Shown piece by piece: positions 1-64,000 of a stretch of DNA of 64,000 nucleotides. A program made the position numbers and the translations under genes. Source of the stretch: Streptomyces sp. NBC_00440 (GTDB lineage: Bacteria; Actinomycetota; Actinomycetes; Streptomycetales; Streptomycetaceae); NCBI RefSeq assembly GCF_036014215.1, contig NZ_CP107921.1:4905501-4969500 (forward strand), given 5' to 3'. How positions within the stretch are numbered: position 1 is the first letter of the stretch; the number at the start of each line of letters is the position of its first letter. The notes under the pieces are model-generated. The model searched no databases, was not told the origin of the DNA, and saw only the letters and a list, made by a program, of their open reading frames with translations.

Positions 1-72
1 GGCTCGGGTGACGGGACAGGCTGGGGCTCGGGTGAGGGTGAGGGTAAGAGACCGGGCTCGGGTAAGGGCAAG
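1..72. repeat. Imperfect GGCTCGGGTRA repeats downstream of the SPFH-like gene
   Basis: A purine-rich, low-complexity segment in which GGCTCGGGTGA or GGCTCGGGTAA recurs three times, at about positions 1, 26 and 54, separated by GGGTGAG/GGGTAAG units. It lies 3' of the minus-strand gene ending at 149. I see no open gene or good terminator hairpin in it. The window edge cuts it, so its full length is unknown. Confidence 0.5.
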
Positions 73-148
73 GAGCCAGGCGCTGTGGCAGGCCTGGCGC
101 CGTCGCCGTCCCGGGGGCCCCGCGGAGCCGGACGGGTCTCGGGGGACG

Positions 149-1300
149 TCATACCGGGGCACTTCCCGAAGGGGGGTGCGGGGGCATGGGAGGTGCCGGG
201 GGTGTCTCGCGCCCGTACGTGCCGGGAGCGCCGGGGGCCGGCGGTGCGTCCTGGGGGCTGTCCGGTTCCGGCGTGCCGTAGGTCGGCCTGGAATCCTCCC
301 CGGTCGGCAGCGCCTGTGCCTCGCCGGGCATGGGCGGTGGGGCCATGCCCGGCCCCACCTGCTGGCGGATGAGATTGTTCACCACGCGCAGCGCGTACTT
401 GGCCGACTCCGCCTTCTGGTAGTCCTCCAGGGCGTCCCCGCCGATCAGTTCGAGCTGGCTCTGGATGAGAGAGAGCTGGTCGTGGCGGATCCCGCTGGTG
501 GCAGCCTGGGTGTCCTCCGGATGCTGGGCGAGGTGCAGAGCCCAGGCGGCCACCCCGCCGTGCTGAAGATGGAACTGGTAGAACTCGATCTTCTTGGCCA
601 TCAGTTCGTGCTCATTGCGCAGCTGCATCGCTTGCAACTCGTGTTCCTGCTGCGCCAGCCGCATCCGGTACTCGTGCTCCGGGGCGAGCATCTCGTTCTC
701 GTACCGCAGATCCCGCTTGCGGCGGCGGTGGGCGATCGCCTCCTCGTCCTGGCGCATCCTCACCGTGCAGGTGACCTGGATGCCGATACCGGCGGCGAAG
801 TCGACCGTCTGCAGTTCCTTCTGCACGGCGGCCTCGGCCCCCGCACTGTCCTCGATCGGGTACCGGCGGCCGACCGGCCGGGTGAGCTGCTGCAGCTCCC
901 TGGTGAGCCGGGCCGGCACATCGCGTTCGCCGGAGGTCACGAAGCGGACCGGATCAGCGACCCGCCAGGTCAGATCGGCGCTCACACCGAACGAGAACGC
1001 GTCGTCATCGCTGGGCAGTTGCACCTCCAGCTGGACGCTGTGGCTGCCCGTGTCCACTTCGTACACCGAGGTGTAGCGGCGGCTCGCGGCCTCCGAGCGG
1101 GTGGGCCGGTGCGGCGGCAGGAAGGCGTCGTACTCACCCTTCGCCGTGGTGAAGACCAGCGCGTGGTCGATCGCGGTCATCGTCCTGCGGGCCGTGTAGT
1201 CGAACCGCGAGATGGGCCGGTACGTGAGCACGGGGTCGATCAGATGGCTGTGCCGGTCGGCGTTCTGCTGCCACTCCGGCTGACGGCGGAAGTCCGCCAT
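149..1300 (-). CDS. SPFH/Band 7-like coiled-coil protein
   Basis: A 383-residue cytoplasmic protein with no signal peptide or membrane span. Residues about 75-180 are beta-rich and read like an SPFH/Band 7 core (SVQLEVQLP, then a VSADLTWRVADPVRFV stretch). Residues 183-245 are a highly charged helix likely to form a coiled coil, and the tail from about 318 is Pro-rich. I chose the ATG at 1300, which has GAGGAG nine bases upstream, over an in-frame TTG at 1309 that would sit against that site. It is the last gene of a minus-strand cluster, 47 bases after the P-loop gene, so co-transcription is likely. SPFH proteins assemble into rings or scaffolds, often at membranes; a scaffold role here is inference. 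It lacks the Gly-rich motif shared by its two neighbours. Confidence 0.72.
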   Translation of the reverse strand: MADFRRQPEWQQNADRHSHLIDPVLTYRPISRFDYTARRTMTAIDHALVFTTAKGEYDAFLPPHRPTRSEAASRRYTSVYEVDTGSHSVQLEVQLPSDDDAFSFGVSADLTWRVADPVRFVTSGERDVPARLTRELQQLTRPVGRRYPIEDSAGAEAAVQKELQTVDFAAGIGIQVTCTVRMRQDEEAIAHRRRKRDLRYENEMLAPEHEYRMRLAQQEHELQAMQLRNEHELMAKKIEFYQFHLQHGGVAAWALHLAQHPEDTQAATSGIRHDQLSLIQSQLELIGGDALEDYQKAESAKYALRVVNNLIRQQVGPGMAPPPMPGEAQALPTGEDSRPTYGTPEPDSPQDAPPAPGAPGTYGRETPPAPPMPPHPPSGSAPV

Positions 1301-1347
1301 GCGGGTCAACTCCTCGATGGATCTGATGGAAAGACGGACATCCCGGC

Positions 1348-3525
1348 TCAGGCACTCCGCGGATTGAGGACCGACAGCAACCGGTCGGCGATCCGGGGAC
1401 GCTCCGGTGAGCCGTCCGCGGACCGCAGCGTGCGCAGCAGGTGGTCCAGCCTGCCGTGGTCGGCGGCCGTGGTGACCAGCTCCGGAAGCAGCAGGGTCAG
1501 CGCCTGTCCGGCGTCGGGCCGGCGCTCACCCGCGTACAGCCAGGTCCGCAGGGCGTCCAGCGCCGCCTTGGTGTGTGCGCGGTCCCCCAGGGCGGTGCGC
1601 CACAGCATGGCCAGGTCGCGGGCCGGGCCCGCGTCGTAGCTGCCGGACTCGGCGTACCAGTCGACCAGGCTGCCCTCTTCGTCGCTTTCGCAGGCGCGCA
1701 CGAAGGCGGCGAGGGCGAGCCCGCGGACCGGAGCGGTGTCCTGGAGCAGCCTGACGAGCTCGGCGAGCATCTCGCCGCGGTTTCCGCCGGAGAGCAGGAG
1801 CGCGGTGGACTCCGTGAGATTGCGGCTCTCCGCCGGGCTGCTGTCCTCGGCTCTGGCGCGGGCCGCGAGCGCCTGGAGCGCCGGCGCCGCCAGGTCCGGG
1901 CGCACCGGAGCGAGCAGCGCGAACGCCCGGATGGCGGTCCAGCGGCGGGCCCAGTGCGCGTCGCCGCACCACTGCGTCAGCAGCCGCAGGATCGCCGGCG
2001 CTTCCAACAGCTGGGCCAGGGTCAGGGCGTTCGCCGCTGTCACCCGGGGGCCGAAGGAGCGGGAGAGCGCCCACCCGTCGACCAGGGCCGCCATCGCCGA
2101 CGGCAGATCGGCGGCCGCCAGCATCGCGGCCGCGGCCGCCGCCCGGGTGCGGACCATCGGACGGCCGTCCCTGGCGAGCTGTTTCAGCCAGTCCACCAGG
2201 GCGGGGCGCGCCGAGGGGTGACCGGTCCACACCTCGGTGAGCAGGGTGTGCGCGGTCCGCGGCTCCCGGAAGTGCGCCAGATACTGCGGGACGGGCCCCC
2301 AGTCGGTCGATTCGTTACGGGTCACGCCCTCGGCGCGGGCCAGGGCGAGCCGGTCGGACGCCGACGGTCCGAAGACGGGGATCGCGGGCTCCTGCTCGGG
2401 ATGCTGGAGCCGCTGGAGGTTGACGAAGAGCCGGTCGCCGAGCTCGGCGGCCAGGACGTACGGAGCGCCGTCAAACACGGAGAGTGAGATCAGGAATGCC
2501 TTGTCCCGCAGCCCCAGTTCGCTGTCCGGGGCACTCAGCCAGTCGCGGCACTGCTTCTCCACCGCGCTGAGACTGAAACCCGCGAGCCCTGCGAGCGCCG
2601 CCGCGGTGCCGTCGTACTCGGCCAGCCTTCCGGCGAATTCGGCGGCCTCGGCGCACCGGTGATGGCCGTGCGCCAGGAACTCCCGCACCGGGTCGAGCGT
2701 CAGCAGCCGCTCGGTCTCCGCGCCGCCGGTCTTCCGCGCGGCGAGGAAGGCCCGCAGCACCTCCTCGGCGGGCGGCGGCTCCCAGCAGAAGGGCGTGACG
2801 CCCGGCAGGTACGGGGACGCTTCGACGGTGATCACCAGATAGCCGTCGTCGAACTGCTTGAGCCGGTCCGCCGCCGCGTACAGATGGGCGTCCCGCAGCG
2901 GCCTGTTGCGGCTCAGCGGCATGTCGCACAGCACATGCCCGCCGGAACCGGTCAGCTGGGCGGGCAGCGCCGAAGGGCCGGTCTCCGGTTGCAGCGCCCG
3001 GACGGTGGGCACGCCCAGCCGGTCCAGCAGCATCAGCGCCGCTGTCCGGCGGCCGGTCGCGTGCTGACCCGACAGTACGAGGACCCGCTCGGTGCGCAGG
3101 CGCTCCAGGGCGGCCGCGAAGGACGGGCCCTCGACGAAGTCGCCGGACAGGCGGTCCAGTTCCGTGCGGGGGATCTCCCCGGCGGAGTGGACGGAACCGC
3201 CGGCCGCTGAGGTGTGGTGGTGGATCTCGGTCTTGCCGCCCAGGAAGACGTCGCCCGCGACCTGGCCACCGGATACACCGTGCTGCGCCCCGCCGACCAG
3301 GGAGCCGCCGAAGGAAGCCGCCGATCCGAGGATGAACTCCGGTGCGTGGGCGAAGAGTTCGCGTTGTGCCGCGCGTGCCTCCTGGGACCGTTCCTCCGGC
3401 TCGCCGGGTTCGGTGGGCTGCGCGGGCCCGGCGGGGCGGCTGTCGCCGGGCGGTGGCTGCGGTGCGTCCGGTGCGGCCGCGCGCTGCGGGCCGGGGACGG
3501 GCGGCGGCGGTGCTGTTGTGCTCAC
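1348..3525 (-). CDS. P-loop (STAND-like) protein with Gly-rich motif and helical repeats
   Basis: A 725-residue protein. Residues 1-60 are Pro/Ala-rich and disordered-looking. Residues 72-97 form a Gly-rich motif (FGGSLVGG, QHGVSGG, GDVFLGG). Residues 148-165 give a Walker A-like loop, GQHATGRRT, where the usual Lys is Arg. Residues from about 400 are Ala/Leu-rich helical repeats of HEAT type (WTAIRAFALL, RTRAAAAAAML). The architecture resembles a STAND/NLR sensor: signalling motif, NTPase-like domain, repeat sensor. The GTG start overlaps the stop of the upstream cyclase-like gene as GTGA, so the two are translationally coupled. Its motif matches 22 of 26 positions with one at the cyclase-like protein's C-terminus. 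Whether it binds or hydrolyses NTP is uncertain given the Arg substitution. Function unknown; a sensor or regulator of the cyclase is inference. Confidence 0.75.
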   Translation of the reverse strand: MSTTAPPPPVPGPQRAAAPDAPQPPPGDSRPAGPAQPTEPGEPEERSQEARAAQRELFAHAPEFILGSAASFGGSLVGGAQHGVSGGQVAGDVFLGGKTEIHHHTSAAGGSVHSAGEIPRTELDRLSGDFVEGPSFAAALERLRTERVLVLSGQHATGRRTAALMLLDRLGVPTVRALQPETGPSALPAQLTGSGGHVLCDMPLSRNRPLRDAHLYAAADRLKQFDDGYLVITVEASPYLPGVTPFCWEPPPAEEVLRAFLAARKTGGAETERLLTLDPVREFLAHGHHRCAEAAEFAGRLAEYDGTAAALAGLAGFSLSAVEKQCRDWLSAPDSELGLRDKAFLISLSVFDGAPYVLAAELGDRLFVNLQRLQHPEQEPAIPVFGPSASDRLALARAEGVTRNESTDWGPVPQYLAHFREPRTAHTLLTEVWTGHPSARPALVDWLKQLARDGRPMVRTRAAAAAAMLAAADLPSAMAALVDGWALSRSFGPRVTAANALTLAQLLEAPAILRLLTQWCGDAHWARRWTAIRAFALLAPVRPDLAAPALQALAARARAEDSSPAESRNLTESTALLLSGGNRGEMLAELVRLLQDTAPVRGLALAAFVRACESDEEGSLVDWYAESGSYDAGPARDLAMLWRTALGDRAHTKAALDALRTWLYAGERRPDAGQALTLLLPELVTTAADHGRLDHLLRTLRSADGSPERPRIADRLLSVLNPRSA

Positions 3526-4415
3526 GGTCGCCCGGTCCCCTCCGGCTCGCCCCTGCCACCGAGGTGTACGTCGCCGGTCACCGTGCCGCCGGAGACCCCG
3601 TGCTGGTCACCGCCGACCAGGCTGCCGCCGAACCGGGGAGCGCCCGCACCGAAGTTGAAGACGGCGCCGGCGCTCCTCGCGCTCCCGGCGCTCACTGGGC
3701 TTCCCGGGCTCGCTGTGCTGGCTGTGCCCTGAGTGGTCTCGCCGGGCCGGGACGCGGGGTCCTGGTCCGGCGCCGGGCGGTCCCCCGATCCGTCCGGCGC
3801 CGGAGTCTCTGCCGTGCCGGGCCCTGCCGTCCCGCCAAGCCCGGTGCTTGGCACCGGCCCGTGCAGCCAGGCCGCCAGCGGCCCGTTCTTGCTGGCCGCG
3901 GTGATGGCGTGGAAGGCGTTCCTGGGAATGCCGGGGTGGTCGTGCCGGACGATCCCGTCGTGCACGCTCTGCGCGACACAGAGCGCGAAGTCGTCGGAGC
4001 GCTCCCGCAGGGCGGCTCGCAGCACCTCCGCGTCGAGCAGCCGGCAGGCGTGGTTGAGGTCGGCGCCCACCCAGCCGTGCTGGTCGATCGCGACGTACCC
4101 GGTGGAGACCACGGCACGCAGCCGGATCTGCGCCGAGCGGGACGCCATCCGGTTCACCGCGCGCAACTGGGCCGGCACCTCGGTCAGCAGCGCCCGCAGC
4201 AGCGCGGTCACCGAGGCGTTGGCATCGATCAGTTCCATCACGGAGTCACCGCGGTCGGCACGCAGCCGGTACGTCTCGTCGATGCCGGCGCTCTCCAGGG
4301 CACGGTCGGCGATGCCGTACAGCATGCGCCGCAGGTACGCCTGCTCGATGTCGTCCCGGTCGCTGTACTTCTCGATGTCCAGCAGCAGGATCGTCCGGCT
4401 CACGGGATCGTTCAT
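3522..4415 (-). CDS. Class III nucleotide cyclase-like protein with C-terminal amyloid-like motif
   Basis: A 297-residue protein. Residues about 8-185 look like a class III adenylate/guanylate cyclase homology domain. The two metal-binding Asp positions are present (D13 in LLLDIEKYS, D57 in RADRGDSVMEL), as is the Asn/Arg transition-state pair (N121 and R125 in GADLNHACRLL). Residues 190-255 are a Pro/Gly/Thr/Ser linker, and residues 262-287 repeat the Gly-rich motif of the next protein. I chose the ATG at 4415 because GAGAGG sits five bases upstream; a GTG at 4421 lacks spacing. It is coupled to the downstream P-loop gene by a 4-base overlap. The product nucleotide cannot be read from sequence. 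It may be a true cyclase or a nucleotide-binding relic. A Crp-like regulator lies just upstream, which suggests a cyclic-nucleotide circuit. Confidence 0.75.
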   Translation of the reverse strand: MNDPVSRTILLLDIEKYSDRDDIEQAYLRRMLYGIADRALESAGIDETYRLRADRGDSVMELIDANASVTALLRALLTEVPAQLRAVNRMASRSAQIRLRAVVSTGYVAIDQHGWVGADLNHACRLLDAEVLRAALRERSDDFALCVAQSVHDGIVRHDHPGIPRNAFHAITAASKNGPLAAWLHGPVPSTGLGGTAGPGTAETPAPDGSGDRPAPDQDPASRPGETTQGTASTASPGSPVSAGSARSAGAVFNFGAGAPRFGGSLVGGDQHGVSGGTVTGDVHLGGRGEPEGTGRP

Positions 4416-4502
4416 GGTCACCTCTCGGGTGGTTTTCCGGCGTGGGCAGCAGCTTGGGCTCTGCGAGGCCGCGGTGGTGAGGGCGCCTGACGCACTGGGA
4501 GT

Positions 4503-4516
4503 GTGACCGTGTGCAC
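4503..4516 (-). promoter_or_regulatory. Candidate Crp-type operator upstream of the cyclase-like gene
   Basis: On the minus strand this reads GTGCACACGGTCAC, which fits the GTG(N)6GNCAC pattern reported for Streptomyces Crp (recalled, not searched). It sits 88 bases upstream of the cyclase-like ATG and about 30 bases downstream of the Crp/Fnr gene stop, so it could let the adjacent Crp-like protein control the cyclase-like gene. Short motifs do occur by chance. Confidence 0.45.
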
Positions 4517-4547
4517 AGAGTCGCTCCGGATGAACGGACGCTCACTC

Positions 4548-5291
4548 TCAGTCAGCGGTTCCCGTGCGCCGGCCGTCCACGGCGGGCTGTCCGGCGCGCG
4601 TGATCAGGCGCAGCACATCCGGCCGGGTGATCAGCAGAGTCCGTCGCCCGGTGACCACGGCTCCGCGCTCCCGCAACTCCTTGAGCAGCCGCTGGACCAT
4701 CTCCCGTGAGGCGCCCACGGAGCCCGCGAGCTCCTGTTTGCTCAGCGGGACGGTCAGCTCGATTCCCTCTTCGGTGCGCCGGCCGTGCGTACGTGCGAGG
4801 TCGAGCAGCAGCACGGCGAAGCGTTCCCGCACGGCCATGGAGGCGAATTCGAGCCGGCGCCGGTCCGCGGCGCGGGTCCGGTCCGACGCCAGCCCGAGGA
4901 GGGCGAAGGAGATGGCGGGGGAGCGGCCGAGGAGCCCGGTGAAGCGCTCGTGCTCGACGGCCACGGCGCGGACCGGCTCCAGCGCGGTCACCGTCGCCGA
5001 GCGCGGGCGGCCGGTCAGCGCGGCGGACTCGCCGATGACGTCGCCGGGGCCGCGCAGGGCGAGCAGGGCCTCGTACCCGTTGGCAGCCGAGGCGGTGACC
5101 TTCGTCCAGCCGGTCAGGACGAACAGCACATGGGAGGACGGCTCGCGCTGGTGGAGCAGGGTGACTCTGGGTGCGAAGGCCAGTTCATGGCCGAGCGCGA
5201 GCAGCGCCGCCCGGTCCTCGCTCTCCAGCCGGGCCAGAAACGGAACGCGGTCGTCCAGTCCTCCGTCGGCGGGTAAGTACGCTGCTGTCAT
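4548..5291 (-). CDS. Crp/Fnr-family transcriptional regulator
   Basis: A 247-residue regulator. Residues about 17-130 are a cyclic-nucleotide-binding-type beta roll with a phosphate-binding-cassette-like segment (GDVIGESAALTGRPRSATVT, containing G87-E88 and R97-S98). Residues about 150-230 are a winged helix with recognition segment SKQELAGSVGASREMVQRLL. Length is slightly above the usual 220-230. It is transcribed toward the nucleotide-cyclase-like gene 132 bases away, with a Crp-type box in the gap, so a cNMP-responsive autoregulatory or feed-forward loop is plausible. It is divergent from rpsL, sharing the 384-base spacer. The conserved Gly-Glu and Arg-Ser positions leave cNMP binding possible, but ligand identity is inference. 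Confidence 0.88.
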   Translation of the reverse strand: MTAAYLPADGGLDDRVPFLARLESEDRAALLALGHELAFAPRVTLLHQREPSSHVLFVLTGWTKVTASAANGYEALLALRGPGDVIGESAALTGRPRSATVTALEPVRAVAVEHERFTGLLGRSPAISFALLGLASDRTRAADRRRLEFASMAVRERFAVLLLDLARTHGRRTEEGIELTVPLSKQELAGSVGASREMVQRLLKELRERGAVVTGRRTLLITRPDVLRLITRAGQPAVDGRRTGTAD

Positions 5292-5455
5292 ATCGGCCCC
5301 CGAATCAGCACAGCGGATCGATCAACGTAGCCGACGGAGCGGTGCTCCGGGTCCGGGAGGGCCGGGATGATCTCCGAACCGGCAGGTCCGGGCCGCGGGA
5401 GGGGCCGCGGCGGAGGGGTGACATCTCCGGTGCGTCACGGCCCGGGGCATTTGTT
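5292..5455. other. Divergent spacer between Crp-like gene and rpsL promoter
   Basis: Non-coding GC-rich spacer separating the minus-strand Crp-like gene from the plus-strand rpsL promoter. It must contain the promoter for the minus-strand cluster, but I cannot assign a convincing -35/-10 pair on that strand. Confidence 0.4.
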
Positions 5456-5484
5456 TTGACCGCAGTCGATGCGGTAGGTACGCT
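5456..5484 (+). promoter_or_regulatory. rpsL operon promoter
   Basis: TTGACC (5456-5461), a 17-base spacer, then TACGCT (5479-5484) make a strong HrdB-type promoter. Transcription would start near 5491 and leave a leader of about 185 bases before the rpsL GTG. That leader contains the hairpin element at 5611-5630. Confidence 0.75.
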
Positions 5485-5603
5485 CTGACCTTGTGCCTGG
5501 GGTGTGCCCTGGCTCCTGTGCGTGTCTTCAACCGCATGACGAGCTGTAAGTGACCACCGCAATCTGTGCCCTTCCCGCCACTTCGGCGGGGGTCTGCAGT
5601 ATT

Positions 5604-5630
5604 CGACACACCCGACCGCGTGGGTCGGAG
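5604..5630 (+). promoter_or_regulatory. Leader hairpin element shared with rpsJ leader (copy 1)
   Basis: The 20-mer CCCGACCGCGTGGGTCGGAG, preceded by CGACACA, occurs 46 bases before the rpsL start. CCGACC can pair with GGTCGG around GCGTG. The same 27-base block with a single change is found at 16019-16045 in the rpsJ leader. The position within the 5' UTR of two ribosomal operons suggests an RNA regulatory or processing element; no protein ligand is evident. Confidence 0.6.
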
Positions 5631-5675
5631 TGGTTCCAGGTTAGTTCTACACGGCACACAGAAACCGGAGAAGTA

Positions 5676-6047
5676 GTGCCTACGATCCAGCAGCTGGTCC
5701 GGAAGGGCCGGCAGGACAAGGTCGAGAAGAACAAGACTCCCGCGCTCGAGGGCTCGCCCCAGCGTCGTGGTGTCTGCACCCGTGTCTTCACGACCACCCC
5801 GAAGAAGCCCAACTCGGCGCTCCGCAAGGTCGCGCGTGTTCGTCTGACCTCCGGCATTGAGGTCACGGCCTACATCCCGGGTGAGGGACACAACCTGCAG
5901 GAGCACTCGATCGTGCTCGTGCGTGGTGGCCGTGTGAAGGACCTGCCCGGTGTTCGCTACAAGATCATCCGCGGTTCGCTCGACACCCAGGGTGTCAAGA
6001 ACCGCAAGCAGGCCCGCAGCCGCTACGGCGCCAAGAAGGAGAAGTAA
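5676..6047 (+). CDS. rpsL: 30S ribosomal protein S12
   Basis: A 123-residue S12 lining the decoding centre of the small subunit. The conserved core [19 protein letters not shown] and the loop [14 protein letters not shown] are intact; the Lys residues at which streptomycin-resistance mutations arise carry wild-type residues. The GTG start follows GAAACCGGAG with normal spacing and gives the expected N-terminus ([12 protein letters not shown]). It is the first gene of the rpsL-rpsG-fusA-tuf unit, two bases before rpsG, behind the promoter at 5456 and a structured leader. Confidence 0.97.
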
Positions 6048-6049
6048 GA

Positions 6050-6520
6050 ATGCCTCGTAAGGGCCCCGCCCCGAAGCGCCCGGTCATCATTGACCCGGTC
6101 TATGGTTCTCCTCTTGTCACCTCGCTGATCAACAAGATCCTGCTGAACGGCAAGCGTTCCACCGCCGAGCGGATCGTGTACGGCGCCATGGAGGGCCTTC
6201 GCGAGAAGACCGGCGCCGACCCGGTCATCACGCTGAAGCGCGCGCTTGAGAACGTCAAGCCGTCTCTTGAGGTCAAGTCCCGCCGTGTCGGTGGCGCCAC
6301 CTACCAGGTGCCGATCGAGGTCAAGCCCGGTCGCGCCGCCACCCTCGCGCTGCGCTGGGTCGTCGGCTACTCCCGCGCCCGTCGCGAGAAGACGATGACC
6401 GAGCGGCTCACCAACGAGCTGCTCGACGCCTCGAACGGTCTTGGCGCTGCCGTCAAGAAGCGTGAGGACACCCACAAGATGGCCGAGTCCAACAAGGCCT
6501 TCGCGCACTACCGCTGGTAG
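6050..6520 (+). CDS. rpsG: 30S ribosomal protein S7
   Basis: A 156-residue S7, the usual bacterial length. S7 nucleates assembly of the 16S rRNA 3' (head) domain and lies at the exit side of the decoding region. The N-terminus [11 protein letters not shown] and the conserved stretches [13 protein letters not shown] and [15 protein letters not shown] are present. It starts two bases after the rpsL stop, which implies translational coupling, and is followed 38 bases later by fusA, matching the ancient str operon order. In enteric bacteria S7 is the autogenous repressor of this operon; whether that holds here cannot be seen. Confidence 0.97.
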
Positions 6521-6558
6521 TCGCTACCCACATCGAGACCGAGAGAAGATTGAGCCTT

Positions 6559-8688
<2,130 letters not shown>

Positions 8689-8845
8689 CTCTTCCGAGTC
8701 CACGCTTTAGGCTTATCACCGGAGCCACTGGGGCATTCGACGCAGAGCGCAAGCAATGCGGCGGGTGCCCCGGGCCCCGGCATCCCAGCAAAGATCACCT
8801 GGCGCCGATGAAGCAAGGCGTACAGAACCACTCCAGGAGGACCCA
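8689..8845 (+). other. fusA-tuf intergenic leader
   Basis: A 157-base spacer inside the str operon, containing a GC-rich near-inverted repeat around GGGTGCCCC...GGCATCCC (about 8763-8787) and ending in the tuf ribosome site AGGAGG. Related streptomycetes are known to have a tuf-specific promoter in this gap, but I cannot pick one out with confidence. Confidence 0.4.
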
Positions 8846-10039
<1,194 letters not shown>

Positions 10040-10090
10040 TCACTTGATGGTCTGACCTGGTCGCTCACACAGAGCACCTGGTAACAGCAG

Positions 10091-10130
10091 AGGGCCCCCG
10101 GCCCGCCGTTCGCGGCGGACCGGGGGCCCT
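10091..10130. terminator. Strong hairpin after tuf, facing the convergent PIG-L gene
   Basis: An 18-base stem (AGGGCCCCCGG... paired with ...CCGGGGGCCCT) with one mismatch and a TTCG tetraloop, followed by TCTGTGTT. It lies between the convergent tuf and PIG-L genes and could end transcription from both sides. Confidence 0.85.
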
Positions 10131-10182
10131 TCTGTGTTGCCCGTCCGGTGAGCGATGAGGTGAGCGCGGTGCGCCGGTACGG

Positions 10183-12276
10183 CTACACGTCCCGGACCGG
10201 CCGCCACAGCCAGGGGAGTGCTCCCGGGCCGATACCCGCCACGGTGGGTCCGGAAGAGTCCCCGGCGGTCCCGGCGCTCGTGGCACCCTCGGCCAGCAAG
10301 GTGGCCCCCGAGAGCGGTACGACGCCGTCGGTGCGCCGCAGCACCTTCCCGTTCAGCAGGAGCTGGATGCGGCCCCGGTCGTCCTGGCCGAGCAGCGCGG
10401 GCTCCGCGGCGCGGGAGTCGGCGCGGGTTCCGGCGCGGGCGCCGGGCCGGGTGCCGCCCAGGTGCACATGGGTGGTCGCGGCCGTCGCGGGCCTGCGGTA
10501 GTACACATCCACGCCGCCGTCCGGCGCGGCGGTCGCGGTGGGGAAGTCGCCGGGCAGCGGCAGGAGGGGGTCCGGGTGCAGTTCCACAGGCCCGCCCGCC
10601 ACGGTCTGGGCCCAGTGGTGCACGGTGTCCCGGCCCGAGGCGAAGACATGGACCAGGCCCGCCGAGTCGACCGTGGCGGAGAGTCCGTCCTGGATCTGGC
10701 CGCCACCCAGGCTCCGCCAGGGGGACCAGCTCCCCGCGGTGGAACGGACCCGGGTGCTGATGCCCTGGGCGGCGTCGCGTATGAAGAGGTGCACGTGCCC
10801 CGCGCGGTCGGTGACCGCGACGGGGGCGCCTATTCGACGGCCCCGGTCCGGGTCGCTCTCCGGGTTGCCGAGCCCGGTCCAGGCCGCGAACTTCCCACCG
10901 GGCGTGCTCTGTTGGAGCAGCACTATCTCCCGCGTGTTGGTCGAGCCGTGCCCGGCTATCGAAGCGAACCGCAGCGCGAACAGCAGCTGCCGGCCGTCCT
11001 TGAGCGCGGCCGCACCGAGCGTCGGGGCCAGCGGTCCGCCGCCCAGGTCGTGCGGCGACCCCCACTGTCCGCTGCCCGGCGCCGTCTCCCGCCAGCGCAC
11101 CGCGCGCAGGCCGAGGACCCCGTACCCGACGAGGCGCCCGTCCTGCTCGGTGGCCAGGACGGGGCGCGGGCCCGGATAGCGGTAGTGGGTCGAGCGCACC
11201 CACCCCTTCTTGTTGGTCAGCGGCCGGCCGACGCCCACGTTGTAGTCGCCGCAGCCGCCCGGGTTCCCGCAGTTCCAGGCCTCGTTGCCGCCGTACGGGA
11301 GCAGGTTCGCGGCCTTCTGGGCGAGCACCTTCGGCGACAGGTTCTTCGGCCAGTGGCGGTTGTAGTAGCCCCGGTAGGCCGTGGCGACGAAGGCGGGCAC
11401 CTCGCCCTTCCCCTGTGTAGCCTCCGCGACCCAGCGGATCATCGCCGCCCAGCTGAAGGAGGCGGTGGCGGTGTGGTCCGCGTGGTCGGAGTAGCCGACC
11501 TGCTCGCTGTCCTTGCGGCGGACGGCGGTCGGGCTGTGCTGGATGTCCGGGTCGGGGTCGAGGGTGTGGATGACGGTCGGGCGGTACTGCGCCATCAGCC
11601 CGGTGAGCACGTCGACCATGGCGTCGTACGTGTACGCGTCCGCCTCCTGGAGCGGGGAGCCCTCGGCGACCACGGTCCGCAGGCTGAGCCCCCGGTCGGT
11701 CCAGAGCGACGGCAGGCCGAGCCGCCCGTGGGCGGTGTGCATGGCGGTGTTGAGGAATACCAGTTCGACCCGGCGAGTGCCCCGCACCAGCGTGTCGACC
11801 TCGGCGCGGATGCCACCGCGGAGGGTGACGACGTCCTTCTGCCACTCCGTGAACGGGGGGAGGCCCAGCTGCACCGCGTACGCCTGGCGCAGGCCCTGGT
11901 GGCGGGCCGACGAGTAGGCGGGCTTGTCGGGGACGGGGTGCGGCTGGCCCGCGATGACGTTGATGCCGGTGGCCTCACCTGCGGTGACGTACACGCAGAC
12001 CAGGGGCGTTCCGGAGTCCAGCATCCGCTGGGTGTCCGGGTTCATGAAGTACATGTCGTCGTCGGGGTGGGCCAGTATCTGCATGAGCCGGTCGTGCCTG
12101 GCTACGGATATCGCCTTGCCCGGCATCGGGTCGGCGGTGCTGGTGGTGCGGCGCGGCGACGCGGGCACGGAGCAGGCGCTGAGCGCGGCGGACGCGGCGG
12201 CCGTACCGATCCCGGCGAGCAGGAACCTGCGGGAGGGACCGGAACCCTGGTGTGCGGGGCCGGGCCCCTCCGGCAT
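10183..12276 (-). CDS. Secreted PIG-L family deacetylase (LmbE-like), Tat/lipoprotein signal
   Basis: A 697-residue exported protein. The signal SRRFLLAGIGTAAASAAL is Tat-like with twin Arg at 16-17, and the following LSAC could be a lipobox at C35. The PIG-L/LmbE fold follows, with the metal motif AHPDDD (H70-D73) and a later zinc ligand region SDHADHTATA. The long C-terminal half (about 350 residues) contains beta-rich repeats such as HLFIRDAAQGIS and HVFASGRDTVHHW, which resemble a propeller or lectin-like binding module. The substrate is probably an N-acetylated sugar. An alternative ATG at 12369 adds 31 residues of repeated GIS/RG units; I prefer 12276 because the signal peptide then has normal length, but its ribosome site is not ideal. 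Confidence 0.8.
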   Translation of the reverse strand: MPEGPGPAHQGSGPSRRFLLAGIGTAAASAALSACSVPASPRRTTSTADPMPGKAISVARHDRLMQILAHPDDDMYFMNPDTQRMLDSGTPLVCVYVTAGEATGINVIAGQPHPVPDKPAYSSARHQGLRQAYAVQLGLPPFTEWQKDVVTLRGGIRAEVDTLVRGTRRVELVFLNTAMHTAHGRLGLPSLWTDRGLSLRTVVAEGSPLQEADAYTYDAMVDVLTGLMAQYRPTVIHTLDPDPDIQHSPTAVRRKDSEQVGYSDHADHTATASFSWAAMIRWVAEATQGKGEVPAFVATAYRGYYNRHWPKNLSPKVLAQKAANLLPYGGNEAWNCGNPGGCGDYNVGVGRPLTNKKGWVRSTHYRYPGPRPVLATEQDGRLVGYGVLGLRAVRWRETAPGSGQWGSPHDLGGGPLAPTLGAAALKDGRQLLFALRFASIAGHGSTNTREIVLLQQSTPGGKFAAWTGLGNPESDPDRGRRIGAPVAVTDRAGHVHLFIRDAAQGISTRVRSTAGSWSPWRSLGGGQIQDGLSATVDSAGLVHVFASGRDTVHHWAQTVAGGPVELHPDPLLPLPGDFPTATAAPDGGVDVYYRRPATAATTHVHLGGTRPGARAGTRADSRAAEPALLGQDDRGRIQLLLNGKVLRRTDGVVPLSGATLLAEGATSAGTAGDSSGPTVAGIGPGALPWLWRPVRDV

Positions 12277-12597
12277 CCCCCTGCTCGGTACTCCTCCGTG
12301 CGATCTCCCCTTGCGTGATATCTCCCGGGATATCCCCCTCTGCGATATCCCGATGCGCGATATCCCCATGTGAAGGTGCTCCGTCCGCTCCCCTGCACGG
12401 GCCCTCCCGTGCTCTCCCGGTCTGCTTGACGGGGTTCCCGGAGCGGAGGTTGCCTCCGGGCCGGACGCTGTTACGGGAGGTAGGGGCGGTGGAGCGGGGG
12501 TTCCGTGGCGCCCGCCGCCCCGGGCCCGTCCGTGGCGGCGGGCGTCACGGACGAGGCGCTGACGAAACCCTGACGAGGCTTTGACGAAACCCGGGGG
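12277..12597. repeat. Spacer with GATATC-centred tandem repeats
   Basis: Between 12296 and 12369, units of the form TGCGATATCYCC recur about five times (GATCTCC, GATATCTCC, GATATCCCC, GATATCCCG, GATATCCCC). Several centre on the palindrome GATATC. If the upstream ATG of the PIG-L gene is used, they encode an odd ISRxGIS-type leader; otherwise they lie in its 5' untranslated region. The rest of the spacer up to the pseudogene end at 12598 shows no gene. Confidence 0.55.
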
Positions 12598-15246
<2,649 letters not shown>

Positions 15247-15274
15247 GAGGCCCGCTGAAACACCCGTGGTAATG

Positions 15275-15306
15275 GCCGGCCCCGCTCCTGCTGGAGCGGG
15301 GCCGGC
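15275..15306 (+). terminator. gdhA terminator
   Basis: GCCGGCCCCGCTC pairs perfectly with GAGCGGGGCCGGC around a short CTGCTG loop, 28 bases after the gdhA stop, followed by TTGCTGTG. It also faces the convergent short ORF at 15339. Confidence 0.85.
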
Positions 15307-15338
15307 TTGCTGTGCGGCGTTGCGGCGAGCCGGGCCGG

Positions 15339-15584
15339 TCAGTCCTCGGTGAAGAGGTCGTCCGCCGTGGTGGCGGTGAGCGCCCGGTCGAGCCAGCTCA
15401 GGAGGGTGTCCGGGTCGGCACAGGCGGTGATCCGGTCGATCACTTCCTGAGTGGTCGCGATACCGCGCCGGTCAAGGATCCGCAGAACGGATTTCGCCTC
15501 GCCCTTCGCTTCACCTTCTGCACGGCCCTCCGCCCGCAGACGCTGGGAGGTCTCCGAACGGAAGAAGGAGAGGTCGGCGGCCAT
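15339..15584 (-). CDS. Short remnant resembling the C-terminus of an Rpn/PD-(D/E)XK-type protein
   Basis: An 81-residue ORF. It has a charged repeat helix (RAEGRAEGEAKGEAKSVL) followed by a small helical end (LDRRGIATTQEVIDRITACADPDTLLSWLDRALTA written in two halves around residues 37-70). That combination is typical of the last 80 residues of roughly 300-residue Streptomyces proteins related to Rpn-type putative transposase/nucleases. The catalytic N-terminal part is missing and the ATG lacks a clear ribosome site, so it is probably a truncated relic, although expression as a small protein cannot be excluded. Confidence 0.5.
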   Translation of the reverse strand: MAADLSFFRSETSQRLRAEGRAEGEAKGEAKSVLRILDRRGIATTQEVIDRITACADPDTLLSWLDRALTATTADDLFTED

Positions 15585-16018
15585 GAGTTCAGGCTACCGG
15601 GCATATCCCCATGGCATATGCAGATCAGTCTGTATTCACCCGTTGAGGTGAAGAGGGGCCCCGCCCCGCGACCGCCCCGTACGGCCTCACAGGTGGCCCG
15701 CGTCCGGCCGGGGGAGTGCTGGGGTACAGTCTCCGGCCGCGATTGGCGTCCGTGGTGACCCGTATGGCAGACTATCGGGGTTGCTCGGTTGAGTGCCGAT
15801 GCTGCGCGCCTCCCGTCGGGAGGACTGGAAGCAAGTCCCACAGTACTCGTCGCCCCAACTGCCGTAAGGCAGCGCTGAGGCGGACGTACGGGAATCTTCC
15901 GGGAAGCGTCAGCGGGGTGCCGACCAGGCGCCCGGTGGGTGTTCGTCCCCCGGCTCGCGGTCACTGGCCCGCACCCCTTGGTTGGGAAATCCTTCGGGAG
16001 ATCTTCGTAGAGGGAATG
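15585..16018 (+). other. Long leader/promoter region of the S10 operon
   Basis: A 520-base gene-free stretch runs from the remnant ORF to rpsJ. A possible promoter is TTGGCG (15743-15748) with CAGACT (15768-15773), spacing 19, which is only moderate. Downstream the sequence is rich in potential pairing (for example CCTCCCGTCGGGAGG near 15811), consistent with a long structured 5' UTR for the S10 operon. The shared hairpin element at 16019 completes it. Confidence 0.45.
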
Positions 16019-16045
16019 CGACACGCCCGACCGCGTGGGTCGGAG
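16019..16045 (+). promoter_or_regulatory. Leader hairpin element shared with rpsL leader (copy 2)
   Basis: CGACACG followed by CCCGACCGCGTGGGTCGGAG, 59 bases before rpsJ. It matches the rpsL-leader copy at 26 of 27 positions, while the surrounding sequences are unrelated. The retained hairpin argues for a common regulator or processing event acting on the two transcripts. Confidence 0.6.
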
Positions 16046-16104
16046 GCGGATGCAGGACCTGCCGGGTCCCAGAGCGTTACGAGAGACAGGACTACTGAGT
16101 AGCC

Positions 16105-16413
16105 ATGGCGGGACAGAAGATCCGCATCCGGCTCAAGGCCTACGACCACGAGGTCATCGACTCTTCGGCAAAGAAGATCGTCGAGACGGTGACGCGAACT
16201 GGTGCGTCGGTCGCAGGCCCGGTGCCGCTGCCCACTGAGAAGAACGTGTACTGCGTCATCAAGTCGCCGCACAAGTACAAGGACTCGCGCGAGCACTTCG
16301 AGATGCGCACGCACAAGCGCCTCATCGACATTCTCGACCCCACGCCGAAGACGGTTGACTCGCTGATGCGTCTCGACCTGCCGGCGGGCGTCGACATCGA
16401 GATCAAGCTCTGA
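16105..16413 (+). CDS. rpsJ: 30S ribosomal protein S10
   Basis: A 102-residue S10, standard length, beginning [20 protein letters not shown] and containing [19 protein letters not shown] and the NusE-type loop. S10 sits in the 30S head and also acts as NusE in antitermination. It heads the S10 operon, 13 bases before rplC's ATG, behind a leader of several hundred bases with the hairpin element at 16019. Confidence 0.97.
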
Positions 16414-16426
16414 GGTGACGCGCGAG

Positions 16427-17071
16427 ATGACTAAGAACATCAAGGGCGTCCTGGGCGAGAAGCTCGGCATGACCCAGGTCTGGGACGAGAACAACCGGGT
16501 TGTCCCGGTGACCGTCGTCAAGGCCGGGCCGTGCGTCGTGACGCAGGTCCGTACGAACGACATCGACGGCTACGAGTCGGTCCAGATCGCCTTCGGCGAG
16601 ATCGACCCTCGCAAGGTGAACAAGCCCCTCAAGGGTCACTTCGCCAAGGCCGACGTGACTCCGCGCCGCCACCTGGTGGAGCTCCGCACCCCTGACGCCA
16701 GCGAGTACACGCTGGGCCAGGAGATCACCGCCCAGGTGTTCGAGTCCGGCATCAAGGTTGATGTCACGGGCAAGAGCAAGGGCAAGGGCTTCGCCGGTGT
16801 CATGAAGCGCCACAACTTCAAGGGTGGCAAGGCTTCCCACGGTGCCCACCGCGTGCACCGTAAGCCTGGCTCCATCGGTGGCTGTGCCACCCCGGGCCGT
16901 GTCTTCAAGGGCATGCGCATGGCGGGCCGCATGGGCAACGAGCGGGTCACCACCCAGAACCTGACCGTCCACGCCGTTGACGCGGAGAAGGGTCTGCTGC
17001 TCATCAAGGGCGCGGTCCCCGGTCCGAACGGCGGCCTCGTCCTGGTCCGTACCGCGGCCAAGGGGGCTTGA
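16427..17071 (+). CDS. rplC: 50S ribosomal protein L3
   Basis: A 214-residue L3, an early-assembling large-subunit protein that reaches the peptidyl transferase centre. It begins [19 protein letters not shown] and has the conserved tip region [21 protein letters not shown] use the ATG at 16427, which has GAGGTG nine bases upstream; a GTG at 16415 overlaps that ribosome site. Second gene of the S10 operon. Confidence 0.96.
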
Positions 17072-17078
17072 GGAACCG

Positions 17079-17732
17079 ATGAGCACCATTGACATCCTTT
17101 CGCCGGCAGGCGACAAGGCCGGGACCGTCGAACTCCCCTCGGAGATCTTCGACGCCAAGATCAGCATCCCGCTGATCCACCAGGTCGTTGTCGCACAGCT
17201 GGCCGCGGCCCGTCAGGGCACGCACAAGACCAAGCGTCGCGGCGAAGTCCGCGGTGGCGGTAAGAAGCCTTACCGCCAGAAGGGCACCGGCCGCGCGCGC
17301 CAGGGTTCGACCCGTGCGCCGCAGTTCGCCGGCGGTGGCGTCGTCCACGGCCCGCAGCCGCGTGACTACTCGCAGCGCACCCCGAAGAAGATGAAGGTCG
17401 CCGCTCTGCGCGGTGCCCTCACCGACCGGGCGCAGAACGCTCGCGTCCACGTCGTCTCCGGCGTGGTCGAGGGCGCTGCCTCCACGAAGGCCGCGAAGTC
17501 CCTGCTGGGCAAGGTCAGCGAGCGCAAGCACGTGCTCCTGGTCGCCGAGCGTTCGGACGAGGCCGCGTGGCTCTCCGCCCGCAACCTGCCCCAGGTGCAC
17601 CTCCTGGAGCCGGGCCAGCTGAACACGTACGACGTGCTCGTCTCCGATGACGTGGTCTTCACCAAGGCCGCCTTCGAGTCCTTCGTGTCTGGCCCCAAGG
17701 CCACCACTGAGACCGAAGGGAGCGACGTCTGA
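17079..17732 (+). CDS. rplD: 50S ribosomal protein L4
   Basis: A 217-residue L4 that lines the peptide exit tunnel with L22. The tunnel loop with [19 protein letters not shown] is present. It begins [19 protein letters not shown]. The start is seven bases after rplC, with GAGGAA directly upstream, and its stop overlaps the rplW start (TGATG). In E. coli L4 autoregulates the S10 operon; there is no direct sign of that here. Confidence 0.96.
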
Positions 17733-18055
17733 TGGCTGAGGCGACCGTTACCAGCAAGACCTTCACGGACCCGCGCGACGTCCTCGTCAAGCCGGTTGTT
17801 TCCGAGAAGAGCTACGCGCTGCTCGACGAGAACAAGTACACGTTCATCGTCGCGCCGGGCTCCAACAAGACCCAGATCAAGCAGGCCGTGGAAGCGGTCT
17901 TCTCGGTCAAGGTCACCGGAGTCAACACGATCAACCGCCAGGGCAAGCGCAAGCGCACCCGCACCGGGTTCGGGAAGCGCGCTGACACCAAGCGCGCCAT
18001 TGTGACCCTTGCCGAGGGCGACCGTATCGACATCTTCGGCGGCCCGGTCTCCTAA
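17732..18055 (+). CDS. rplW: 50S ribosomal protein L23
   Basis: A 107-residue L23 at the exit-tunnel rim, where trigger factor and SRP dock. The motif [16 protein letters not shown] and the C-terminal [20 protein letters not shown] are typical. Translation is coupled to rplD by a one-base stop/start overlap. The gap to rplB is 39 bases. Confidence 0.96.
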
Positions 18056-18094
18056 CGGAGTCCGAGTCGTCCGGAATCGGACGAGGACTGAGAA

Positions 18095-18931
18095 ATGGGT
18101 ATCCGCAAGTACAAGCCGACGACCCCGGGCCGTCGTGGCTCCAGCGTCGCCGACTTTGTCGAGATCACGCGGTCCACGCCGGAGAAGTCGCTGGTTCGCC
18201 CTCTGCACAGCAAGGGCGGCCGTAACAACACCGGCCGGATCACCGTTCGCCACCAGGGTGGCGGACACAAGCGCGCCTTCCGTGTGATCGACTTCCGTCG
18301 TCACGACAAGGACGGCGTGCCGGCCAAGGTCGCGCACATCGAGTACGACCCGAACCGCACCGCGCGCATCGCGCTGCTGCACTACGCAGACGGCGAGAAG
18401 CGCTACATCCTCGCCCCGGCCAAGCTCGGCCAGGGCGACCGGGTGGAGAACGGCGCGGGTGCCGACATCAAGCCGGGCAACAACCTGCCGCTGCGCAACA
18501 TCCCGGTCGGTACGACCATCCACGCCATCGAGATGCGTCCCGGTGGCGGAGCGAAGATCGCCCGTTCCGCGGGTGCTTCGGTCCAGCTGCTCGCGAAGGA
18601 AGGCGCCATGGCGCACCTTCGTATGCCGTCGGGCGAGGTCCGTCTGGTCGACATCCGCTGCCGCGCCACCATCGGCGAGGTCGGCAATGCCGAGCAGTCG
18701 AACATCAACTGGGGCAAGGCCGGCCGTATGCGCTGGAAGGGCGTCCGCCCGTCCGTCCGCGGTGTCGCGATGAACCCGGTCGACCACCCGCACGGTGGTG
18801 GTGAGGGCAAGACCTCCGGTGGTCGCCACCCGGTCAGCCCGTGGGGTCAGAAGGAGGGTCGTACTCGCTCGCCGAAGAAGGCTTCGAGCAAGTACATCGT
18901 CCGCCGCCGCAAGACGAACAAGAAGCGCTAG
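18095..18931 (+). CDS. rplB: 50S ribosomal protein L2
   Basis: A 278-residue L2, one of the most conserved proteins of the peptidyl transferase region and subunit bridge. The conserved C-terminal block [20 protein letters not shown] contains the functionally important His. The start [18 protein letters not shown] follows GAGGACTGAGAA. Standard length and operon position between rplW and rpsS. Confidence 0.97.
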
Positions 18932-18943
18932 GAGCGGGTTTAG

Positions 18944-19225
18944 ATGCCGCGCAGTCTCAAGAAGGGGCCTTTCGTCGACGGACACCTTGTCAAGAAGGTG
19001 GACGTACAGAACGAAGCAGGCACCAAGAACGTCATCAAGACCTGGTCCCGGCGCTCGATGATCATCCCGGACATGCTGGGACACACCATCGCGGTGCACA
19101 ACGGCAAGATCCACGTCCCGGTGTTCGTCACCGAGTCGATGGTCGGCCACAAGCTCGGCGAGTTTGCGCCGACCCGCACCTTCCGCGGCCACGTCAAGGA
19201 CGACCGCAAGTCGAAGCGCCGCTAA
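18944..19225 (+). CDS. rpsS: 30S ribosomal protein S19
   Basis: A 93-residue S19 of the 30S head, complexed with S13. It begins [18 protein letters not shown] and has the conserved [20 protein letters not shown]. The start is 12 bases after rplB with GGAGCGGG upstream. Standard length. Confidence 0.97.
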
Positions 19226-19266
19226 GGCGGGGTGCGAAGACTATGAACGACACCGAAGGGACAACC

Positions 19267-19614
19267 ATGGAAGCCAGGGCCCAGGCGCGGTACATCCGCG
19301 TCACGCCCATGAAGGCCCGCCGCGTGGTGGACCTTATCCGTGGCATGGATGCCACGGAGGCTCAGGCGGTCCTGCGTTTCGCCCCGCAGGCCGCGAGCGT
19401 GCCGGTTGGCAAGGTGCTTGACAGCGCCATCGCCAACGCTGCACACAATTACGACCACACCGACGCCGGCAGCCTTGTCATCTCCGAGGCATACGTCGAC
19501 GAGGGCCCGACCCTGAAGCGGTTCCGTCCGCGCGCCCAGGGCCGTGCCTACCGGATCCGCAAGCGGACCAGCCACATCACCGTGGTCGTCAGCAGCAAGG
19601 AAGGAACCCGGTAA
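19267..19614 (+). CDS. rplV: 50S ribosomal protein L22
   Basis: A 115-residue L22; its long beta hairpin reaches into the exit tunnel. It begins [20 protein letters not shown], and the hairpin region [20 protein letters not shown] is intact. I start at the ATG at 19267, preceded by GAAGGG with six-base spacing; an in-frame ATG at 19243 would add eight residues (MNDTEGTT) and cannot be excluded. The stop overlaps the rpsC start. Confidence 0.94.
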
Positions 19615-20459
19615 TGGGCCAGAAGGTTAACCCGCACGGGTTCCGACTCGGCATTACCACGGACTTCAAGTCCCGTTGGTACGCCGACAAGCTGTACAAG
19701 GACTACGTCAAGGAAGACGTCGCCATTCGTCGCATGATGACGAAGGGCATGGAGCGCGCCGGCATCTCGAAGGTTGAGATCGAGCGCACCCGCGACCGCG
19801 TCCGCGTCGACATCCACACCGCTCGTCCGGGCATCGTCATCGGCCGCCGCGGCGCCGAGGCCGACCGCATCCGCGGCGAGCTGGAGAAGCTGACCGGCAA
19901 GCAGGTCCAGCTCAACATCCTTGAGGTCAAGAACCCCGAGGTGGACGCTCAGCTGGTGGCCCAGGCCGTCGCCGAGCAGCTCTCCTCGCGTGTCTCCTTC
20001 CGTCGCGCCATGCGTAAGAGCATGCAGTCGACGATGAAGGCGGGCGCCAAGGGCATCAAGATCCAGTGCGGTGGCCGTCTCGGCGGCGCCGAGATGTCCC
20101 GTTCGGAGTTCTACCGCGAGGGCCGTGTGCCGCTGCACACGCTCCGCGCGAACGTGGACTACGGCTTCTTCGAGGCCAAGACGACCTTCGGCCGTATCGG
20201 CGTGAAGGTCTGGATCTACAAGGGCAATGTCAAGAACATCGCCGAGGTCCGTGCCGAGAACGCCGCGGCCCGTGCGGGTAACCGCCCGGCCCGTGGTGGC
20301 GGCAGTGACCGTCCGGCAGCCGGCGGCCGTGGTGGCCGTGGCGGCGAGCGTGGCGGCCGTGGCCGCAAGCCGCAGCAGTCCGCGCCGGCAGCCGAGGCCC
20401 CCAAGGCCGACGCTCCCGCAGCCGCTGCTCCGGCTGAGAGCACTGGAACGGAGGCCTGA
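19614..20459 (+). CDS. rpsC: 30S ribosomal protein S3
   Basis: A 281-residue S3 at the mRNA entry site. The KH domain [19 protein letters not shown] and the C-terminal domain [20 protein letters not shown] are canonical. Compared with about 230 residues in E. coli it has a tail of some 60 residues rich in Ala, Gly and Arg ([17 protein letters not shown]) ending in an Ala/Pro-rich segment, an RGG-like extension seen in actinomycete S3. It is coupled to rplV by TAATG. Confidence 0.97.
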
Positions 20460-20464
20460 CCGAC

Positions 20465-20884
20465 ATGCTGATCCCTCGTAGGGTCAAGCACCGCAAGCAG
20501 CACCACCCCAAGCGCAGTGGTATGGCGAAGGGTGGCACTGAGGTCGCATTCGGTGAGTACGGCATCCAGGCTCTGACGCCGGCGTACGTGACGAACCGCC
20601 AGATCGAGGCTGCTCGTATCGCGATGACCCGCCACATCAAGCGTGGCGGCAAGGTCTGGATCAACATCTACCCGGACCGTCCCCTCACCAAGAAGCCTGC
20701 CGAGACCCGCATGGGTTCGGGTAAGGGCTCCCCGGAGTGGTGGATCGCGAACGTCAAGCCCGGCCGGGTGATGTTCGAGCTGTCCTACCCGAACGAGAAG
20801 GTCGCTAAGGAGGCGCTCACCCGCGCCGCCCACAAGCTTCCGATGAAGTGCCGCATCGTGCGGCGCGAGGCAGGTGAGTCGTGA
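20465..20884 (+). CDS. rplP: 50S ribosomal protein L16
   Basis: A 139-residue L16, which organises the A-site tRNA region of the large subunit. It begins [17 protein letters not shown] and has [20 protein letters not shown] and [18 protein letters not shown]. Standard length. Its stop overlaps the rpmC ATG as TGATG. Confidence 0.97.
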
Positions 20885-21108
20885 TGGCGGCCGGTATCAA
20901 GGCGACCGAGCTGCGTGAGCTGAACGACGAGGACCTCGTCGCCAAGCTGCGTGAGGCCAAGGAAGAGCTGTTCAACCTCCGCTTCCAGGCGGCGACCGGA
21001 CAGCTCGAGAACCACGGTCGGCTCAAGTCCGTCCGTAAGGACATCGCCCGGATCTACACCCTGATGCGTGAGCGCGAGCTGGGCATCGAGACGGTGGAGA
21101 GCGCCTGA
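20884..21108 (+). CDS. rpmC: 50S ribosomal protein L29
   Basis: A 74-residue L29 next to L23 at the tunnel exit. The two-helix signature [20 protein letters not shown] is present. I place the start at the ATG at 20884, overlapping the rplP stop; a GTG three bases upstream is alternative. Its stop overlaps rpsQ. Confidence 0.96.
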
Positions 21109-21392
21109 TGAGCGAGAAGAATGTGACTGAGACGACTGAGCAGCGCGGATTCCGCAAGACCCGTGAGGGTCTCGTCGTCAGCGACAAGATGGACAAGACC
21201 GTCGTCGTCGCTGTCGAGGACCGCGTCAAGCACGCGCTGTACGGCAAGGTCATCCGCCGTACCAACAAGCTCAAGGCGCACGACGAGGCCAATGCCGCCG
21301 GTGTCGGCGACCGTGTTGTCATCATGGAGACACGGCCGCTGTCGGCGTCGAAGCGCTGGCGCATCGTCGAGATCCTCGAGAAGGCCAAGTAA
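21108..21392 (+). CDS. rpsQ: 30S ribosomal protein S17
   Basis: A 94-residue S17, a primary 16S rRNA binder. The OB-fold core [20 protein letters not shown] and the C-terminal [16 protein letters not shown] are canonical, with a short polar N-terminal extension. It is the last gene before a 111-base gap containing a long hairpin, which marks the S10/spc junction. Confidence 0.97.
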
Positions 21393-21436
21393 GAATCCCT
21401 GAGCTCATCGCTCAGGTCAGTTCCGCCAGGCTCGGT

Positions 21437-21471
21437 GGGGGACTCGCGTAAGTCACTTGCGTAAGTCCCCC
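21437..21471 (+). promoter_or_regulatory. Long hairpin at the S10/spc operon junction
   Basis: GGGGGACT (21437-21444) pairs with AGTCCCCC (21464-21471), and the intervening CGCGTAAG...CTTGCGTA continues the stem to a three-base loop, giving about 15 paired positions with G-U wobbles. There is no U-tract after it. It may be an attenuator, an RNase processing site or a partial terminator between rpsQ and rplN. Confidence 0.6.
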
Positions 21472-21503
21472 GCCGGGAACCGGCAGACGATCAGGAGATA
21501 GAC

Positions 21504-21872
21504 GTGATCCAGCAGGAGTCGCGACTTCGCGTCGCCGACAACACGGGTGCGAAGGAAATTCTCACCATTCGTGTTCTCGGTGGCTCGGGTCGCCGCTACG
21601 CGGGTATCGGTGACGTCATTGTCGCCACCGTCAAGGACGCGATCCCCGGTGGCAACGTGAAGAAGGGTGACGTCGTCAAGGCGGTCATCGTTCGCACCGT
21701 CAAGGAGCGTCGTCGTCAGGACGGCTCGTACATCCGCTTCGACGAGAACGCCGCCGTCATTCTGAAGAACGACGGCGACCCCCGCGGCACCCGTATCTTC
21801 GGCCCGGTGGGCCGTGAGCTGCGCGAGAAGAAGTTCATGAAGATCATCTCGCTCGCGCCGGAGGTGCTGTAA
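21504..21872 (+). CDS. rplN: 50S ribosomal protein L14
   Basis: A 122-residue L14 at the subunit interface. The start [19 protein letters not shown] and the C-terminal [20 protein letters not shown] are canonical. GTG start with CAGGAGA upstream. It is the first gene of the spc group, after the hairpin at 21437. Confidence 0.97.
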
Positions 21873-21874
21873 GC

Positions 21875-22198
21875 ATGAAGATCAAGAAGGGCGACCTGGT
21901 TCAGGTCATCACCGGTAAGGACCGCGGCAAGCAGGGCAAGGTCATCGTTGCCTACCCCACGCAGAACCGTGTCCTCGTCGAGGGTGTCAACCGGGTCAAG
22001 AAGCACACCAAGGCCGGCCAGACCGCTCGTGGTTCGCAGACCGGTGGCATCGTGACGACCGAAGCCCCTGTCCACGTCAGCAACGTTCAGCTGGTGGTGG
22101 AGAAGGACGGCAAGAAGGTCGTCACCCGCGTCGGCTACCGCTTTGACGACGAGGGCAACAAGATCCGCGTTGCCAAGCGGACCGGTGAGGACATCTGA
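21875..22198 (+). CDS. rplX: 50S ribosomal protein L24
   Basis: A 107-residue L24, an assembly initiator near the tunnel exit. The KOW motif [20 protein letters not shown] is present at the N-terminus. It starts two bases after rplN and its stop overlaps rplE (TGATG). Confidence 0.97.
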
Positions 22199-22755
22199 TG
22201 ACTGCCACCACTGCGCCGCGTCTGAAGACGCGCTACCGCGAGGAAATCGCCGGCAAGCTGCGTGAGGAGTTCTCGTACGAGAACGTCATGCAGATCCCCG
22301 GTCTCGTCAAGATCGTGGTCAACATGGGTGTGGGCGACGCCGCCCGCGACTCCAAGCTGATCGACGGTGCCATCAAGGACCTCACCACGATCACCGGTCA
22401 GAAGCCGGCCGTCACCAAGGCCCGCAAGTCGATCGCGCAGTTCAAGCTGCGCGAGGGGCAGCCGATCGGCTGCCACGTCACCCTCCGCGGTGACCGGATG
22501 TGGGAGTTCCTGGACCGTACGCTGTCGCTCGCGCTTCCGCGTATCCGTGACTTCCGTGGCCTGTCGCCGAAGCAGTTCGACGGCCGTGGCAACTACACCT
22601 TCGGTCTCACGGAGCAGGTCATGTTCCACGAGATCGACCAGGACAAGATCGACCGGGTCCGGGGCATGGACATCACCGTGGTCACCACGGCGACCAATGA
22701 CGACGAGGGTCGTGCCCTCCTTCGTCACCTCGGCTTCCCGTTCAAGGAGAACTGA
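22198..22755 (+). CDS. rplE: 50S ribosomal protein L5
   Basis: A 185-residue L5 that binds 5S rRNA and contacts the P-site tRNA. Conserved segments include [39 protein letters not shown] and the C-terminal [19 protein letters not shown]. Coupled to rplX by a one-base overlap and two bases before rpsZ. Confidence 0.97.
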
Positions 22756-22757
22756 CC

Positions 22758-22943
22758 GTGGCGAAGAAGTCCCTGATCGCTAAGGCCGCCCGCAAGCCGA
22801 AGTTCGGCGTCCGCGGGTACACCCGCTGCCAGCGCTGCGGCCGGCCCCACTCCGTCTACCGCAAGTTCGGCCTGTGCCGTGTGTGCCTTCGTGAGATGGC
22901 CCACCGCGGCGAGCTGCCGGGCGTGACCAAGAGCTCCTGGTAA
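22758..22943 (+). CDS. rpsZ: 30S ribosomal protein S14, type Z (zinc ribbon)
   Basis: A 61-residue short S14 with the C+ zinc ribbon [20 protein letters not shown] followed by VC, i.e. CxxC...CxxC. This is the zinc-containing primary form; streptomycetes usually also encode zinc-independent paralogues under Zur control elsewhere. GTG start two bases after rplE. It is followed by an unusual 236-base gap before rpsH. Confidence 0.96.
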
Positions 22944-23179
22944 TTCCCTTTCCGGGAATTATCGGAGGCTCTCGGTAAGCATCAGGTCGGCAGAAGCCCT
23001 CCTCCGCATGCCGTAGGCTTGCGGGGTTGGGCCTCTGCCGCCCGACCGCCCGCGGGCCAAGCCCGCTGACAAAACGCTTACTACGCCGTAGGTCCCCGCA
23101 CCGCACCCGTCCCGCCACTGAGTGGGGAGAGGGATGGCGCATACAGGAAACCCCGGCGAGAGAGGCCGAAGGCCAATTC
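22944..23179 (+). promoter_or_regulatory. Structured 236-base spacer between rpsZ and rpsH
   Basis: Long for the inside of a ribosomal operon. GGCAGAAGCCC (22989-22999) can pair with GGGCCTCTGCC (23029-23039) with one weak position, CCCGCGGG lies just downstream, and GCCGTAGG occurs twice in similar settings. A leader or internal promoter feeding rpsH onward is likely; no clear -35/-10 pair is evident. Confidence 0.45.
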
Positions 23180-23578
23180 ATGACCATGACTGATCCCATC
23201 GCAGACATGCTCACGCGTCTGCGTAACGCAAACTCGGCGTACCACGACTCCGTCGTGATGCCGCACAGCAAGATCAAGTCGCACATCGCGGAGATCCTCC
23301 AGCAGGAGGGCTTCATCACCGGCTGGAAGACCGAGGACGCCGAGGTCGGCAAGAACCTCGTTCTCGAGCTGAAGTTCGGCCCGAACCGCGAGCGCTCGAT
23401 CGCAGGCATCAAGCGGATCTCGAAGCCGGGTCTGCGTGTGTACGCGAAGTCCACAAGTCTGCCGAAGGTTCTCGGCGGCCTGGGCGTGGCGATCATCTCC
23501 ACGTCCTACGGCCTCCTGACCGGTCAGCAGGCAAGCAAGAAGGGCGTAGGTGGGGAAGTCCTCGCCTACGTCTGGTAG
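23180..23578 (+). CDS. rpsH: 30S ribosomal protein S8
   Basis: A 132-residue S8, a primary 16S rRNA central-domain binder. It begins [20 protein letters not shown] and ends [20 protein letters not shown] plus VLAYVW, the conserved tail. I take the first ATG at 23180, with GAAGG upstream; a second ATG lies two codons later. In E. coli S8 represses the spc operon; the preceding long leader makes control here plausible. Confidence 0.96.
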
Positions 23579-23599
23579 TCGGGAACGGAGGAAAAGCTC

Positions 23600-24139
23600 A
23601 TGTCGCGAATCGGCAAGCTCCCCATCCAGGTTCCCGCCGGTGTGGACGTCACCATCGATGGCCGCACGGTCGCGGTGAAGGGCCCCAAGGGGTCCCTCTC
23701 GCACACCGTTGCCGCGCCGATCGAGGTCACCAAGGGCGAGGACGGCGTGCTCAACGTCGTCCGTCCTAACGACGAGCGTCAGAACAAGGCCCTTCACGGC
23801 CTGTCCCGCACGCTGGTGGCGAACATGATCACCGGCGTGACCACGGGATACACCAAGGCGCTCGAAATCAGCGGTGTCGGTTACCGCGTCCAGGCGAAGG
23901 GCTCCAACCTGGAGTTCGCCCTGGGCTACAGCCACTCGATCACCATCGAGGCCCCTGAGGGCATCACCTTCAAGGTCGAGTCGCCCACGAAGTTCAGCGT
24001 CGAGGGCATCGACAAGCAGAAGGTCGGCGAGGTATCGGCGAAGATCCGCAAGCTGCGGAAGCCCGACCCGTACAAGGCCAAGGGCGTCAAGTACGCCGGC
24101 GAGGTTATCCGCCGCAAGGTCGGAAAGGCGGGTAAGTAA
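23600..24139 (+). CDS. rplF: 50S ribosomal protein L6
   Basis: A 179-residue L6 near the GTPase-associated centre. It begins [20 protein letters not shown] and ends with [20 protein letters not shown], both signature blocks. It starts 21 bases after rpsH behind a GGAGG site and is three bases from rplR. Confidence 0.97.
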
Positions 24140-24142
24140 GCC

Positions 24143-24526
24143 ATGGCATACGGTGTAAAGATCGCCAAGGGTGACGCGTACAAGCGCGCTGCCATCAAGC
24201 GCCGCCACGTCCGTGTCCGCAAGCACGTCTCCGGCACGCCGGAGCGTCCGCGCCTGGTCGTGACGCGCTCCAACCGCAACATCGTTGCGCAGGTCATCGA
24301 CGACATCGCGGGCCACACGCTCGCTTCGGCGTCGACCCTGGACACCTCGATCCGCGGTGGCGAGGGCGACAAGAGCGCCCAGGCACAGCAGGTCGGTGCG
24401 CTCGTCGCCGAGCGCGCGAAGGCCGCGGGTGTCGAGGCTGTCGTGTTCGACCGTGGTGGCAACAGGTACGCCGGGCGCATTGCCGCTCTGGCTGACGCCG
24501 CCCGCGAAGCCGGGCTGAAGTTCTAA
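24143..24526 (+). CDS. rplR: 50S ribosomal protein L18
   Basis: A 127-residue L18 binding 5S rRNA in the central protuberance. Conserved blocks are [20 protein letters not shown] and the C-terminal [20 protein letters not shown]. Start three bases after rplF, 46 bases before rpsE. Confidence 0.97.
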
Positions 24527-24572
24527 GCCCCGGTTCCGGGACTAACGGACGTAACAGAGAGAGGTAAATCCA

Positions 24573-25175
24573 ATGGCTGGACCCCAGCGCCGCGGAAGCG
24601 GTGCCGGTGGCGGCGAGCGGCGGGACCGGAAGGGTCGCGACGGTGGCGCTGCCGCCGAGAAGACCGCTTACGTTGAGCGCGTAGTCGCGATCAACCGCGT
24701 TGCCAAGGTTGTCAAGGGTGGTCGTCGCTTCAGCTTCACCGCGCTCGTCGTGGTCGGAGACGGTGACGGCACCGTAGGTGTCGGATACGGCAAGGCCAAG
24801 GAAGTTCCCGCGGCCATCGCCAAGGGCGTCGAAGAGGCGAAGAAGAGCTTCTTCAAGGTCCCGCGTATCCAGGGCACCATCCCTCACCCGATCACGGGCG
24901 AGAAGGCTGCGGGCGTCGTTCTGCTCAAGCCTGCTTCCCCCGGTACCGGTGTTATCGCCGGTGGCCCGGTGCGCGCCGTTCTGGAGTGCGCCGGCGTCCA
25001 CGACATCCTGTCGAAGTCGCTCGGCTCCGACAACGCGATCAACATCGTGCACGCGACCGTGGCGGCCCTCCAGGGCCTGCAGCGTCCCGAGGAGATCGCG
25101 GCTCGCCGTGGTCTGCCCCTTGAGGACGTCGCCCCCGCGGCTCTGCTCCGTGCGCGTGCGGGAGCGGGTGCGTAA
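24573..25175 (+). CDS. rpsE: 30S ribosomal protein S5
   Basis: A 200-residue S5 that helps set decoding accuracy and has mRNA helicase contacts. The N-terminal 25 residues are a Gly/Arg-rich extension ([20 protein letters not shown]) before the dsRNA-binding domain [20 protein letters not shown]; the C-terminal domain carries [20 protein letters not shown]. It is coupled to rpmD by overlap (TAATG). Confidence 0.97.
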
Positions 25176-25357
25176 TGGCTCGCCTCAAGATCACGCAGAC
25201 GAAGTCGTACATCGGCAGCAAGCAGAACCACCGCGACACCCTGCGTTCGCTCGGGCTCAAGCGCCTGCACGACGTGGTTGTCAAGGAGGACCGCCCCGAG
25301 TTCCGCGGAATGGCTAACACCGTCCGCCACCTCGTGACGGTTGAGGAGGTCGACTGA
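25175..25357 (+). CDS. rpmD: 50S ribosomal protein L30
   Basis: A 60-residue L30 of the large subunit. [20 protein letters not shown] and [20 protein letters not shown] are typical, ending in [11 protein letters not shown]. Overlaps the rpsE stop by one base and ends two bases before rplO. Confidence 0.96.
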
Positions 25358-25358
25358 C

Positions 25359-25814
25359 ATGGCGGAGAACAACCCGCTGAAGGTCCACAACCTCCGGCCC
25401 GCCCCGGGCGCCAAGACCGCCAAGACCCGTGTGGGTCGTGGTGAGGCGTCCAAGGGTAAGACCGCAGGTCGTGGTACCAAGGGCACGAAGGCCCGTTACC
25501 AGGTTCCGGAGCGCTTCGAGGGCGGGCAGATGCCCCTCCACATGCGCCTCCCGAAGCTGAAGGGCTTCAAGAACCCGTTCCGCACCGAGTTCCAGGTTGT
25601 CAACCTGGACAAGCTCGGCGAGCTCTACCCCGAGGGTGGAGAGGTCACGGTGGCCGGACTGGTCGCCAAGGGCGCGGTACGTAAGAACAGCCTCGTCAAG
25701 GTCCTGGGCCAGGGCGAGATCTCGGTGGCGCTGACGGTTTCGGTTGACGCCGTCTCCGGCTCCGCCAAGGAGAAGATTGCCGCCGCGGGCGGCACCGTCA
25801 CCGAGCTCGTCTGA
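25359..25814 (+). CDS. rplO: 50S ribosomal protein L15
   Basis: A 151-residue L15, a late-assembling large-subunit organiser. The Gly-rich N-terminus [20 protein letters not shown] and the core [20 protein letters not shown] are conserved. ATG at 25359 immediately after rpmD, with GAGGAGG upstream. It closes the spc block before the hairpin at 25837. Confidence 0.97.
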
Positions 25815-25836
25815 GACGACTCGATGACCTGAACAC

Positions 25837-25876
25837 CCAACCGGGGATGCCTTTTTGAAAGGGCATCCCCGGTTGG
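25837..25876 (+). terminator. Hairpin after rplO
   Basis: CCAACCGGGGATGCCTTT and AAAGGGCATCCCCGGTTGG form a near-perfect 18-base stem with a tiny loop, 23 bases after rplO. The lack of a U-tract is usual for Streptomyces terminators. It separates the spc block from secY, which lies 160 bases further on. Confidence 0.8.
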
Positions 25877-26035
25877 TCGTTCCAAGGGGGGCAGGGTCGC
25901 CGGTATGGTGGCGCTGCACTGTCTGTACTCAGCGTGGTGTATCGGTACGGCTATTGACCGATACGCATACCGTCCATCGTCGAATTCTCAAGACCGTCAC
26001 CTCTACGCAGACGCGCGGGGGTCGCAGGAGGCACC

Positions 26036-27349
26036 GTGCTCACCGCGTTCGCCCGAGCGTTCAAGACGCCCGACCTGCGCAAGAAGCTGCTGTTCACACT
26101 CGCCATCATCGTGATCTACCGGCTCGGAACGCACATCCCGATCCCCGGGGTCAGCTACACGAACGTCCAGCAGTGTCTTGACCAGACGAAGACCAACCAG
26201 GGTCTCTTCGGTCTGGTCAACATGTTCAGTGGTGGCGCACTGTTGCAGATCACCATCTTCGCGCTCGGCATCATGCCGTACATCACGGCGAGCATCATCC
26301 TTCAGCTGCTGACCGTGGTGATCCCGCGGCTGGAAGCGCTGAAGAAGGAAGGGCAGTCCGGTCAGGCGAAGGTCACGCAGTACACGCGTTATCTGACCGT
26401 GGCGCTCGCGGTCCTCCAGGGCACCGGTCTGGTGGCGACCGCCCGGACCGGCGCGCTCTTCGGCAGCTGCCCCGTGGCCAACCAGATCGTGCCCGACCAG
26501 TCGATCTTCACCACCGTCACCATGGTGGTCTGCATGGTCGCCGGCACCTGCATGGTCATGTGGCTCGGCGAGCTCGTCACCGACCGCGGCATCGGCAACG
26601 GAATGTCGATCCTGATGTTCGTCTCCATCGCGGCCGGTTTCCCCGGCGCGCTGTGGGCCGTCAAGCAGCAGGGCAAGCTGGCGGGCGGCTGGATCGAGTT
26701 CGGTGCGGTGATCCTGGTGGGTCTGGCCATGGTCGGCCTCGTCGTCTTCGTGGAGCAGGCCCAGCGCCGCATCCCCGTCCAGTACGCGAAGCGCATGATC
26801 GGCCGGAAGTCCTACGGTGGTACGTCCACCTACATCCCGCTCAAGGTGAACCAGGCCGGTGTGATTCCGGTCATCTTCGCTTCGTCGCTGCTCTACATCC
26901 CGGGCCTCATCGTGCAGTTCAGCGGTTCGACCGCCGGCTGGGCGACCTGGGTCAAGGACAACCTGGTCAAGGGCGATCACCCGGCCTACATCATCACGTA
27001 CTTCCTGTTGATCGTGTTCTTCGCCTTCTTCTATGTGGCGATCTCGTTCAACCCCGAGGAAGTCGCCGACAACATGAAGAAGTATGGTGGCTTCATCCCG
27101 GGCATCCGGGCTGGCCGACCGACCGCTGAGTATCTGAGCTACGTACTCAACCGGATCACCTGGCCGGGGTCGCTGTATCTGGGTGTGATCGCTCTTGTCC
27201 CAACGATGGCGTTGGTTGGCTTCGGCGCGAACCAGAACTTCCCGTTCGGCGGGACGAGCATCCTGATCATCGTGGGTGTGGGTCTGGAGACCGTGAAGCA
27301 GATTGAGAGCCAGCTCCAGCAGCGTAATTACGAAGGGTTCCTCCGCTGA
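26036..27349 (+). CDS. secY: Preprotein translocase channel subunit SecY
   Basis: A 437-residue integral membrane protein with ten predicted transmembrane helices, forming the SecYEG export channel. The signatures IYRLGTHIPIPGV, the plug-proximal MFSGGALLQITIFALGIMPY and TDRGIGNGMSILMFVSIAAG are present, and the cytoplasmic C-tail ends QRNYEGFLR. GTG start with AGGAGG six bases upstream. It follows a hairpin and is coupled to adk by TGATG, the classic secY-adk order. Confidence 0.97.
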   Translation: MLTAFARAFKTPDLRKKLLFTLAIIVIYRLGTHIPIPGVSYTNVQQCLDQTKTNQGLFGLVNMFSGGALLQITIFALGIMPYITASIILQLLTVVIPRLEALKKEGQSGQAKVTQYTRYLTVALAVLQGTGLVATARTGALFGSCPVANQIVPDQSIFTTVTMVVCMVAGTCMVMWLGELVTDRGIGNGMSILMFVSIAAGFPGALWAVKQQGKLAGGWIEFGAVILVGLAMVGLVVFVEQAQRRIPVQYAKRMIGRKSYGGTSTYIPLKVNQAGVIPVIFASSLLYIPGLIVQFSGSTAGWATWVKDNLVKGDHPAYIITYFLLIVFFAFFYVAISFNPEEVADNMKKYGGFIPGIRAGRPTAEYLSYVLNRITWPGSLYLGVIALVPTMALVGFGANQNFPFGGTSILIIVGVGLETVKQIESQLQQRNYEGFLR

Positions 27350-28005
27350 TGCGTATCGTCCTCGTCGGACCGCCCGGGGCGGGCAAGGGAACGCAGGCCG
27401 CGTACCTTGCCAAGGACCTGGACATCCCGCACATCTCCACGGGCGACCTCTTCCGTGCCAATATCAGTCAGGGTACGGAGCTGGGCAAGCAGGCCAAGGC
27501 GCTGATGGACGCCGGTGAGCTGGTTCCGGACGAGGTCACCATCGGGATGGCGCAGGACCGGATGTCCCAGCCCGACGCCGAGGGCGGTTTCCTCCTCGAC
27601 GGTTTCCCGCGCAACGTCGCCCAGGCCCAGGCACTCGACGAGTGGCTGAGCGCCGAGGGACAGAAGCTGGATGCGGTGCTGGACCTTGAGGTCCCCGAGG
27701 ACGAGGTCGTGAAGCGGATCGCCGGCCGGCGTATCTGCCGCAACGACTCAAGTCATGTGTTCCACGTCGAGTACAGCCGCCCGAAGCACGAGGGCGTCTG
27801 CGACATCTGCGGCGGCGAGCTCTACCAGCGCGGTGACGACACCGAGGCGACGGTGCGCACCCGGCTGGAGGTCTACCACACGCAGACCGAGCCGATCATC
27901 GACCACTACAAGGCCCAGGGCCTGGTGTCGACGATCTCCGCGCTCGGCAAGGTCACCGAGGTGACCGAGCGGGCGATGGAGGCCCTGCAGGCCGACAAGG
28001 TCTGA
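27349..28005 (+). CDS. adk: Adenylate kinase
   Basis: A 218-residue adenylate kinase interconverting ATP+AMP and 2 ADP. The P-loop GPPGAGKGTQA (residues 7-17), the AMP-binding region DGFPRNVAQAQALDE and a long LID domain are present. The LID holds C-x5-H and CDIC, so metal binding similar to other Gram-positive Adks is possible. It overlaps the secY stop by one base and is followed by a 15-base-stem terminator-like hairpin. Confidence 0.97.
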   Translation: MRIVLVGPPGAGKGTQAAYLAKDLDIPHISTGDLFRANISQGTELGKQAKALMDAGELVPDEVTIGMAQDRMSQPDAEGGFLLDGFPRNVAQAQALDEWLSAEGQKLDAVLDLEVPEDEVVKRIAGRRICRNDSSHVFHVEYSRPKHEGVCDICGGELYQRGDDTEATVRTRLEVYHTQTEPIIDHYKAQGLVSTISALGKVTEVTERAMEALQADKV

Positions 28006-28023
28006 CAGGCAGTACGTGTACGC

Positions 28024-28056
28024 ACGGCCGCGGTGTCCCCAGGACGCCGCGGCCGT
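28024..28056 (+). terminator. adk terminator hairpin
   Basis: ACGGCCGCGGTGTCC pairs with GGACGCCGCGGCCGT (one G-U) around a three-base loop, 19 bases after the adk stop. It probably ends or attenuates secY-adk transcription before map. Confidence 0.75.
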
Positions 28057-28058
28057 AC

Positions 28059-28096
28059 TGTTGAGCAGATAGATCATTGTTGAGCAGACAGATCCG
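28059..28096 (+). repeat. 19-bp direct tandem repeat upstream of map
   Basis: TGTTGAGCAGATAGATCAT is followed immediately by TGTTGAGCAGACAGATCCG; 16 of 19 positions match. It lies directly between the adk hairpin and the map ribosome site. It could be a duplicated operator or promoter element; no protein partner is evident. Confidence 0.65.
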
Positions 28097-28119
28097 GTTC
28101 GATGCGGAAGGCAATTTCG

Positions 28120-28965
28120 ATGGTGGAGATCAAGACTCCCGAGCAGATCGCGAAGATGCGTGAGGCGGGACTGGTCGTCGCCGCGATCCACGCCGCGACC
28201 CGTGAGGCCGCGGTACCCGGGGCCACCACGAACGACCTGGACCAGGTCGCCCGCAAGGTGCTCGCCGACCACAACGCGAAGCCGAACTTCCTCGGCTACG
28301 GCGGTTTCCCCGCCACCATCTGTACCTCGGTGAACGAGGTCGTGGTCCACGGCATCCCGGACGAGAAGACCGTCCTCAAGGACGGCGACATCATCTCGAT
28401 CGACTGCGGCGCGATCATCGACGGCTGGCACGGCGACGCCGCCTACACCGCGTTCGTCGGCACCGGGCACGCCCCGGAGCTGGTCGAGCTCTCCCGGGTG
28501 ACCGAGGAGTCGATGTGGGCCGGGATCGCCGCGATGAAGAAGGGCGCCAGGCTCGCCGAGGTGTCGAAGGCGATCGAGGGCTACATCCGCCGCCAGCCCC
28601 GCCCGTCCTCCGGCAAGTACGGGATCATTGAGGACTACGGCGGCCACGGCATCGGTTCCGAGATGCACATGGACCCGCATCTGCTGAACTACGTCGACAA
28701 GCGCCGCCTCATCGGCCGGCACAACCCGAAGCTGGTTCCCGGCTTCTGCCTGGCGATCGAGCCGATGGTCTCGCTCGGCACGCCCCGCACCCAGGTGCTG
28801 GAGGACGACTGGACGGTCATCACGACCGACGGGACCTGGTCCTCGCACTGGGAGCACTCGATCGCGCTGACCGACGAGGGGCTGATCGTGCTGACGGCGC
28901 CGGACGGCGGCAAGGCGAAACTGGCGGAGCTCGGCGTGACGACGGCCCCCGACCCGCTCGGCTGA
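28120..28965 (+). CDS. map: Type I methionine aminopeptidase
   Basis: A 281-residue enzyme removing N-terminal Met from nascent proteins. The pita-bread metal ligands lie in ISIDCGAIIDGWHGDAAYT (two Asp), GGHGIGSEMH (His) and LAIEPMVSLG plus EHSIALTDEG (two Glu). The N-terminus MVEIKTPEQIAKMREAGLVV is typical. I chose the ATG at 28120 (GGAAGG nine bases upstream) over the ATG at 28102, which lacks a ribosome site. It follows adk, as in many actinobacteria, but behind a terminator-like hairpin. Confidence 0.95.
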   Translation: MVEIKTPEQIAKMREAGLVVAAIHAATREAAVPGATTNDLDQVARKVLADHNAKPNFLGYGGFPATICTSVNEVVVHGIPDEKTVLKDGDIISIDCGAIIDGWHGDAAYTAFVGTGHAPELVELSRVTEESMWAGIAAMKKGARLAEVSKAIEGYIRRQPRPSSGKYGIIEDYGGHGIGSEMHMDPHLLNYVDKRRLIGRHNPKLVPGFCLAIEPMVSLGTPRTQVLEDDWTVITTDGTWSSHWEHSIALTDEGLIVLTAPDGGKAKLAELGVTTAPDPLG

Positions 28966-28968
28966 CCG

Positions 28969-28990
28969 CGCGCCCGCGCACGCGGGCGCG
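28969..28990 (+). terminator. map terminator hairpin
   Basis: CGCGCCCGCG and CGCGGGCGCG are perfectly complementary with almost no loop, directly after the map stop. Confidence 0.65.
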
Positions 28991-29027
28991 TGTACGGCCG
29001 ACTGTGCGGCCGAGTGGCTTAAGGATC

Positions 29028-29082
29028 TTGACAGCAGGGCAGTCTTCCCGGATTCGTCTTTATGGATGCCCTGACGTAGACT
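29028..29082 (+). promoter_or_regulatory. Promoter region of the infA-rpmJ-rpsM-rpsK-rpoA-rplQ unit
   Basis: TTGACA (29028-29033) and TAGACT (29077-29082) are each excellent hexamers but lie 43 bases apart, so they probably belong to different promoters with weaker partners: TTGACA with GATTCG at 29051, and TAGACT with TTCGTC near 29053. Downstream, GCATGTC (29118) and GACATGC (29130) form an inverted repeat within the leader, including the palindrome CATGTCGACATG. Confidence 0.45.
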
Positions 29083-29181
29083 GACTCGTCGGCTCGCGTA
29101 TACCCGTATGTCTTCATGCATGTCATGTCGACATGCGTGCTGTACGGAGTCGATCAAGGTAGCCGATTCGAAGGGCGAAGC

Positions 29182-29403
29182 GTGGCCAAGAAGCAAGGTG
29201 CCATCGAAATCGAGGGCACCGTGATCGAGTCCCTCCCGAACGCAATGTTCAAGGTGGAACTTCAGAACGGTCACAAGGTCCTAGCGCACATCAGCGGCAA
29301 GATGCGGATGCACTACATCCGTATCCTCCCGGATGACCGGGTCGTCGTGGAGCTGTCTCCGTACGACCTGACGCGTGGTCGGATCGTCTACCGCTACAAG
29401 TAG
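29182..29403 (+). CDS. infA: Translation initiation factor IF-1
   Basis: A 73-residue OB-fold IF-1 occupying the A site during initiation. It begins [20 protein letters not shown] and has [20 protein letters not shown], ending RGRIVYRYK. The GTG at 29182 follows GAAGGGCGAAGC. It heads a translation/RNA polymerase gene string with rpmJ 62 bases downstream. Confidence 0.96.
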
Positions 29404-29465
29404 ATCTTGCCCGCACCCCGCTTCACGGCGTGGTGGTGGCACCGACCCGGAGAACCTGACATCCC

Positions 29466-29579
29466 ATGAAGGTCAAGCCGAGCGTCAAGAAGATCTGCGA
29501 CAAGTGCAAGGTGATCCGCCGTCACGGTCGGGTCATGGTCATCTGCGACAACCTGCGCCACAAGCAGCGCCAGGGCTGA
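29466..29579 (+). CDS. rpmJ: 50S ribosomal protein L36, zinc-binding type
   Basis: A 37-residue protein, [20 protein letters not shown] at its start, with C11, C14, C27 and H32 forming the zinc site of the C+ type L36. It lies between infA and rpsM, the standard actinobacterial position. The ribosome site is weak, which is usual for a closely spaced gene. Zinc-independent L36 paralogues, if any, would be elsewhere. Confidence 0.95.
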
Positions 29580-29694
29580 CGCACGACCTGCACCTCGCAG
29601 TTCTTCGCGCGACGCACGTAAATACGTACATACGCAGGGCCCGCCCAGCTGACACAGCGGGCGACACCTCCGGCGGGGGCCGGGGACCCGGAAT

Positions 29695-29717
29695 AGTGCC
29701 TGCACAACGCAGGCACT
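29695..29717 (+). promoter_or_regulatory. Hairpin upstream of rpsM
   Basis: AGTGCCTGC and GCAGGCACT pair perfectly over nine bases around ACAAC, followed by TTTC. It lies in the 191-base rpmJ-rpsM gap, 53 bases before rpsM, and could act as an attenuator or processing site. Confidence 0.55.
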
Positions 29718-29770
29718 TTCGTCTGGGACAGGCTCTGCGGAAGACCCCCGATATCAACAGGAGCCATTGA

Positions 29771-30151
29771 ATGGCACGCGTTTCAGGTGTTGACATCCCG
29801 CGCGAAAAGCGCGTGGAGGTTGCCCTCACCTACGTCTTCGGCATCGGGCGCACCCGGTCCAAGGAGGCCCTGGCCGCCACCGGTGTTGACCCCAACACCC
29901 GCGTTCGTGATCTGGCCGAAGAGGACCTGGTCAAGATCCGCGAGTACGTGGACGCCAACCTCCGCACCGAGGGTGACCTCCGCCGCGAGATCCAGGCCGA
30001 CATCCGCCGCAAGGTCGAGATCGGCTGCTACCAGGGTCTGCGTCACCGTCGTGGGCTTCCGGTCCACGGCCAGCGCACCAGCACGAACGCTCGTACCCGC
30101 AAGGGCCCGCGTCGCGCGATCGCCGGTAAGAAGAAGCCGGGCAAGAAGTAG
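29771..30151 (+). CDS. rpsM: 30S ribosomal protein S13
   Basis: A 126-residue S13 that contacts tRNA and bridges to the 50S. It begins [20 protein letters not shown] and has [20 protein letters not shown] near the C-terminus. It is preceded by CAGGAG and a hairpin-containing spacer. Confidence 0.97.
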
Positions 30152-30223
30152 TCCTCAGCTAGGGACGCTGTTCAGCGGTCTTCGCTGTAGGACCGATCAC
30201 CTCCACTCCACCGGGAGTAAGAC

Positions 30224-30628
30224 ATGCCTCCTAAGGGCCGTCAGGGTGCTACCAAGAAGGTGCGCCGCAAGGAAAAGAAGAACGTCGCTCACGGGCATGC
30301 CCACATCAAGAGCACGTTCAACAACACGATCGTCTCGATCACGGACCCCTCGGGCAACGTGATCTCCTGGGCCTCCGCCGGCCACGTCGGCTTCAAGGGC
30401 TCGCGCAAGTCCACCCCCTTCGCCGCGCAGATGGCCGCCGAGTCGGCCGCCCGTCGCGCGCAGGAGCACGGCATGCGCAAGGTCGACGTCTTCGTCAAGG
30501 GTCCCGGCTCCGGCCGTGAGACCGCGATCCGCTCCCTCCAGGCCACCGGCCTTGAGGTCGGCTCGATCCAGGACGTCACCCCCACCCCGCACAACGGCTG
30601 CCGCCCCCCGAAGCGGCGTCGCGTCTGA
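30224..30628 (+). CDS. rpsK: 30S ribosomal protein S11
   Basis: A 134-residue S11 of the 30S platform. It begins with a basic stretch [20 protein letters not shown] and has [20 protein letters not shown] and [16 protein letters not shown]. Standard length; 72 bases after rpsM with GGGAG upstream. No rpsD follows, as is typical for streptomycetes where rpsD lies elsewhere. Confidence 0.97.
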
Positions 30629-30861
30629 CGCTCCGGCGTCGGACTGTTCCACAGGGTTATGCGGGCGGTACGGCCTCTTTTCGGCGTACCGCCCGTACCC
30701 TTGTAGGACTCGTACTCTTGTAGTACGTGTGCGGCACGCGATTCCTGTGCCTGTGCACCGGCAGAACCGCACAGCAGCAGCACCGCACCACAGCAGCACC
30801 GCACGACAGCAAGACCTTGGGGGCGTCAAATAGTGGGCGCCCACGACTGAAGGATCACCAC
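30629..30861 (+). repeat. rpsK-rpoA spacer with ACAGCAGCACCGCAC repeats
   Basis: The spacer contains a duplicated CGTACYCTTGTAG unit around 30696-30723 and, from about 30768 to 30812, two to three units related to ACAGCAGCACCGCAC. It ends with the rpoA ribosome region GAAGGATC. The repeats have no obvious coding role. Confidence 0.5.
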
Positions 30862-31884
30862 ATGCTTATCGCTCAGCGTCCGTCGCTGACCGAAGAGGTC
30901 GTCGACGAGTACCGCTCGCGGTTCGTGATCGAGCCGCTGGAGCCGGGCTTCGGCTACACCCTCGGCAACTCGCTCCGCCGCACGCTCCTCTCCTCGATCC
31001 CCGGCGCCGCTGTCACCAGCATCCGCGTCGACGGTGTCCTGCACGAGTTCACCACCGTGCCGGGCGTCAAGGAGGACGTGACCGACCTCATCCTCAACAT
31101 CAAGCAGCTGGTCGTCTCCTCGGAGCACGACGAGCCGGTCGTGATGTACCTGCGTAAGCAGGGCCCCGGCCTGGTCACCGCTGCTGACATCGCCCCGCCG
31201 GCCGGTGTCGAGGTGCACAACCCCGACCTGGTCCTCGCCACGCTGAACGGCAAGGGCAAGCTGGAGATGGAGCTGACCGTCGAGCGCGGCCGCGGCTACG
31301 TCTCCGCCGTGCAGAACAAGCAGCTGGGCCAGGAGATCGGCCGCATCCCGGTCGACTCCATCTACTCCCCGGTGCTGAAGGTCACGTACAAGGTCGAGGC
31401 GACCCGTGTCGAGCAGCGCACCGACTTCGACAAGCTGATCGTCGACGTCGAGACCAAGCAGGCCATGCGTCCCCGTGACGCCATGGCGTCGGCCGGTAAG
31501 ACCCTGGTCGAGCTGTTCGGTCTGGCCCGCGAGCTCAACATCGACGCCGAGGGCATCGACATGGGCCCGTCGCCGACGGACGCCGCGCTCGCCGCCGATC
31601 TGGCGCTGCCGATCGAGGAGCTTGAGCTCACCGTCCGTTCGTACAACTGCCTCAAGCGCGAGGGCATCCACTCCGTGGGTGAGCTCGTGGCGCGGTCCGA
31701 GGCCGACCTGCTCGACATCCGCAACTTCGGTGCGAAGTCGATCGACGAGGTCAAGGCGAAGCTGGCCGGCATGGGCCTCGCGCTCAAGGACAGCCCGCCC
31801 GGATTCGACCCGACCGCCGCCGCCGACGCCTTCGGTGCGGACGACGACGCGGACGCCGGTTTCGTGGAGACCGAGCAGTACTGA
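30862..31884 (+). CDS. rpoA: RNA polymerase alpha subunit
   Basis: A 340-residue alpha subunit. The NTD dimerisation/assembly core includes [20 protein letters not shown] and [17 protein letters not shown]; the CTD (about residues 250-315) has [20 protein letters not shown] and [15 protein letters not shown] for DNA and activator contacts, followed by an acidic tail. The ATG at 30862 gives [20 protein letters not shown]. It is followed by a perfect hairpin and rplQ, the usual alpha operon end. Confidence 0.97.
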
Positions 31885-31892
31885 TACGCCTC

Positions 31893-31928
31893 CGGCCGGG
31901 ACCCCGGGAATGTCCGGGGTCCCGGCCG
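31893..31928 (+). terminator. Perfect hairpin between rpoA and rplQ
   Basis: CGGCCGGGACCCCGG (31893-31907) pairs perfectly with CCGGGGTCCCGGCCG (31914-31928) around GAATGT, nine bases after rpoA. Since rplQ normally belongs to the same transcript, this may attenuate expression or mark an RNA processing point. Confidence 0.7.
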
Positions 31929-32009
31929 TGGACTTCCGGCGGGCAGCAGCCCGCCGGTTACTGACACCGGTACCTGATACGGCCGGTGCAGATCACAAGG
32001 AGAAACACC

Positions 32010-32504
32010 ATGCCGAAGCCTGCCAAGGGTGCCCGTCTGGGCGGCGGCGCCGCGCACGAGCGTCTGCTTCTCGCGAACCTCGCGAAGTCGCTGTTCGAGC
32101 ACGGCCGCATCACCACGACCGAGGCCAAGGCTCGCCGCCTGCGTCCGGTCGCGGAGCGTTTCATCACCAAGGCGAAGAAGGGCGACATCCACAACCGTCG
32201 CCTCGTGCTGAAGTCGATCACGGACAAGGGCGTCGTCCACACGCTCTTCACCGAGATCGCCCCCCGGTACGAGAACCGCCCCGGTGGCTACACCCGCATC
32301 ACCAAGATCGGCAACCGTCGTGGCGACAACGCCCCGATGGCGGTCATCGAGCTGGTCGAGGCGCTGACCGTGGCCCAGGAGGCCACCGGTGAGGCCGAGG
32401 CCGCGACCAAGCGTGCCGCCAAGGACGCTGCCCCGAAGACCGAGGCCCCGGCCGAGGTCGTCGAGGACGCGAAGCCGGTCGAGGCGGAGTCCAAGGACGC
32501 CTGA
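32010..32504 (+). CDS. rplQ: 50S ribosomal protein L17
   Basis: A 164-residue L17 near the tunnel exit. The core (residues 1-120) has [20 protein letters not shown] and the basic [20 protein letters not shown]. The remaining 45 residues are an Ala/Glu/Lys-rich acidic tail ([20 protein letters not shown]) typical of actinomycete L17. ATG at 32010 behind AAGGAGAAAC. It is followed by truA. Confidence 0.97.
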
Positions 32505-32654
32505 CCCTTTTGAGGGCAGCGTTCTGAGGACAACGTTCTGAAGACAGCTGAACGGGCTCGTATCTCCCTCCGGGGCGGTGCGGGTCCGTTCTTCTTTGTG
32601 TGGTGGGTGAATCGTGCGGTGCGGTGGGGCGCGTGAGGCTGAGAGGATGCGCTG

Positions 32655-33509
32655 GTGAGTGATGAGGTGGAGCCCGGTTCGGTACGGGTGCGGCTGGACC
32701 TTGCGTACGACGGCAGGGACTTCTCCGGCTGGGCGAAGCAGAACGAACGGCGCACGGTGCAGGGCGAGTTGGAGTCGGCCATCCGTACCGTGACCCGCTC
32801 GGCCACGACGTACGACCTGACGGTCGCCGGACGCACCGACGCCGGGGTGCACGCCCGTGGCCAGGTCGCGCAGGTCGACCTCCCCCGTGAGGTGTGGGAG
32901 GAGCACCGGGAGATGCTGCTGCGGCGGCTGTCCGGGCGGCTTCCCCAGGACGTACGGGTGTGGCGGGTGGCCGAGGCACCGCCGGGCTTCAACGCCCGGT
33001 TCTCGGCGATCTGGCGCCGGTACGCCTACCGCGTGAGCGACCGGCCCGGCGGGGTCGATCCGCTGCTGCGCGGGCACGTCCTCTGGCACGACCGGGAGCT
33101 GGACCTCCCGGCGATGAACGCCGCTTCGCAGGCCCTCATCGGGGAGCACGACTTCGCCGCGTACTGCAAGAAGCGCGAGGGCGCGACCACGATCCGCACC
33201 CTCCAGCAGCTGATCTGGGAGCGCGGCACCGACGGGATCGTCACCGGAACCGTGCGGGCCGACGCCTTCTGCCACAACATGGTCCGCTCGCTGGTGGGTG
33301 CGCTGCTCTCCGTCGGCGACGGGCACCGGCCGGTGGAGTGGCCGGGGAAGGTGCTCGCCGTCGCGGTGCGCGATTCCTCGGTGCGCGTGGTGCGCCCACA
33401 TGGGCTGACGCTGGAGGAAGTGGGCTACCCCGCCGACGAGTTGCTCGCGGCCAGGAGCCGCGAGGCACGTAATATGCGGACCCTGCCGGGGGCCGCCGGC
33501 TGCTGCTGA
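32655..33509 (+). CDS. truA: tRNA pseudouridine synthase A
   Basis: A 284-residue enzyme making pseudouridine at tRNA positions 38-40. The catalytic Asp is D62 in [20 protein letters not shown], and the C-terminal motif [19 protein letters not shown] is present. The GTG at 32655 follows GAGAGG. It lies 150 bases after rplQ; the gap holds a duplicated CGTTCTGARGACA and a weak GAACGG/CCGTTC inverted repeat. rplQ-truA is a conserved pair. Confidence 0.95.
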
Positions 33510-33623
33510 GGCCGAGTCCGAGGCCGAGTCCGAAGGGCCGGATCCGAGGCCGGCCGGGGGGCGATCGCCGCCGCGGCCCGGTGGCCCGCAGGGAAGCGCA
33601 CATCGCCGACGTACGGAGATCCC

Positions 33624-34445
33624 ATGCCTCAGCCCTCCACGACCGGGCAGCTCCCCCAGGAGTGGGGTGCACTGCCGCTGACCGTGGTGATGCCGACGTA
33701 CAACGAGGCCGCCAGCCTGCCGCGCACCGCCGAGGCCGTGCTGGCCCTGCCGCTGCCCGGCCTCCAGCTGAAGGTGGTGGACGACGCCAGCCCCGACGGC
33801 ACCGGCCGGCTGGCCGACGAGCTGGCCGCCGAGTACAACGCGGCCCGGAACGGCACAGTGGGCGCCGTCGGGGCCCGGCCGCGGATGACCGTGCTGCACC
33901 GCACGGAGAAGGACGGCCTGGGGCGCGCCTACGCCGCCGGGATGCTGGCCGCGCTCGACGAGGGCGCCGACTACGTCGTACAGATGGACGCCGACGGCAG
34001 CCACCCCGCGCACGTCGTGCCGCAGCTGCTGGGGACCGCGCTGGCGACCGACGCCGGGTTCGTCGTCGGCAGCCGGTACGTCGACGGCGGCTCGCTGGAC
34101 GAGGACTGGGGCCTGCACCGGAAGCTGCTGTCGCGCTTCGCCAACCAGTACGCGCGCACCATCCTGGACACCCGGATCCGCGACATCACCGCGGGCTTCA
34201 ACCTGTGGCGCGCGCAGACGCTGCGCGCGGTGGACCTGACGACGCTGGGCAGCGCCGGATACAGCTTCCAGGTGGAGCTGAAGTTCCTGGCCGTACGCCG
34301 CGGCTACAGCGGTGTGGAGATCCCGATTCGCTTCGAGGAGCGCACCGAAGGCGTGTCGAAGATGGACCTGGCGACGCAGATCGAGTCCGCGCTGCTGCCC
34401 CTGCGGCTGCGGCTGCGCCACCGGGGCGGCAGCGGCCGCAGCTGA
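33624..34445 (+). CDS. Polyprenol monophosphomannose synthase (GT2, DPM1/Ppm1-like)
   Basis: A 273-residue family 2 glycosyltransferase. The nucleotide-sugar site is shown by VVMPTYNEAASLP, VVDDASPDGT (about 52-61) and the metal-binding QMDADGSHP (about 118-126), followed by DITAGFNLWRAQTL and FEERTEGVSKMDL, the pattern of dolichol/polyprenol-phosphate mannose synthases. It has no membrane domain, so it corresponds to the soluble catalytic type. The product polyprenyl-phosphomannose would serve protein O-mannosylation or glycolipids on the outside. 114 bases after truA. Confidence 0.88.
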   Translation: MPQPSTTGQLPQEWGALPLTVVMPTYNEAASLPRTAEAVLALPLPGLQLKVVDDASPDGTGRLADELAAEYNAARNGTVGAVGARPRMTVLHRTEKDGLGRAYAAGMLAALDEGADYVVQMDADGSHPAHVVPQLLGTALATDAGFVVGSRYVDGGSLDEDWGLHRKLLSRFANQYARTILDTRIRDITAGFNLWRAQTLRAVDLTTLGSAGYSFQVELKFLAVRRGYSGVEIPIRFEERTEGVSKMDLATQIESALLPLRLRLRHRGGSGRS

Positions 34446-34477
34446 GCCGGGCAGGGACAGAAGCGGGCGGGGCGGCC

Positions 34478-35380
34478 TCAGCTCGCCGGAGCGGTGGCAG
34501 CCGCCGACGCCTGGGCCTGGCCGCGCGCCACGATCTGGCGGAAGGTGAACTCCGCCACGTCGTCGCCCGCAGTGAAGACGTCGGCGTCGGACTGTGTGAC
34601 GTTCTTGCCGCTGGTGAAACCGCCGACCGTGAAGTAGGCATAGCGGCCATAGGCGTTGGCGGTCCTGCGGCAGACCGAGCCGTTGCGGCAGAAGGTGGGG
34701 ACGCCCGCGCCGTTGAGCGAGGCGACGCCTCCGGCCGACTGCTTCATCGCCTTCTGGGCCTGCGCCTCGGTGTCGAAGACGGCGACACCGATGGTGACCG
34801 CGATGCCTCCCTTGCTGAACGTCGCCCGGATGACCTGCCCGCAGCCGTTGTTGACCAGCACTGACCCGAGCGCACCCTGGGTGACGGACGAGCAGGCCGT
34901 GGTGCGGTGGGTGGCGGCCTTCTTGTACGTGTGGTCGCCCACCGCGATCGTCGCGCCGGGGAAGAGGGTGGCGGCGCTGAGCGGGGCCGTGTCCTTCTTC
35001 GAGCTGGAGATGAAGTCCTTGGGGTCGGGCGGTGGCGCCGGGGCCTTCGGCGTGAAGGACGGCAGGGCCTCACTGCTCTTGCTCGGCAGCGCCTCGGGGG
35101 AGGGGAGGTTCTTGCCGGCCGTGTCGGATCCGCTGCCCGCCGCCACGACCACGGCCGCGACGAGAGCCCCCACCACGGCGGTGGCCAGTACCCCGCCGCC
35201 GATCAGCAGCAGCTTCTTGCGTTTGCCGCGTGCGGCGCTCTCGTCGGCCAGCGCCGCCCAGTCGGGCGTCCCGCCGGGCGTCTGCCCGCCCGGGGCCTGC
35301 CACCGGCCGTCCCCGCCGTTGGCGTTGTTCCGCTGTGAATCCCCCGGCCCCCAGGAGGGCCCCCCTTGCCCGAAGCTCAT
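34478..35380 (-). CDS. Membrane-anchored extracytoplasmic protein of unknown function
   Basis: A 300-residue protein. Residues 1-50 are Gly/Asn/Gln-rich and cytoplasmic; a positively charged stop (RGKRKKLLL) precedes one transmembrane helix at about 55-80 (GGGVLATAVVGALVAAVVVA). After a Pro/Ser-rich linker comes an extracytoplasmic domain of about 170 residues with paired Cys (TACSSV...NNGCGQVI and PTFCRNGSVCRRT), probably disulphide-bonded. I do not recognise the domain. The start could be the ATG at 35380 or 35389; neither has a good ribosome site. It is divergent from the ABC-F gene and convergent with the mannosyltransferase. Confidence 0.72.
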   Translation of the reverse strand: MSFGQGGPSWGPGDSQRNNANGGDGRWQAPGGQTPGGTPDWAALADESAARGKRKKLLLIGGGVLATAVVGALVAAVVVAAGSGSDTAGKNLPSPEALPSKSSEALPSFTPKAPAPPPDPKDFISSSKKDTAPLSAATLFPGATIAVGDHTYKKAATHRTTACSSVTQGALGSVLVNNGCGQVIRATFSKGGIAVTIGVAVFDTEAQAQKAMKQSAGGVASLNGAGVPTFCRNGSVCRRTANAYGRYAYFTVGGFTSGKNVTQSDADVFTAGDDVAEFTFRQIVARGQAQASAAATAPAS

Positions 35381-35489
35381 GGCGCGCATACTAATCCGGC
35401 TTCGCCGGGCCCGAGCCCCCAGGGGCGCCGGAATGGGGCGCCGGAATCCGGTTGCCTCCCGGGGGTGCGTGTGGGCGACAATCCGGTGC

Positions 35490-37109
35490 ATGGGACATCT
35501 TGAAGCGGGTCATCTTGAGTACTACTTGCCGGACGGGCGGGTGCTGCTCGGTGATGCCTCGTTCCGGGTGGGTGACGGCGCGGTCGTGGCCCTGGTCGGT
35601 GCCAACGGCGCCGGCAAGACCACCCTGCTGCGGCTGATCGCGGGGGAGATCCAGCCGCACGGCGGGACGGTCTCGGTGAGCGGCGGCCTCGGAGTGATGC
35701 GGCAGTTCGTCGGCTCGGTCCGTGACGACCGTACGGTCCGGGACCTGCTCGTCTCGGTCGCACAGCCGCGCATCCGCGAAGCGGCCCGGGCGGTGGACGC
35801 CGCCGAGCACCTGATCATGACCGTGGACGACGAGGCCGCGCAGATGACGTACGCGCAGGCCCTGAGCGACTGGGCCGAGGTGCAGGGGTACGAGGCCGAG
35901 ACCGTCTGGGACATGTGCACCATGGCCGCGCTCGGCGTCCCCTACGACAAGGCGCAGTTCCGCGAGGTGCGGACGCTCTCCGGGGGCGAGCAGAAGCGGC
36001 TGGTCCTGGAGGCGCTGCTGCGGGGGCCCGACGAGGTGCTGCTCCTCGACGAGCCGGACAACTACCTGGACGTGCCGGGCAAGCGCTGGCTGGAGGAGCG
36101 GCTGAAGGAGACCCGCAAGACGGTGCTCTTCGTCTCGCACGACAGGGAGCTGCTGTCGAGGGCCGCCGAGAAGATCGTGAGTGTGGAGCCCGGTCCGGCC
36201 GGCTCGGACGTCTGGGTGCACGGCGGCGGGTTCGACACGTACCACGCGGCCCGCAAGGAGCGCTTCGCGAGGTTCGAGGAGCTCAAGCGGCGCTGGGACG
36301 AGGAGCACGCCCGGCTGAAGGCGCTGGTGCTGCGGCTGCGCAACCAGGCGGCGAGCAGCCCCGACATGGCATCGCGCTACCGGGCCATGCAGACGCGCTT
36401 CCAGAAGTTCGAGGAGGCCGGGCCGCCGCCCGAGCCGCCGCGCGAGCAGGAGATCAGCATGCGGCTGCGCGGAGGCCGCACCGGCGTACGGGCCGTGACC
36501 TGCGAGAACCTTGAGCTGACCGGCCTGATGAAGCCCTTCTCGCTGGAGATCTTCTACGGCGAGCGGGTCGCGGTGCTCGGCTCCAACGGGTCGGGCAAGT
36601 CCCACTTCCTGCGGCTGCTGGCCGGCGGAGACGTCGCCCACACCGGCCAGTGGAAGACCGGCGCCCGTGTCGTGCCCGGCCACTTCGCCCAGACCCACGC
36701 GCACCCGGAGCTGCTGGGCCGCACGCTCGTCGACATCCTGTGGACGGAGCACGCGAAGGACCGGGGGGCGGCCATGGGCGTGCTGCGCCGGTACGAGATG
36801 GAGCGCCAGGGCGACCAGCTCTTCGACCGGCTCTCGGGCGGCCAGCAGGCGCGCTTCCAGATCCTGCTCCTGGAGCTGGCGGGCACCACCGCGCTGCTCC
36901 TGGACGAGCCGACGGACAACCTGGACCTGGAGTCGGCCGAGGCGCTCCAGGAGGGTCTGGAGGCGTACGAGGGCACGGTGGTCGCGGTCACCCACGACCG
37001 CTGGTTCGCGAAGTCCTTCGACCGGTATCTGGTCTTCGGCTCGGACGGCGTCGTACGGGAGACGGCCGAGCCGGTGTGGGACGAGCGGCGCGTGGAGCGG
37101 GTGCGGTAG
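35490..37109 (+). CDS. ABC-F family ATP-binding protein
   Basis: A 539-residue protein with two ABC cassettes and no membrane domain. Walker A loops are GANGAGKTTLLRL and GSNGSGKSHFLRL; signatures are LSGGEQKRL and LSGGQQARF; Walker B sites end in LLLDEPDNYLD and LLLDEPTDNLD. A basic linker between cassettes (about residues 245-320) contains RNQAASSPDMASRYRAMQTR, the P-site tRNA interaction motif region of ABC-F ribosome-associated factors. It probably acts on stalled or antibiotic-bound ribosomes. Only the ATG at 35490 fits the first cassette; the extension upstream is antisense to the divergent gene. Confidence 0.9.
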   Translation: MGHLEAGHLEYYLPDGRVLLGDASFRVGDGAVVALVGANGAGKTTLLRLIAGEIQPHGGTVSVSGGLGVMRQFVGSVRDDRTVRDLLVSVAQPRIREAARAVDAAEHLIMTVDDEAAQMTYAQALSDWAEVQGYEAETVWDMCTMAALGVPYDKAQFREVRTLSGGEQKRLVLEALLRGPDEVLLLDEPDNYLDVPGKRWLEERLKETRKTVLFVSHDRELLSRAAEKIVSVEPGPAGSDVWVHGGGFDTYHAARKERFARFEELKRRWDEEHARLKALVLRLRNQAASSPDMASRYRAMQTRFQKFEEAGPPPEPPREQEISMRLRGGRTGVRAVTCENLELTGLMKPFSLEIFYGERVAVLGSNGSGKSHFLRLLAGGDVAHTGQWKTGARVVPGHFAQTHAHPELLGRTLVDILWTEHAKDRGAAMGVLRRYEMERQGDQLFDRLSGGQQARFQILLLELAGTTALLLDEPTDNLDLESAEALQEGLEAYEGTVVAVTHDRWFAKSFDRYLVFGSDGVVRETAEPVWDERRVERVR

Positions 37110-37252
37110 GCGAGGCGGACGGTGCGGTGGGCGTGACGGGCGGGACAGGTGTGACGGGTGCGGTTGGCATGACAGGCGTGACGGGTGCGGCGGCCGGGGC
37201 AGCCGGTCCGGTGGCTGTACCGTCGTCCGGGCCCGTGATCCCGGGCCCGGAC
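37110..37252 (+). repeat. Tandem GTGACGGGYGSGG-type repeats and hairpin after the ABC-F gene
   Basis: About five imperfect units such as GTGACGGGTGCGG and GTGACGGGCGGGA run from about 37122 to 37192. They are followed by the inverted repeat GTCCGGGCCC / GGGCCCGGAC (37225-37252), which probably terminates the ABC-F transcript just before the rplM promoter. Confidence 0.6.
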
Positions 37253-37260
37253 CAGCTGTT

Positions 37261-37290
37261 TTGACCCATCCGGGGCGGCGCGGGTAGTCT
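37261..37290 (+). promoter_or_regulatory. rplM-rpsI promoter
   Basis: TTGACC (37261-37266), an 18-base spacer and TAGTCT (37285-37290) form a strong HrdB-type promoter. The predicted 5' leader is about 180 bases long. Confidence 0.75.
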
Positions 37291-37474
37291 CGGCTTTTGT
37301 TATACGTATTGGCTTCGTCGTTCTCACGCGAAGGGCCCTTACGTAGGTTCCCTGGAGCAGTTACCAGTGGCTCGCATACGGGCAGCGTCCCCGGCATTGT
37401 GAGCCCCAGCTGCAGATCGCTTCAGGGGTGCCGTGTGTCTGGACCCCATCCACTGAAGAAGCGAAGGCTACGAA

Positions 37475-37918
37475 GTGCGTACGTACAGCCCCAAGCCCGG
37501 CGATGTCACTCGCCAGTGGCACATCATCGACGCGCAGGACATCGTCCTGGGCCGTCTGGCGACGACCGCCGCCACCCTCCTGCGGGGCAAGCACAAGGCG
37601 ATCTACGCCCCGCACATGGACATGGGTGACTTCGTCATCATCATCAACGCCGAGAAGGTTCACCTCTCCGGCAACAAGAAGACCCAGAAGATGGCGTACC
37701 GCCACTCCGGTTACCCGGGTGGCCTGCGTTCCGTCCGCTACGACGAGCTGCTTGAGAAGAGCCCCGAGAAGGCCATCGAGAAGGCCATCAAGGGCATGAT
37801 TCCCAAGAACACCCTGGGCCGTCAGGTGCTCTCGAAGCTGAAGATCTACGCGGGAGACCAGCACCCGCACGCTGCCCAGCAGCCTGTCCCGTTCGAGATC
37901 ACCCAGGTCGCGCAGTAG
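37475..37918 (+). CDS. rplM: 50S ribosomal protein L13
   Basis: A 147-residue L13, an early-assembling 23S rRNA binder. It begins [20 protein letters not shown] and has [20 protein letters not shown] and [23 protein letters not shown] start at 37475. First gene of the rplM-rpsI pair. Confidence 0.97.
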
Positions 37919-37962
37919 TTCCGGCCACCCCCTAAGACGTAAAGAAAGATCTGAGGAGAATC

Positions 37963-38499
37963 GTGGCCGAGACCACTGCAGAGACCCCCACCGACGACGT
38001 GGCGGGCACCGAGGGCGAAGAGACCTTCGCCGAGGTGACCACCTTCGAGTCCGAGGTTCCGGTCGAGGGCGAGTACACCAGCGAGTCGCTCGCGGGCCGC
38101 TTCGGCGACCCGCAGCCGGCGGCCGGCCTGGGCCGCCGCAAGAACGCCATTGCCCGCGTCCGGATCGTTCCGGGCACCGGCAAGTGGAAGATCAACGGTC
38201 GTACCCTTGAGGACTACTTCCCCAACAAGGTGCACCAGCAGGAAGTCAACGAGCCCTTCAAGGTGCTCGAACTCGACAACCGCTACGACGTCATCGCCCG
38301 CATCTCGGGTGGCGGCGTGTCCGGTCAGGCCGGCGCCCTGCGCCTCGGCGTGGCCCGCTCGCTGAACGAGGCGGACGTGGACAACAACCGCGCCACGCTG
38401 AAGAAGGCCGGCTTCCTCTCCCGCGACGACCGTGCGGTCGAGCGCAAGAAGGCCGGTCTCAAGAAGGCCCGTAAGGCCCCGCAGTACAGCAAGCGCTAA
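37963..38499 (+). CDS. rpsI: 30S ribosomal protein S9
   Basis: A 178-residue S9 whose C-terminal tail ([11 protein letters not shown]) reaches the P-site tRNA anticodon. The core [20 protein letters not shown] starts at about residue 49, so there is an acidic N-terminal extension of about 48 residues ([19 protein letters not shown]) as in other actinobacteria. GTG start behind GAGGAG. The operon is closed by the hairpin at 38542. Confidence 0.97.
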
Positions 38500-38541
38500 T
38501 CACGGCTTGCAGGGCTGCATGCACGACCCTGTTTGTACGTT

Positions 38542-38574
38542 CGCCCCGGCGGCACCTTCTGTGCTGCCGGGGCG
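38542..38574 (+). terminator. rplM-rpsI terminator
   Basis: CGCCCCGGCGGCAC pairs with GTGCTGCCGGGGCG (one G-U) around CTTCT, followed by TTCGTTTATC, 42 bases after rpsI. Confidence 0.85.
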
Positions 38575-38682
38575 TTCGTTTATCAGGTCCTCCGGCGTAT
38601 AACGGCACAAGACGTTCACAACGCTCAGAGACCTGGGTATTGGGTATTCGGAATTTCTCGGAGCATCTTTCGGAGGACAACA

Positions 38683-40041
38683 GTGGGACGACTCTTCGGC
38701 ACGGACGGTGTGCGCGGTGTCGCCAACGTGGACCTGACGGCGGAGCTCGCGCTCGGTCTCTCGGTCGCCGCGGCGCACGTACTCGCGGAAGCGGGCACAT
38801 TCGAGGGCCATCGGCCGAAAGCGGTGGTCGGGCGCGATCCGCGTGCGTCCGGAGAGTTCCTGGAGGCCGCCGTCGTCGCGGGCCTCGCGAGCGCGGGCGT
38901 GGACGTCCTGCGCGTCGGTGTGCTGCCCACCCCGGCGGTGGCGTATCTCACCGGTGCGCTGGGCGCCGACTTCGGCGTGATGCTCTCCGCCAGCCACAAC
39001 GCCATGCCGGACAACGGCATCAAGTTCTTCGCGCGCGGCGGCCACAAGCTCGCCGACGAGCTGGAGGACCGCGTCGAGACGGTCTACGACCAGCACCGCA
39101 CCGGCGAGCCGTGGGAGCGCCCGACGGGCGCGGGCGTGGGCCGGGTCCGTACGTACGACCAGGGCTTCGACCAGTACGTCGCCCATCTCATCGGCGTCCT
39201 GCCCAACCGGCTCGACGGCCTCAAGGTCGTCCTCGACGAGGCGCACGGCGCGGCGTCCCGCGTCTCGCCCGAGGCGTTCACCCGGGCCGGGGCCGAGGTC
39301 GTCACCCTGGGCGCCGAGCCCGACGGGCTGAACATCAACGACGGCTGCGGCTCGACCCATCTGGCGCTGATCAAGGCCGCCGTGGTCGAACACGGCGCCG
39401 ACTTCGGTATCGCGCACGACGGCGACGCCGACCGCTGCCTCGCCGTGGACGCGTCGGGCGAGGAGGTCGACGGCGACCAGATCCTCGCCGTCCTGGCCCT
39501 CGCCATGCGCGAGGCGGGCACGCTGCGCGGAAACACCGTGGTGGGCACCGTGATGTCCAACCTCGGGTTCAAGATGGCCATGGAGCGCGAGGGCATCGAG
39601 CTGGTCCAGACGGCGGTCGGTGACCGCTATGTCCTGGAGTCGATGAAGGAACACGGCTACGCGCTGGGCGGCGAGCAGTCCGGCCATGTCATCGTCCTGG
39701 ACCACGCGACGACCGGCGACGGCACCCTCACCGGACTGATGCTGGCCGCCCGGGTCGCTGCCACCGGCCGGACGCTGGCCGAGCTGGCGGGTGTGATGGT
39801 GCGGCTGCCGCAGGTCCTGGTCAACGTGCCGGACGTGGACAGGTCGCGGGTCGCCACATCGGCCGAGCTGAGGGCTGCGGTGACCGAGGCCGAGCGTGAA
39901 CTGGGCTCGACCGGCCGCGTACTGCTGCGCCCCTCGGGCACGGAGCCGCTGGTGCGGGTCATGGTCGAGGCTGCGGACATCGACCAGGCGAAGACGGTGG
40001 CGGCCCGGCTGGCCGACGTGGTGAAGTCCGCGCTGGGGTAG
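38683..40041 (+). CDS. glmM: Phosphoglucosamine mutase
   Basis: A 452-residue mutase converting glucosamine-6-P to glucosamine-1-P for UDP-GlcNAc and peptidoglycan synthesis. The phosphoserine is S104 in [17 protein letters not shown], the metal loop is [13 protein letters not shown] and the phosphate site is [19 protein letters not shown] start with GGAGGA seven bases upstream gives [18 protein letters not shown]. It precedes the glmS region in the same direction, with coaA and a DUF389 gene inserted on the other strand. Confidence 0.97.
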
Positions 40042-40205
40042 CGGCCGCCGCCGGGTCAGAGGCTGTTGCGTGATGCGTGATGCGTGATGCGTGGTGCGTG
40101 CGGCGTCCGGGGTGACGCCGTACGCACACCGCGGGGCGTCGGCGTCAGGGCAAGGTAGCCAGGGCCGGCCGGCCGTTTCAGTCAGCGCGTTCCGTGCAGT
40201 GCGCT
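40042..40205. repeat. Convergent spacer with TGATGCG and decamer repeats
   Basis: Between the convergent glmM and DUF389 genes. The heptamer TGATGCG/TGGTGCG repeats about four to five times at 40071-40104. Decamer-like units GTGCGCTTCA, GTGCGCTCCA, GCGTGCTCCA, GTGCGCGG lie at about 40197-40235 and run into the 3' end of the DUF389 gene. No gene or clear terminator. Confidence 0.55.
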
Positions 40206-41156
40206 TCAGTGCGCTCCAGCGTGCTCCAGTGCGCGGCGGCGGCGTACCGACAGCAGTGCCTTCTGCACCAGCAGGGTCAGCGTGCCCGCGAGCACGATCC
40301 CGCCCAGGTTCGCAAGCAGTTGGCTGACCGAACCCCAAGTCTGGCTGTAGTCGCCGTAGTTGAACGCCACCGCCGCATTGGCCGCAGCCGGTACGGTCGT
40401 CACGGAGATGGCCACACCGATCAGCGCCCCGGACTTCGCCGAAGTGAGCGAGAGCGTCCCCGCGATGCCCGCGAGGAACGCCACCACGAACGACATCCAG
40501 TCCGGCTGCCAGATGAACGCCGTGTTGGGCCGGGCCGCTTCGACCATGTGCATGGTGAAGAGCCCGAAGGTGTTCATCAGCCAGGCGAATCCTGCCGTCA
40601 GCACCATCGCGATGGCGAACCCTCCGGTCAGCGCCCACAGCGACCGCCCCACCAGGCGCGGAGCCCGCTGCACCAGCGCCGTCGAGATCCCCGCCAGCGG
40701 CCCGAAATCGGGTCCCACCGCCATCGCGCCCACGATCAGGATCGCGTTGTCGAGCATCACACCGCAGGCGGCCAGCATCGTCGCGACGGCCATGAACGCC
40801 ACATAGGTGACGCTGAACGTGGACTCCTCGTCGGTCGCCCGTGTCAGCTCCTCCCACAGCACCGCGTCCGAGCCCTCACCGGGCGCGTCGGCCTCCGCCT
40901 TGTCGGCGTACGCGGAGAGTGTCAGATCCGTGTTCTCGACGGCGATCGAACCGGACCGGTCGATGCCGAGCCCGCGCAGCGCACCGATCAGATCGTCGCC
41001 CGCCTCGCGCGCCACATCGCACATCACCACATCGCCCTGCGGATCGCGGGCCGCGCCGGGCATCACCACCAGGTGCGTGGTGCCCACGGTGTGGCCTATG
41101 AGGTGCAGGACCTCGTCCGTACGGTCGGCGGGCACGATCAGGCGCAGATGCAGCAC
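40206..41156 (-). CDS. DUF389 family integral membrane protein
   Basis: A 316-residue protein. The first about 100 residues are a soluble ferredoxin-like domain (MLHLRLIVPADRTDEVLHLI) and the rest is a membrane domain with six or so helices containing DNAILIVGAMAVGPDFGPLA, the DUF389 signature. Function is unknown; the family is widespread and sometimes described as hydrophobic/stress proteins. It is convergent with glmM and follows coaA 18 bases downstream on the same strand, so the two may be co-transcribed. Confidence 0.85.
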   Translation of the reverse strand: MLHLRLIVPADRTDEVLHLIGHTVGTTHLVVMPGAARDPQGDVVMCDVAREAGDDLIGALRGLGIDRSGSIAVENTDLTLSAYADKAEADAPGEGSDAVLWEELTRATDEESTFSVTYVAFMAVATMLAACGVMLDNAILIVGAMAVGPDFGPLAGISTALVQRAPRLVGRSLWALTGGFAIAMVLTAGFAWLMNTFGLFTMHMVEAARPNTAFIWQPDWMSFVVAFLAGIAGTLSLTSAKSGALIGVAISVTTVPAAANAAVAFNYGDYSQTWGSVSQLLANLGGIVLAGTLTLLVQKALLSVRRRRALEHAGAH

Positions 41157-41174
41157 GCGGGCACTCCAGGAAGG

Positions 41175-42176
41175 TCAGACTTTGCGCAGCGAGAGACGCT
41201 GGACCTTGTGGTCCGGTCCCTTGCGCACGACGAGGGTGGCACGGCTGCGCGTCGGTGCCACATTCTCCACCAGGTTCGGCTTGTTGATGGTCCGCCACAT
41301 GGTGCGTGCGTACTCCAGCGCCTCGTCCTCGGAGACCTGGGTGTACTTCCTGAAGTACGAGGACGGGTCCTGGAACGCGGTCGCGCGCAGCTTCCTGAAC
41401 CTGTTGAGGTACCAGCTCTCGATGTCATCGGCGCGCGCGTCCACGTACACGGAGAAGTCGAAGTAGTCGGCGAGACCGATCCGGGTGCGGCCGTCGCTGC
41501 CGGGGAGCGCGGGCTGCAGCACGTTCAGCCCCTCCACGATCAGGATGTCCGGGCGGCGCACGGTCAGCCGCTCGCCCGGCACGATGTCGTAGATCAGGTG
41601 CGAGTAGACGGGCGCGGTGACCTCGTCCCTGCCGGACTTCACGTCCGCGACGAACCGGGTGAGGGCACGGCGGTCGTACGACTCGGGGAACCCCTTGCGG
41701 CCCGTGAGCCCGCGCCGCTTCAACTCCTCCATCGGGTACAGGAACCCGTCGGTGGTGACCAGCTCGACGCGCGGGTGCTCGGGCCAGCGGGCGAGCAGCG
41801 CCTTCAGGAGCCGGGCGACGGTGGACTTGCCCACCGCGACGCTCCCGGCGACCCCTATGACGAAGGGGGTGCCGTGCTGGGTGCCGTGGCCGTTGCCCGC
41901 GTCGCCCAGGAAGGTGTTGAGTGCTCCGCGCAGTCCGTCCGAGGCCTGGACGTAGAGGTTGAGCAGCCGGGACAGCGGGAGGTAGATGTCGCGTACCTCG
42001 TCGAGGTCTATGACGTCCCCGAGTCCGCGGAGCCGTTCGACCTCCTCGGCGGTGAGCGGCAGCGGCGTCTTCTCCCGCAGTGCGCTCCACTCGGTACGGG
42101 TGAGGTCGACGTAGGGAGTCGCCTCCGGCCTGGGCCGGTGGGCGCTCCGCGGCGGCGGGGAGACCGGAGAGATCAC
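41175..42176 (-). CDS. coaA: Type I pantothenate kinase
   Basis: A 333-residue kinase catalysing the first step of coenzyme A synthesis. The P-loop is GSVAVGKST (residues 111-119); [20 protein letters not shown] and the pantothenate-binding YDIVPG and NKPNLVENV regions match the CoaA family. I use the GTG at 42176 ([20 protein letters not shown]), because homologues start here; longer frames overlap the divergent glmS. The ribosome site is weak. glmS starts 121 bases away in the opposite direction. Confidence 0.93.
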
Positions 42177-42297
42177 CTGTTCATTGTGGCGGCTGTGTGG
42201 CCCGGGTGGCGGGTGGGGTGCGTCACTAGGGGGCGGCGGCGTCCCGGAGGGCCGACCGCTGCGGACTCTGCGGGCGGCTCCGCCGTAGGCTGCCGGG

Positions 42298-44145
42298 ATG
42301 TGCGGAATCGTGGGGTACGTCGGCGGGCAGTCGGCGCTTGATGTTGTCATCGCGGGTCTCAAGAGGCTGGAGTACCGGGGCTACGACTCGGCCGGCGTGG
42401 CGGTGCTCGCCGACGGCGGGCTGGCGGCCGCGAAGAAGGCCGGGAAGCTCGCCAATCTGGAGAAGGAGCTGGTCGAGAGGCCTTTGCCGGCCGGAGCGAC
42501 GGGGATCGGGCACACCCGCTGGGCCACGCACGGGGCGCCCAACGACGAGAACGCGCACCCGCATCTGGACAACGCGGGCCGGGTGGCTGTCGTCCACAAC
42601 GGGATCATCGAGAACTTCGCCGCCCTGCGTGAGGAACTGGCCGGACGCGGGCACGACTTGGCGTCCGAGACCGACACGGAGGTCACGGCGCATCTGCTGG
42701 CCGAGGCGTACTCCTCGTGCGGGGACCTGGCGGAGGCGATGCGGCAGGTGTGCCGAAGGCTGGACGGGGCGTTCACGCTGGTCGCGGTGCACGCCGACGA
42801 ACCGGACGTGGTGGTCGGCGCGCGGCGGAACTCACCGCTGGTGGTGGGCGTTGGAGAGGGTGAGTCCTTCCTCGCGTCGGACGTGGCCGCGTTCATCGCC
42901 CACACGCGGTCCGCGATCGAGCTGGGGCAGGACCAGGTGGTGGAGCTCCGCCGGGACGGCGTGCTCGTCACCGACTTCGACGGGGCACCGGCCGACGTCC
43001 GTTCGTACCACGTCGACTGGGACGCATCGGCGGCAGAAAAGGGGGGCTATGACTACTTCATGCTCAAGGAGATCGCCGAGCAGCCGAAGGCTGTCGCCGA
43101 CACTCTGCTGGGGCGTATCGATACCGGCGGGCTGCTGACGCTCGACGAGGTACGGATTCCCGCCGCGGTGCTGCGCGAGGTCAACAAGGTCGTGATCGTG
43201 GCCTGCGGGACCGCTTTCCACGCGGGGATGATCGCCAAGTACGCCATCGAGCACTGGACCAGGATTCCCTGCGAGACCGAGCTCGCCAGCGAGTTCCGCT
43301 ACCGGGACCCGATCCTCGACCAGCAGACGCTGGTGATCGCCATCTCGCAGTCCGGCGAGACCATGGACACCCTGATGGCGCTGCGCCATGCCCGCGAGCA
43401 GGGCGCGAAAGTGCTGGCCATCTGCAACACCAACGGTTCGACCATTCCGCGGGAATCGGACGCCGTGCTCTATACGCACGCAGGACCCGAGGTGGCCGTC
43501 GCGTCGACCAAGGCCTTTCTGACGCAGCTGGTGGCCTGCTACCTCGTCGCGCTCTATCTGGGGCAGGTGCGCGGGACGAAGTGGGCGGACGAGATCCGGG
43601 CCGTCATCCGGGAACTGTCCGAGATCTCCTGCCAGGTCGAGCGGGTGCTGGAAACCATGGAGCCGGTACGGGAGTTGGCGCGGTCGCTGGCCGGCAAGGA
43701 CACCGTGCTGTTCCTCGGCAGGCATGTCGGGTATCCGGTCGCGCTGGAAGGTGCGCTCAAGCTGAAGGAACTCGCCTATATGCACGCGGAGGGATTCGCG
43801 GCGGGTGAGCTCAAGCACGGTCCCATCGCGCTGATCGAGGAGGATCTGCCGGTGGTCGTCGTCGTGCCCTCGCCGCGCGGGCGGTCAGTGCTGCACGGGA
43901 AGATGGTGTCGAACATCCAGGAGATCCGGGCACGCGGTGCGCGGACCATCGTCATCGCGGAGGAGGGCGACGAGGCGGTCGTACCGTACGCCGACCACCT
44001 GATCCGCATCCCGGCCACGCCCACCCTGCTGCAGCCCCTGGTCGCGGCCGTTCCGCTCCAGGTGTTCGCCTGCGAACTGGCGACCGCGCGGGGCAACGAG
44101 GTCGACCAGCCGCGCAACCTCGCGAAGTCGGTGACGGTGGAGTGA
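42298..44145 (+). CDS. glmS: Glutamine-fructose-6-phosphate aminotransferase
   Basis: A 615-residue enzyme making glucosamine-6-P, the entry to UDP-GlcNAc. The N-terminal nucleophile is Cys2 in [20 protein letters not shown], with the glutaminase block [19 protein letters not shown]. Two SIS isomerase domains follow ([39 protein letters not shown]), and the C-terminus is [13 protein letters not shown]. It is divergent from coaA and about 60 bases before acpS. Confidence 0.97.
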
Positions 44146-44206
44146 TGGTCGTGGGAGCGGGGTCCGGCCGGGCGCACAGGCGTTTCGGGCAGCGGGGGGT
44201 GGCCGA

Positions 44207-44575
44207 GTGATCGTCGGCGTGGGGATCGACGTCGCGGAGATCGAACGGTTCGCCGCGGCGCTGGAGCGGACCCCCGAGATGGCGCAACGGCTCTTCCTGT
44301 CGGACGAGTTGCGGCTTCCGGGCGGTGAGCGGCGGGGTATCGCCTCCTTGGCCGCCCGGTTCGCGGCCAAGGAGGCGCTGGCCAAGGCGCTCGGCGCGCC
44401 CGGTGGGCTGCGCTGGACGGACGCCGAGGTGTTCGTGGAGGACGGCGGCCGGCCCCGGCTGCGGGTGACCGGCACGGTAGCGGCACGGGCCGCCGAACTG
44501 GGCGTGCAGTCGTGGCATGTCTCACTCAGCCATGACGCGGGGGTGGCCTCGGCCGTCGTGATCGCTGAGGGGTGA
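44207..44575 (+). CDS. acpS: Holo-[acyl-carrier-protein] synthase
   Basis: A 122-residue phosphopantetheinyl transferase activating acyl carrier proteins from CoA. The metal/substrate motifs are [13 protein letters not shown] at the N-terminus and [15 protein letters not shown] in the middle, ending with [20 protein letters not shown] start with GGGGGTGG upstream. It probably forms a unit with glmS and nnrD, and its CoA dependence fits the nearby coaA. Confidence 0.95.
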
Positions 44576-44762
44576 TCTCTGATCTGAGGGGTGATCGCTT
44601 AGGGGTGGTGTGACGGGTGGTCAGTGGTGGCTGGTCGCTGTCGGGCTGAGGGTTGAGGGTTGAGGGCTGAGGTCCGGCCTGACTGGTGGCGGCCGGGTGA
44701 GGTCGGCGTGGCGTGGGTCGCGGGCGGTTGAGAGCGGCGGGGCGACAGTGGAGGGTTGAGGC
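44576..44762 (+). repeat. acpS-nnrD spacer with GGGTTGA repeats
   Basis: A 187-base spacer of G-rich short repeats: GATCTCTGATCTGAGGGGTGATC duplicates TGATC units near 44574-44602, and GGGYTGA heptamers repeat four times at 44643-44671. No ORF and no clear promoter. Confidence 0.55.
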
Positions 44763-46184
44763 ATGCGTACTGCTTACAGCGTGGAGACCGTACGGACCGC
44801 CGAGCGCGAACTGATGGCCAGGCTGCCGGAGGGCGCCCTCATGCAGCGGGCCGCCGCCGGCCTCGCCGCGGCCTGCGCGGATCTGCTCGGGAAGGTGTAC
44901 GGCGCCCGGGTGGTGCTGCTCGTCGGGAGCGGGGACAACGGGGGAGACGCCCTGTACGCGGGCGCCCGCCTGGCCCGGCGCGGCGCGGGGGTGGCGGCGG
45001 TGCTGCTGGCCCCCGACCGGGCCCACCAGGGCGGCCTGCGGGCGCTGCTCGCGGCCGGCGGGCGGGTCGACGACGTATCGGTGGTCGGCCGGGCCGACCT
45101 GGTGGTCGACGGGATCACCGGTATCGGCGGCCGGGGCGGGCTGCGGCCCGATGCGGTGGCCGCCCTCTGGGCGGTGTCCGACGCGGTGCCGGTGGTCGCC
45201 GTGGACCTGCCGAGCGGGGTGTCCGCCGACACGGGCGAGGTCGTCGGTGAGGCCGTGCGGGCGGACGCGACCGTGACGTTCGGCGCGTACAAGCCTGCAC
45301 TTCTCATCGATCCGGCCGCCGAGTACGCGGGGGCCCTGCGGCTCGTGGACATCGGGCTCGACCTGCCCGTCGTACCGGACCTGGAGTCGCTCCAGTACGC
45401 GGACGTGGCGGAACTGCTGCCGATGCCCTCGGCGGAGAGCGACAAGTACCGGCGGGGCGTCGTCGGCGTCGTCGCCGGATCCGCACGCTATCCGGGAGCG
45501 GCCGTGCTGGCCGTGGCGGGCGCGCTGCGGGGCGGGGCAGGGGCAGTGCGGTATGTGGGGCCTGCCGCCGACGCGGTGATCGCACGGTTCCCGGAGACGC
45601 TGGTGCACGCCGGGCCGCCGGCGAAGGCGGGACGTGTTCAGGCGTGGGTCGTCGGCCCCGGCCTCGGGGACGACAGGTCGGTGGTCGACGACGTACTGGC
45701 ATCCGACGTGCCGGTGCTCGTGGACGCGGACGGGCTGCGGCTGCTGGACGCGTCGGCCGTACAGGACCGTTCGGCGCCGACTCTGCTCACCCCGCACGCG
45801 GGCGAGGCGGCTGCCCTGCTCGACGTGTCACGCGAGGAGGTCGAGGGGGCGCGGCTCGCGTCGGTACGGGCGCTGGCTTCGCGCTACGGGGCGACCGTCC
45901 TGCTCAAGGGCTCGACCACCCTCGTCGCGGCCCCTTCGGGCGACACACCGGTCCGGGTGAACCCGACCGGAACCCCCTGGCTGGCCACGGCGGGCAGCGG
46001 CGACGTCCTGTCGGGCCTGGCTGGCTCACTGCTGGCGGCAGGACTGGACGCCAGGGACGCAGGCTCCGTCGCGGCCTATCTGCACGGCCTGGCCGCCCGC
46101 CGGGCTTCCGGCGGGGCGGCTGTGGTCGCCCAGGACGTGGCGGACGGGATCGCGGCGGCCTGGCGGGACGTCTGCGGGGGGTGA
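44763..46184 (+). CDS. nnrD: Bifunctional NAD(P)H-hydrate epimerase / ADP-dependent dehydratase
   Basis: A 473-residue fusion that repairs hydrated NAD(P)H. Residues 1-210 are the NnrE/YjeF_N epimerase domain with GSGDNGGDALYAGARLA and VDLPSGVSADTGEV. Residues 225-473 are the NnrD/carbohydrate-kinase-like domain with GVVAGSARYPGAAVLAVAGA and the catalytic NPTGTPWLATAGSGDVLSGL. GTG/ATG context is normal with GGAGGG upstream. It lies between acpS and alr, a conserved actinobacterial order. Confidence 0.94.
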   Translation: MRTAYSVETVRTAERELMARLPEGALMQRAAAGLAAACADLLGKVYGARVVLLVGSGDNGGDALYAGARLARRGAGVAAVLLAPDRAHQGGLRALLAAGGRVDDVSVVGRADLVVDGITGIGGRGGLRPDAVAALWAVSDAVPVVAVDLPSGVSADTGEVVGEAVRADATVTFGAYKPALLIDPAAEYAGALRLVDIGLDLPVVPDLESLQYADVAELLPMPSAESDKYRRGVVGVVAGSARYPGAAVLAVAGALRGGAGAVRYVGPAADAVIARFPETLVHAGPPAKAGRVQAWVVGPGLGDDRSVVDDVLASDVPVLVDADGLRLLDASAVQDRSAPTLLTPHAGEAAALLDVSREEVEGARLASVRALASRYGATVLLKGSTTLVAAPSGDTPVRVNPTGTPWLATAGSGDVLSGLAGSLLAAGLDARDAGSVAAYLHGLAARRASGGAAVVAQDVADGIAAAWRDVCGG

Positions 46185-46435
46185 GGGGGTGAGGTGAGGG
46201 GGCGAGGAGTGAGGGGCGCTGAGGTGTCCGTCCTGGCCACTTCCTCGCTCGTGTCTCGGTCCGTCCTGGCCGGGGGTGGCTGCCTCACCCCCGGTGCCCG
46301 GCTGCCCTGGGTGGCTGTCCAGCCCTGCGCCCGGCTCGGGCACAGGGCTGGGCACAGGGCTGGGCGCCAGCGGGGCGGGCGCACGCGCTCTGCGAGGGAG
46401 TGGGAGCGGAAGCCCGCTCTGAGAGACTGGGCGCG

Positions 46436-46613
46436 ATGACGGGGACAGACAGATGACTGAGGCACGTAGATGACCGGGACTCGTAGCGAGCGGGGCACCG
46501 AGACGGACGGGGCATGCGGCGACCGGGGCACCGGGACGGCTGGGACACGCGATGACCGGGGGACCGGGACAGCCGGGCGCGGTGACCGGGGGACCGGGAC
46601 AACCGGGGCACTC
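46436..46613 (+). repeat. GACCGGGGNACCGGGACNNC minisatellite before alr
   Basis: Four to five imperfect units related to GACCGGGGGACCGGGACAGC run from about 46530 to 46611, with looser GATGAC-GGGAC units back to 46436. They are in frame with alr and, read from an ATG at 46470, would encode GDRGTGTAG-type repeats. Since related units begin upstream of that ATG, I regard the array as untranslated. The rest of the 46185-46436 spacer is G-rich without a gene. Confidence 0.65.
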
Positions 46614-47750
46614 ATGCGAGCGCGTGCGGAGATCGATCTTGGCGCGCTGCGTGCCAATGTGCGCGCGCTGCGCGCCCGTGCGCCCCGTGCCCAGCTCATG
46701 GCAGTGGTCAAGGCGGATGCGTACGGCCACGGCATGCTGCCCTGCGCCAGGGCCGCACTTGAGGCCGGAGCCGACTGGCTCGGTACCGCGACCCCGCAGG
46801 AGGCGCTCGCACTGCGCGCCGCGGGTATCCGGACCCGGCTGCTCTGCTGGCTGTGGACGCCCGGCGGGCCGTGGCGAGAGGCGATCGAGGCCGATATCGA
46901 TGTGTCCGTGGGCGGTATGTGGGCGCTCGACGAGGTACTGGATGCGGCCCGGGCGAGCGGCCGTACGGCCCGTATCCAGCTCAAGGCCGACACCGGTCTC
47001 GGGCGCGGCGGCTGCCAGCCCGCCGACTGGCCCGAACTCGTCGGCGCCGCGGTCGCCGCTGAGGCCGAGGGGCTGGCCGATGTCACCGGGATCTGGTCGC
47101 ACTTCGCGTGCGCAGACGAACCCGGCCATCCGTCCATCGCCGCGCAGCGGGACCGCTTCGACGAGGCCATCGCGTACGCCGAGAAGGCAGGGCTCAGCCC
47201 CGAGGTCCGGCACATCGCCAACTCGCCTGCCGTGCTGACGCTGCCCGAGGCGCAGTACGACCTGATCCGTCCGGGCGTCGCGCTCTACGGCATCTCGCCC
47301 GTACCGCAGCTCGGCACCGCCGCCGACTTCGGCCTGCGTCCGGTCATGACGCTCAGCGCCCGCCTGGGCCTGGTCAAACACGTACCGGCGGGGCACGGCG
47401 TCAGCTACGGCCATCACTACGTCACCCCGGCCGAGACCACACTCGGCCTGGTTCCCCTCGGGTACGCGGACGGTGTCCCGCGCCACGCTTCGGGTAAGGG
47501 ACCTGTGCTGATCGGCGGGCGACTGCGGCGGGTCGCGGGCCGGATCGCCATGGACCAGTTCGTCGTGGACCTGGAGGGGGACGAACTCCTTCCGGGTGCG
47601 GAGGCGGTGCTGTTCGGGCCGGGTGACCGGGGCGAACCGACCGCCGAGGACTGGGCCCGGGCCGCGGACACGATCGCGTACGAGATCGTCACCCGGATCG
47701 GGTCGCGAGTGGACCGCGTGTACGTGAATGAGGGACTGGGTGAGCAGTAA
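46614..47750 (+). CDS. alr: Alanine racemase
   Basis: A 378-residue PLP enzyme producing D-alanine for peptidoglycan. The PLP Lys is K33 in MAVVKADAYGHGM and the second catalytic residue is the Tyr in HGVSYGHHYVTP; the C-terminal RIAMDQFVVDLEGDE is typical. I start at the ATG at 46614 (MRARAEIDLGALRANVRALR), which places the N-terminus as in other streptomycetes. A longer in-frame start at 46470 would add 48 repeat-encoded residues. Confidence 0.93.
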   Translation: MRARAEIDLGALRANVRALRARAPRAQLMAVVKADAYGHGMLPCARAALEAGADWLGTATPQEALALRAAGIRTRLLCWLWTPGGPWREAIEADIDVSVGGMWALDEVLDAARASGRTARIQLKADTGLGRGGCQPADWPELVGAAVAAEAEGLADVTGIWSHFACADEPGHPSIAAQRDRFDEAIAYAEKAGLSPEVRHIANSPAVLTLPEAQYDLIRPGVALYGISPVPQLGTAADFGLRPVMTLSARLGLVKHVPAGHGVSYGHHYVTPAETTLGLVPLGYADGVPRHASGKGPVLIGGRLRRVAGRIAMDQFVVDLEGDELLPGAEAVLFGPGDRGEPTAEDWARAADTIAYEIVTRIGSRVDRVYVNEGLGEQ

Positions 47751-47893
47751 CCCGTCCGACGGGCAGCAGTCCGGACGGTCACGACCGGACAGGCAGCAGC
47801 CGAACCGCCGGTGATGGGATGAACCAGCAGCCGGACGACGAGTAACCGGACGACGACGAGTAGCCGGACGACGACCAGTAGGAGAGCGGCACG

Positions 47894-49300
47894 GTGAGCG
47901 AGAGCACCAGCGCGAATGTGGCCCAGGCCGCCGCGGCGGGCGCCAACTGGCGCAGGGCCGGTGGCTTCGCCGGCGCCGCGATCGGTGTGCTCGCGGCCGG
48001 TGCGGCGGCGGGCGTGGCGGTCGAGCGTCTGACCGTCGGCCGCGGCATGCGCAAGAAGGCGCGGCTCGCCCTCGACGCATCGGGCCCGTACGGCTCACTG
48101 CGCGGTGTCCCGGGCCGGGCGGCCGCCGATGACGGGACCGGGATCTACTACGAGGTCGACGAGGTCGACGCTTACCCGCCGGGGTCGCTCAGTGGTGCGC
48201 GGGCGCGGGGTGTCGGAGCAGAGCCGGGTGGAGCTGGGACGGCTGGTGCAGCTTCGGGTGCTTCAGGTGCTTCAGGTGCTGCGGGAGCGGATGGGACCGT
48301 CGGGACGGCCGGCGGCCGCCGGGCGGCCGGGGAAGCTGCGAAAGACGGGACAGCCAAAGACGGGACAGCCGGGGCGCGTAAGCGGCGGTCGTCCGGGCGC
48401 CGGACGGTTCAGCCCGTCACGGTCGTCTTCTCACACGGTTACTGCCTCAGCCAGGATTCCTGGCACTTCCAGCGTGCGGCGCTACGCGGCGTCGTCCGGA
48501 CCGTCCACTGGGACCAGCGCAGCCACGGCCGCTCGGAGCGCGGTCAGGCGCAGGCCGATGGCGTACCGCTCACCATCGACCAGCTCGGCCGCGATCTGAA
48601 AGCAGTCATCGACGCGGCAGCACCGGAGGGACCTCTGGTGCTGGTGGGACATTCGATGGGCGGCATGACGATGATGGCGCTCGGCGAACAGTTCCCCGAA
48701 CTGGTCAGAGACCGGGTCGTCGGTGCCGCGTTCGTCGGCACCTCCTGCGGGAAGCTCGGCGAGGTCAGTTTCGGGCTGCCGGTGGCGGGCGTGAACGCGG
48801 TGCGGCGCGTGCTTCCCGGCGTGCTGAAGGCTCTCGGGTCCCAGACGGAGCTGGTGGAGCGGGGGCGGCGGGCCACGGCGGACCTGTTCGCCGGGCTGGT
48901 CAAGCGGTACTCGTTCGGTTCGAAGGACGTCGACCCCGGCGTGGCCCGGTTCGCGGAGCGGCTGATCGAGGGCACACCGATCGATGTGGTCGCGGAGTTC
49001 TATCCGGCCTTCACCGACCACGACAAGGCGGACGCGCTGGCCGAGGTCTTCGCCGAGGTGCCCGCACTCATCCTGGCCGGCGAGAACGACCTGGTGACAC
49101 CAAGTGCGCACAGCCAGATCATCGCCGATCTGCTGCCCACGGCGGAACTGGTCATCGTTCCCGACGCCGGGCACCTGGTCATGCTCGAACATCCGGAGAC
49201 CGTGACCGGCCGGTTGACCGAACTGCTGGCGAGGGCGGGTGCGGTACCGGTAGACGCTAACGTTGGCCTGTATGGAAGCCCCGCACAGCCCGGCAGCTGA
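47894..49300 (+). CDS. Alpha/beta hydrolase with N-terminal membrane segment
   Basis: A 468-residue protein. A hydrophobic segment at about 22-46 (GGFAGAAIGVLAAGAAAGVA) suggests membrane attachment. Residues about 108-170 are a Gly/Ala/Lys low-complexity linker. The hydrolase domain then runs from FSHGYCLSQDSWHFQRAALR, with the oxyanion HG, the nucleophile in LVGHSMGGMTMM, a late Asp in ILAGENDLVTP and a His in VPDAGHLVMLEHP. The substrate is unknown. Its last 29 bases overlap tsaE in another frame, so expression is coupled. The linker looks expanded by GGTGCTTCA-type repeats at about 48245-48280. Confidence 0.87.
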   Translation: MSESTSANVAQAAAAGANWRRAGGFAGAAIGVLAAGAAAGVAVERLTVGRGMRKKARLALDASGPYGSLRGVPGRAAADDGTGIYYEVDEVDAYPPGSLSGARARGVGAEPGGAGTAGAASGASGASGAAGADGTVGTAGGRRAAGEAAKDGTAKDGTAGARKRRSSGRRTVQPVTVVFSHGYCLSQDSWHFQRAALRGVVRTVHWDQRSHGRSERGQAQADGVPLTIDQLGRDLKAVIDAAAPEGPLVLVGHSMGGMTMMALGEQFPELVRDRVVGAAFVGTSCGKLGEVSFGLPVAGVNAVRRVLPGVLKALGSQTELVERGRRATADLFAGLVKRYSFGSKDVDPGVARFAERLIEGTPIDVVAEFYPAFTDHDKADALAEVFAEVPALILAGENDLVTPSAHSQIIADLLPTAELVIVPDAGHLVMLEHPETVTGRLTELLARAGAVPVDANVGLYGSPAQPGS

Positions 49301-49820
49301 CACGGCCGCCGCATTCGCCACCCGCCTGACCATCGACTCCCCCGACCATATGCAGGAGTTGGGCCGTCGCCTCGCCGTACTGCTGCGCCCCGGCGATCTC
49401 GTGATGCTCTCCGGTGAACTCGGCGCGGGCAAGACCACCCTCACCCGGGGCCTGGGCGAGGGCCTCGGCGTGCGCGGAGCGGTCACGTCCCCGACCTTCG
49501 TCATCGCCCGTGTCCATCCGCCGCTGGGCGACGGCCCCCCGCTGGTGCACGTGGACGCGTACCGCCTGGGCGGTGGGCTCGACGAGATGGAGGACCTCGA
49601 TCTGGACGTCTCGCTGCCCGACTCGGTGATCGTGGTCGAGTGGGGGGACGGGAAGGTCGAGGAACTGTCGGACGACCGGCTCCGGGTGGTCATCGAGCGG
49701 GGTGTGGGCGACACGGACGACGAGCGCCGCGTGGTGACGGTCAGCGGGTTCGGGGCGCGCTGGGCGGCAGAGAAACAGCGCACGGACCTCGACGGTCTCC
49801 GGGAGCTCGGGGAGGCCTGA
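49272..49820 (+). CDS. tsaE: tRNA t6A biosynthesis ATPase TsaE
   Basis: A 182-residue P-loop protein supporting the TsaB-TsaD complex in making threonylcarbamoyladenosine-37 of tRNA. Walker A is SGELGAGKTTLTRGLGEGLG, followed by VTSPTFVIAR and VHVDAYRLGG, with IVVEWGDGKVEEL. I start at the ATG at 49272; a TTG at 49263 is also in frame. The start lies inside the preceding hydrolase gene. Confidence 0.93.
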   Translation: MEAPHSPAADTAAAFATRLTIDSPDHMQELGRRLAVLLRPGDLVMLSGELGAGKTTLTRGLGEGLGVRGAVTSPTFVIARVHPPLGDGPPLVHVDAYRLGGGLDEMEDLDLDVSLPDSVIVVEWGDGKVEELSDDRLRVVIERGVGDTDDERRVVTVSGFGARWAAEKQRTDLDGLRELGEA

Positions 49821-50099
49821 GGGGGCTCTCTCCGGTCTGAGGGAGGCCACAGGGGCTTTGAGGGGATCGCAGCAGGTCTGGAAGGGCCCGGGGGCCTGAC
49901 GGGGGTTCGGTGGAGGTTCGGGACGGGCCCGGGGGAGTTTCCCGGAAGGCCTGAGGGCTTCGCGATGCTCCGAGAGGCCGGGAGGAGGAGGCCTGGGTGC
50001 CACGGGGCTGCCTGAGCAGTTCGCATGCGCATCCGGAAATTCACCCCGTACTTTCCGACAAGCCGTCGGTAAGGTGTTGCACAGATCCCACCGGGCGTG
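49821..50099 (+). other. G-rich spacer after tsaE
   Basis: Gene-free. It is dominated by GAGGG/GGGCCCGGGG-type low complexity (GGGCCCGGGGGCC near 49890 and GGGCCCGGGGG near 49926, duplicated). No clear terminator or ORF; the following promoter/operator is listed separately. Confidence 0.45.
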
Positions 50100-50138
50100 G
50101 TGACATGGATACCAAGACCTGGTTAGGTCTACCTAACC
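50100..50138 (+). promoter_or_regulatory. Promoter with an 18-bp perfect palindrome over the -10
   Basis: GTGACA (50100-50105), an 18-base spacer and TAGGTC (50124-50129) form a plausible promoter. The perfect palindrome GGTTAGGTCTACCTAACC (50121-50138) covers the -10, as expected for a repressor operator. The half-site TTAGGT is like those of DtxR/IdeR iron boxes, but the spacing between halves is shorter than in the standard 19-bp box. It controls the small ORF starting at 50161. Confidence 0.65.
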
Positions 50139-50160
50139 ATGCCTGACCGAGGAGGCAGCC

Positions 50161-50325
50161 ATGTCCGCATCGGAGACCGAAGCGCAGTCGCCGTCCCCCA
50201 TGTCGATGCGCGATCTGCTCGCCTCCTGCGAGGCGGCGAACGCCGTGTCCACACCACCGCGCGCCCCCGCGCCTGAGCCCACCGCCGTCACCGGGGAGCC
50301 TGAGGAAGAGCGCGACGCCGCGTAA
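50161..50325 (+). CDS. 54-residue small protein of unknown function
   Basis: A short ORF with a strong ribosome site (GAGGAGG six bases before the ATG), starting 23 bases after the palindromic operator. The product begins MSASETEAQS, has a central amphipathic helix (SMRDLLASCEAANAV) with a single Cys at 23, and an acidic Pro-rich tail ending EEERDAA. It has no membrane segment or recognised domain. The tight operator, promoter and ribosome site argue that it is real and regulated. It could be a small regulator or peptide precursor; I cannot decide. Confidence 0.7.
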   Translation: MSASETEAQSPSPMSMRDLLASCEAANAVSTPPRAPAPEPTAVTGEPEEERDAA

Positions 50326-50585
50326 TCCGTATGGGTTGCCGCGCAATCCGTATGGATTACAGCCTGGCGGCAGAGCAGAGCGGCGGGCGCACAGGAGCCG
50401 CGCGAGTGTATGCGGGGCTGCCGGGTTCTGCCGGGTTCCGAGATTGAGTCGTACGGGAACCTGCGCGGGCCATACGGAAGCGCTGCGAGTCAGACGGAAG
50501 GCCCCCGCGCGAGCCATGCGAGATCGTGCGTGCGCCAGGGCCTCAGCCGCGGGCGCTGCATGAGCAGGCAGGAGCCGCGGGGCGG

Positions 50586-51152
50586 CTAAGGGACGACGAC
50601 GATCTTCGTGCCGAACGTCGCGAGCGGCCACATCGCGTTGCCGTCCGCGCGCTTCATCCGGATTCCGCCGGTCTTCTGCTGCGGGTCGGGGCTCGACATC
50701 GAGTTGTCCGTGGCGGCGCTGAACCCGACCGTCACCCCGTTGACGCTCGCGAACCGCACCACGTGCTCGATCGGCACCCCGTCGGAGCCCATCGTGCTGC
50801 CTGTGCGCGAAGTCACCTGGTACGTTCCCGGGCGCGGATTCACCGCGCTCGGCATGACCTCGAAGGTCCGCACGCCGACCCCGGTGTCGCTCACCAGCCA
50901 CACCCGCTTCGCCCCGAGCGAGTACACGACGCGGGAGCCGGCCCCCGAGTGCAGCGGCACCGCGTGGCTGTTCTGCTTTCCCGGCTTCGCCGGGGTGCCC
51001 GACGGGTTGGTCGAGGAGGACGCCGAGGACGAGGGCTTGGGGGCCGCGAGGTTGGCGGGGGCGTTTGCCGACGCCTGGTAGGCGAGGAAGCCGACCACGG
51101 CGAGCGCTGCCCCGGTGAGCCCGGCCACGATTCCCGAGCTGCTCCTTGACAC
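50586..51152 (-). CDS. YkuD-like (L,D-transpeptidase fold) protein lacking the catalytic Cys
   Basis: A 188-residue protein with an N-terminal signal anchor (about 7-28) and a Ser/Pro-rich linker to residue 70. The C-terminal domain follows the YkuD pattern: beta strands RVWLVSDTG, RPGTYQVTSR, then VPIEHVVRF with H130 and TGGIRMKRADGNAMW, where active enzymes have (H/S)GC-[IV]-R. Here the position corresponding to the nucleophile is Gly163, so peptidoglycan cross-linking is not expected. A binding or regulatory role is possible. The GTG start has GGGGAG upstream. It is convergent with the small ORF and divergent from tsaB. Confidence 0.75.
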   Translation of the reverse strand: MSRSSSGIVAGLTGAALAVVGFLAYQASANAPANLAAPKPSSSASSSTNPSGTPAKPGKQNSHAVPLHSGAGSRVVYSLGAKRVWLVSDTGVGVRTFEVMPSAVNPRPGTYQVTSRTGSTMGSDGVPIEHVVRFASVNGVTVGFSAATDNSMSSPDPQQKTGGIRMKRADGNAMWPLATFGTKIVVVP

Positions 51153-51259
51153 CTGAGGCTCCCCATTTCTCGTACGTACGAATTCTCGGTGACGTTAGCA
51201 GCAGCGGGCTGACGGGATGGGGCGCCGTGCCCCCGCCGCAGGAGCCGTAGGCTGTTTGT

Positions 51260-52006
51260 GTGCTCCTGCTCGCCGTTGATACCGCCACGCCCGCCGTCAC
51301 TGCCGCCCTCCACGACGGAACATCCGTGGTCGCCGAGTCCAGTCGGACCGATGCCCGCCGTCATGGGGAGTTGCTGCTGCCCGCCGTCGATCATGTCCTT
51401 GCCGAAGCCGGGCTGAAACTGGACGCCCTCACGGGCATCGTCGTCGGCGTCGGCCCGGGACCTTACACCGGACTGCGCGTGGGGCTGGTGACGGCCGCCA
51501 CGTTCGGGTCCGCTCTGGGTGTGCCCGTGTACGGGCTGTGCACGCTGGACGGCCTCGCCTACGCGTCCGGGCTCGACGGCCCCTTCGTCGTCGCGACGGA
51601 CGCGCGGCGCAAGGAGGTCTACTGGGCGCGGTACGACGGATTCCGGACCCGGCTGGGCGAACCTGCCGTGGACCGGCCCGGGGACATCGCCACACAGGTC
51701 GCGGGATTGCCTGCGGTGGGGGCAGGCGCGCTGCTCTATCCCGATACCTTCCTCGACGCGCGAGCTCCCGAACACGTATCGGCTGGGGCCCTCGCGGCAC
51801 TGGCGGCCGAGAAGCTGGCACGGGGGATCGATGCCGCCGGAACCAGTTCCGCCGGAACCAGTGCCGACAGCAGCAATGGTGACGGGGCCGGAAATGAGCG
51901 GGGTGACGTGGTGATCGCTGAAGGGTTCCTTCCGGTCACACCGCTCTATCTGCGGCGCCCCGACGCCCAGGTGCCGAAGAACTACAAGGTGGTCACCCCG
52001 CAGTGA
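51260..52006 (+). CDS. tsaB: tRNA t6A biosynthesis protein TsaB
   Basis: A 248-residue ASKHA-fold partner of TsaD. Characteristic segments are LLAVDTATPAVTAALHDG, ARRHGELLLPAVDHVLAEAG and the GVGPGPYTGLRVGLVTA loop. It is slightly long because of a Ser/Gly/Asp-rich insertion at about 197-215 (GTSSAGTSADSSNGDGAG). It starts with GTG and its stop overlaps the rimI GTG by four bases, so tsaB-rimI-tsaD are coupled. Confidence 0.94.
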   Translation: MLLLAVDTATPAVTAALHDGTSVVAESSRTDARRHGELLLPAVDHVLAEAGLKLDALTGIVVGVGPGPYTGLRVGLVTAATFGSALGVPVYGLCTLDGLAYASGLDGPFVVATDARRKEVYWARYDGFRTRLGEPAVDRPGDIATQVAGLPAVGAGALLYPDTFLDARAPEHVSAGALAALAAEKLARGIDAAGTSSAGTSADSSNGDGAGNERGDVVIAEGFLPVTPLYLRRPDAQVPKNYKVVTPQ

Positions 52007-52503
52007 CGGTCGTACTACGGGAGATGCGCTGGTGGGACATCACGCCCGTGCTGGAGCTCGAACACGAGTTGTTCCCTGATGATGCCTGGTCCGAGGGCAT
52101 GTTCTGGTCCGAGCTCGCCCACGCGCGCGGACCGGCCGCGACCCGGCGCTATGTGGTCGCGGAGACCGCTGAGCGGATCGTCGGCTACGCGGGTCTTGCG
52201 GCTGTCGGCGGCATGGGCGACGTACAGACGATTGCCTCGGCCCGGGATCAGTGGGGCACAGGCCTCGGCGCCGAACTCCTGAGCGATCTCCTCCGACACG
52301 CCACCGCCTTCGAGTGCGGCGAGATCCTCCTCGAAGTACGGGTCGACAACATCCGCGCCCAGAAACTCTACGAACGCTTCGGCTTCGAGCCCATCGGCTT
52401 CCGCCGGGGCTACTACCAGCCGGGCAATGTGGACGCGCTCGTCATGCGCCTCGAACTGCGCCCGGAAATGGGCCTCGCACAAGGAACAGAGATCCATGGC
52501 TGA
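52003..52503 (+). CDS. rimI: Ribosomal protein S18 N-acetyltransferase family (RimI)
   Basis: A 166-residue GNAT acetyltransferase. The acetyl-CoA loop is [19 protein letters not shown] and the C-terminal ENIRAQ-like region reads [20 protein letters not shown]. Start GTG overlaps the tsaB stop, and the end overlaps the tsaD start by eight bases. tsaB-rimI-tsaD is a common bacterial arrangement; the actual acetylated substrate in streptomycetes is not certain. Confidence 0.92.
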
Positions 52504-53683
52504 CGAACCTCTCGTACTCGGTATCGAGACCTCCTGCGACGAGACGGGGGTCGGCATCGTCCGCGGTACGACGCTGCTCGCCGACGCCGTCGCATCGAGC
52601 GTCGACACGCACGCCCGCTTTGGCGGAGTCGTGCCGGAGATCGCTTCGCGCGCGCATCTGGAAGCGATGGTTCCGACCATTGAACGTGCGCTGAAGGAAG
52701 CCGGGGTCGCCGCCAAGGACCTCGACGGCATCGCCGTGACGGCGGGGCCCGGTCTCGCGGGGGCGTTGTTGGTCGGCGTATCGGCGGCCAAGGCGTACGC
52801 GTACGCGCTGGGCAAACCGCTGTACGGCGTCAACCATCTGGCCTCCCACATCTGTGTGGACCAGCTGGAGCACGGGCCGCTGCCCGAGCCGACCATGGCG
52901 TTGCTCGTGTCGGGCGGACACTCGTCGCTGTTGCTGGCACCCGACATCACGGCGGACGTCCGGCCCCTGGGTGCGACGATCGACGACGCGGCCGGTGAGG
53001 CCTTCGACAAGATCGCGCGGGTATTGAACCTCGGCTTCCCGGGCGGTCCGGTCATCGACCGACTGGCACGGGAGGGAGACCCGAAGGCGATTGCGTTCCC
53101 GCGCGGACTGACGGGGTCGCGTGACGCGGCGTACGACTTCTCGTTTTCCGGGCTCAAGACATCAGTGGCCCGCTGGGTCGAGGCGAAGCGGGCGGCGGGC
53201 GAGGAAGTCCCCGTGCGCGATGTGTCGGCGTCTTTCCAGGAGGCGGTCGTCGACGTACTCACGCGCAAGGCCGTCCGTGCGTGTAAGGACGAGGGCGTCG
53301 ACCACCTGATGATCGGCGGCGGTGTCGCCGCCAACTCCAGGCTGCGCGCACTCGCCCAGGAGCGGTGCGAGCGGGCCGGTATCCGACTGCGGGTGCCGCG
53401 TCCCGGACTGTGCACGGACAACGGCGCGATGGTCGCGGCGCTCGGTGCGGAAATGGTGGCGCGAAACAGGGCGGCATCGGACTGGGAGCTGTCTGCGGAC
53501 TCGTCGTTGCCGGTCACGGACCCGCATGTGCCCGGTATCGCACGGGACCATGGGGAGGGGCCTGGCCATGCTGATGTGGACGGGCCGGGGCATGGTCAGG
53601 CGGGTGGCCAGGGGCTTGGTGGCGGGCTCGTACATGATCACGACCATGTCCACGAAATCAGCAAGGGCAACCTCTACTCATGA
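52496..53683 (+). CDS. tsaD: tRNA N6-threonylcarbamoyladenosine synthase TsaD
   Basis: A 395-residue catalytic subunit of t6A synthesis. The N-terminal [16 protein letters not shown], the metal-binding His pair in [22 protein letters not shown] and [13 protein letters not shown] are canonical. The tail from about 350 is extended and His-rich ([17 protein letters not shown]), containing a [12 protein letters not shown] stretch. The start at 52496 overlaps rimI. Its stop overlaps the next ORF (ATGA). Confidence 0.95.
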
Positions 53684-53967
53684 CCGTCGCGCTGATGTGG
53701 GAGGCCCGCGCGGCCGACGGCCGGGGCTGCGAGTTGCTGGAGTGGGCGCGGCAGCAGGCACAGGCAGAGGTTTCCAGGGCGGCCGCGGACGGTACGCGGG
53801 GCCCTCTGCGCCGTGAGTTTCTGCGTGCTCCGCAGGACCGGGTGCTGGTCCTCACCTGGTGGGACGCTCCCTATGATGCGGATCTGCCCGAACTTCCCGA
53901 GCCCGAAGCCGACTTGATCACCCGCGCGGTACACCGGTGGCGCTTTGAATCGGTCTGGGTGGAGTAG
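53680..53967 (+). CDS. 95-residue conserved-looking protein coupled to tsaD
   Basis: An ORF starting with ATG overlapping the tsaD stop (ATGA), which implies coupled translation. The product [20 protein letters not shown] continues with a helix ([11 protein letters not shown]), a beta-rich middle ([11 protein letters not shown]) and ends [11 protein letters not shown]. This looks like a small ferredoxin-like/antibiotic-monooxygenase-sized fold, but I do not recognise the family. Position suggests a link to t6A metabolism or simply a shared transcript. Confidence 0.75.
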
Positions 53968-54105
53968 GCCGGCTGAGGGCTGTGGCTCTGTTTCCTGGAT
54001 TGTCCACGCACACGTTGCCCGCTGGTCTTCGTGCCCGGCTGCTTCGCTGTTGCTTGCGCTGGACCTGGATCGGTAGCTAGTCGTGGAGGGTGCCCATCGC
54101 CTCTG

Positions 54106-55845
54106 CTATTCCGCGTAGTTACGCGGCGTATTGAGGTAGATGTGGCCGGTCGGACTGACCCAGGTGGTGATTCCGGTGACTGCATCACGCGTGACCGTCC
54201 AGTTACCGCGGTGCTTCATCAGGTGGTGGCGACGGCAGATCGGGATGAGATTCTCCGGGACTGTCTTACCGCCGGACTCGGGATGGTCGTGATCGAACTC
54301 CTTGACGTGGTCGAGATCGCATCGCTGTGCGGGCATGCGGCAGGAAGGGAAGGCGCACTGCTGGTCCCGGGCGATGACATGTCGTTCGGCTTCGGCGGTG
54401 GGGCTGTAGGTGGCGGGGTCGGTCTTGATGAGCAGGCCTGTTTTGGGGTGGGTGATCAAGCGACGCCAGATCGTGCCCTCGGCGAAGGCGATGGTGCGGG
54501 CCTGCGTGGCGGTGATGGGGCCGTAACCCTTCAGCTCTGCCGGATCCTCGCTCACGCCGATCAGTACGTCGAGGGGCACGGTCACGTGCACGAGTGCGGT
54601 GGTGGGTCGCCGAGAGAGGCCTTGGGGTGCCTCGGATTCCGCAGAAGCGGAGGAACCGCTCGGCAGGGCAGGTCGGTTGAGGATGAGATCGGCCAGAGCA
54701 TCCACTCGGCGCTGGCTGAGGGTGCGGCCGTCCACGACGAGGGTCGTGGCATGGGCGTCGACTGCTTGATCGAAACGGGCGCCGAGGTCTGCCGGCACCG
54801 TGGCACCCCAGGTGATCATGCCGTCGTCCTGTGGATAACGGACGATCTCCCGCTCTTTCGTCCGCAGTTCCAGCCGACGCTGGTAGCCCTCCGGGTCCGC
54901 CTTGATTACCTGGCGGCGCAGCGCTCGGGAGCTCTGGCCAGTTGCTTGGGTGGGCATCCTCGTCGCCATGGCGGTCTCGACTCGGGCGGCTGCCTTCGGT
55001 TCGAGGACCCGGCAGGCGTTGGCCAGATTCCTGGCCTGCATGTAGCAGATCTCTCCGCCTTCGAGCAGGCCGAGCGTGTTGGCGTAGTGGCCGGCCAGTT
55101 CCTTGGCGATCTGAAGCCGCTCGGTGGCGGTCGCGTTGCTGATGCGCAGGGCACAGGCCACCTCTTCGGTCGCGTAGTCCCCGTTGTTCAGGAGCTGGGT
55201 GTCGATATCGCGTTCGCTGGAGGGCGGTGCTGACTCGGCATGTGCGGCGATGTCCGCCAGTAGATGCACTTGCCGGGCAGCGAACCATGCTGCGTGGCGC
55301 TCCAGTACGGCCAGAGCGTCGATACGTCCGCGCGGCGACAGCTTCTTTGACTCCAGGGCTCCGAGGAGCGCAGCAGTCTGGGCTGAGGGAGCTGCCTCCC
55401 GTAGGTGGGCAGCCCAGTCGTCCGGTGTCTGAGGGCCGGCTGTGTTCGGTTGGGCTGCTGGAGCTGCTGGAGCTGCTGGAGCTGCTGGAGCTGCTGGAGC
55501 TGCTGGAGTTGAAGAACCTGAGGGGCCTGAGGGGCCTGAGGGGCCCGAAGGAGCTGGTGGATCGGGGACTGCGGATGCACCGGGCAACTGGTGTTGGAAG
55601 TCTTTGTCCAGTCCGTCCAGCCCGCCCGCCCCCTCCGGCGCGCCAGGTGGGCCGGGCGGGCTGGACGAAGCCCGTGGCTCAGGCTCATTTCTGTCCAGCA
55701 CAGCGGTCTGGGTTGCGGTCCGGGTTACGTACGTCGCCCGGTCGGTGCTGATCCGGGCTGCCTGGATGGACTGGATTGCCCGGCTGGACTGCGCTGCCTG
55801 GCTGGCCGCTGCCATTCGGTTCGTCTGATCAGTCTGGATGGTCAT
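54106..55845 (-). CDS. DUF222 / HNH endonuclease domain protein (13E12-type)
   Basis: A 579-residue protein. Residues about 20-150 are low-complexity, including an Ala/Pro repeat ([15 protein letters not shown]) encoded by a 9-bp array. A DUF222 helical domain follows (LAVLERHAAWFAARQVHLLA, LKGYGPI). The C-terminal HNH domain carries CAFPSCRMPAQRCDLDHVKE, then FDHDHPESGG and ENLIPICRRHHLMKHRG, with the Cys and His residues of the zinc/metal site intact. The family is abundant in actinobacteria, often as mobile or selfish elements, with unproven function. I start at the ATG at 55845 behind GGGGGTG; a longer ATG at 55956 has no good site. Confidence 0.87.
   Translation of the reverse strand: MTIQTDQTNRMAAASQAAQSSRAIQSIQAARISTDRATYVTRTATQTAVLDRNEPEPRASSSPPGPPGAPEGAGGLDGLDKDFQHQLPGASAVPDPPAPSGPSGPSGPSGSSTPAAPAAPAAPAAPAAPAAQPNTAGPQTPDDWAAHLREAAPSAQTAALLGALESKKLSPRGRIDALAVLERHAAWFAARQVHLLADIAAHAESAPPSSERDIDTQLLNNGDYATEEVACALRISNATATERLQIAKELAGHYANTLGLLEGGEICYMQARNLANACRVLEPKAAARVETAMATRMPTQATGQSSRALRRQVIKADPEGYQRRLELRTKEREIVRYPQDDGMITWGATVPADLGARFDQAVDAHATTLVVDGRTLSQRRVDALADLILNRPALPSGSSASAESEAPQGLSRRPTTALVHVTVPLDVLIGVSEDPAELKGYGPITATQARTIAFAEGTIWRRLITHPKTGLLIKTDPATYSPTAEAERHVIARDQQCAFPSCRMPAQRCDLDHVKEFDHDHPESGGKTVPENLIPICRRHHLMKHRGNWTVTRDAVTGITTWVSPTGHIYLNTPRNYAE
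55454..55510. repeat. 9-bp tandem array (GAGCTGCTG) inside the DUF222-HNH gene
   Basis: About six perfect copies of GAGCTGCTG in a row, reading as PAA/APA repeats on the minus strand. Pure nine-base periodicity indicates recent slippage expansion; it is in frame, so the linker length probably varies between strains. Confidence 0.85.
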
Positions 55846-56237
55846 GGCCCACACCCCCGTGATTGGCCTCAACTCTTGCTCGCCATCTCCCCGGCGAGTC
55901 ACACCCCTATCGTTGCTCACTCTCCGTAGTAACGCCAGGTCGTGATGCAGTTTCACTCGTATGAATGGCAGATCCGGAACATGGAACTCAACATCTTTGC
56001 CCTGCAGCGGACTTGGCCTCGATCTCGCTCATCCTGATCACCGTCAACCACCCGGCAGGAACAGTGCGCTTACGTGTGCCACGGAACCTGGAGTAGACAA
56101 GGGTGCTGGAGCAGCTACCGGTTCGGATGCGGGCGGGCGCGGTACGGATTTCGCAGGACCGGTGAGGTAGCGAGTTCTCCCGTAGCGTCCACGGGAGAGG
56201 GTCCGGTCTGTCCCGGCCTGCCTTACGCTGTGGTGCC
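55846..56237. other. Divergent spacer between DUF222-HNH and nucleotidyltransferase genes
   Basis: About 390 bases without a supported gene. It must hold the promoters of both divergent genes. I see no convincing hexamer pair, repeat or hairpin. Confidence 0.4.
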
Positions 56238-56960
56238 ATGTCCCCCACCCCGCCCGCCATGGACCTCGACCCCGCCCGTCGGGCCGTCTTCGCTCAGGAA
56301 CTGCGGGACGCGCTCGCGGCGCAGTGCCCCGGATCGGTAACCGCGCTGCGTGGTTCGCTTGCCCGGGGCACTGCGGATCCGTACAGCGACATCGATCTTG
56401 CCTGGACTGTGCCCGATGCGCAGTTCGAGGCCTGTGTGGCTGCCGTCGGGCCCTGCCTGGGTGCGGTGCGAGCGGTCGTCTCGCTGCGAAGCGATCCGGA
56501 TTCTCAACGAGATTCTCAACGTCCATGCAGTCGGAAGCTGTTGTTCCTCGCCTTCCGGGATATGCCGCTGTTTTGGCGGCTGGATCTGGAGATCCTGGCA
56601 GTTTCCGACGGGTCGGCCGGCCCGTCCGGTCCGGTGGGCCCGGTGGGTGCGGGCCTCGGCGGGGGCCGGGCGCAGGAGGACGGCGGCCCCGAGGGGGTGG
56701 GGGATCCCGAGTGGTCTCTCGCGGCCAGTGCACTCGCCAATGCTGTGGCTGTCGTCAAGGCGGTGCTGCGCGGGCAGCCGGAGGTGGCAGTGGGGCTGCT
56801 GGAGCGCGGCCTGCGCCGGATCGGCGCCGGCGGGTCGGCGAGCGGTCGGTGGCGTGCGGACGTCGTACGGCTCGCAAACGCCGCCGCCGAGCACGAGCCC
56901 GCTCAGCGCCCCCTCGCCGACCAGGTCAAACGTCTCGCGGCGGAGCTGCTGGAGGGGTGA
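56238..56960 (+). CDS. Nucleotidyltransferase-fold protein
   Basis: A 240-residue protein of the polymerase-beta superfamily. The motif ALRGSLARGTADPYSDIDLA gives the GSxxxG and DxD catalytic pair, and LFWRLDLEIL may supply the third acidic residue. A Gly/Pro-rich linker at about 125-155 (GPSGPVGPVGAGLGGG) separates a C-terminal helical region (LANAVAVVKAVLRGQPEVAV). It resembles small MNT-type or aminoglycoside-modifying nucleotidyltransferases. There is no HEPN partner next to it, so a toxin-antitoxin role is not supported. Substrate unknown. Confidence 0.78.
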   Translation: MSPTPPAMDLDPARRAVFAQELRDALAAQCPGSVTALRGSLARGTADPYSDIDLAWTVPDAQFEACVAAVGPCLGAVRAVVSLRSDPDSQRDSQRPCSRKLLFLAFRDMPLFWRLDLEILAVSDGSAGPSGPVGPVGAGLGGGRAQEDGGPEGVGDPEWSLAASALANAVAVVKAVLRGQPEVAVGLLERGLRRIGAGGSASGRWRADVVRLANAAAEHEPAQRPLADQVKRLAAELLEG

Positions 56961-57128
56961 CAGTTACATCGAGGGCCTGACAGCTACGGCAAGGAGCGAC
57001 AGCAGCTGCAGTTCGGAGCGCGGCTGATCGCTGGAACCCCGAACACCGGCTCCCTGGAACCCCGAGCCCCCCGGGGCCCCGCGCCTGGCTGCCCCACAAC
57101 TCCGCGGAGCCCCCCCCGGGATCACCGG

Positions 57129-58835
57129 TCAGGAACAGCTGGTCCCGTACGCCGGTACCTTCCCGTCCAGCAGATACGCGTTCGCCGTGCCGTCGATGCA
57201 CGCGCTGCCGTTCCCGTAAGAGCAGTGCCCCTCGCCGCCCTTCCAGGTGACCAGTACCCCGACCCCCTTCCCGAGCCGCCGCGCCATCGCTTTCGCCCCG
57301 CCGTACGGGGTGGCGGGGTCGCCCGTATTGCCGATGACCAGAATGGGCGGGGCTCCTTTCGCGCTGACCTCCATATGCTTCGTGGCCCCCTTGACGGGCC
57401 AGTACGTGCACTGGTTCAGCGCCCACGCGAACTGCGCGCCGAACAGCGGCGACGCCTTGCGGTAAGCGGGGAGCCGGCGCTCGATCTCGGCCTTCTGCAC
57501 CGGTACGCCGGAGTCGGCGCAACTGGTCGCCGAGAAGACGTTGTTGCTGTTCGAGTAGTGCCCCTTGGCGTCGCGGCCCGTCATGCTGTCGGCCATCGTG
57601 AGCAGCGCCGCGGGGTTGTGCGTACGGAGGTACCCGGCGACCGCGCTCGCCATCCGCGGCCAGCCGGAATCCGGCGAGTACAGCGCACCTTCGATCGCTG
57701 TCAGGGCGAGCGAGTCGTTGAGGGTGCGGCCCCCCGCTGCGGCCGCGGGGTGCTTCTCCAGACCGGCCACGAGGCCGGTCAGCACCTTCTCGACCCCTTC
57801 GGGAGTGGAGCGGTGCAGCGGACAGAGGTACGTGGCCGCGACGCACGAGCGCGCGAAGTGGTCCAGGGCCAGCTGAAAGCCCTTCAGCTGGTAGAAGGCC
57901 CCCTGTGTGAAGTCCTTGTCGGGGTGCATGACGCCGTCGAGCACCGCACGGCCGACCTTCTGTGGGAAGAGATGGGCGTAGGTCGCGCCGAGCTCCGTAC
58001 CGTACGAGAAGCCGTAGTAGTTCAGCTTCCTGTCGCCCACCGCCGCGCGGATCCGGTCCAGGTCCCTGGCCACATTGGTGGTCGTCAGATACGGCAGGAG
58101 AGGGCCGGACTTCTTCTCGCACTGCGCCGCGAAGTCACGGGTCGCGTCCATCCACCGCCGGACCTCGGTGGGGGTGTCCGGGGTGGAGTCGACGGCGTTG
58201 AGCGCATCGGTCTCCGGGCCGGTGAGGCAGTTGACGGGTGCACTGTTGCCGACTCCGCGCGGATCGAAACTCACCAGGTCATAGCGGGTGTTGAGCTTCG
58301 CGAACGTCGGCGTGAAGGCAGGCAGCGTGTCGACGCCCGAGCCACCGGGACCGCCGAAGTTGTAGACCAGCGAGCCGATGCGTTTGCCGGGACCCGTCGC
58401 GCGATGCCGGATCAGCGCCAGCGGAATCGTCTTCCCTCCGGGCTTGGTGTAGTCGAGGGGGACGTTCAGAGTGGCGCAGGCCCAGCCGGTGCCGGGGGCC
58501 TTGCCGCCGCCCTGCGCCTGGGAGGGCGCGGGGCACCTGGTCCACGTCGGCCGTTCCTGAGCCGGTGGTGCCGCGCCCGCGCCGGCGGCTGCCGGCGGAG
58601 TGACGGCGGGCGGGGCCGGGGCGGTGGCGAACGCGGGCCCGCCGAGCAGCAGAGAAGCGGCAGCGGCGCATCCCACGGCACGGCCGACGGCTTTACGGGG
58701 TACGCCGGCCCATGCCTTACGGGACGGCTCACCGGGGGGCGTACCGGGCGGCGTACGGAACGCCACGGGGAGGGACGAGCGGGACGAACGGAGCGACAAA
58801 CGCGCCGACGGGCGCGACGGCTTACGAGGCGTCAT
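57129..58835 (-). CDS. Secreted tripeptidyl aminopeptidase (alpha/beta hydrolase, Tap/Slp family)
   Basis: A 568-residue exported peptidase. A long basic N-region precedes a hydrophobic signal (AVGCAAAASLLLGGPAFATA, ending about residue 71). The hydrolase shows the oxyanion region YNFGGPGGSGVD, nucleophile in YYGFSYGTELGATYAH, Asp in IGNTGDPATPYGGA and His in GGEGHCSYG. This family removes N-terminal tripeptides from extracellular proteins. The n-region of about 50 residues is unusually long and no better start is in frame. Cys pairs (CPAP, CATL, CADS, CTY) suggest disulphides. The 168-base gap to the nucleotidyltransferase contains a duplicated CTGGAACCCCGA. Confidence 0.88.
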   Translation of the reverse strand: MTPRKPSRPSARLSLRSSRSSLPVAFRTPPGTPPGEPSRKAWAGVPRKAVGRAVGCAAAASLLLGGPAFATAPAPPAVTPPAAAGAGAAPPAQERPTWTRCPAPSQAQGGGKAPGTGWACATLNVPLDYTKPGGKTIPLALIRHRATGPGKRIGSLVYNFGGPGGSGVDTLPAFTPTFAKLNTRYDLVSFDPRGVGNSAPVNCLTGPETDALNAVDSTPDTPTEVRRWMDATRDFAAQCEKKSGPLLPYLTTTNVARDLDRIRAAVGDRKLNYYGFSYGTELGATYAHLFPQKVGRAVLDGVMHPDKDFTQGAFYQLKGFQLALDHFARSCVAATYLCPLHRSTPEGVEKVLTGLVAGLEKHPAAAAGGRTLNDSLALTAIEGALYSPDSGWPRMASAVAGYLRTHNPAALLTMADSMTGRDAKGHYSNSNNVFSATSCADSGVPVQKAEIERRLPAYRKASPLFGAQFAWALNQCTYWPVKGATKHMEVSAKGAPPILVIGNTGDPATPYGGAKAMARRLGKGVGVLVTWKGGEGHCSYGNGSACIDGTANAYLLDGKVPAYGTSCS

Positions 58836-59097
58836 GTTGATCAGTCTCTGACGGACCGTCGGATCCCGCCCGGCGCAAGGTCCGTACGGGGGACGGCGGG
58901 CCGATCACCCAGCCCGGTCACCCAGTCCGGGGCTCCCTCAGCCCACGCCGACCCGCTCAGCGCACACCTCCTCAGCCCACACCTCCCCCCCCAGCAATCC
59001 GGGCCAGGATTATCCTCCGGCCATACGGCACCCGGTGTCCGTACGTACGCGTAACCTTGAAATCCAGGACGCACGGGCCAGGGGGAAGGGGCCGCAA

Positions 59098-59463
59098 GTG
59101 AGCTGGTTCTGGTGGGTATTCATCTTCTTCATGGTCGGCGGCTTCGGCTGGGTCGCCGATACGGGCCGCACCGCGCTGCGCACGCGCCATGAGCGCCGGA
59201 TGGAGCGGCTGGAGACGGCCGAACGGGAGCGCAGGGAGATCGAGGCGGCGCACAAACCGCCCGAGCCGGTCTGTGGCTGCACGCATCACCTCGCCAAGCA
59301 CGACCGGCAGGGCAAGTGCCACGAGACCGTTGAGGTGCCGACATCCTGGGACGAGAACAAGAAGCCGCTGAGTTTCGAGCCCGGGGTCTGCAACTGCCAG
59401 CAGTACGTGGGACCGCAGCCGCTGTCCCAGGTGTACGCGGACGAGCTGACGGACCTGGCCTGA
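59098..59463 (+). CDS. Small membrane-anchored protein with Cys/His cluster
   Basis: A 121-residue protein. An N-terminal transmembrane helix (SWFWWVFIFFMVGGFGWVAD) is followed by a basic coiled coil (ERRMERLETAERERREIEAA) and a C-terminal cluster CGCTHHLAKHDRQGKCHE plus CNCQQYVGP, providing five Cys and several His residues for metal binding. The domain is not one I recognise. The GTG at 59098 has GGAAGGGG upstream; an ATG at 59035 would bury the helix behind a charged leader. Confidence 0.72.
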   Translation: MSWFWWVFIFFMVGGFGWVADTGRTALRTRHERRMERLETAERERREIEAAHKPPEPVCGCTHHLAKHDRQGKCHETVEVPTSWDENKKPLSFEPGVCNCQQYVGPQPLSQVYADELTDLA

Positions 59464-59546
59464 CGGACAGGGCAAGGGAAGCGGGGGCCAGGGAAGAGGG
59501 CGAGCAAAGAGGTACGCAACAGCAGGGCCGGGCTTCGTCAGGCGTT

Positions 59547-59620
59547 CGACGTCATGGGCTCGACGTCATGGGCTCGAAGTCATGGGCTCGAAGTCATGGG
59601 CTCGATGTCACGGGCTCGAA
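59547..59620. repeat. Five-unit 14-bp tandem repeat (CGANGTCAYGGGCT)
   Basis: Units start at 59547, 59561, 59575, 59589 and 59603, with only the fourth base and one C/T varying. The array ends inside the stop-codon region of the methyltransferase gene. There are no spacers, so it is not a CRISPR. It probably arose by slippage between convergent genes. Confidence 0.85.
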
Positions 59621-60840
59621 AGGTGGCCCGCGGGCTGTCCGATCAGCATCGTCGGCGCGCCTGCGACGCGGGTGAGGATCACGGTGGCCGCGTTCGGCCC
59701 CTGCGGCTTGACCCTGCGTCGTACCTCTTCCGGTTCGACTGCCGAGCCGCGCTTCTTGACGGTGAGGTTGCCGACTTCCCGCTCGCGCAGCAGGGCCTTC
59801 AGCTTTTTCAGGCCGAAGGGGAGTTCGTCCGTGATCTCGTAGGCCGTCGCATACGGGGTGGGGCGCAGCTCGTCCGCCGTGACGTAGGCGATGGTCTCGT
59901 CGATCAGCCCGCCGCCGAGTTCCTCGGCGACCTCGGCGACGAGATGGGCGCGGATGACGGCGCCGTCCGGTTCGTACAGATACCGGCCCAGTGTGCGGAC
60001 CGCGGGGTCGGGGAGTCCGCGGCCCGTGAGGGTGGCCCCGGAAGGGAGCAGTGTGGCGCGGCGCAGCCCCGGATCCGTGCCGAACCAGAGCACCGCTTCC
60101 TTGACGTCACCGCCGTCGGAGATCCACTCGGCCTCGGCGCTGCCGGGGATCATCTCGTGCGGGATACCCGGAGCGATCTTGATGGCTCCCGCTGCTCCCG
60201 CTGCTCCCGCTGCTCCCCGGGGTGACGGGCCGGACTCCGGGCGGTCGGCCACCGCACCGGTAGCCCAGGACAGCGGCGGTGAGTACGCCTCGGGGTTGAA
60301 GATCCGACCGCGACCGCCACGCCGTGCCGGGTCGACGAAGACCGCGTCGTACGGGTCCGTGCAGACCTCCGCCACATCCGCGCACCGCACCTCGATCAGG
60401 CTGCTCAGCCCGAGGGCGCCGGCGTTGGCCCGTACGACTTCGGCTGTCAGCGGATCGCGGTCGACCGCCAGTACGGAGATCCCGGCGCGGGCGAGCGCCA
60501 GGGCGTCCCCGCCGACGCCGCAGCACAGGTCGGCGACGCTGCGTACCCCCAGCTCGGCGAAGCGGCGGGCGCGGTGATCAGCGACGGATTTACGGGTGGA
60601 CTGCTCGACGCCGTTGGGTGTGAAGAACATCCGGTACGCGTCGTCCGCGCCGAATTTCGGCACCGCTCGCTGCCGCAGCCGAGCCTGGGCGAGGGCGGCG
60701 GATACCAGTTCGGTGGGATACGAGCGGCGCAACCGGGTGGCGACGGCCAGTTCCTGTGCGGGGTCGTACTCCCGCAGGGATGCGAGCAGGGCGGCGCCCT
60801 CATCGGTGAACAGTGCGGTGAAGGCGTCGAGATCGGTCAC
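59608..60840 (-). CDS. Class I SAM-dependent methyltransferase with THUMP-like C-terminal domain
   Basis: A 410-residue protein. The SAM loop is [19 protein letters not shown] (about 102-120), with acidic VLAVDRDPL and the downstream [14 protein letters not shown] that resembles an N6-adenine/tRNA-type active-site strand. The C-terminal about 130 residues match the THUMP-like RNA-binding domain arrangement ([26 protein letters not shown]). An Ala/Gly repeat GAAGAAGAAGA lies near residue 215. An RNA substrate is likely. It is divergent from groES with tandem CIRCE sites between. Confidence 0.85.
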
Positions 60841-60991
60841 CCGTCCATTGTGGGTGATCGGCTGCGAGCGCTCCCCCTTGCGGGTTTCGACTGTGTCCGT
60901 CAGTCCGTCCCGGAGGGGGAGGGGCGGGTACGCGGCGGGGAGGGGCGGATACGCGGGGAGGCGCGGGAGGAAGGCGACATGGCCCGGCAGA

Positions 60992-61018
60992 TTGGCACTC
61001 CGCTTGACCGAGTGCTAA
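60992..61018. promoter_or_regulatory. CIRCE operator 1 (HrcA site)
   Basis: TTGGCACTC, nine bases, GAGTGCTAA: one base from the CIRCE consensus TTAGCACTC-N9-GAGTGCTAA. It overlaps the -35 of the groES promoter, so HrcA binding would block RNA polymerase. Confidence 0.92.
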
Positions 61019-61033
61019 CTGCCGTCCTAGTCT
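61004..61033 (+). promoter_or_regulatory. groES-groEL1 promoter
   Basis: TTGACC (61004-61009), an 18-base spacer and TAGTCT (61028-61033). The -35 lies within CIRCE 1, and CIRCE 2 begins six bases after the -10, so the promoter is bracketed by HrcA sites. Confidence 0.85.
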
Positions 61034-61038
61034 CAGTT

Positions 61039-61065
61039 CTGGCACTCCCCACGGGAGAGTGCCAA
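61039..61065. promoter_or_regulatory. CIRCE operator 2 (HrcA site)
   Basis: CTGGCACTC, nine bases, GAGTGCCAA: two to three bases from consensus. It covers the likely transcription start. Tandem CIRCE sites are expected for tight heat-shock repression of groES. Confidence 0.85.
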
Positions 61066-61164
61066 ATATGGCGACGGGCCGGTCCGGCACCCGCGACGAC
61101 GGATCCAACCGGTCGCCACTCAGACAGTTCACCCCGTGAGATCTCCGAAGGGGGAGACCGGATC

Positions 61165-61473
61165 GTGTCGACAACCAGCTCCAAGGTTGCCATTAAGCCG
61201 CTCGAGGACCGCATTGTGGTCCAGCCGCTCGACGCCGAGCAGACCACGGCCTCCGGCCTGGTCATTCCGGACACCGCCAAGGAGAAGCCCCAGGAGGGCG
61301 TCGTCCTGGCCGTGGGCCCGGGCCGCTTCGAGAACGGCGAGCGTCTTCCGCTTGACGTCAAGGCCGGCGATGTCGTGCTGTACAGCAAGTACGGCGGCAC
61401 CGAGGTGAAGTACAACGGCGAGGAGTACCTCGTCCTCTCGGCTCGCGACGTTCTCGCGATCGTCGAGAAGTAA
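61165..61473 (+). CDS. groES: GroES co-chaperonin
   Basis: A 102-residue 10-kDa co-chaperonin. [20 protein letters not shown] and [15 protein letters not shown] (mobile loop) and [20 protein letters not shown] are canonical. The GTG at 61165 follows GAAGGGGGAG and gives the expected short N-terminus. It is controlled by the two CIRCE sites and is 126 bases upstream of groEL. Confidence 0.96.
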
Positions 61474-61590
61474 TTCACCGACGTATTTCTTGATCTGCGC
61501 CCCTGGCCCCGCATCTTCTGTGTTCGCACACGTGTGTTCGCACAATGAGTGACGGGCACTGGGGGCGCAGTTCGTTTTTGAGAGGACTGA

Positions 61591-63222
<1,632 letters not shown>

Positions 63223-63242
63223 GGCTGACACGACGCACGCCT

Positions 63243-63283
63243 GAGGCCCGGCACCCCTTCACTTGGAAGGGGTGCCGGGCCTC
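63243..63283. terminator. Strong hairpin after groEL1
   Basis: GAGGCCCGGCACCCCTT pairs perfectly with AAGGGGTGCCGGGCCTC around CACTTGG, then GGTGTTT. It lies between convergent groEL1 and the dehydrogenase, so it may serve both strands. Confidence 0.9.
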
Positions 63284-63334
63284 GGTGTTTACGGGGGGCG
63301 GGAGCCGGGAGCCGGGGGCCGTGACCGGGTCCGG

Positions 63335-64000
63335 TCAGGCCGAGTGCGTCAGGTCCGACGGAAGCACGGGATCCGCGAACTCCTGCCCCGACGTGTACCG
63401 TTCGAGCTCGTCCAGAGCCTGGTCCGCCATCCGGTGCAGCTCGCCGCCGAGCGACCCGGCGATGTGCGGGGTCAGCAGAACGTTCGGCAGGTCGTAGAGC
63501 GGTGACTCCGCGTACGGGGTCTCAGGCTCCGTCACATCGAGCACCGCGTGCAGCCGCCCGCCCACCAGTTCCGGAACCAGCGCGTCCTCGTCGATCAGCG
63601 AACCGCGGGCCGTGTTGATCAGCGTCGCCCCGTCCGGCATCGCGGCCAGCTGGCGGGCCCCGATCATGTGCCGGGTGGCGGGAAGCTGCGGGGCGTGCAC
63701 GCTGACGATGTCGCTGTGGGCGCACAGTTCGTCCAGCGGCACCGGCTCCACACCGAGCGCGGCGGCTTCTGCCGTATCGACGTACGGGTCGTACAGCAGG
63801 ACCCGCAGATCGAAGGGGCGCAGCAGTTCGATCACCCGTCGGCCGATCCGGGAGGCGCCGATGATGCCGACGGTGCGCCGGTAGTTGCCCGCGCCGTCCA
63901 GCTCGTCCCGCCAGTCGTGGTCGCCGCGCATCGCGCGGTACCGGTAGGCGGACTGCAGGACACGCTTGTTGGCGAGCAGGATCGTGGCGAGGGTGTACTC
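63335..64000 (-). CDS. D-isomer-specific 2-hydroxyacid dehydrogenase (5' end outside window)
   Basis: The visible 221 residues are the C-terminal two-thirds of a hydroxyacid dehydrogenase. The frame is open to the window edge (ANKRVLQSAYRYRAMRGDHD), so the gene is incomplete, and the ATG at 63931 is internal. The NAD fold is VGIIGASRIGRRVIELLRPF, followed by the catalytic-site regions NTARGSLIDEDAL (Arg), DVTEPETPYAESPL (Glu) and LTPHIAGSLGGEL (His). The oxidised substrate cannot be inferred. Convergent with groEL1. Confidence 0.88.
   Translation of the reverse strand, partial: EYTLATILLANKRVLQSAYRYRAMRGDHDWRDELDGAGNYRRTVGIIGASRIGRRVIELLRPFDLRVLLYDPYVDTAEAAALGVEPVPLDELCAHSDIVSVHAPQLPATRHMIGARQLAAMPDGATLINTARGSLIDEDALVPELVGGRLHAVLDVTEPETPYAESPLYDLPNVLLTPHIAGSLGGELHRMADQALDELERYTSGQEFADPVLPSDLTHSA

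Follow-up and report, generated by a model that had tools for sequence, protein, structure and literature searches.

A nucleotide-cyclase-like protein and the P-loop/HEAT protein encoded beside it in a Streptomyces genome carry closely matching copies of one Gly-rich 26-residue motif. The same holds for many Streptomyces, and the copies of the two partners co-vary from one species to the next. The pair was analyzed within a stretch of 64,000 nucleotides, referred to below as the window. The matched, co-changing motif suggests a self-recognising plug through which the receptor may switch on a signal that is read by the adjoining regulator. With a probability of roughly 0.6, we propose that a four-gene cassette comprising a Crp-type regulator, a nucleotide cyclase, a STAND-like HEAT receptor and an SPFH protein forms an amyloid-type signalosome, in which the effector would make a second messenger for the dedicated regulator.

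A matched motif in two overlapping genes

The features of the locus, all on the minus strand, are as follows.

149..1309, minus: SPFH/Band 7 protein (Pfam Band_7, 2.6e-05), encoded downstream of the P-loop/HEAT gene
1348..3525, minus: P-loop/HEAT protein, 725 aa; the predicted disordered N-terminus carries the motif, residues from about 120 to 300 form a STAND-like P-loop domain, and HEAT-type repeats span about 424-720
3049..3069, minus: Walker-A-like GxxxxGR, with Arg replacing Lys, conserved in orthologues
3235..3312, minus: motif copy 2, in the N-terminal part of the P-loop/HEAT protein, kept in homologues
3522..3525, minus: end of the cyclase ORF and start of the P-loop/HEAT ORF, overlapping by 4 nt
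3522..4421, minus: class III nucleotide-cyclase-like protein, 299 aa, in which a catalytic domain (about 1-190) is followed by a variable, Pro-rich tail and the motif
3555..3632, minus: motif copy 1, C-terminal end of the cyclase-like protein, kept in homologues
4041..4055, minus: NxxxR, putative transition-state residues N123 and R127
4245..4247, minus: putative metal-binding Asp no. 2 (D59), present in 80/80 orthologous and 20/20 distant loci
4377..4379, minus: putative metal-binding Asp no. 1 (D15), present in 80/80 orthologous and 19/20 distant loci (the 20th is a gap)
4548..5291, minus: Crp/Fnr-type regulator, preceding the cyclase gene on this strand, with an intact cyclic-nucleotide phosphate-binding cassette

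A residue-by-residue comparison revealed identity at 22 of 26 positions between the copy in the P-loop protein (residues 72-97; 3312-3235, minus strand) and that in the 299-aa cyclase-like ORF (residues 264-289, or 262-287 with a start two codons later; 3632-3555), as the earlier note had claimed, and the N-terminal/C-terminal layout that it had described in coupled genes was likewise found. BLASTP aligned the two proteins with an E value of 9e-12 over the motif and the Pro-rich linker; the remaining segments were at chance level. Local alignment of the two protein ends gave a score of 148; when both ends were shuffled 5000 times, scores averaged 49.9 and did not exceed 91, so that a chance origin of the match was ruled out. 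The motif copies were modelled in both proteins at pLDDT values mostly below 50, and these low-confidence stretches are probably disordered.

With 150 of 240 first-look candidates scored, the search of the window's genome gave only two motif matches at E<=1, both in the pair, so that the motif was seen in no unpaired protein there. A search of 150 genomes, with at most 49 first-look candidates scored in each, listed weak additional matches. Of 20 weak or borderline places inspected, four were true pairs (L117, L119, L120, and L121). The other 16 were frames with VDHHAVGGGRVAGDVVLGGV-like stretches, covering motif positions of about 8-33, and resemble shadow frames of a single conserved gene; the idea that the motif is widespread in unpaired Streptomyces proteins was rejected on these grounds. 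The weak place G097 of the same search lies in the true pair L162. Neither the two proteins nor 20 motif rows matched any Pfam amyloid-motif family, RHIM, PP and HET-s included. Searches of viral contigs for the motif and of phages for the cyclase returned nothing useful.

The motif type agrees between partners

The motif core QHGV or QHGI was present in 117 of the best 120 of 804 cyclase matches and in 105 of the best 120 of 462 P-loop protein matches. The 15 P-loop proteins that lacked it, among the 120 listed, comprised 13 near-variants (QYGV, QHVV, NHGV, HHGI, QHAV, and QHGGI) and two whose protein start lies beyond the motif. Six motif types were observed in 75 orthologous pairs, plus one joint loss from both partners (locus L082), and partners agreed in type in 75/75 pairs, joint loss included; the covariation that had been suggested as a check is thus present across genomes, and the idea has withstood two of the three refuting conditions named in the earlier note. 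Seven changes of motif type were required on a tree built without the motif.

Shuffling of partners, which ignores species kinship, gave the same picture. The similarity of partner motifs was 114.9 in the 75 orthologous pairs as compared with at most 99.5 in 20000 shuffles, and within the commonest type (55 pairs) it was 119.7, with at most 116.6 in shuffles that again ignore kinship. Column by column, partners had identical cells in 1084/1326 cases, as compared with at most 1035 in 5000 such kinship-blind shuffles, and single-residue variants likewise matched. This excess of partner matching is not predicted by independent evolution of the two copies. Judged from the sequences, the motif is under purifying selection (dN/dS of 0.30 and 0.55 in the two copies), and it is constrained while the length of the cyclase tail ranges from 49 to 221 residues.

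Distant cyclases often keep the gene order Crp-cyclase-receptor, and about half of the distant cyclase-receptor pairs contain other motifs that are again common to both partners. Taken singly, 14/26 divergent pairs did not reach 10 in 1000 shuffles (e.g., L135, L137, L172, L173, and L174); 30 further divergent pairs jointly scored 56.0, as compared with at most 42.5 in 20000 shuffles that ignore species kinship. Five plasmid cyclases that have no receptor end at the domain, with neither tail nor motif.

Effector, receptor and conserved neighbors

In its structural model, the effector has the fold of a class III nucleotide cyclase. Foldseek retrieved numerous cyclases, with a class III enzyme, 2w01, as the best match (E 2.2e-9; TM 0.65, normalized by target length), a result that bears out the cyclase-like label given to it before; a Pfam scan detected no cyclase family, and PADLOC returned no match for this protein. 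The metal-binding role of D15 is one that we take from established class III cyclase chemistry. R127 was found in 80/80 orthologous and 20/20 distant loci, whereas N123 was present in 80/80 orthologous and only 9/20 distant loci. The positions that usually specify the purine, for which Lys/Asp or Glu/Cys is the expected pair, read A55 and G116 in a hand alignment, so that the substrate is uncertain; position 55 is Glu in 12/20 distant members. The protein is probably catalytically active, as a maker of cyclic-nucleotide signals. DUF2652 cyclases (PMC4886424) were rejected as an identity, with no Pfam match at E<=1.

Arg replaces the Walker Lys of the receptor in 72 of the 75 orthologous loci; one had GxxxxGK[ST], and the pattern was not found in two. 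The Lys is present in some distant receptors. Pfam nSTAND3 matched the P-loop protein at 19.3 bits, below the cut-off of 27.2, and among four more distant receptors three scored 22.9, 23.9, and 16.6 bits and the fourth gave no match. In VIA-align, AAA-type P-loop chains and HEAT chains matched parts of the receptor model; no STAND/NLR chain was among the best 50 rows, which is no evidence against the fold. The best Foldseek match of the model was SAMD9 (E 2.9e-6; TM 0.18), which we take to be STAND-like. PADLOC matched the protein to OloA at E 0.0087 without any stretch passing alone, and PHROGs, NCBIfam and solved-structure sequence searches gave nothing informative.

Two conserved neighbors had been missed by the earlier note: upstream of the pair lies the Crp-type regulator, and downstream of it an SPFH gene. 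The former was identified as Crp/Fnr by its cNMP-binding domain (cNMP_binding, 4.9e-18), its HTH (HTH_Crp_2, 1.9e-14) and a phosphate-binding cassette that reads as intact, and its gene is located upstream of the cyclase in 75/80 loci; the other five contigs begin at the cyclase. The SPFH gene adjoins in 74/80 loci, and the other six contigs stop before it. The motif pair is thus linked to a Crp-type gene whose product keeps its ligand pocket intact, and the presence and absence of the two largely coincide. Nine genomes have a close Crp orthologue and no QHGVSGG-type match, and in two of these (L165 and L166) there is no cyclase beside Crp.

Weighing of alternative explanations

The matching of partner motifs might be due only to gene conversion between adjacent homologous segments and be functionless. 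Codon identity at matching residues was 0.766 in partners and 0.713 in within-type shuffles, so that gene conversion accounts for part of the matching; in addition, the synonymous difference pS was 0.273 in partners as compared with 0.326 in non-partners, and motif codon identity is far above the 0.47 that codon usage in the rest of both genes would give. As the sole cause it is decidedly improbable, since the window's own pair has identical codons at only 13 of its 22 identical residues, the decrease of pN in partners (from 0.177 to 0.120) exceeds that of pS, and purifying selection, the joint loss in L082 and the motif-free partnerless plasmid cyclases point to function. A motif that functions as a non-amyloid homotypic or heterotypic binding element, e.g., a small beta-helix or a beta-augmentation interface resembling a very short effector-associated domain, has a more appreciable chance, although we consider it unlikely. 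Effector-associated domains, in the published passages available, provide an equal genetic logic without amyloid, and Gly-rich GDVxxG stretches are also compatible with beta-solenoids. Against this, Q, N, G, and V, which are typical of amyloid signalling motifs, abound in variants like DQNNVTGNQVSGDV (L060), and layout and length agree with published bacterial amyloid signalling pairs.

It is also rather unlikely that the cyclase-like protein lacks catalysis and serves as a sensor or scaffold, with the Crp-type gene answering another source of cyclic nucleotide. The base-recognition positions are unusual, and inactive cyclase domains occur in related systems according to Kaur 2020 (PMC7159879); however, none of the 80 orthologous loci departs from the two metal Asp residues, the transition-state Arg or K178, and the close Crp orthologue tracks the cassette, genomes without it containing only a 34-35% identical Crp.

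Proposed mechanism

In the amyloid-type signalosome that we favor, the receptor would detect a cue, perhaps via its HEAT repeats, and oligomerise, clustering its N-terminal motifs. These would take on an ordered structure, probably cross-beta (beta-arch), and pass it on by templating to the C-terminal tails of the cyclase, bringing the cyclase domains together. As class III cyclases are active as dimers whose active sites are shared, clustering would switch the enzyme on; the Crp-type protein next door would read the cyclic nucleotide and alter transcription. The within-genome match of the two motifs may serve as a private address for the pair. Self-recognition, amyloid form, catalysis and the direction of signalling are features that we infer, as are the identity of the nucleotide, the target genes and any role of the SPFH protein.

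More tentatively still, and with considerable doubt, Streptomyces and related actinomycetes may harbor many such receptor-cyclase-Crp signalosomes, which would make up a large class that is as yet undescribed. A fast-diversifying, self-matching prion-like motif would act as the address, receptor polymers would template cyclase polymers, the amyloid switch would lead to a second messenger and transcription rather than to cell death, and matched types would insulate parallel pathways. As a cyclic nucleotide is the likely output and the gene for its dedicated reader is adjacent, the outcome would be directly measurable in harmless soil bacteria, as nucleotide or at target promoters. The matched motif types that occur in nature offer ready specificity swaps for asking whether templating requires a sequence match.

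Comparison with known systems

Pycsar consists of a cyclase and a TIR or TM effector. It resembles the present locus in its class III cyclase fold, and the uridylate cyclase 8jsz was among the Foldseek matches (rank 45); in contrast, the neighbors here are Crp-type, P-loop/HEAT and SPFH proteins, with no TIR/TM effector. RHIM, PP and HET-s motifs have in common with the mechanism proposed here the general logic of templated recruitment and differ in that no Pfam match was obtained here.

BASS pairs of a Bell effector and an NLR were reportedly described by Dyrka and colleagues in 2020. The available passages of PMC7889193, PMC8086366, PMC12261475 and PMC9815663 present them as this combination, and those of PMC7889193 place the motif at the effector C-terminus and the receptor N-terminus in overlapping genes. 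The resemblance to this layout that had been proposed for the present pair holds: both have a short motif at these ends in adjacent or overlapping genes of filamentous actinomycetes. The effector here, however, is a cyclase fold beside a Crp-type regulator, whereas that of BASS is usually Bell and sometimes CHAT or TIR, and the receptor here is STAND-like with HEAT-type repeats.

The earlier note had also considered a cyclase partner to be new. As an idea it is not: Kaur 2020 (PMC7159879) and Kaur 2021 (PMC8195603) already describe NTPase cores partnered with nucleotide cyclases via a common adaptor domain, the EAD. No account of a cyclase tied to an NTPase through a short matched motif was found in the open-access literature searched. 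EAD systems, as far as those passages cover them, likewise have a homotypic module on an NTPase core and on a neighboring enzyme, sometimes a cyclase, with adjacent copies most similar, as was observed here, and some have ties to CRP-like regulators and Band 7 domains. They differ in that EADs are described there as small, mostly helical domains, whereas the present module is a motif of ~26 residues, located in low-confidence protein ends, that switches type between species.

Two matching motif copies in adjoining genes

The genes for the cyclase-like protein and the P-loop protein overlap by 4 nt, and sequence alignment located one copy of the Gly-rich motif in each:

Window 3632-3555, minus strand: motif copy in the cyclase-like protein (residues 264-289 of the 299-aa frame)
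Window 3312-3235, minus strand: motif copy in the P-loop protein (residues 72-97)

Both copies lie where the earlier note had placed them, and its count of 22 identical residues out of 26 was confirmed. BLASTP aligned the two proteins at an E value of 9e-12, and the local alignment of the two motif-bearing protein ends scored 148, as compared with at most 91 in shuffles (0/5,000 above). The question raised in the earlier note, whether the motif is widespread in unpaired proteins, was addressed in the window's genome by a profile search, in which only the pair's two copies matched at E ≤ 1 (150 of the 240 first-look candidates scored).

Searches of the cyclase-like protein against Pfam, NCBIfam and PADLOC gave no match of note. 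Its predicted domain (block-mean pLDDT of 78-94 up to residue 190) resembles class III nucleotide cyclases in a structure search (best match 2w01, E 2.2e-9). D15, D59, N123 and R127 are invariant in 80/80 orthologous loci; in a hand alignment, Ala and Gly occupy the two sites that normally determine base specificity. The domain is followed by a Pro-rich tail of 49 to 221 residues across 75 loci, with the motif at or near its end. The P-loop protein (the receptor) has a disordered N terminus containing the motif (residues 69-113 modelled at pLDDT <50), followed by a P-loop domain and then HEAT-type repeats. Its match to Pfam nSTAND3 (19.3 bits) is below the cut-off of 27.2, and Arg replaces the Walker lysine in 72 of the 75 orthologous loci (one has Lys, and the pattern found no match in two), so that the description can go no further than "STAND-like". 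In loci L041 and L032, its gene seems split across two reading frames, by sequencing error or decay.

The motif changes in step between partners

Of 139 confirmed Streptomyces loci, the best 80 were sampled, and 75 of these contained both genes; the other five were dropped because their contigs lacked the P-loop gene. The motif type, defined after viewing the sequences, agreed between partners in 75/75 pairs: 55 QHGVSGG (type A), 7 GGISGG, 6 QNNxxGN, 2 HHGISGG, 2 NHGIGGG, 2 NHGxS[AT]G and 1 pair without motif, namely L082 (Streptomyces cylindrosporus), in which both partners lack the motif and retain their domains. A further pair from a single organism (P0107 and P0141) has QYGVSGG in both proteins. 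A tree of the two domains, built from 73 loci by a quick method with the motif left out, requires 7 changes of type; some of its branches are long.

Had the two copies evolved independently after one duplication, partners should be no more alike than non-partners. Alignment scores, which are independent of the types, were 114.9 between cyclase tail and receptor head in true pairs and at most 99.5 in 20,000 shuffles (75 pairs), and 119.7 vs at most 116.6 within the 55 type A pairs, relatedness being ignored in both comparisons. The co-variation across genomes that the earlier note had proposed as a check is thus observed. The true partner was the single best match in only 13/75 cases, as expected because many pairs have the same type. 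Among the 51 type A pairs with an ungapped motif, 1,084 of 1,326 cells were identical in partners (at most 1,035 in shuffles, relatedness ignored); columns 4, 5, 7, 23 and 24 matched the partner well above expectation, and column 9 showed no excess. One locus, L049 (about 1-1313), has a one-residue core mismatch, QTGVSGG in the cyclase and QHGVSGG in its partner.

Partners also shared more synonymous codons (0.766) than within-type shuffles (0.713) or codon usage predicts (0.47), and local gene conversion therefore probably helps to spread motif changes. It is not the whole explanation, because the window pair has only 13 identical codons at 22 identical residues, because partners, compared with non-partners, have their non-synonymous divergence reduced by about a third (0.120 vs 0.177) and their synonymous divergence by only about a sixth (0.273 vs 0.326), and because the motif is under purifying selection, with pooled dN/dS values of 0.30 (cyclase) and 0.55 (receptor) vs 0.19 for the cyclase domain.

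Linkage to a Crp-type regulator

The gene order in the 80 Streptomyces loci is Crp-type regulator, cyclase, P-loop protein and SPFH protein, with rpsL and fusA beyond the Crp-type gene on the opposite strand. The Crp-type gene was present in 75/80 loci and the SPFH gene in 74/80, the remaining loci being cut by contig ends. Phosphate-binding residues of the Crp-type protein are kept (G87, E88, R97, A99 and T100 in all rows; S98 in 95%). In ten genomes without the pair, the Crp was only 34-35% identical; in two with it, identities were 84 and 79%, the lower value coming from a gene truncated where its contig stops. In a draw of 150 genomes, with cut-offs set by eye (motif matches minus shadow frames; Crp E <1e-50 plus the partial gene of genome G017), all 21 genomes with clear motif matches belonged to the 30 in which a close Crp-type orthologue was found. 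The other nine comprised one true pair (genome G070, locus L117), six loci with a cyclase (L159-L164) and two without a cyclase beside Crp (L165, L166). Stretches like VDHHAVGGGRVAGDVVLGGV mimic the motif in reading frames that recur in Streptomyces loci L102-L116 and L118; these frames probably shadow a conserved gene.

Distant relatives, plasmids and viruses

Among 20 distant cyclase loci (24-35% identical), a Crp-type gene lay within 1.5 kb in 17, and a related P-loop protein adjoined the cyclase in 11. Nineteen of 52 listed Crp-type places were picked as having no known pair; the cyclase was directly beside 16 of them, 14 of which also had the P-loop protein. The Crp-cyclase-receptor order is therefore broader than the window family. 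In 30 distant cyclase-receptor pairs (44 loci examined), partner similarity was 56.0, compared with at most 42.5 in 20,000 shuffles, and the true partner ranked first in 11. Taken singly, 12 of 26 pairs reached 10 in 1,000 shuffles or better and 14 did not; among the 12, at least L171 was helped by low-complexity stretches. About half of the distant pairs thus have a detectable motif in common. Matched motifs unlike that of the window were found in L126 (GPTSFGGHAAGRDV/GPVSFGGHAAGRDV), L164 (QYGQAGGTHHGDQRF/QFGQTGGYHYGDQHF) and L168 (SNQIYDGNTF/DSQIYDGNTF).

In L122, L140 and L141, a cyclase segment is common to a small neighbouring protein, which was chosen after the match was seen. L122 (G000:C1:4804000-4816000, 5285-6783) holds a second, distant cyclase of the window's genome, which has a divergent Crp-type gene next to it; here the shared C-terminal segment is GVVYATQNGNQNIN / GTVFAVQGGDQPVH, and those of L140 and L141 are VQHGDxHxH-like. 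Related cyclases in a different family within the same order (L123, L124, L125 and L127) have another conserved C-terminal segment (GPVAVLLADEASLLDELAGLGVRTVVLVGG...) and a Crp-type neighbour, and no P-loop partner was detected there.

A cyclase relative occurs in 11 plasmid records, and five of them were examined (27-58% identical). All five cyclases (L154-L158, Streptomyces plasmids) end right after the domain, with neither tail nor motif, and no P-loop protein was present within about 5 kb. A Phd/YefM-family antitoxin gene is near L154 and L155. Searches for the cyclase in phage records and for the motif in viral contigs found none.

Comparison with known systems

Pairing with a nucleotide cyclase, considered new in the earlier note, has a precedent: Kaur and colleagues describe cyclases coupled to NTPase cores via shared adaptor domains and note connections with CRP-like regulators and with Band 7 domains (PMC7159879, PMC8195603). 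Coupling of a cyclase by a matched, fast-changing short motif was not found in searches of open-access literature. The window pair has the same genetic layout as bacterial amyloid signalling pairs, and this layout, together with disorder and composition, suggests that the two proteins may likewise communicate through an amyloid step.
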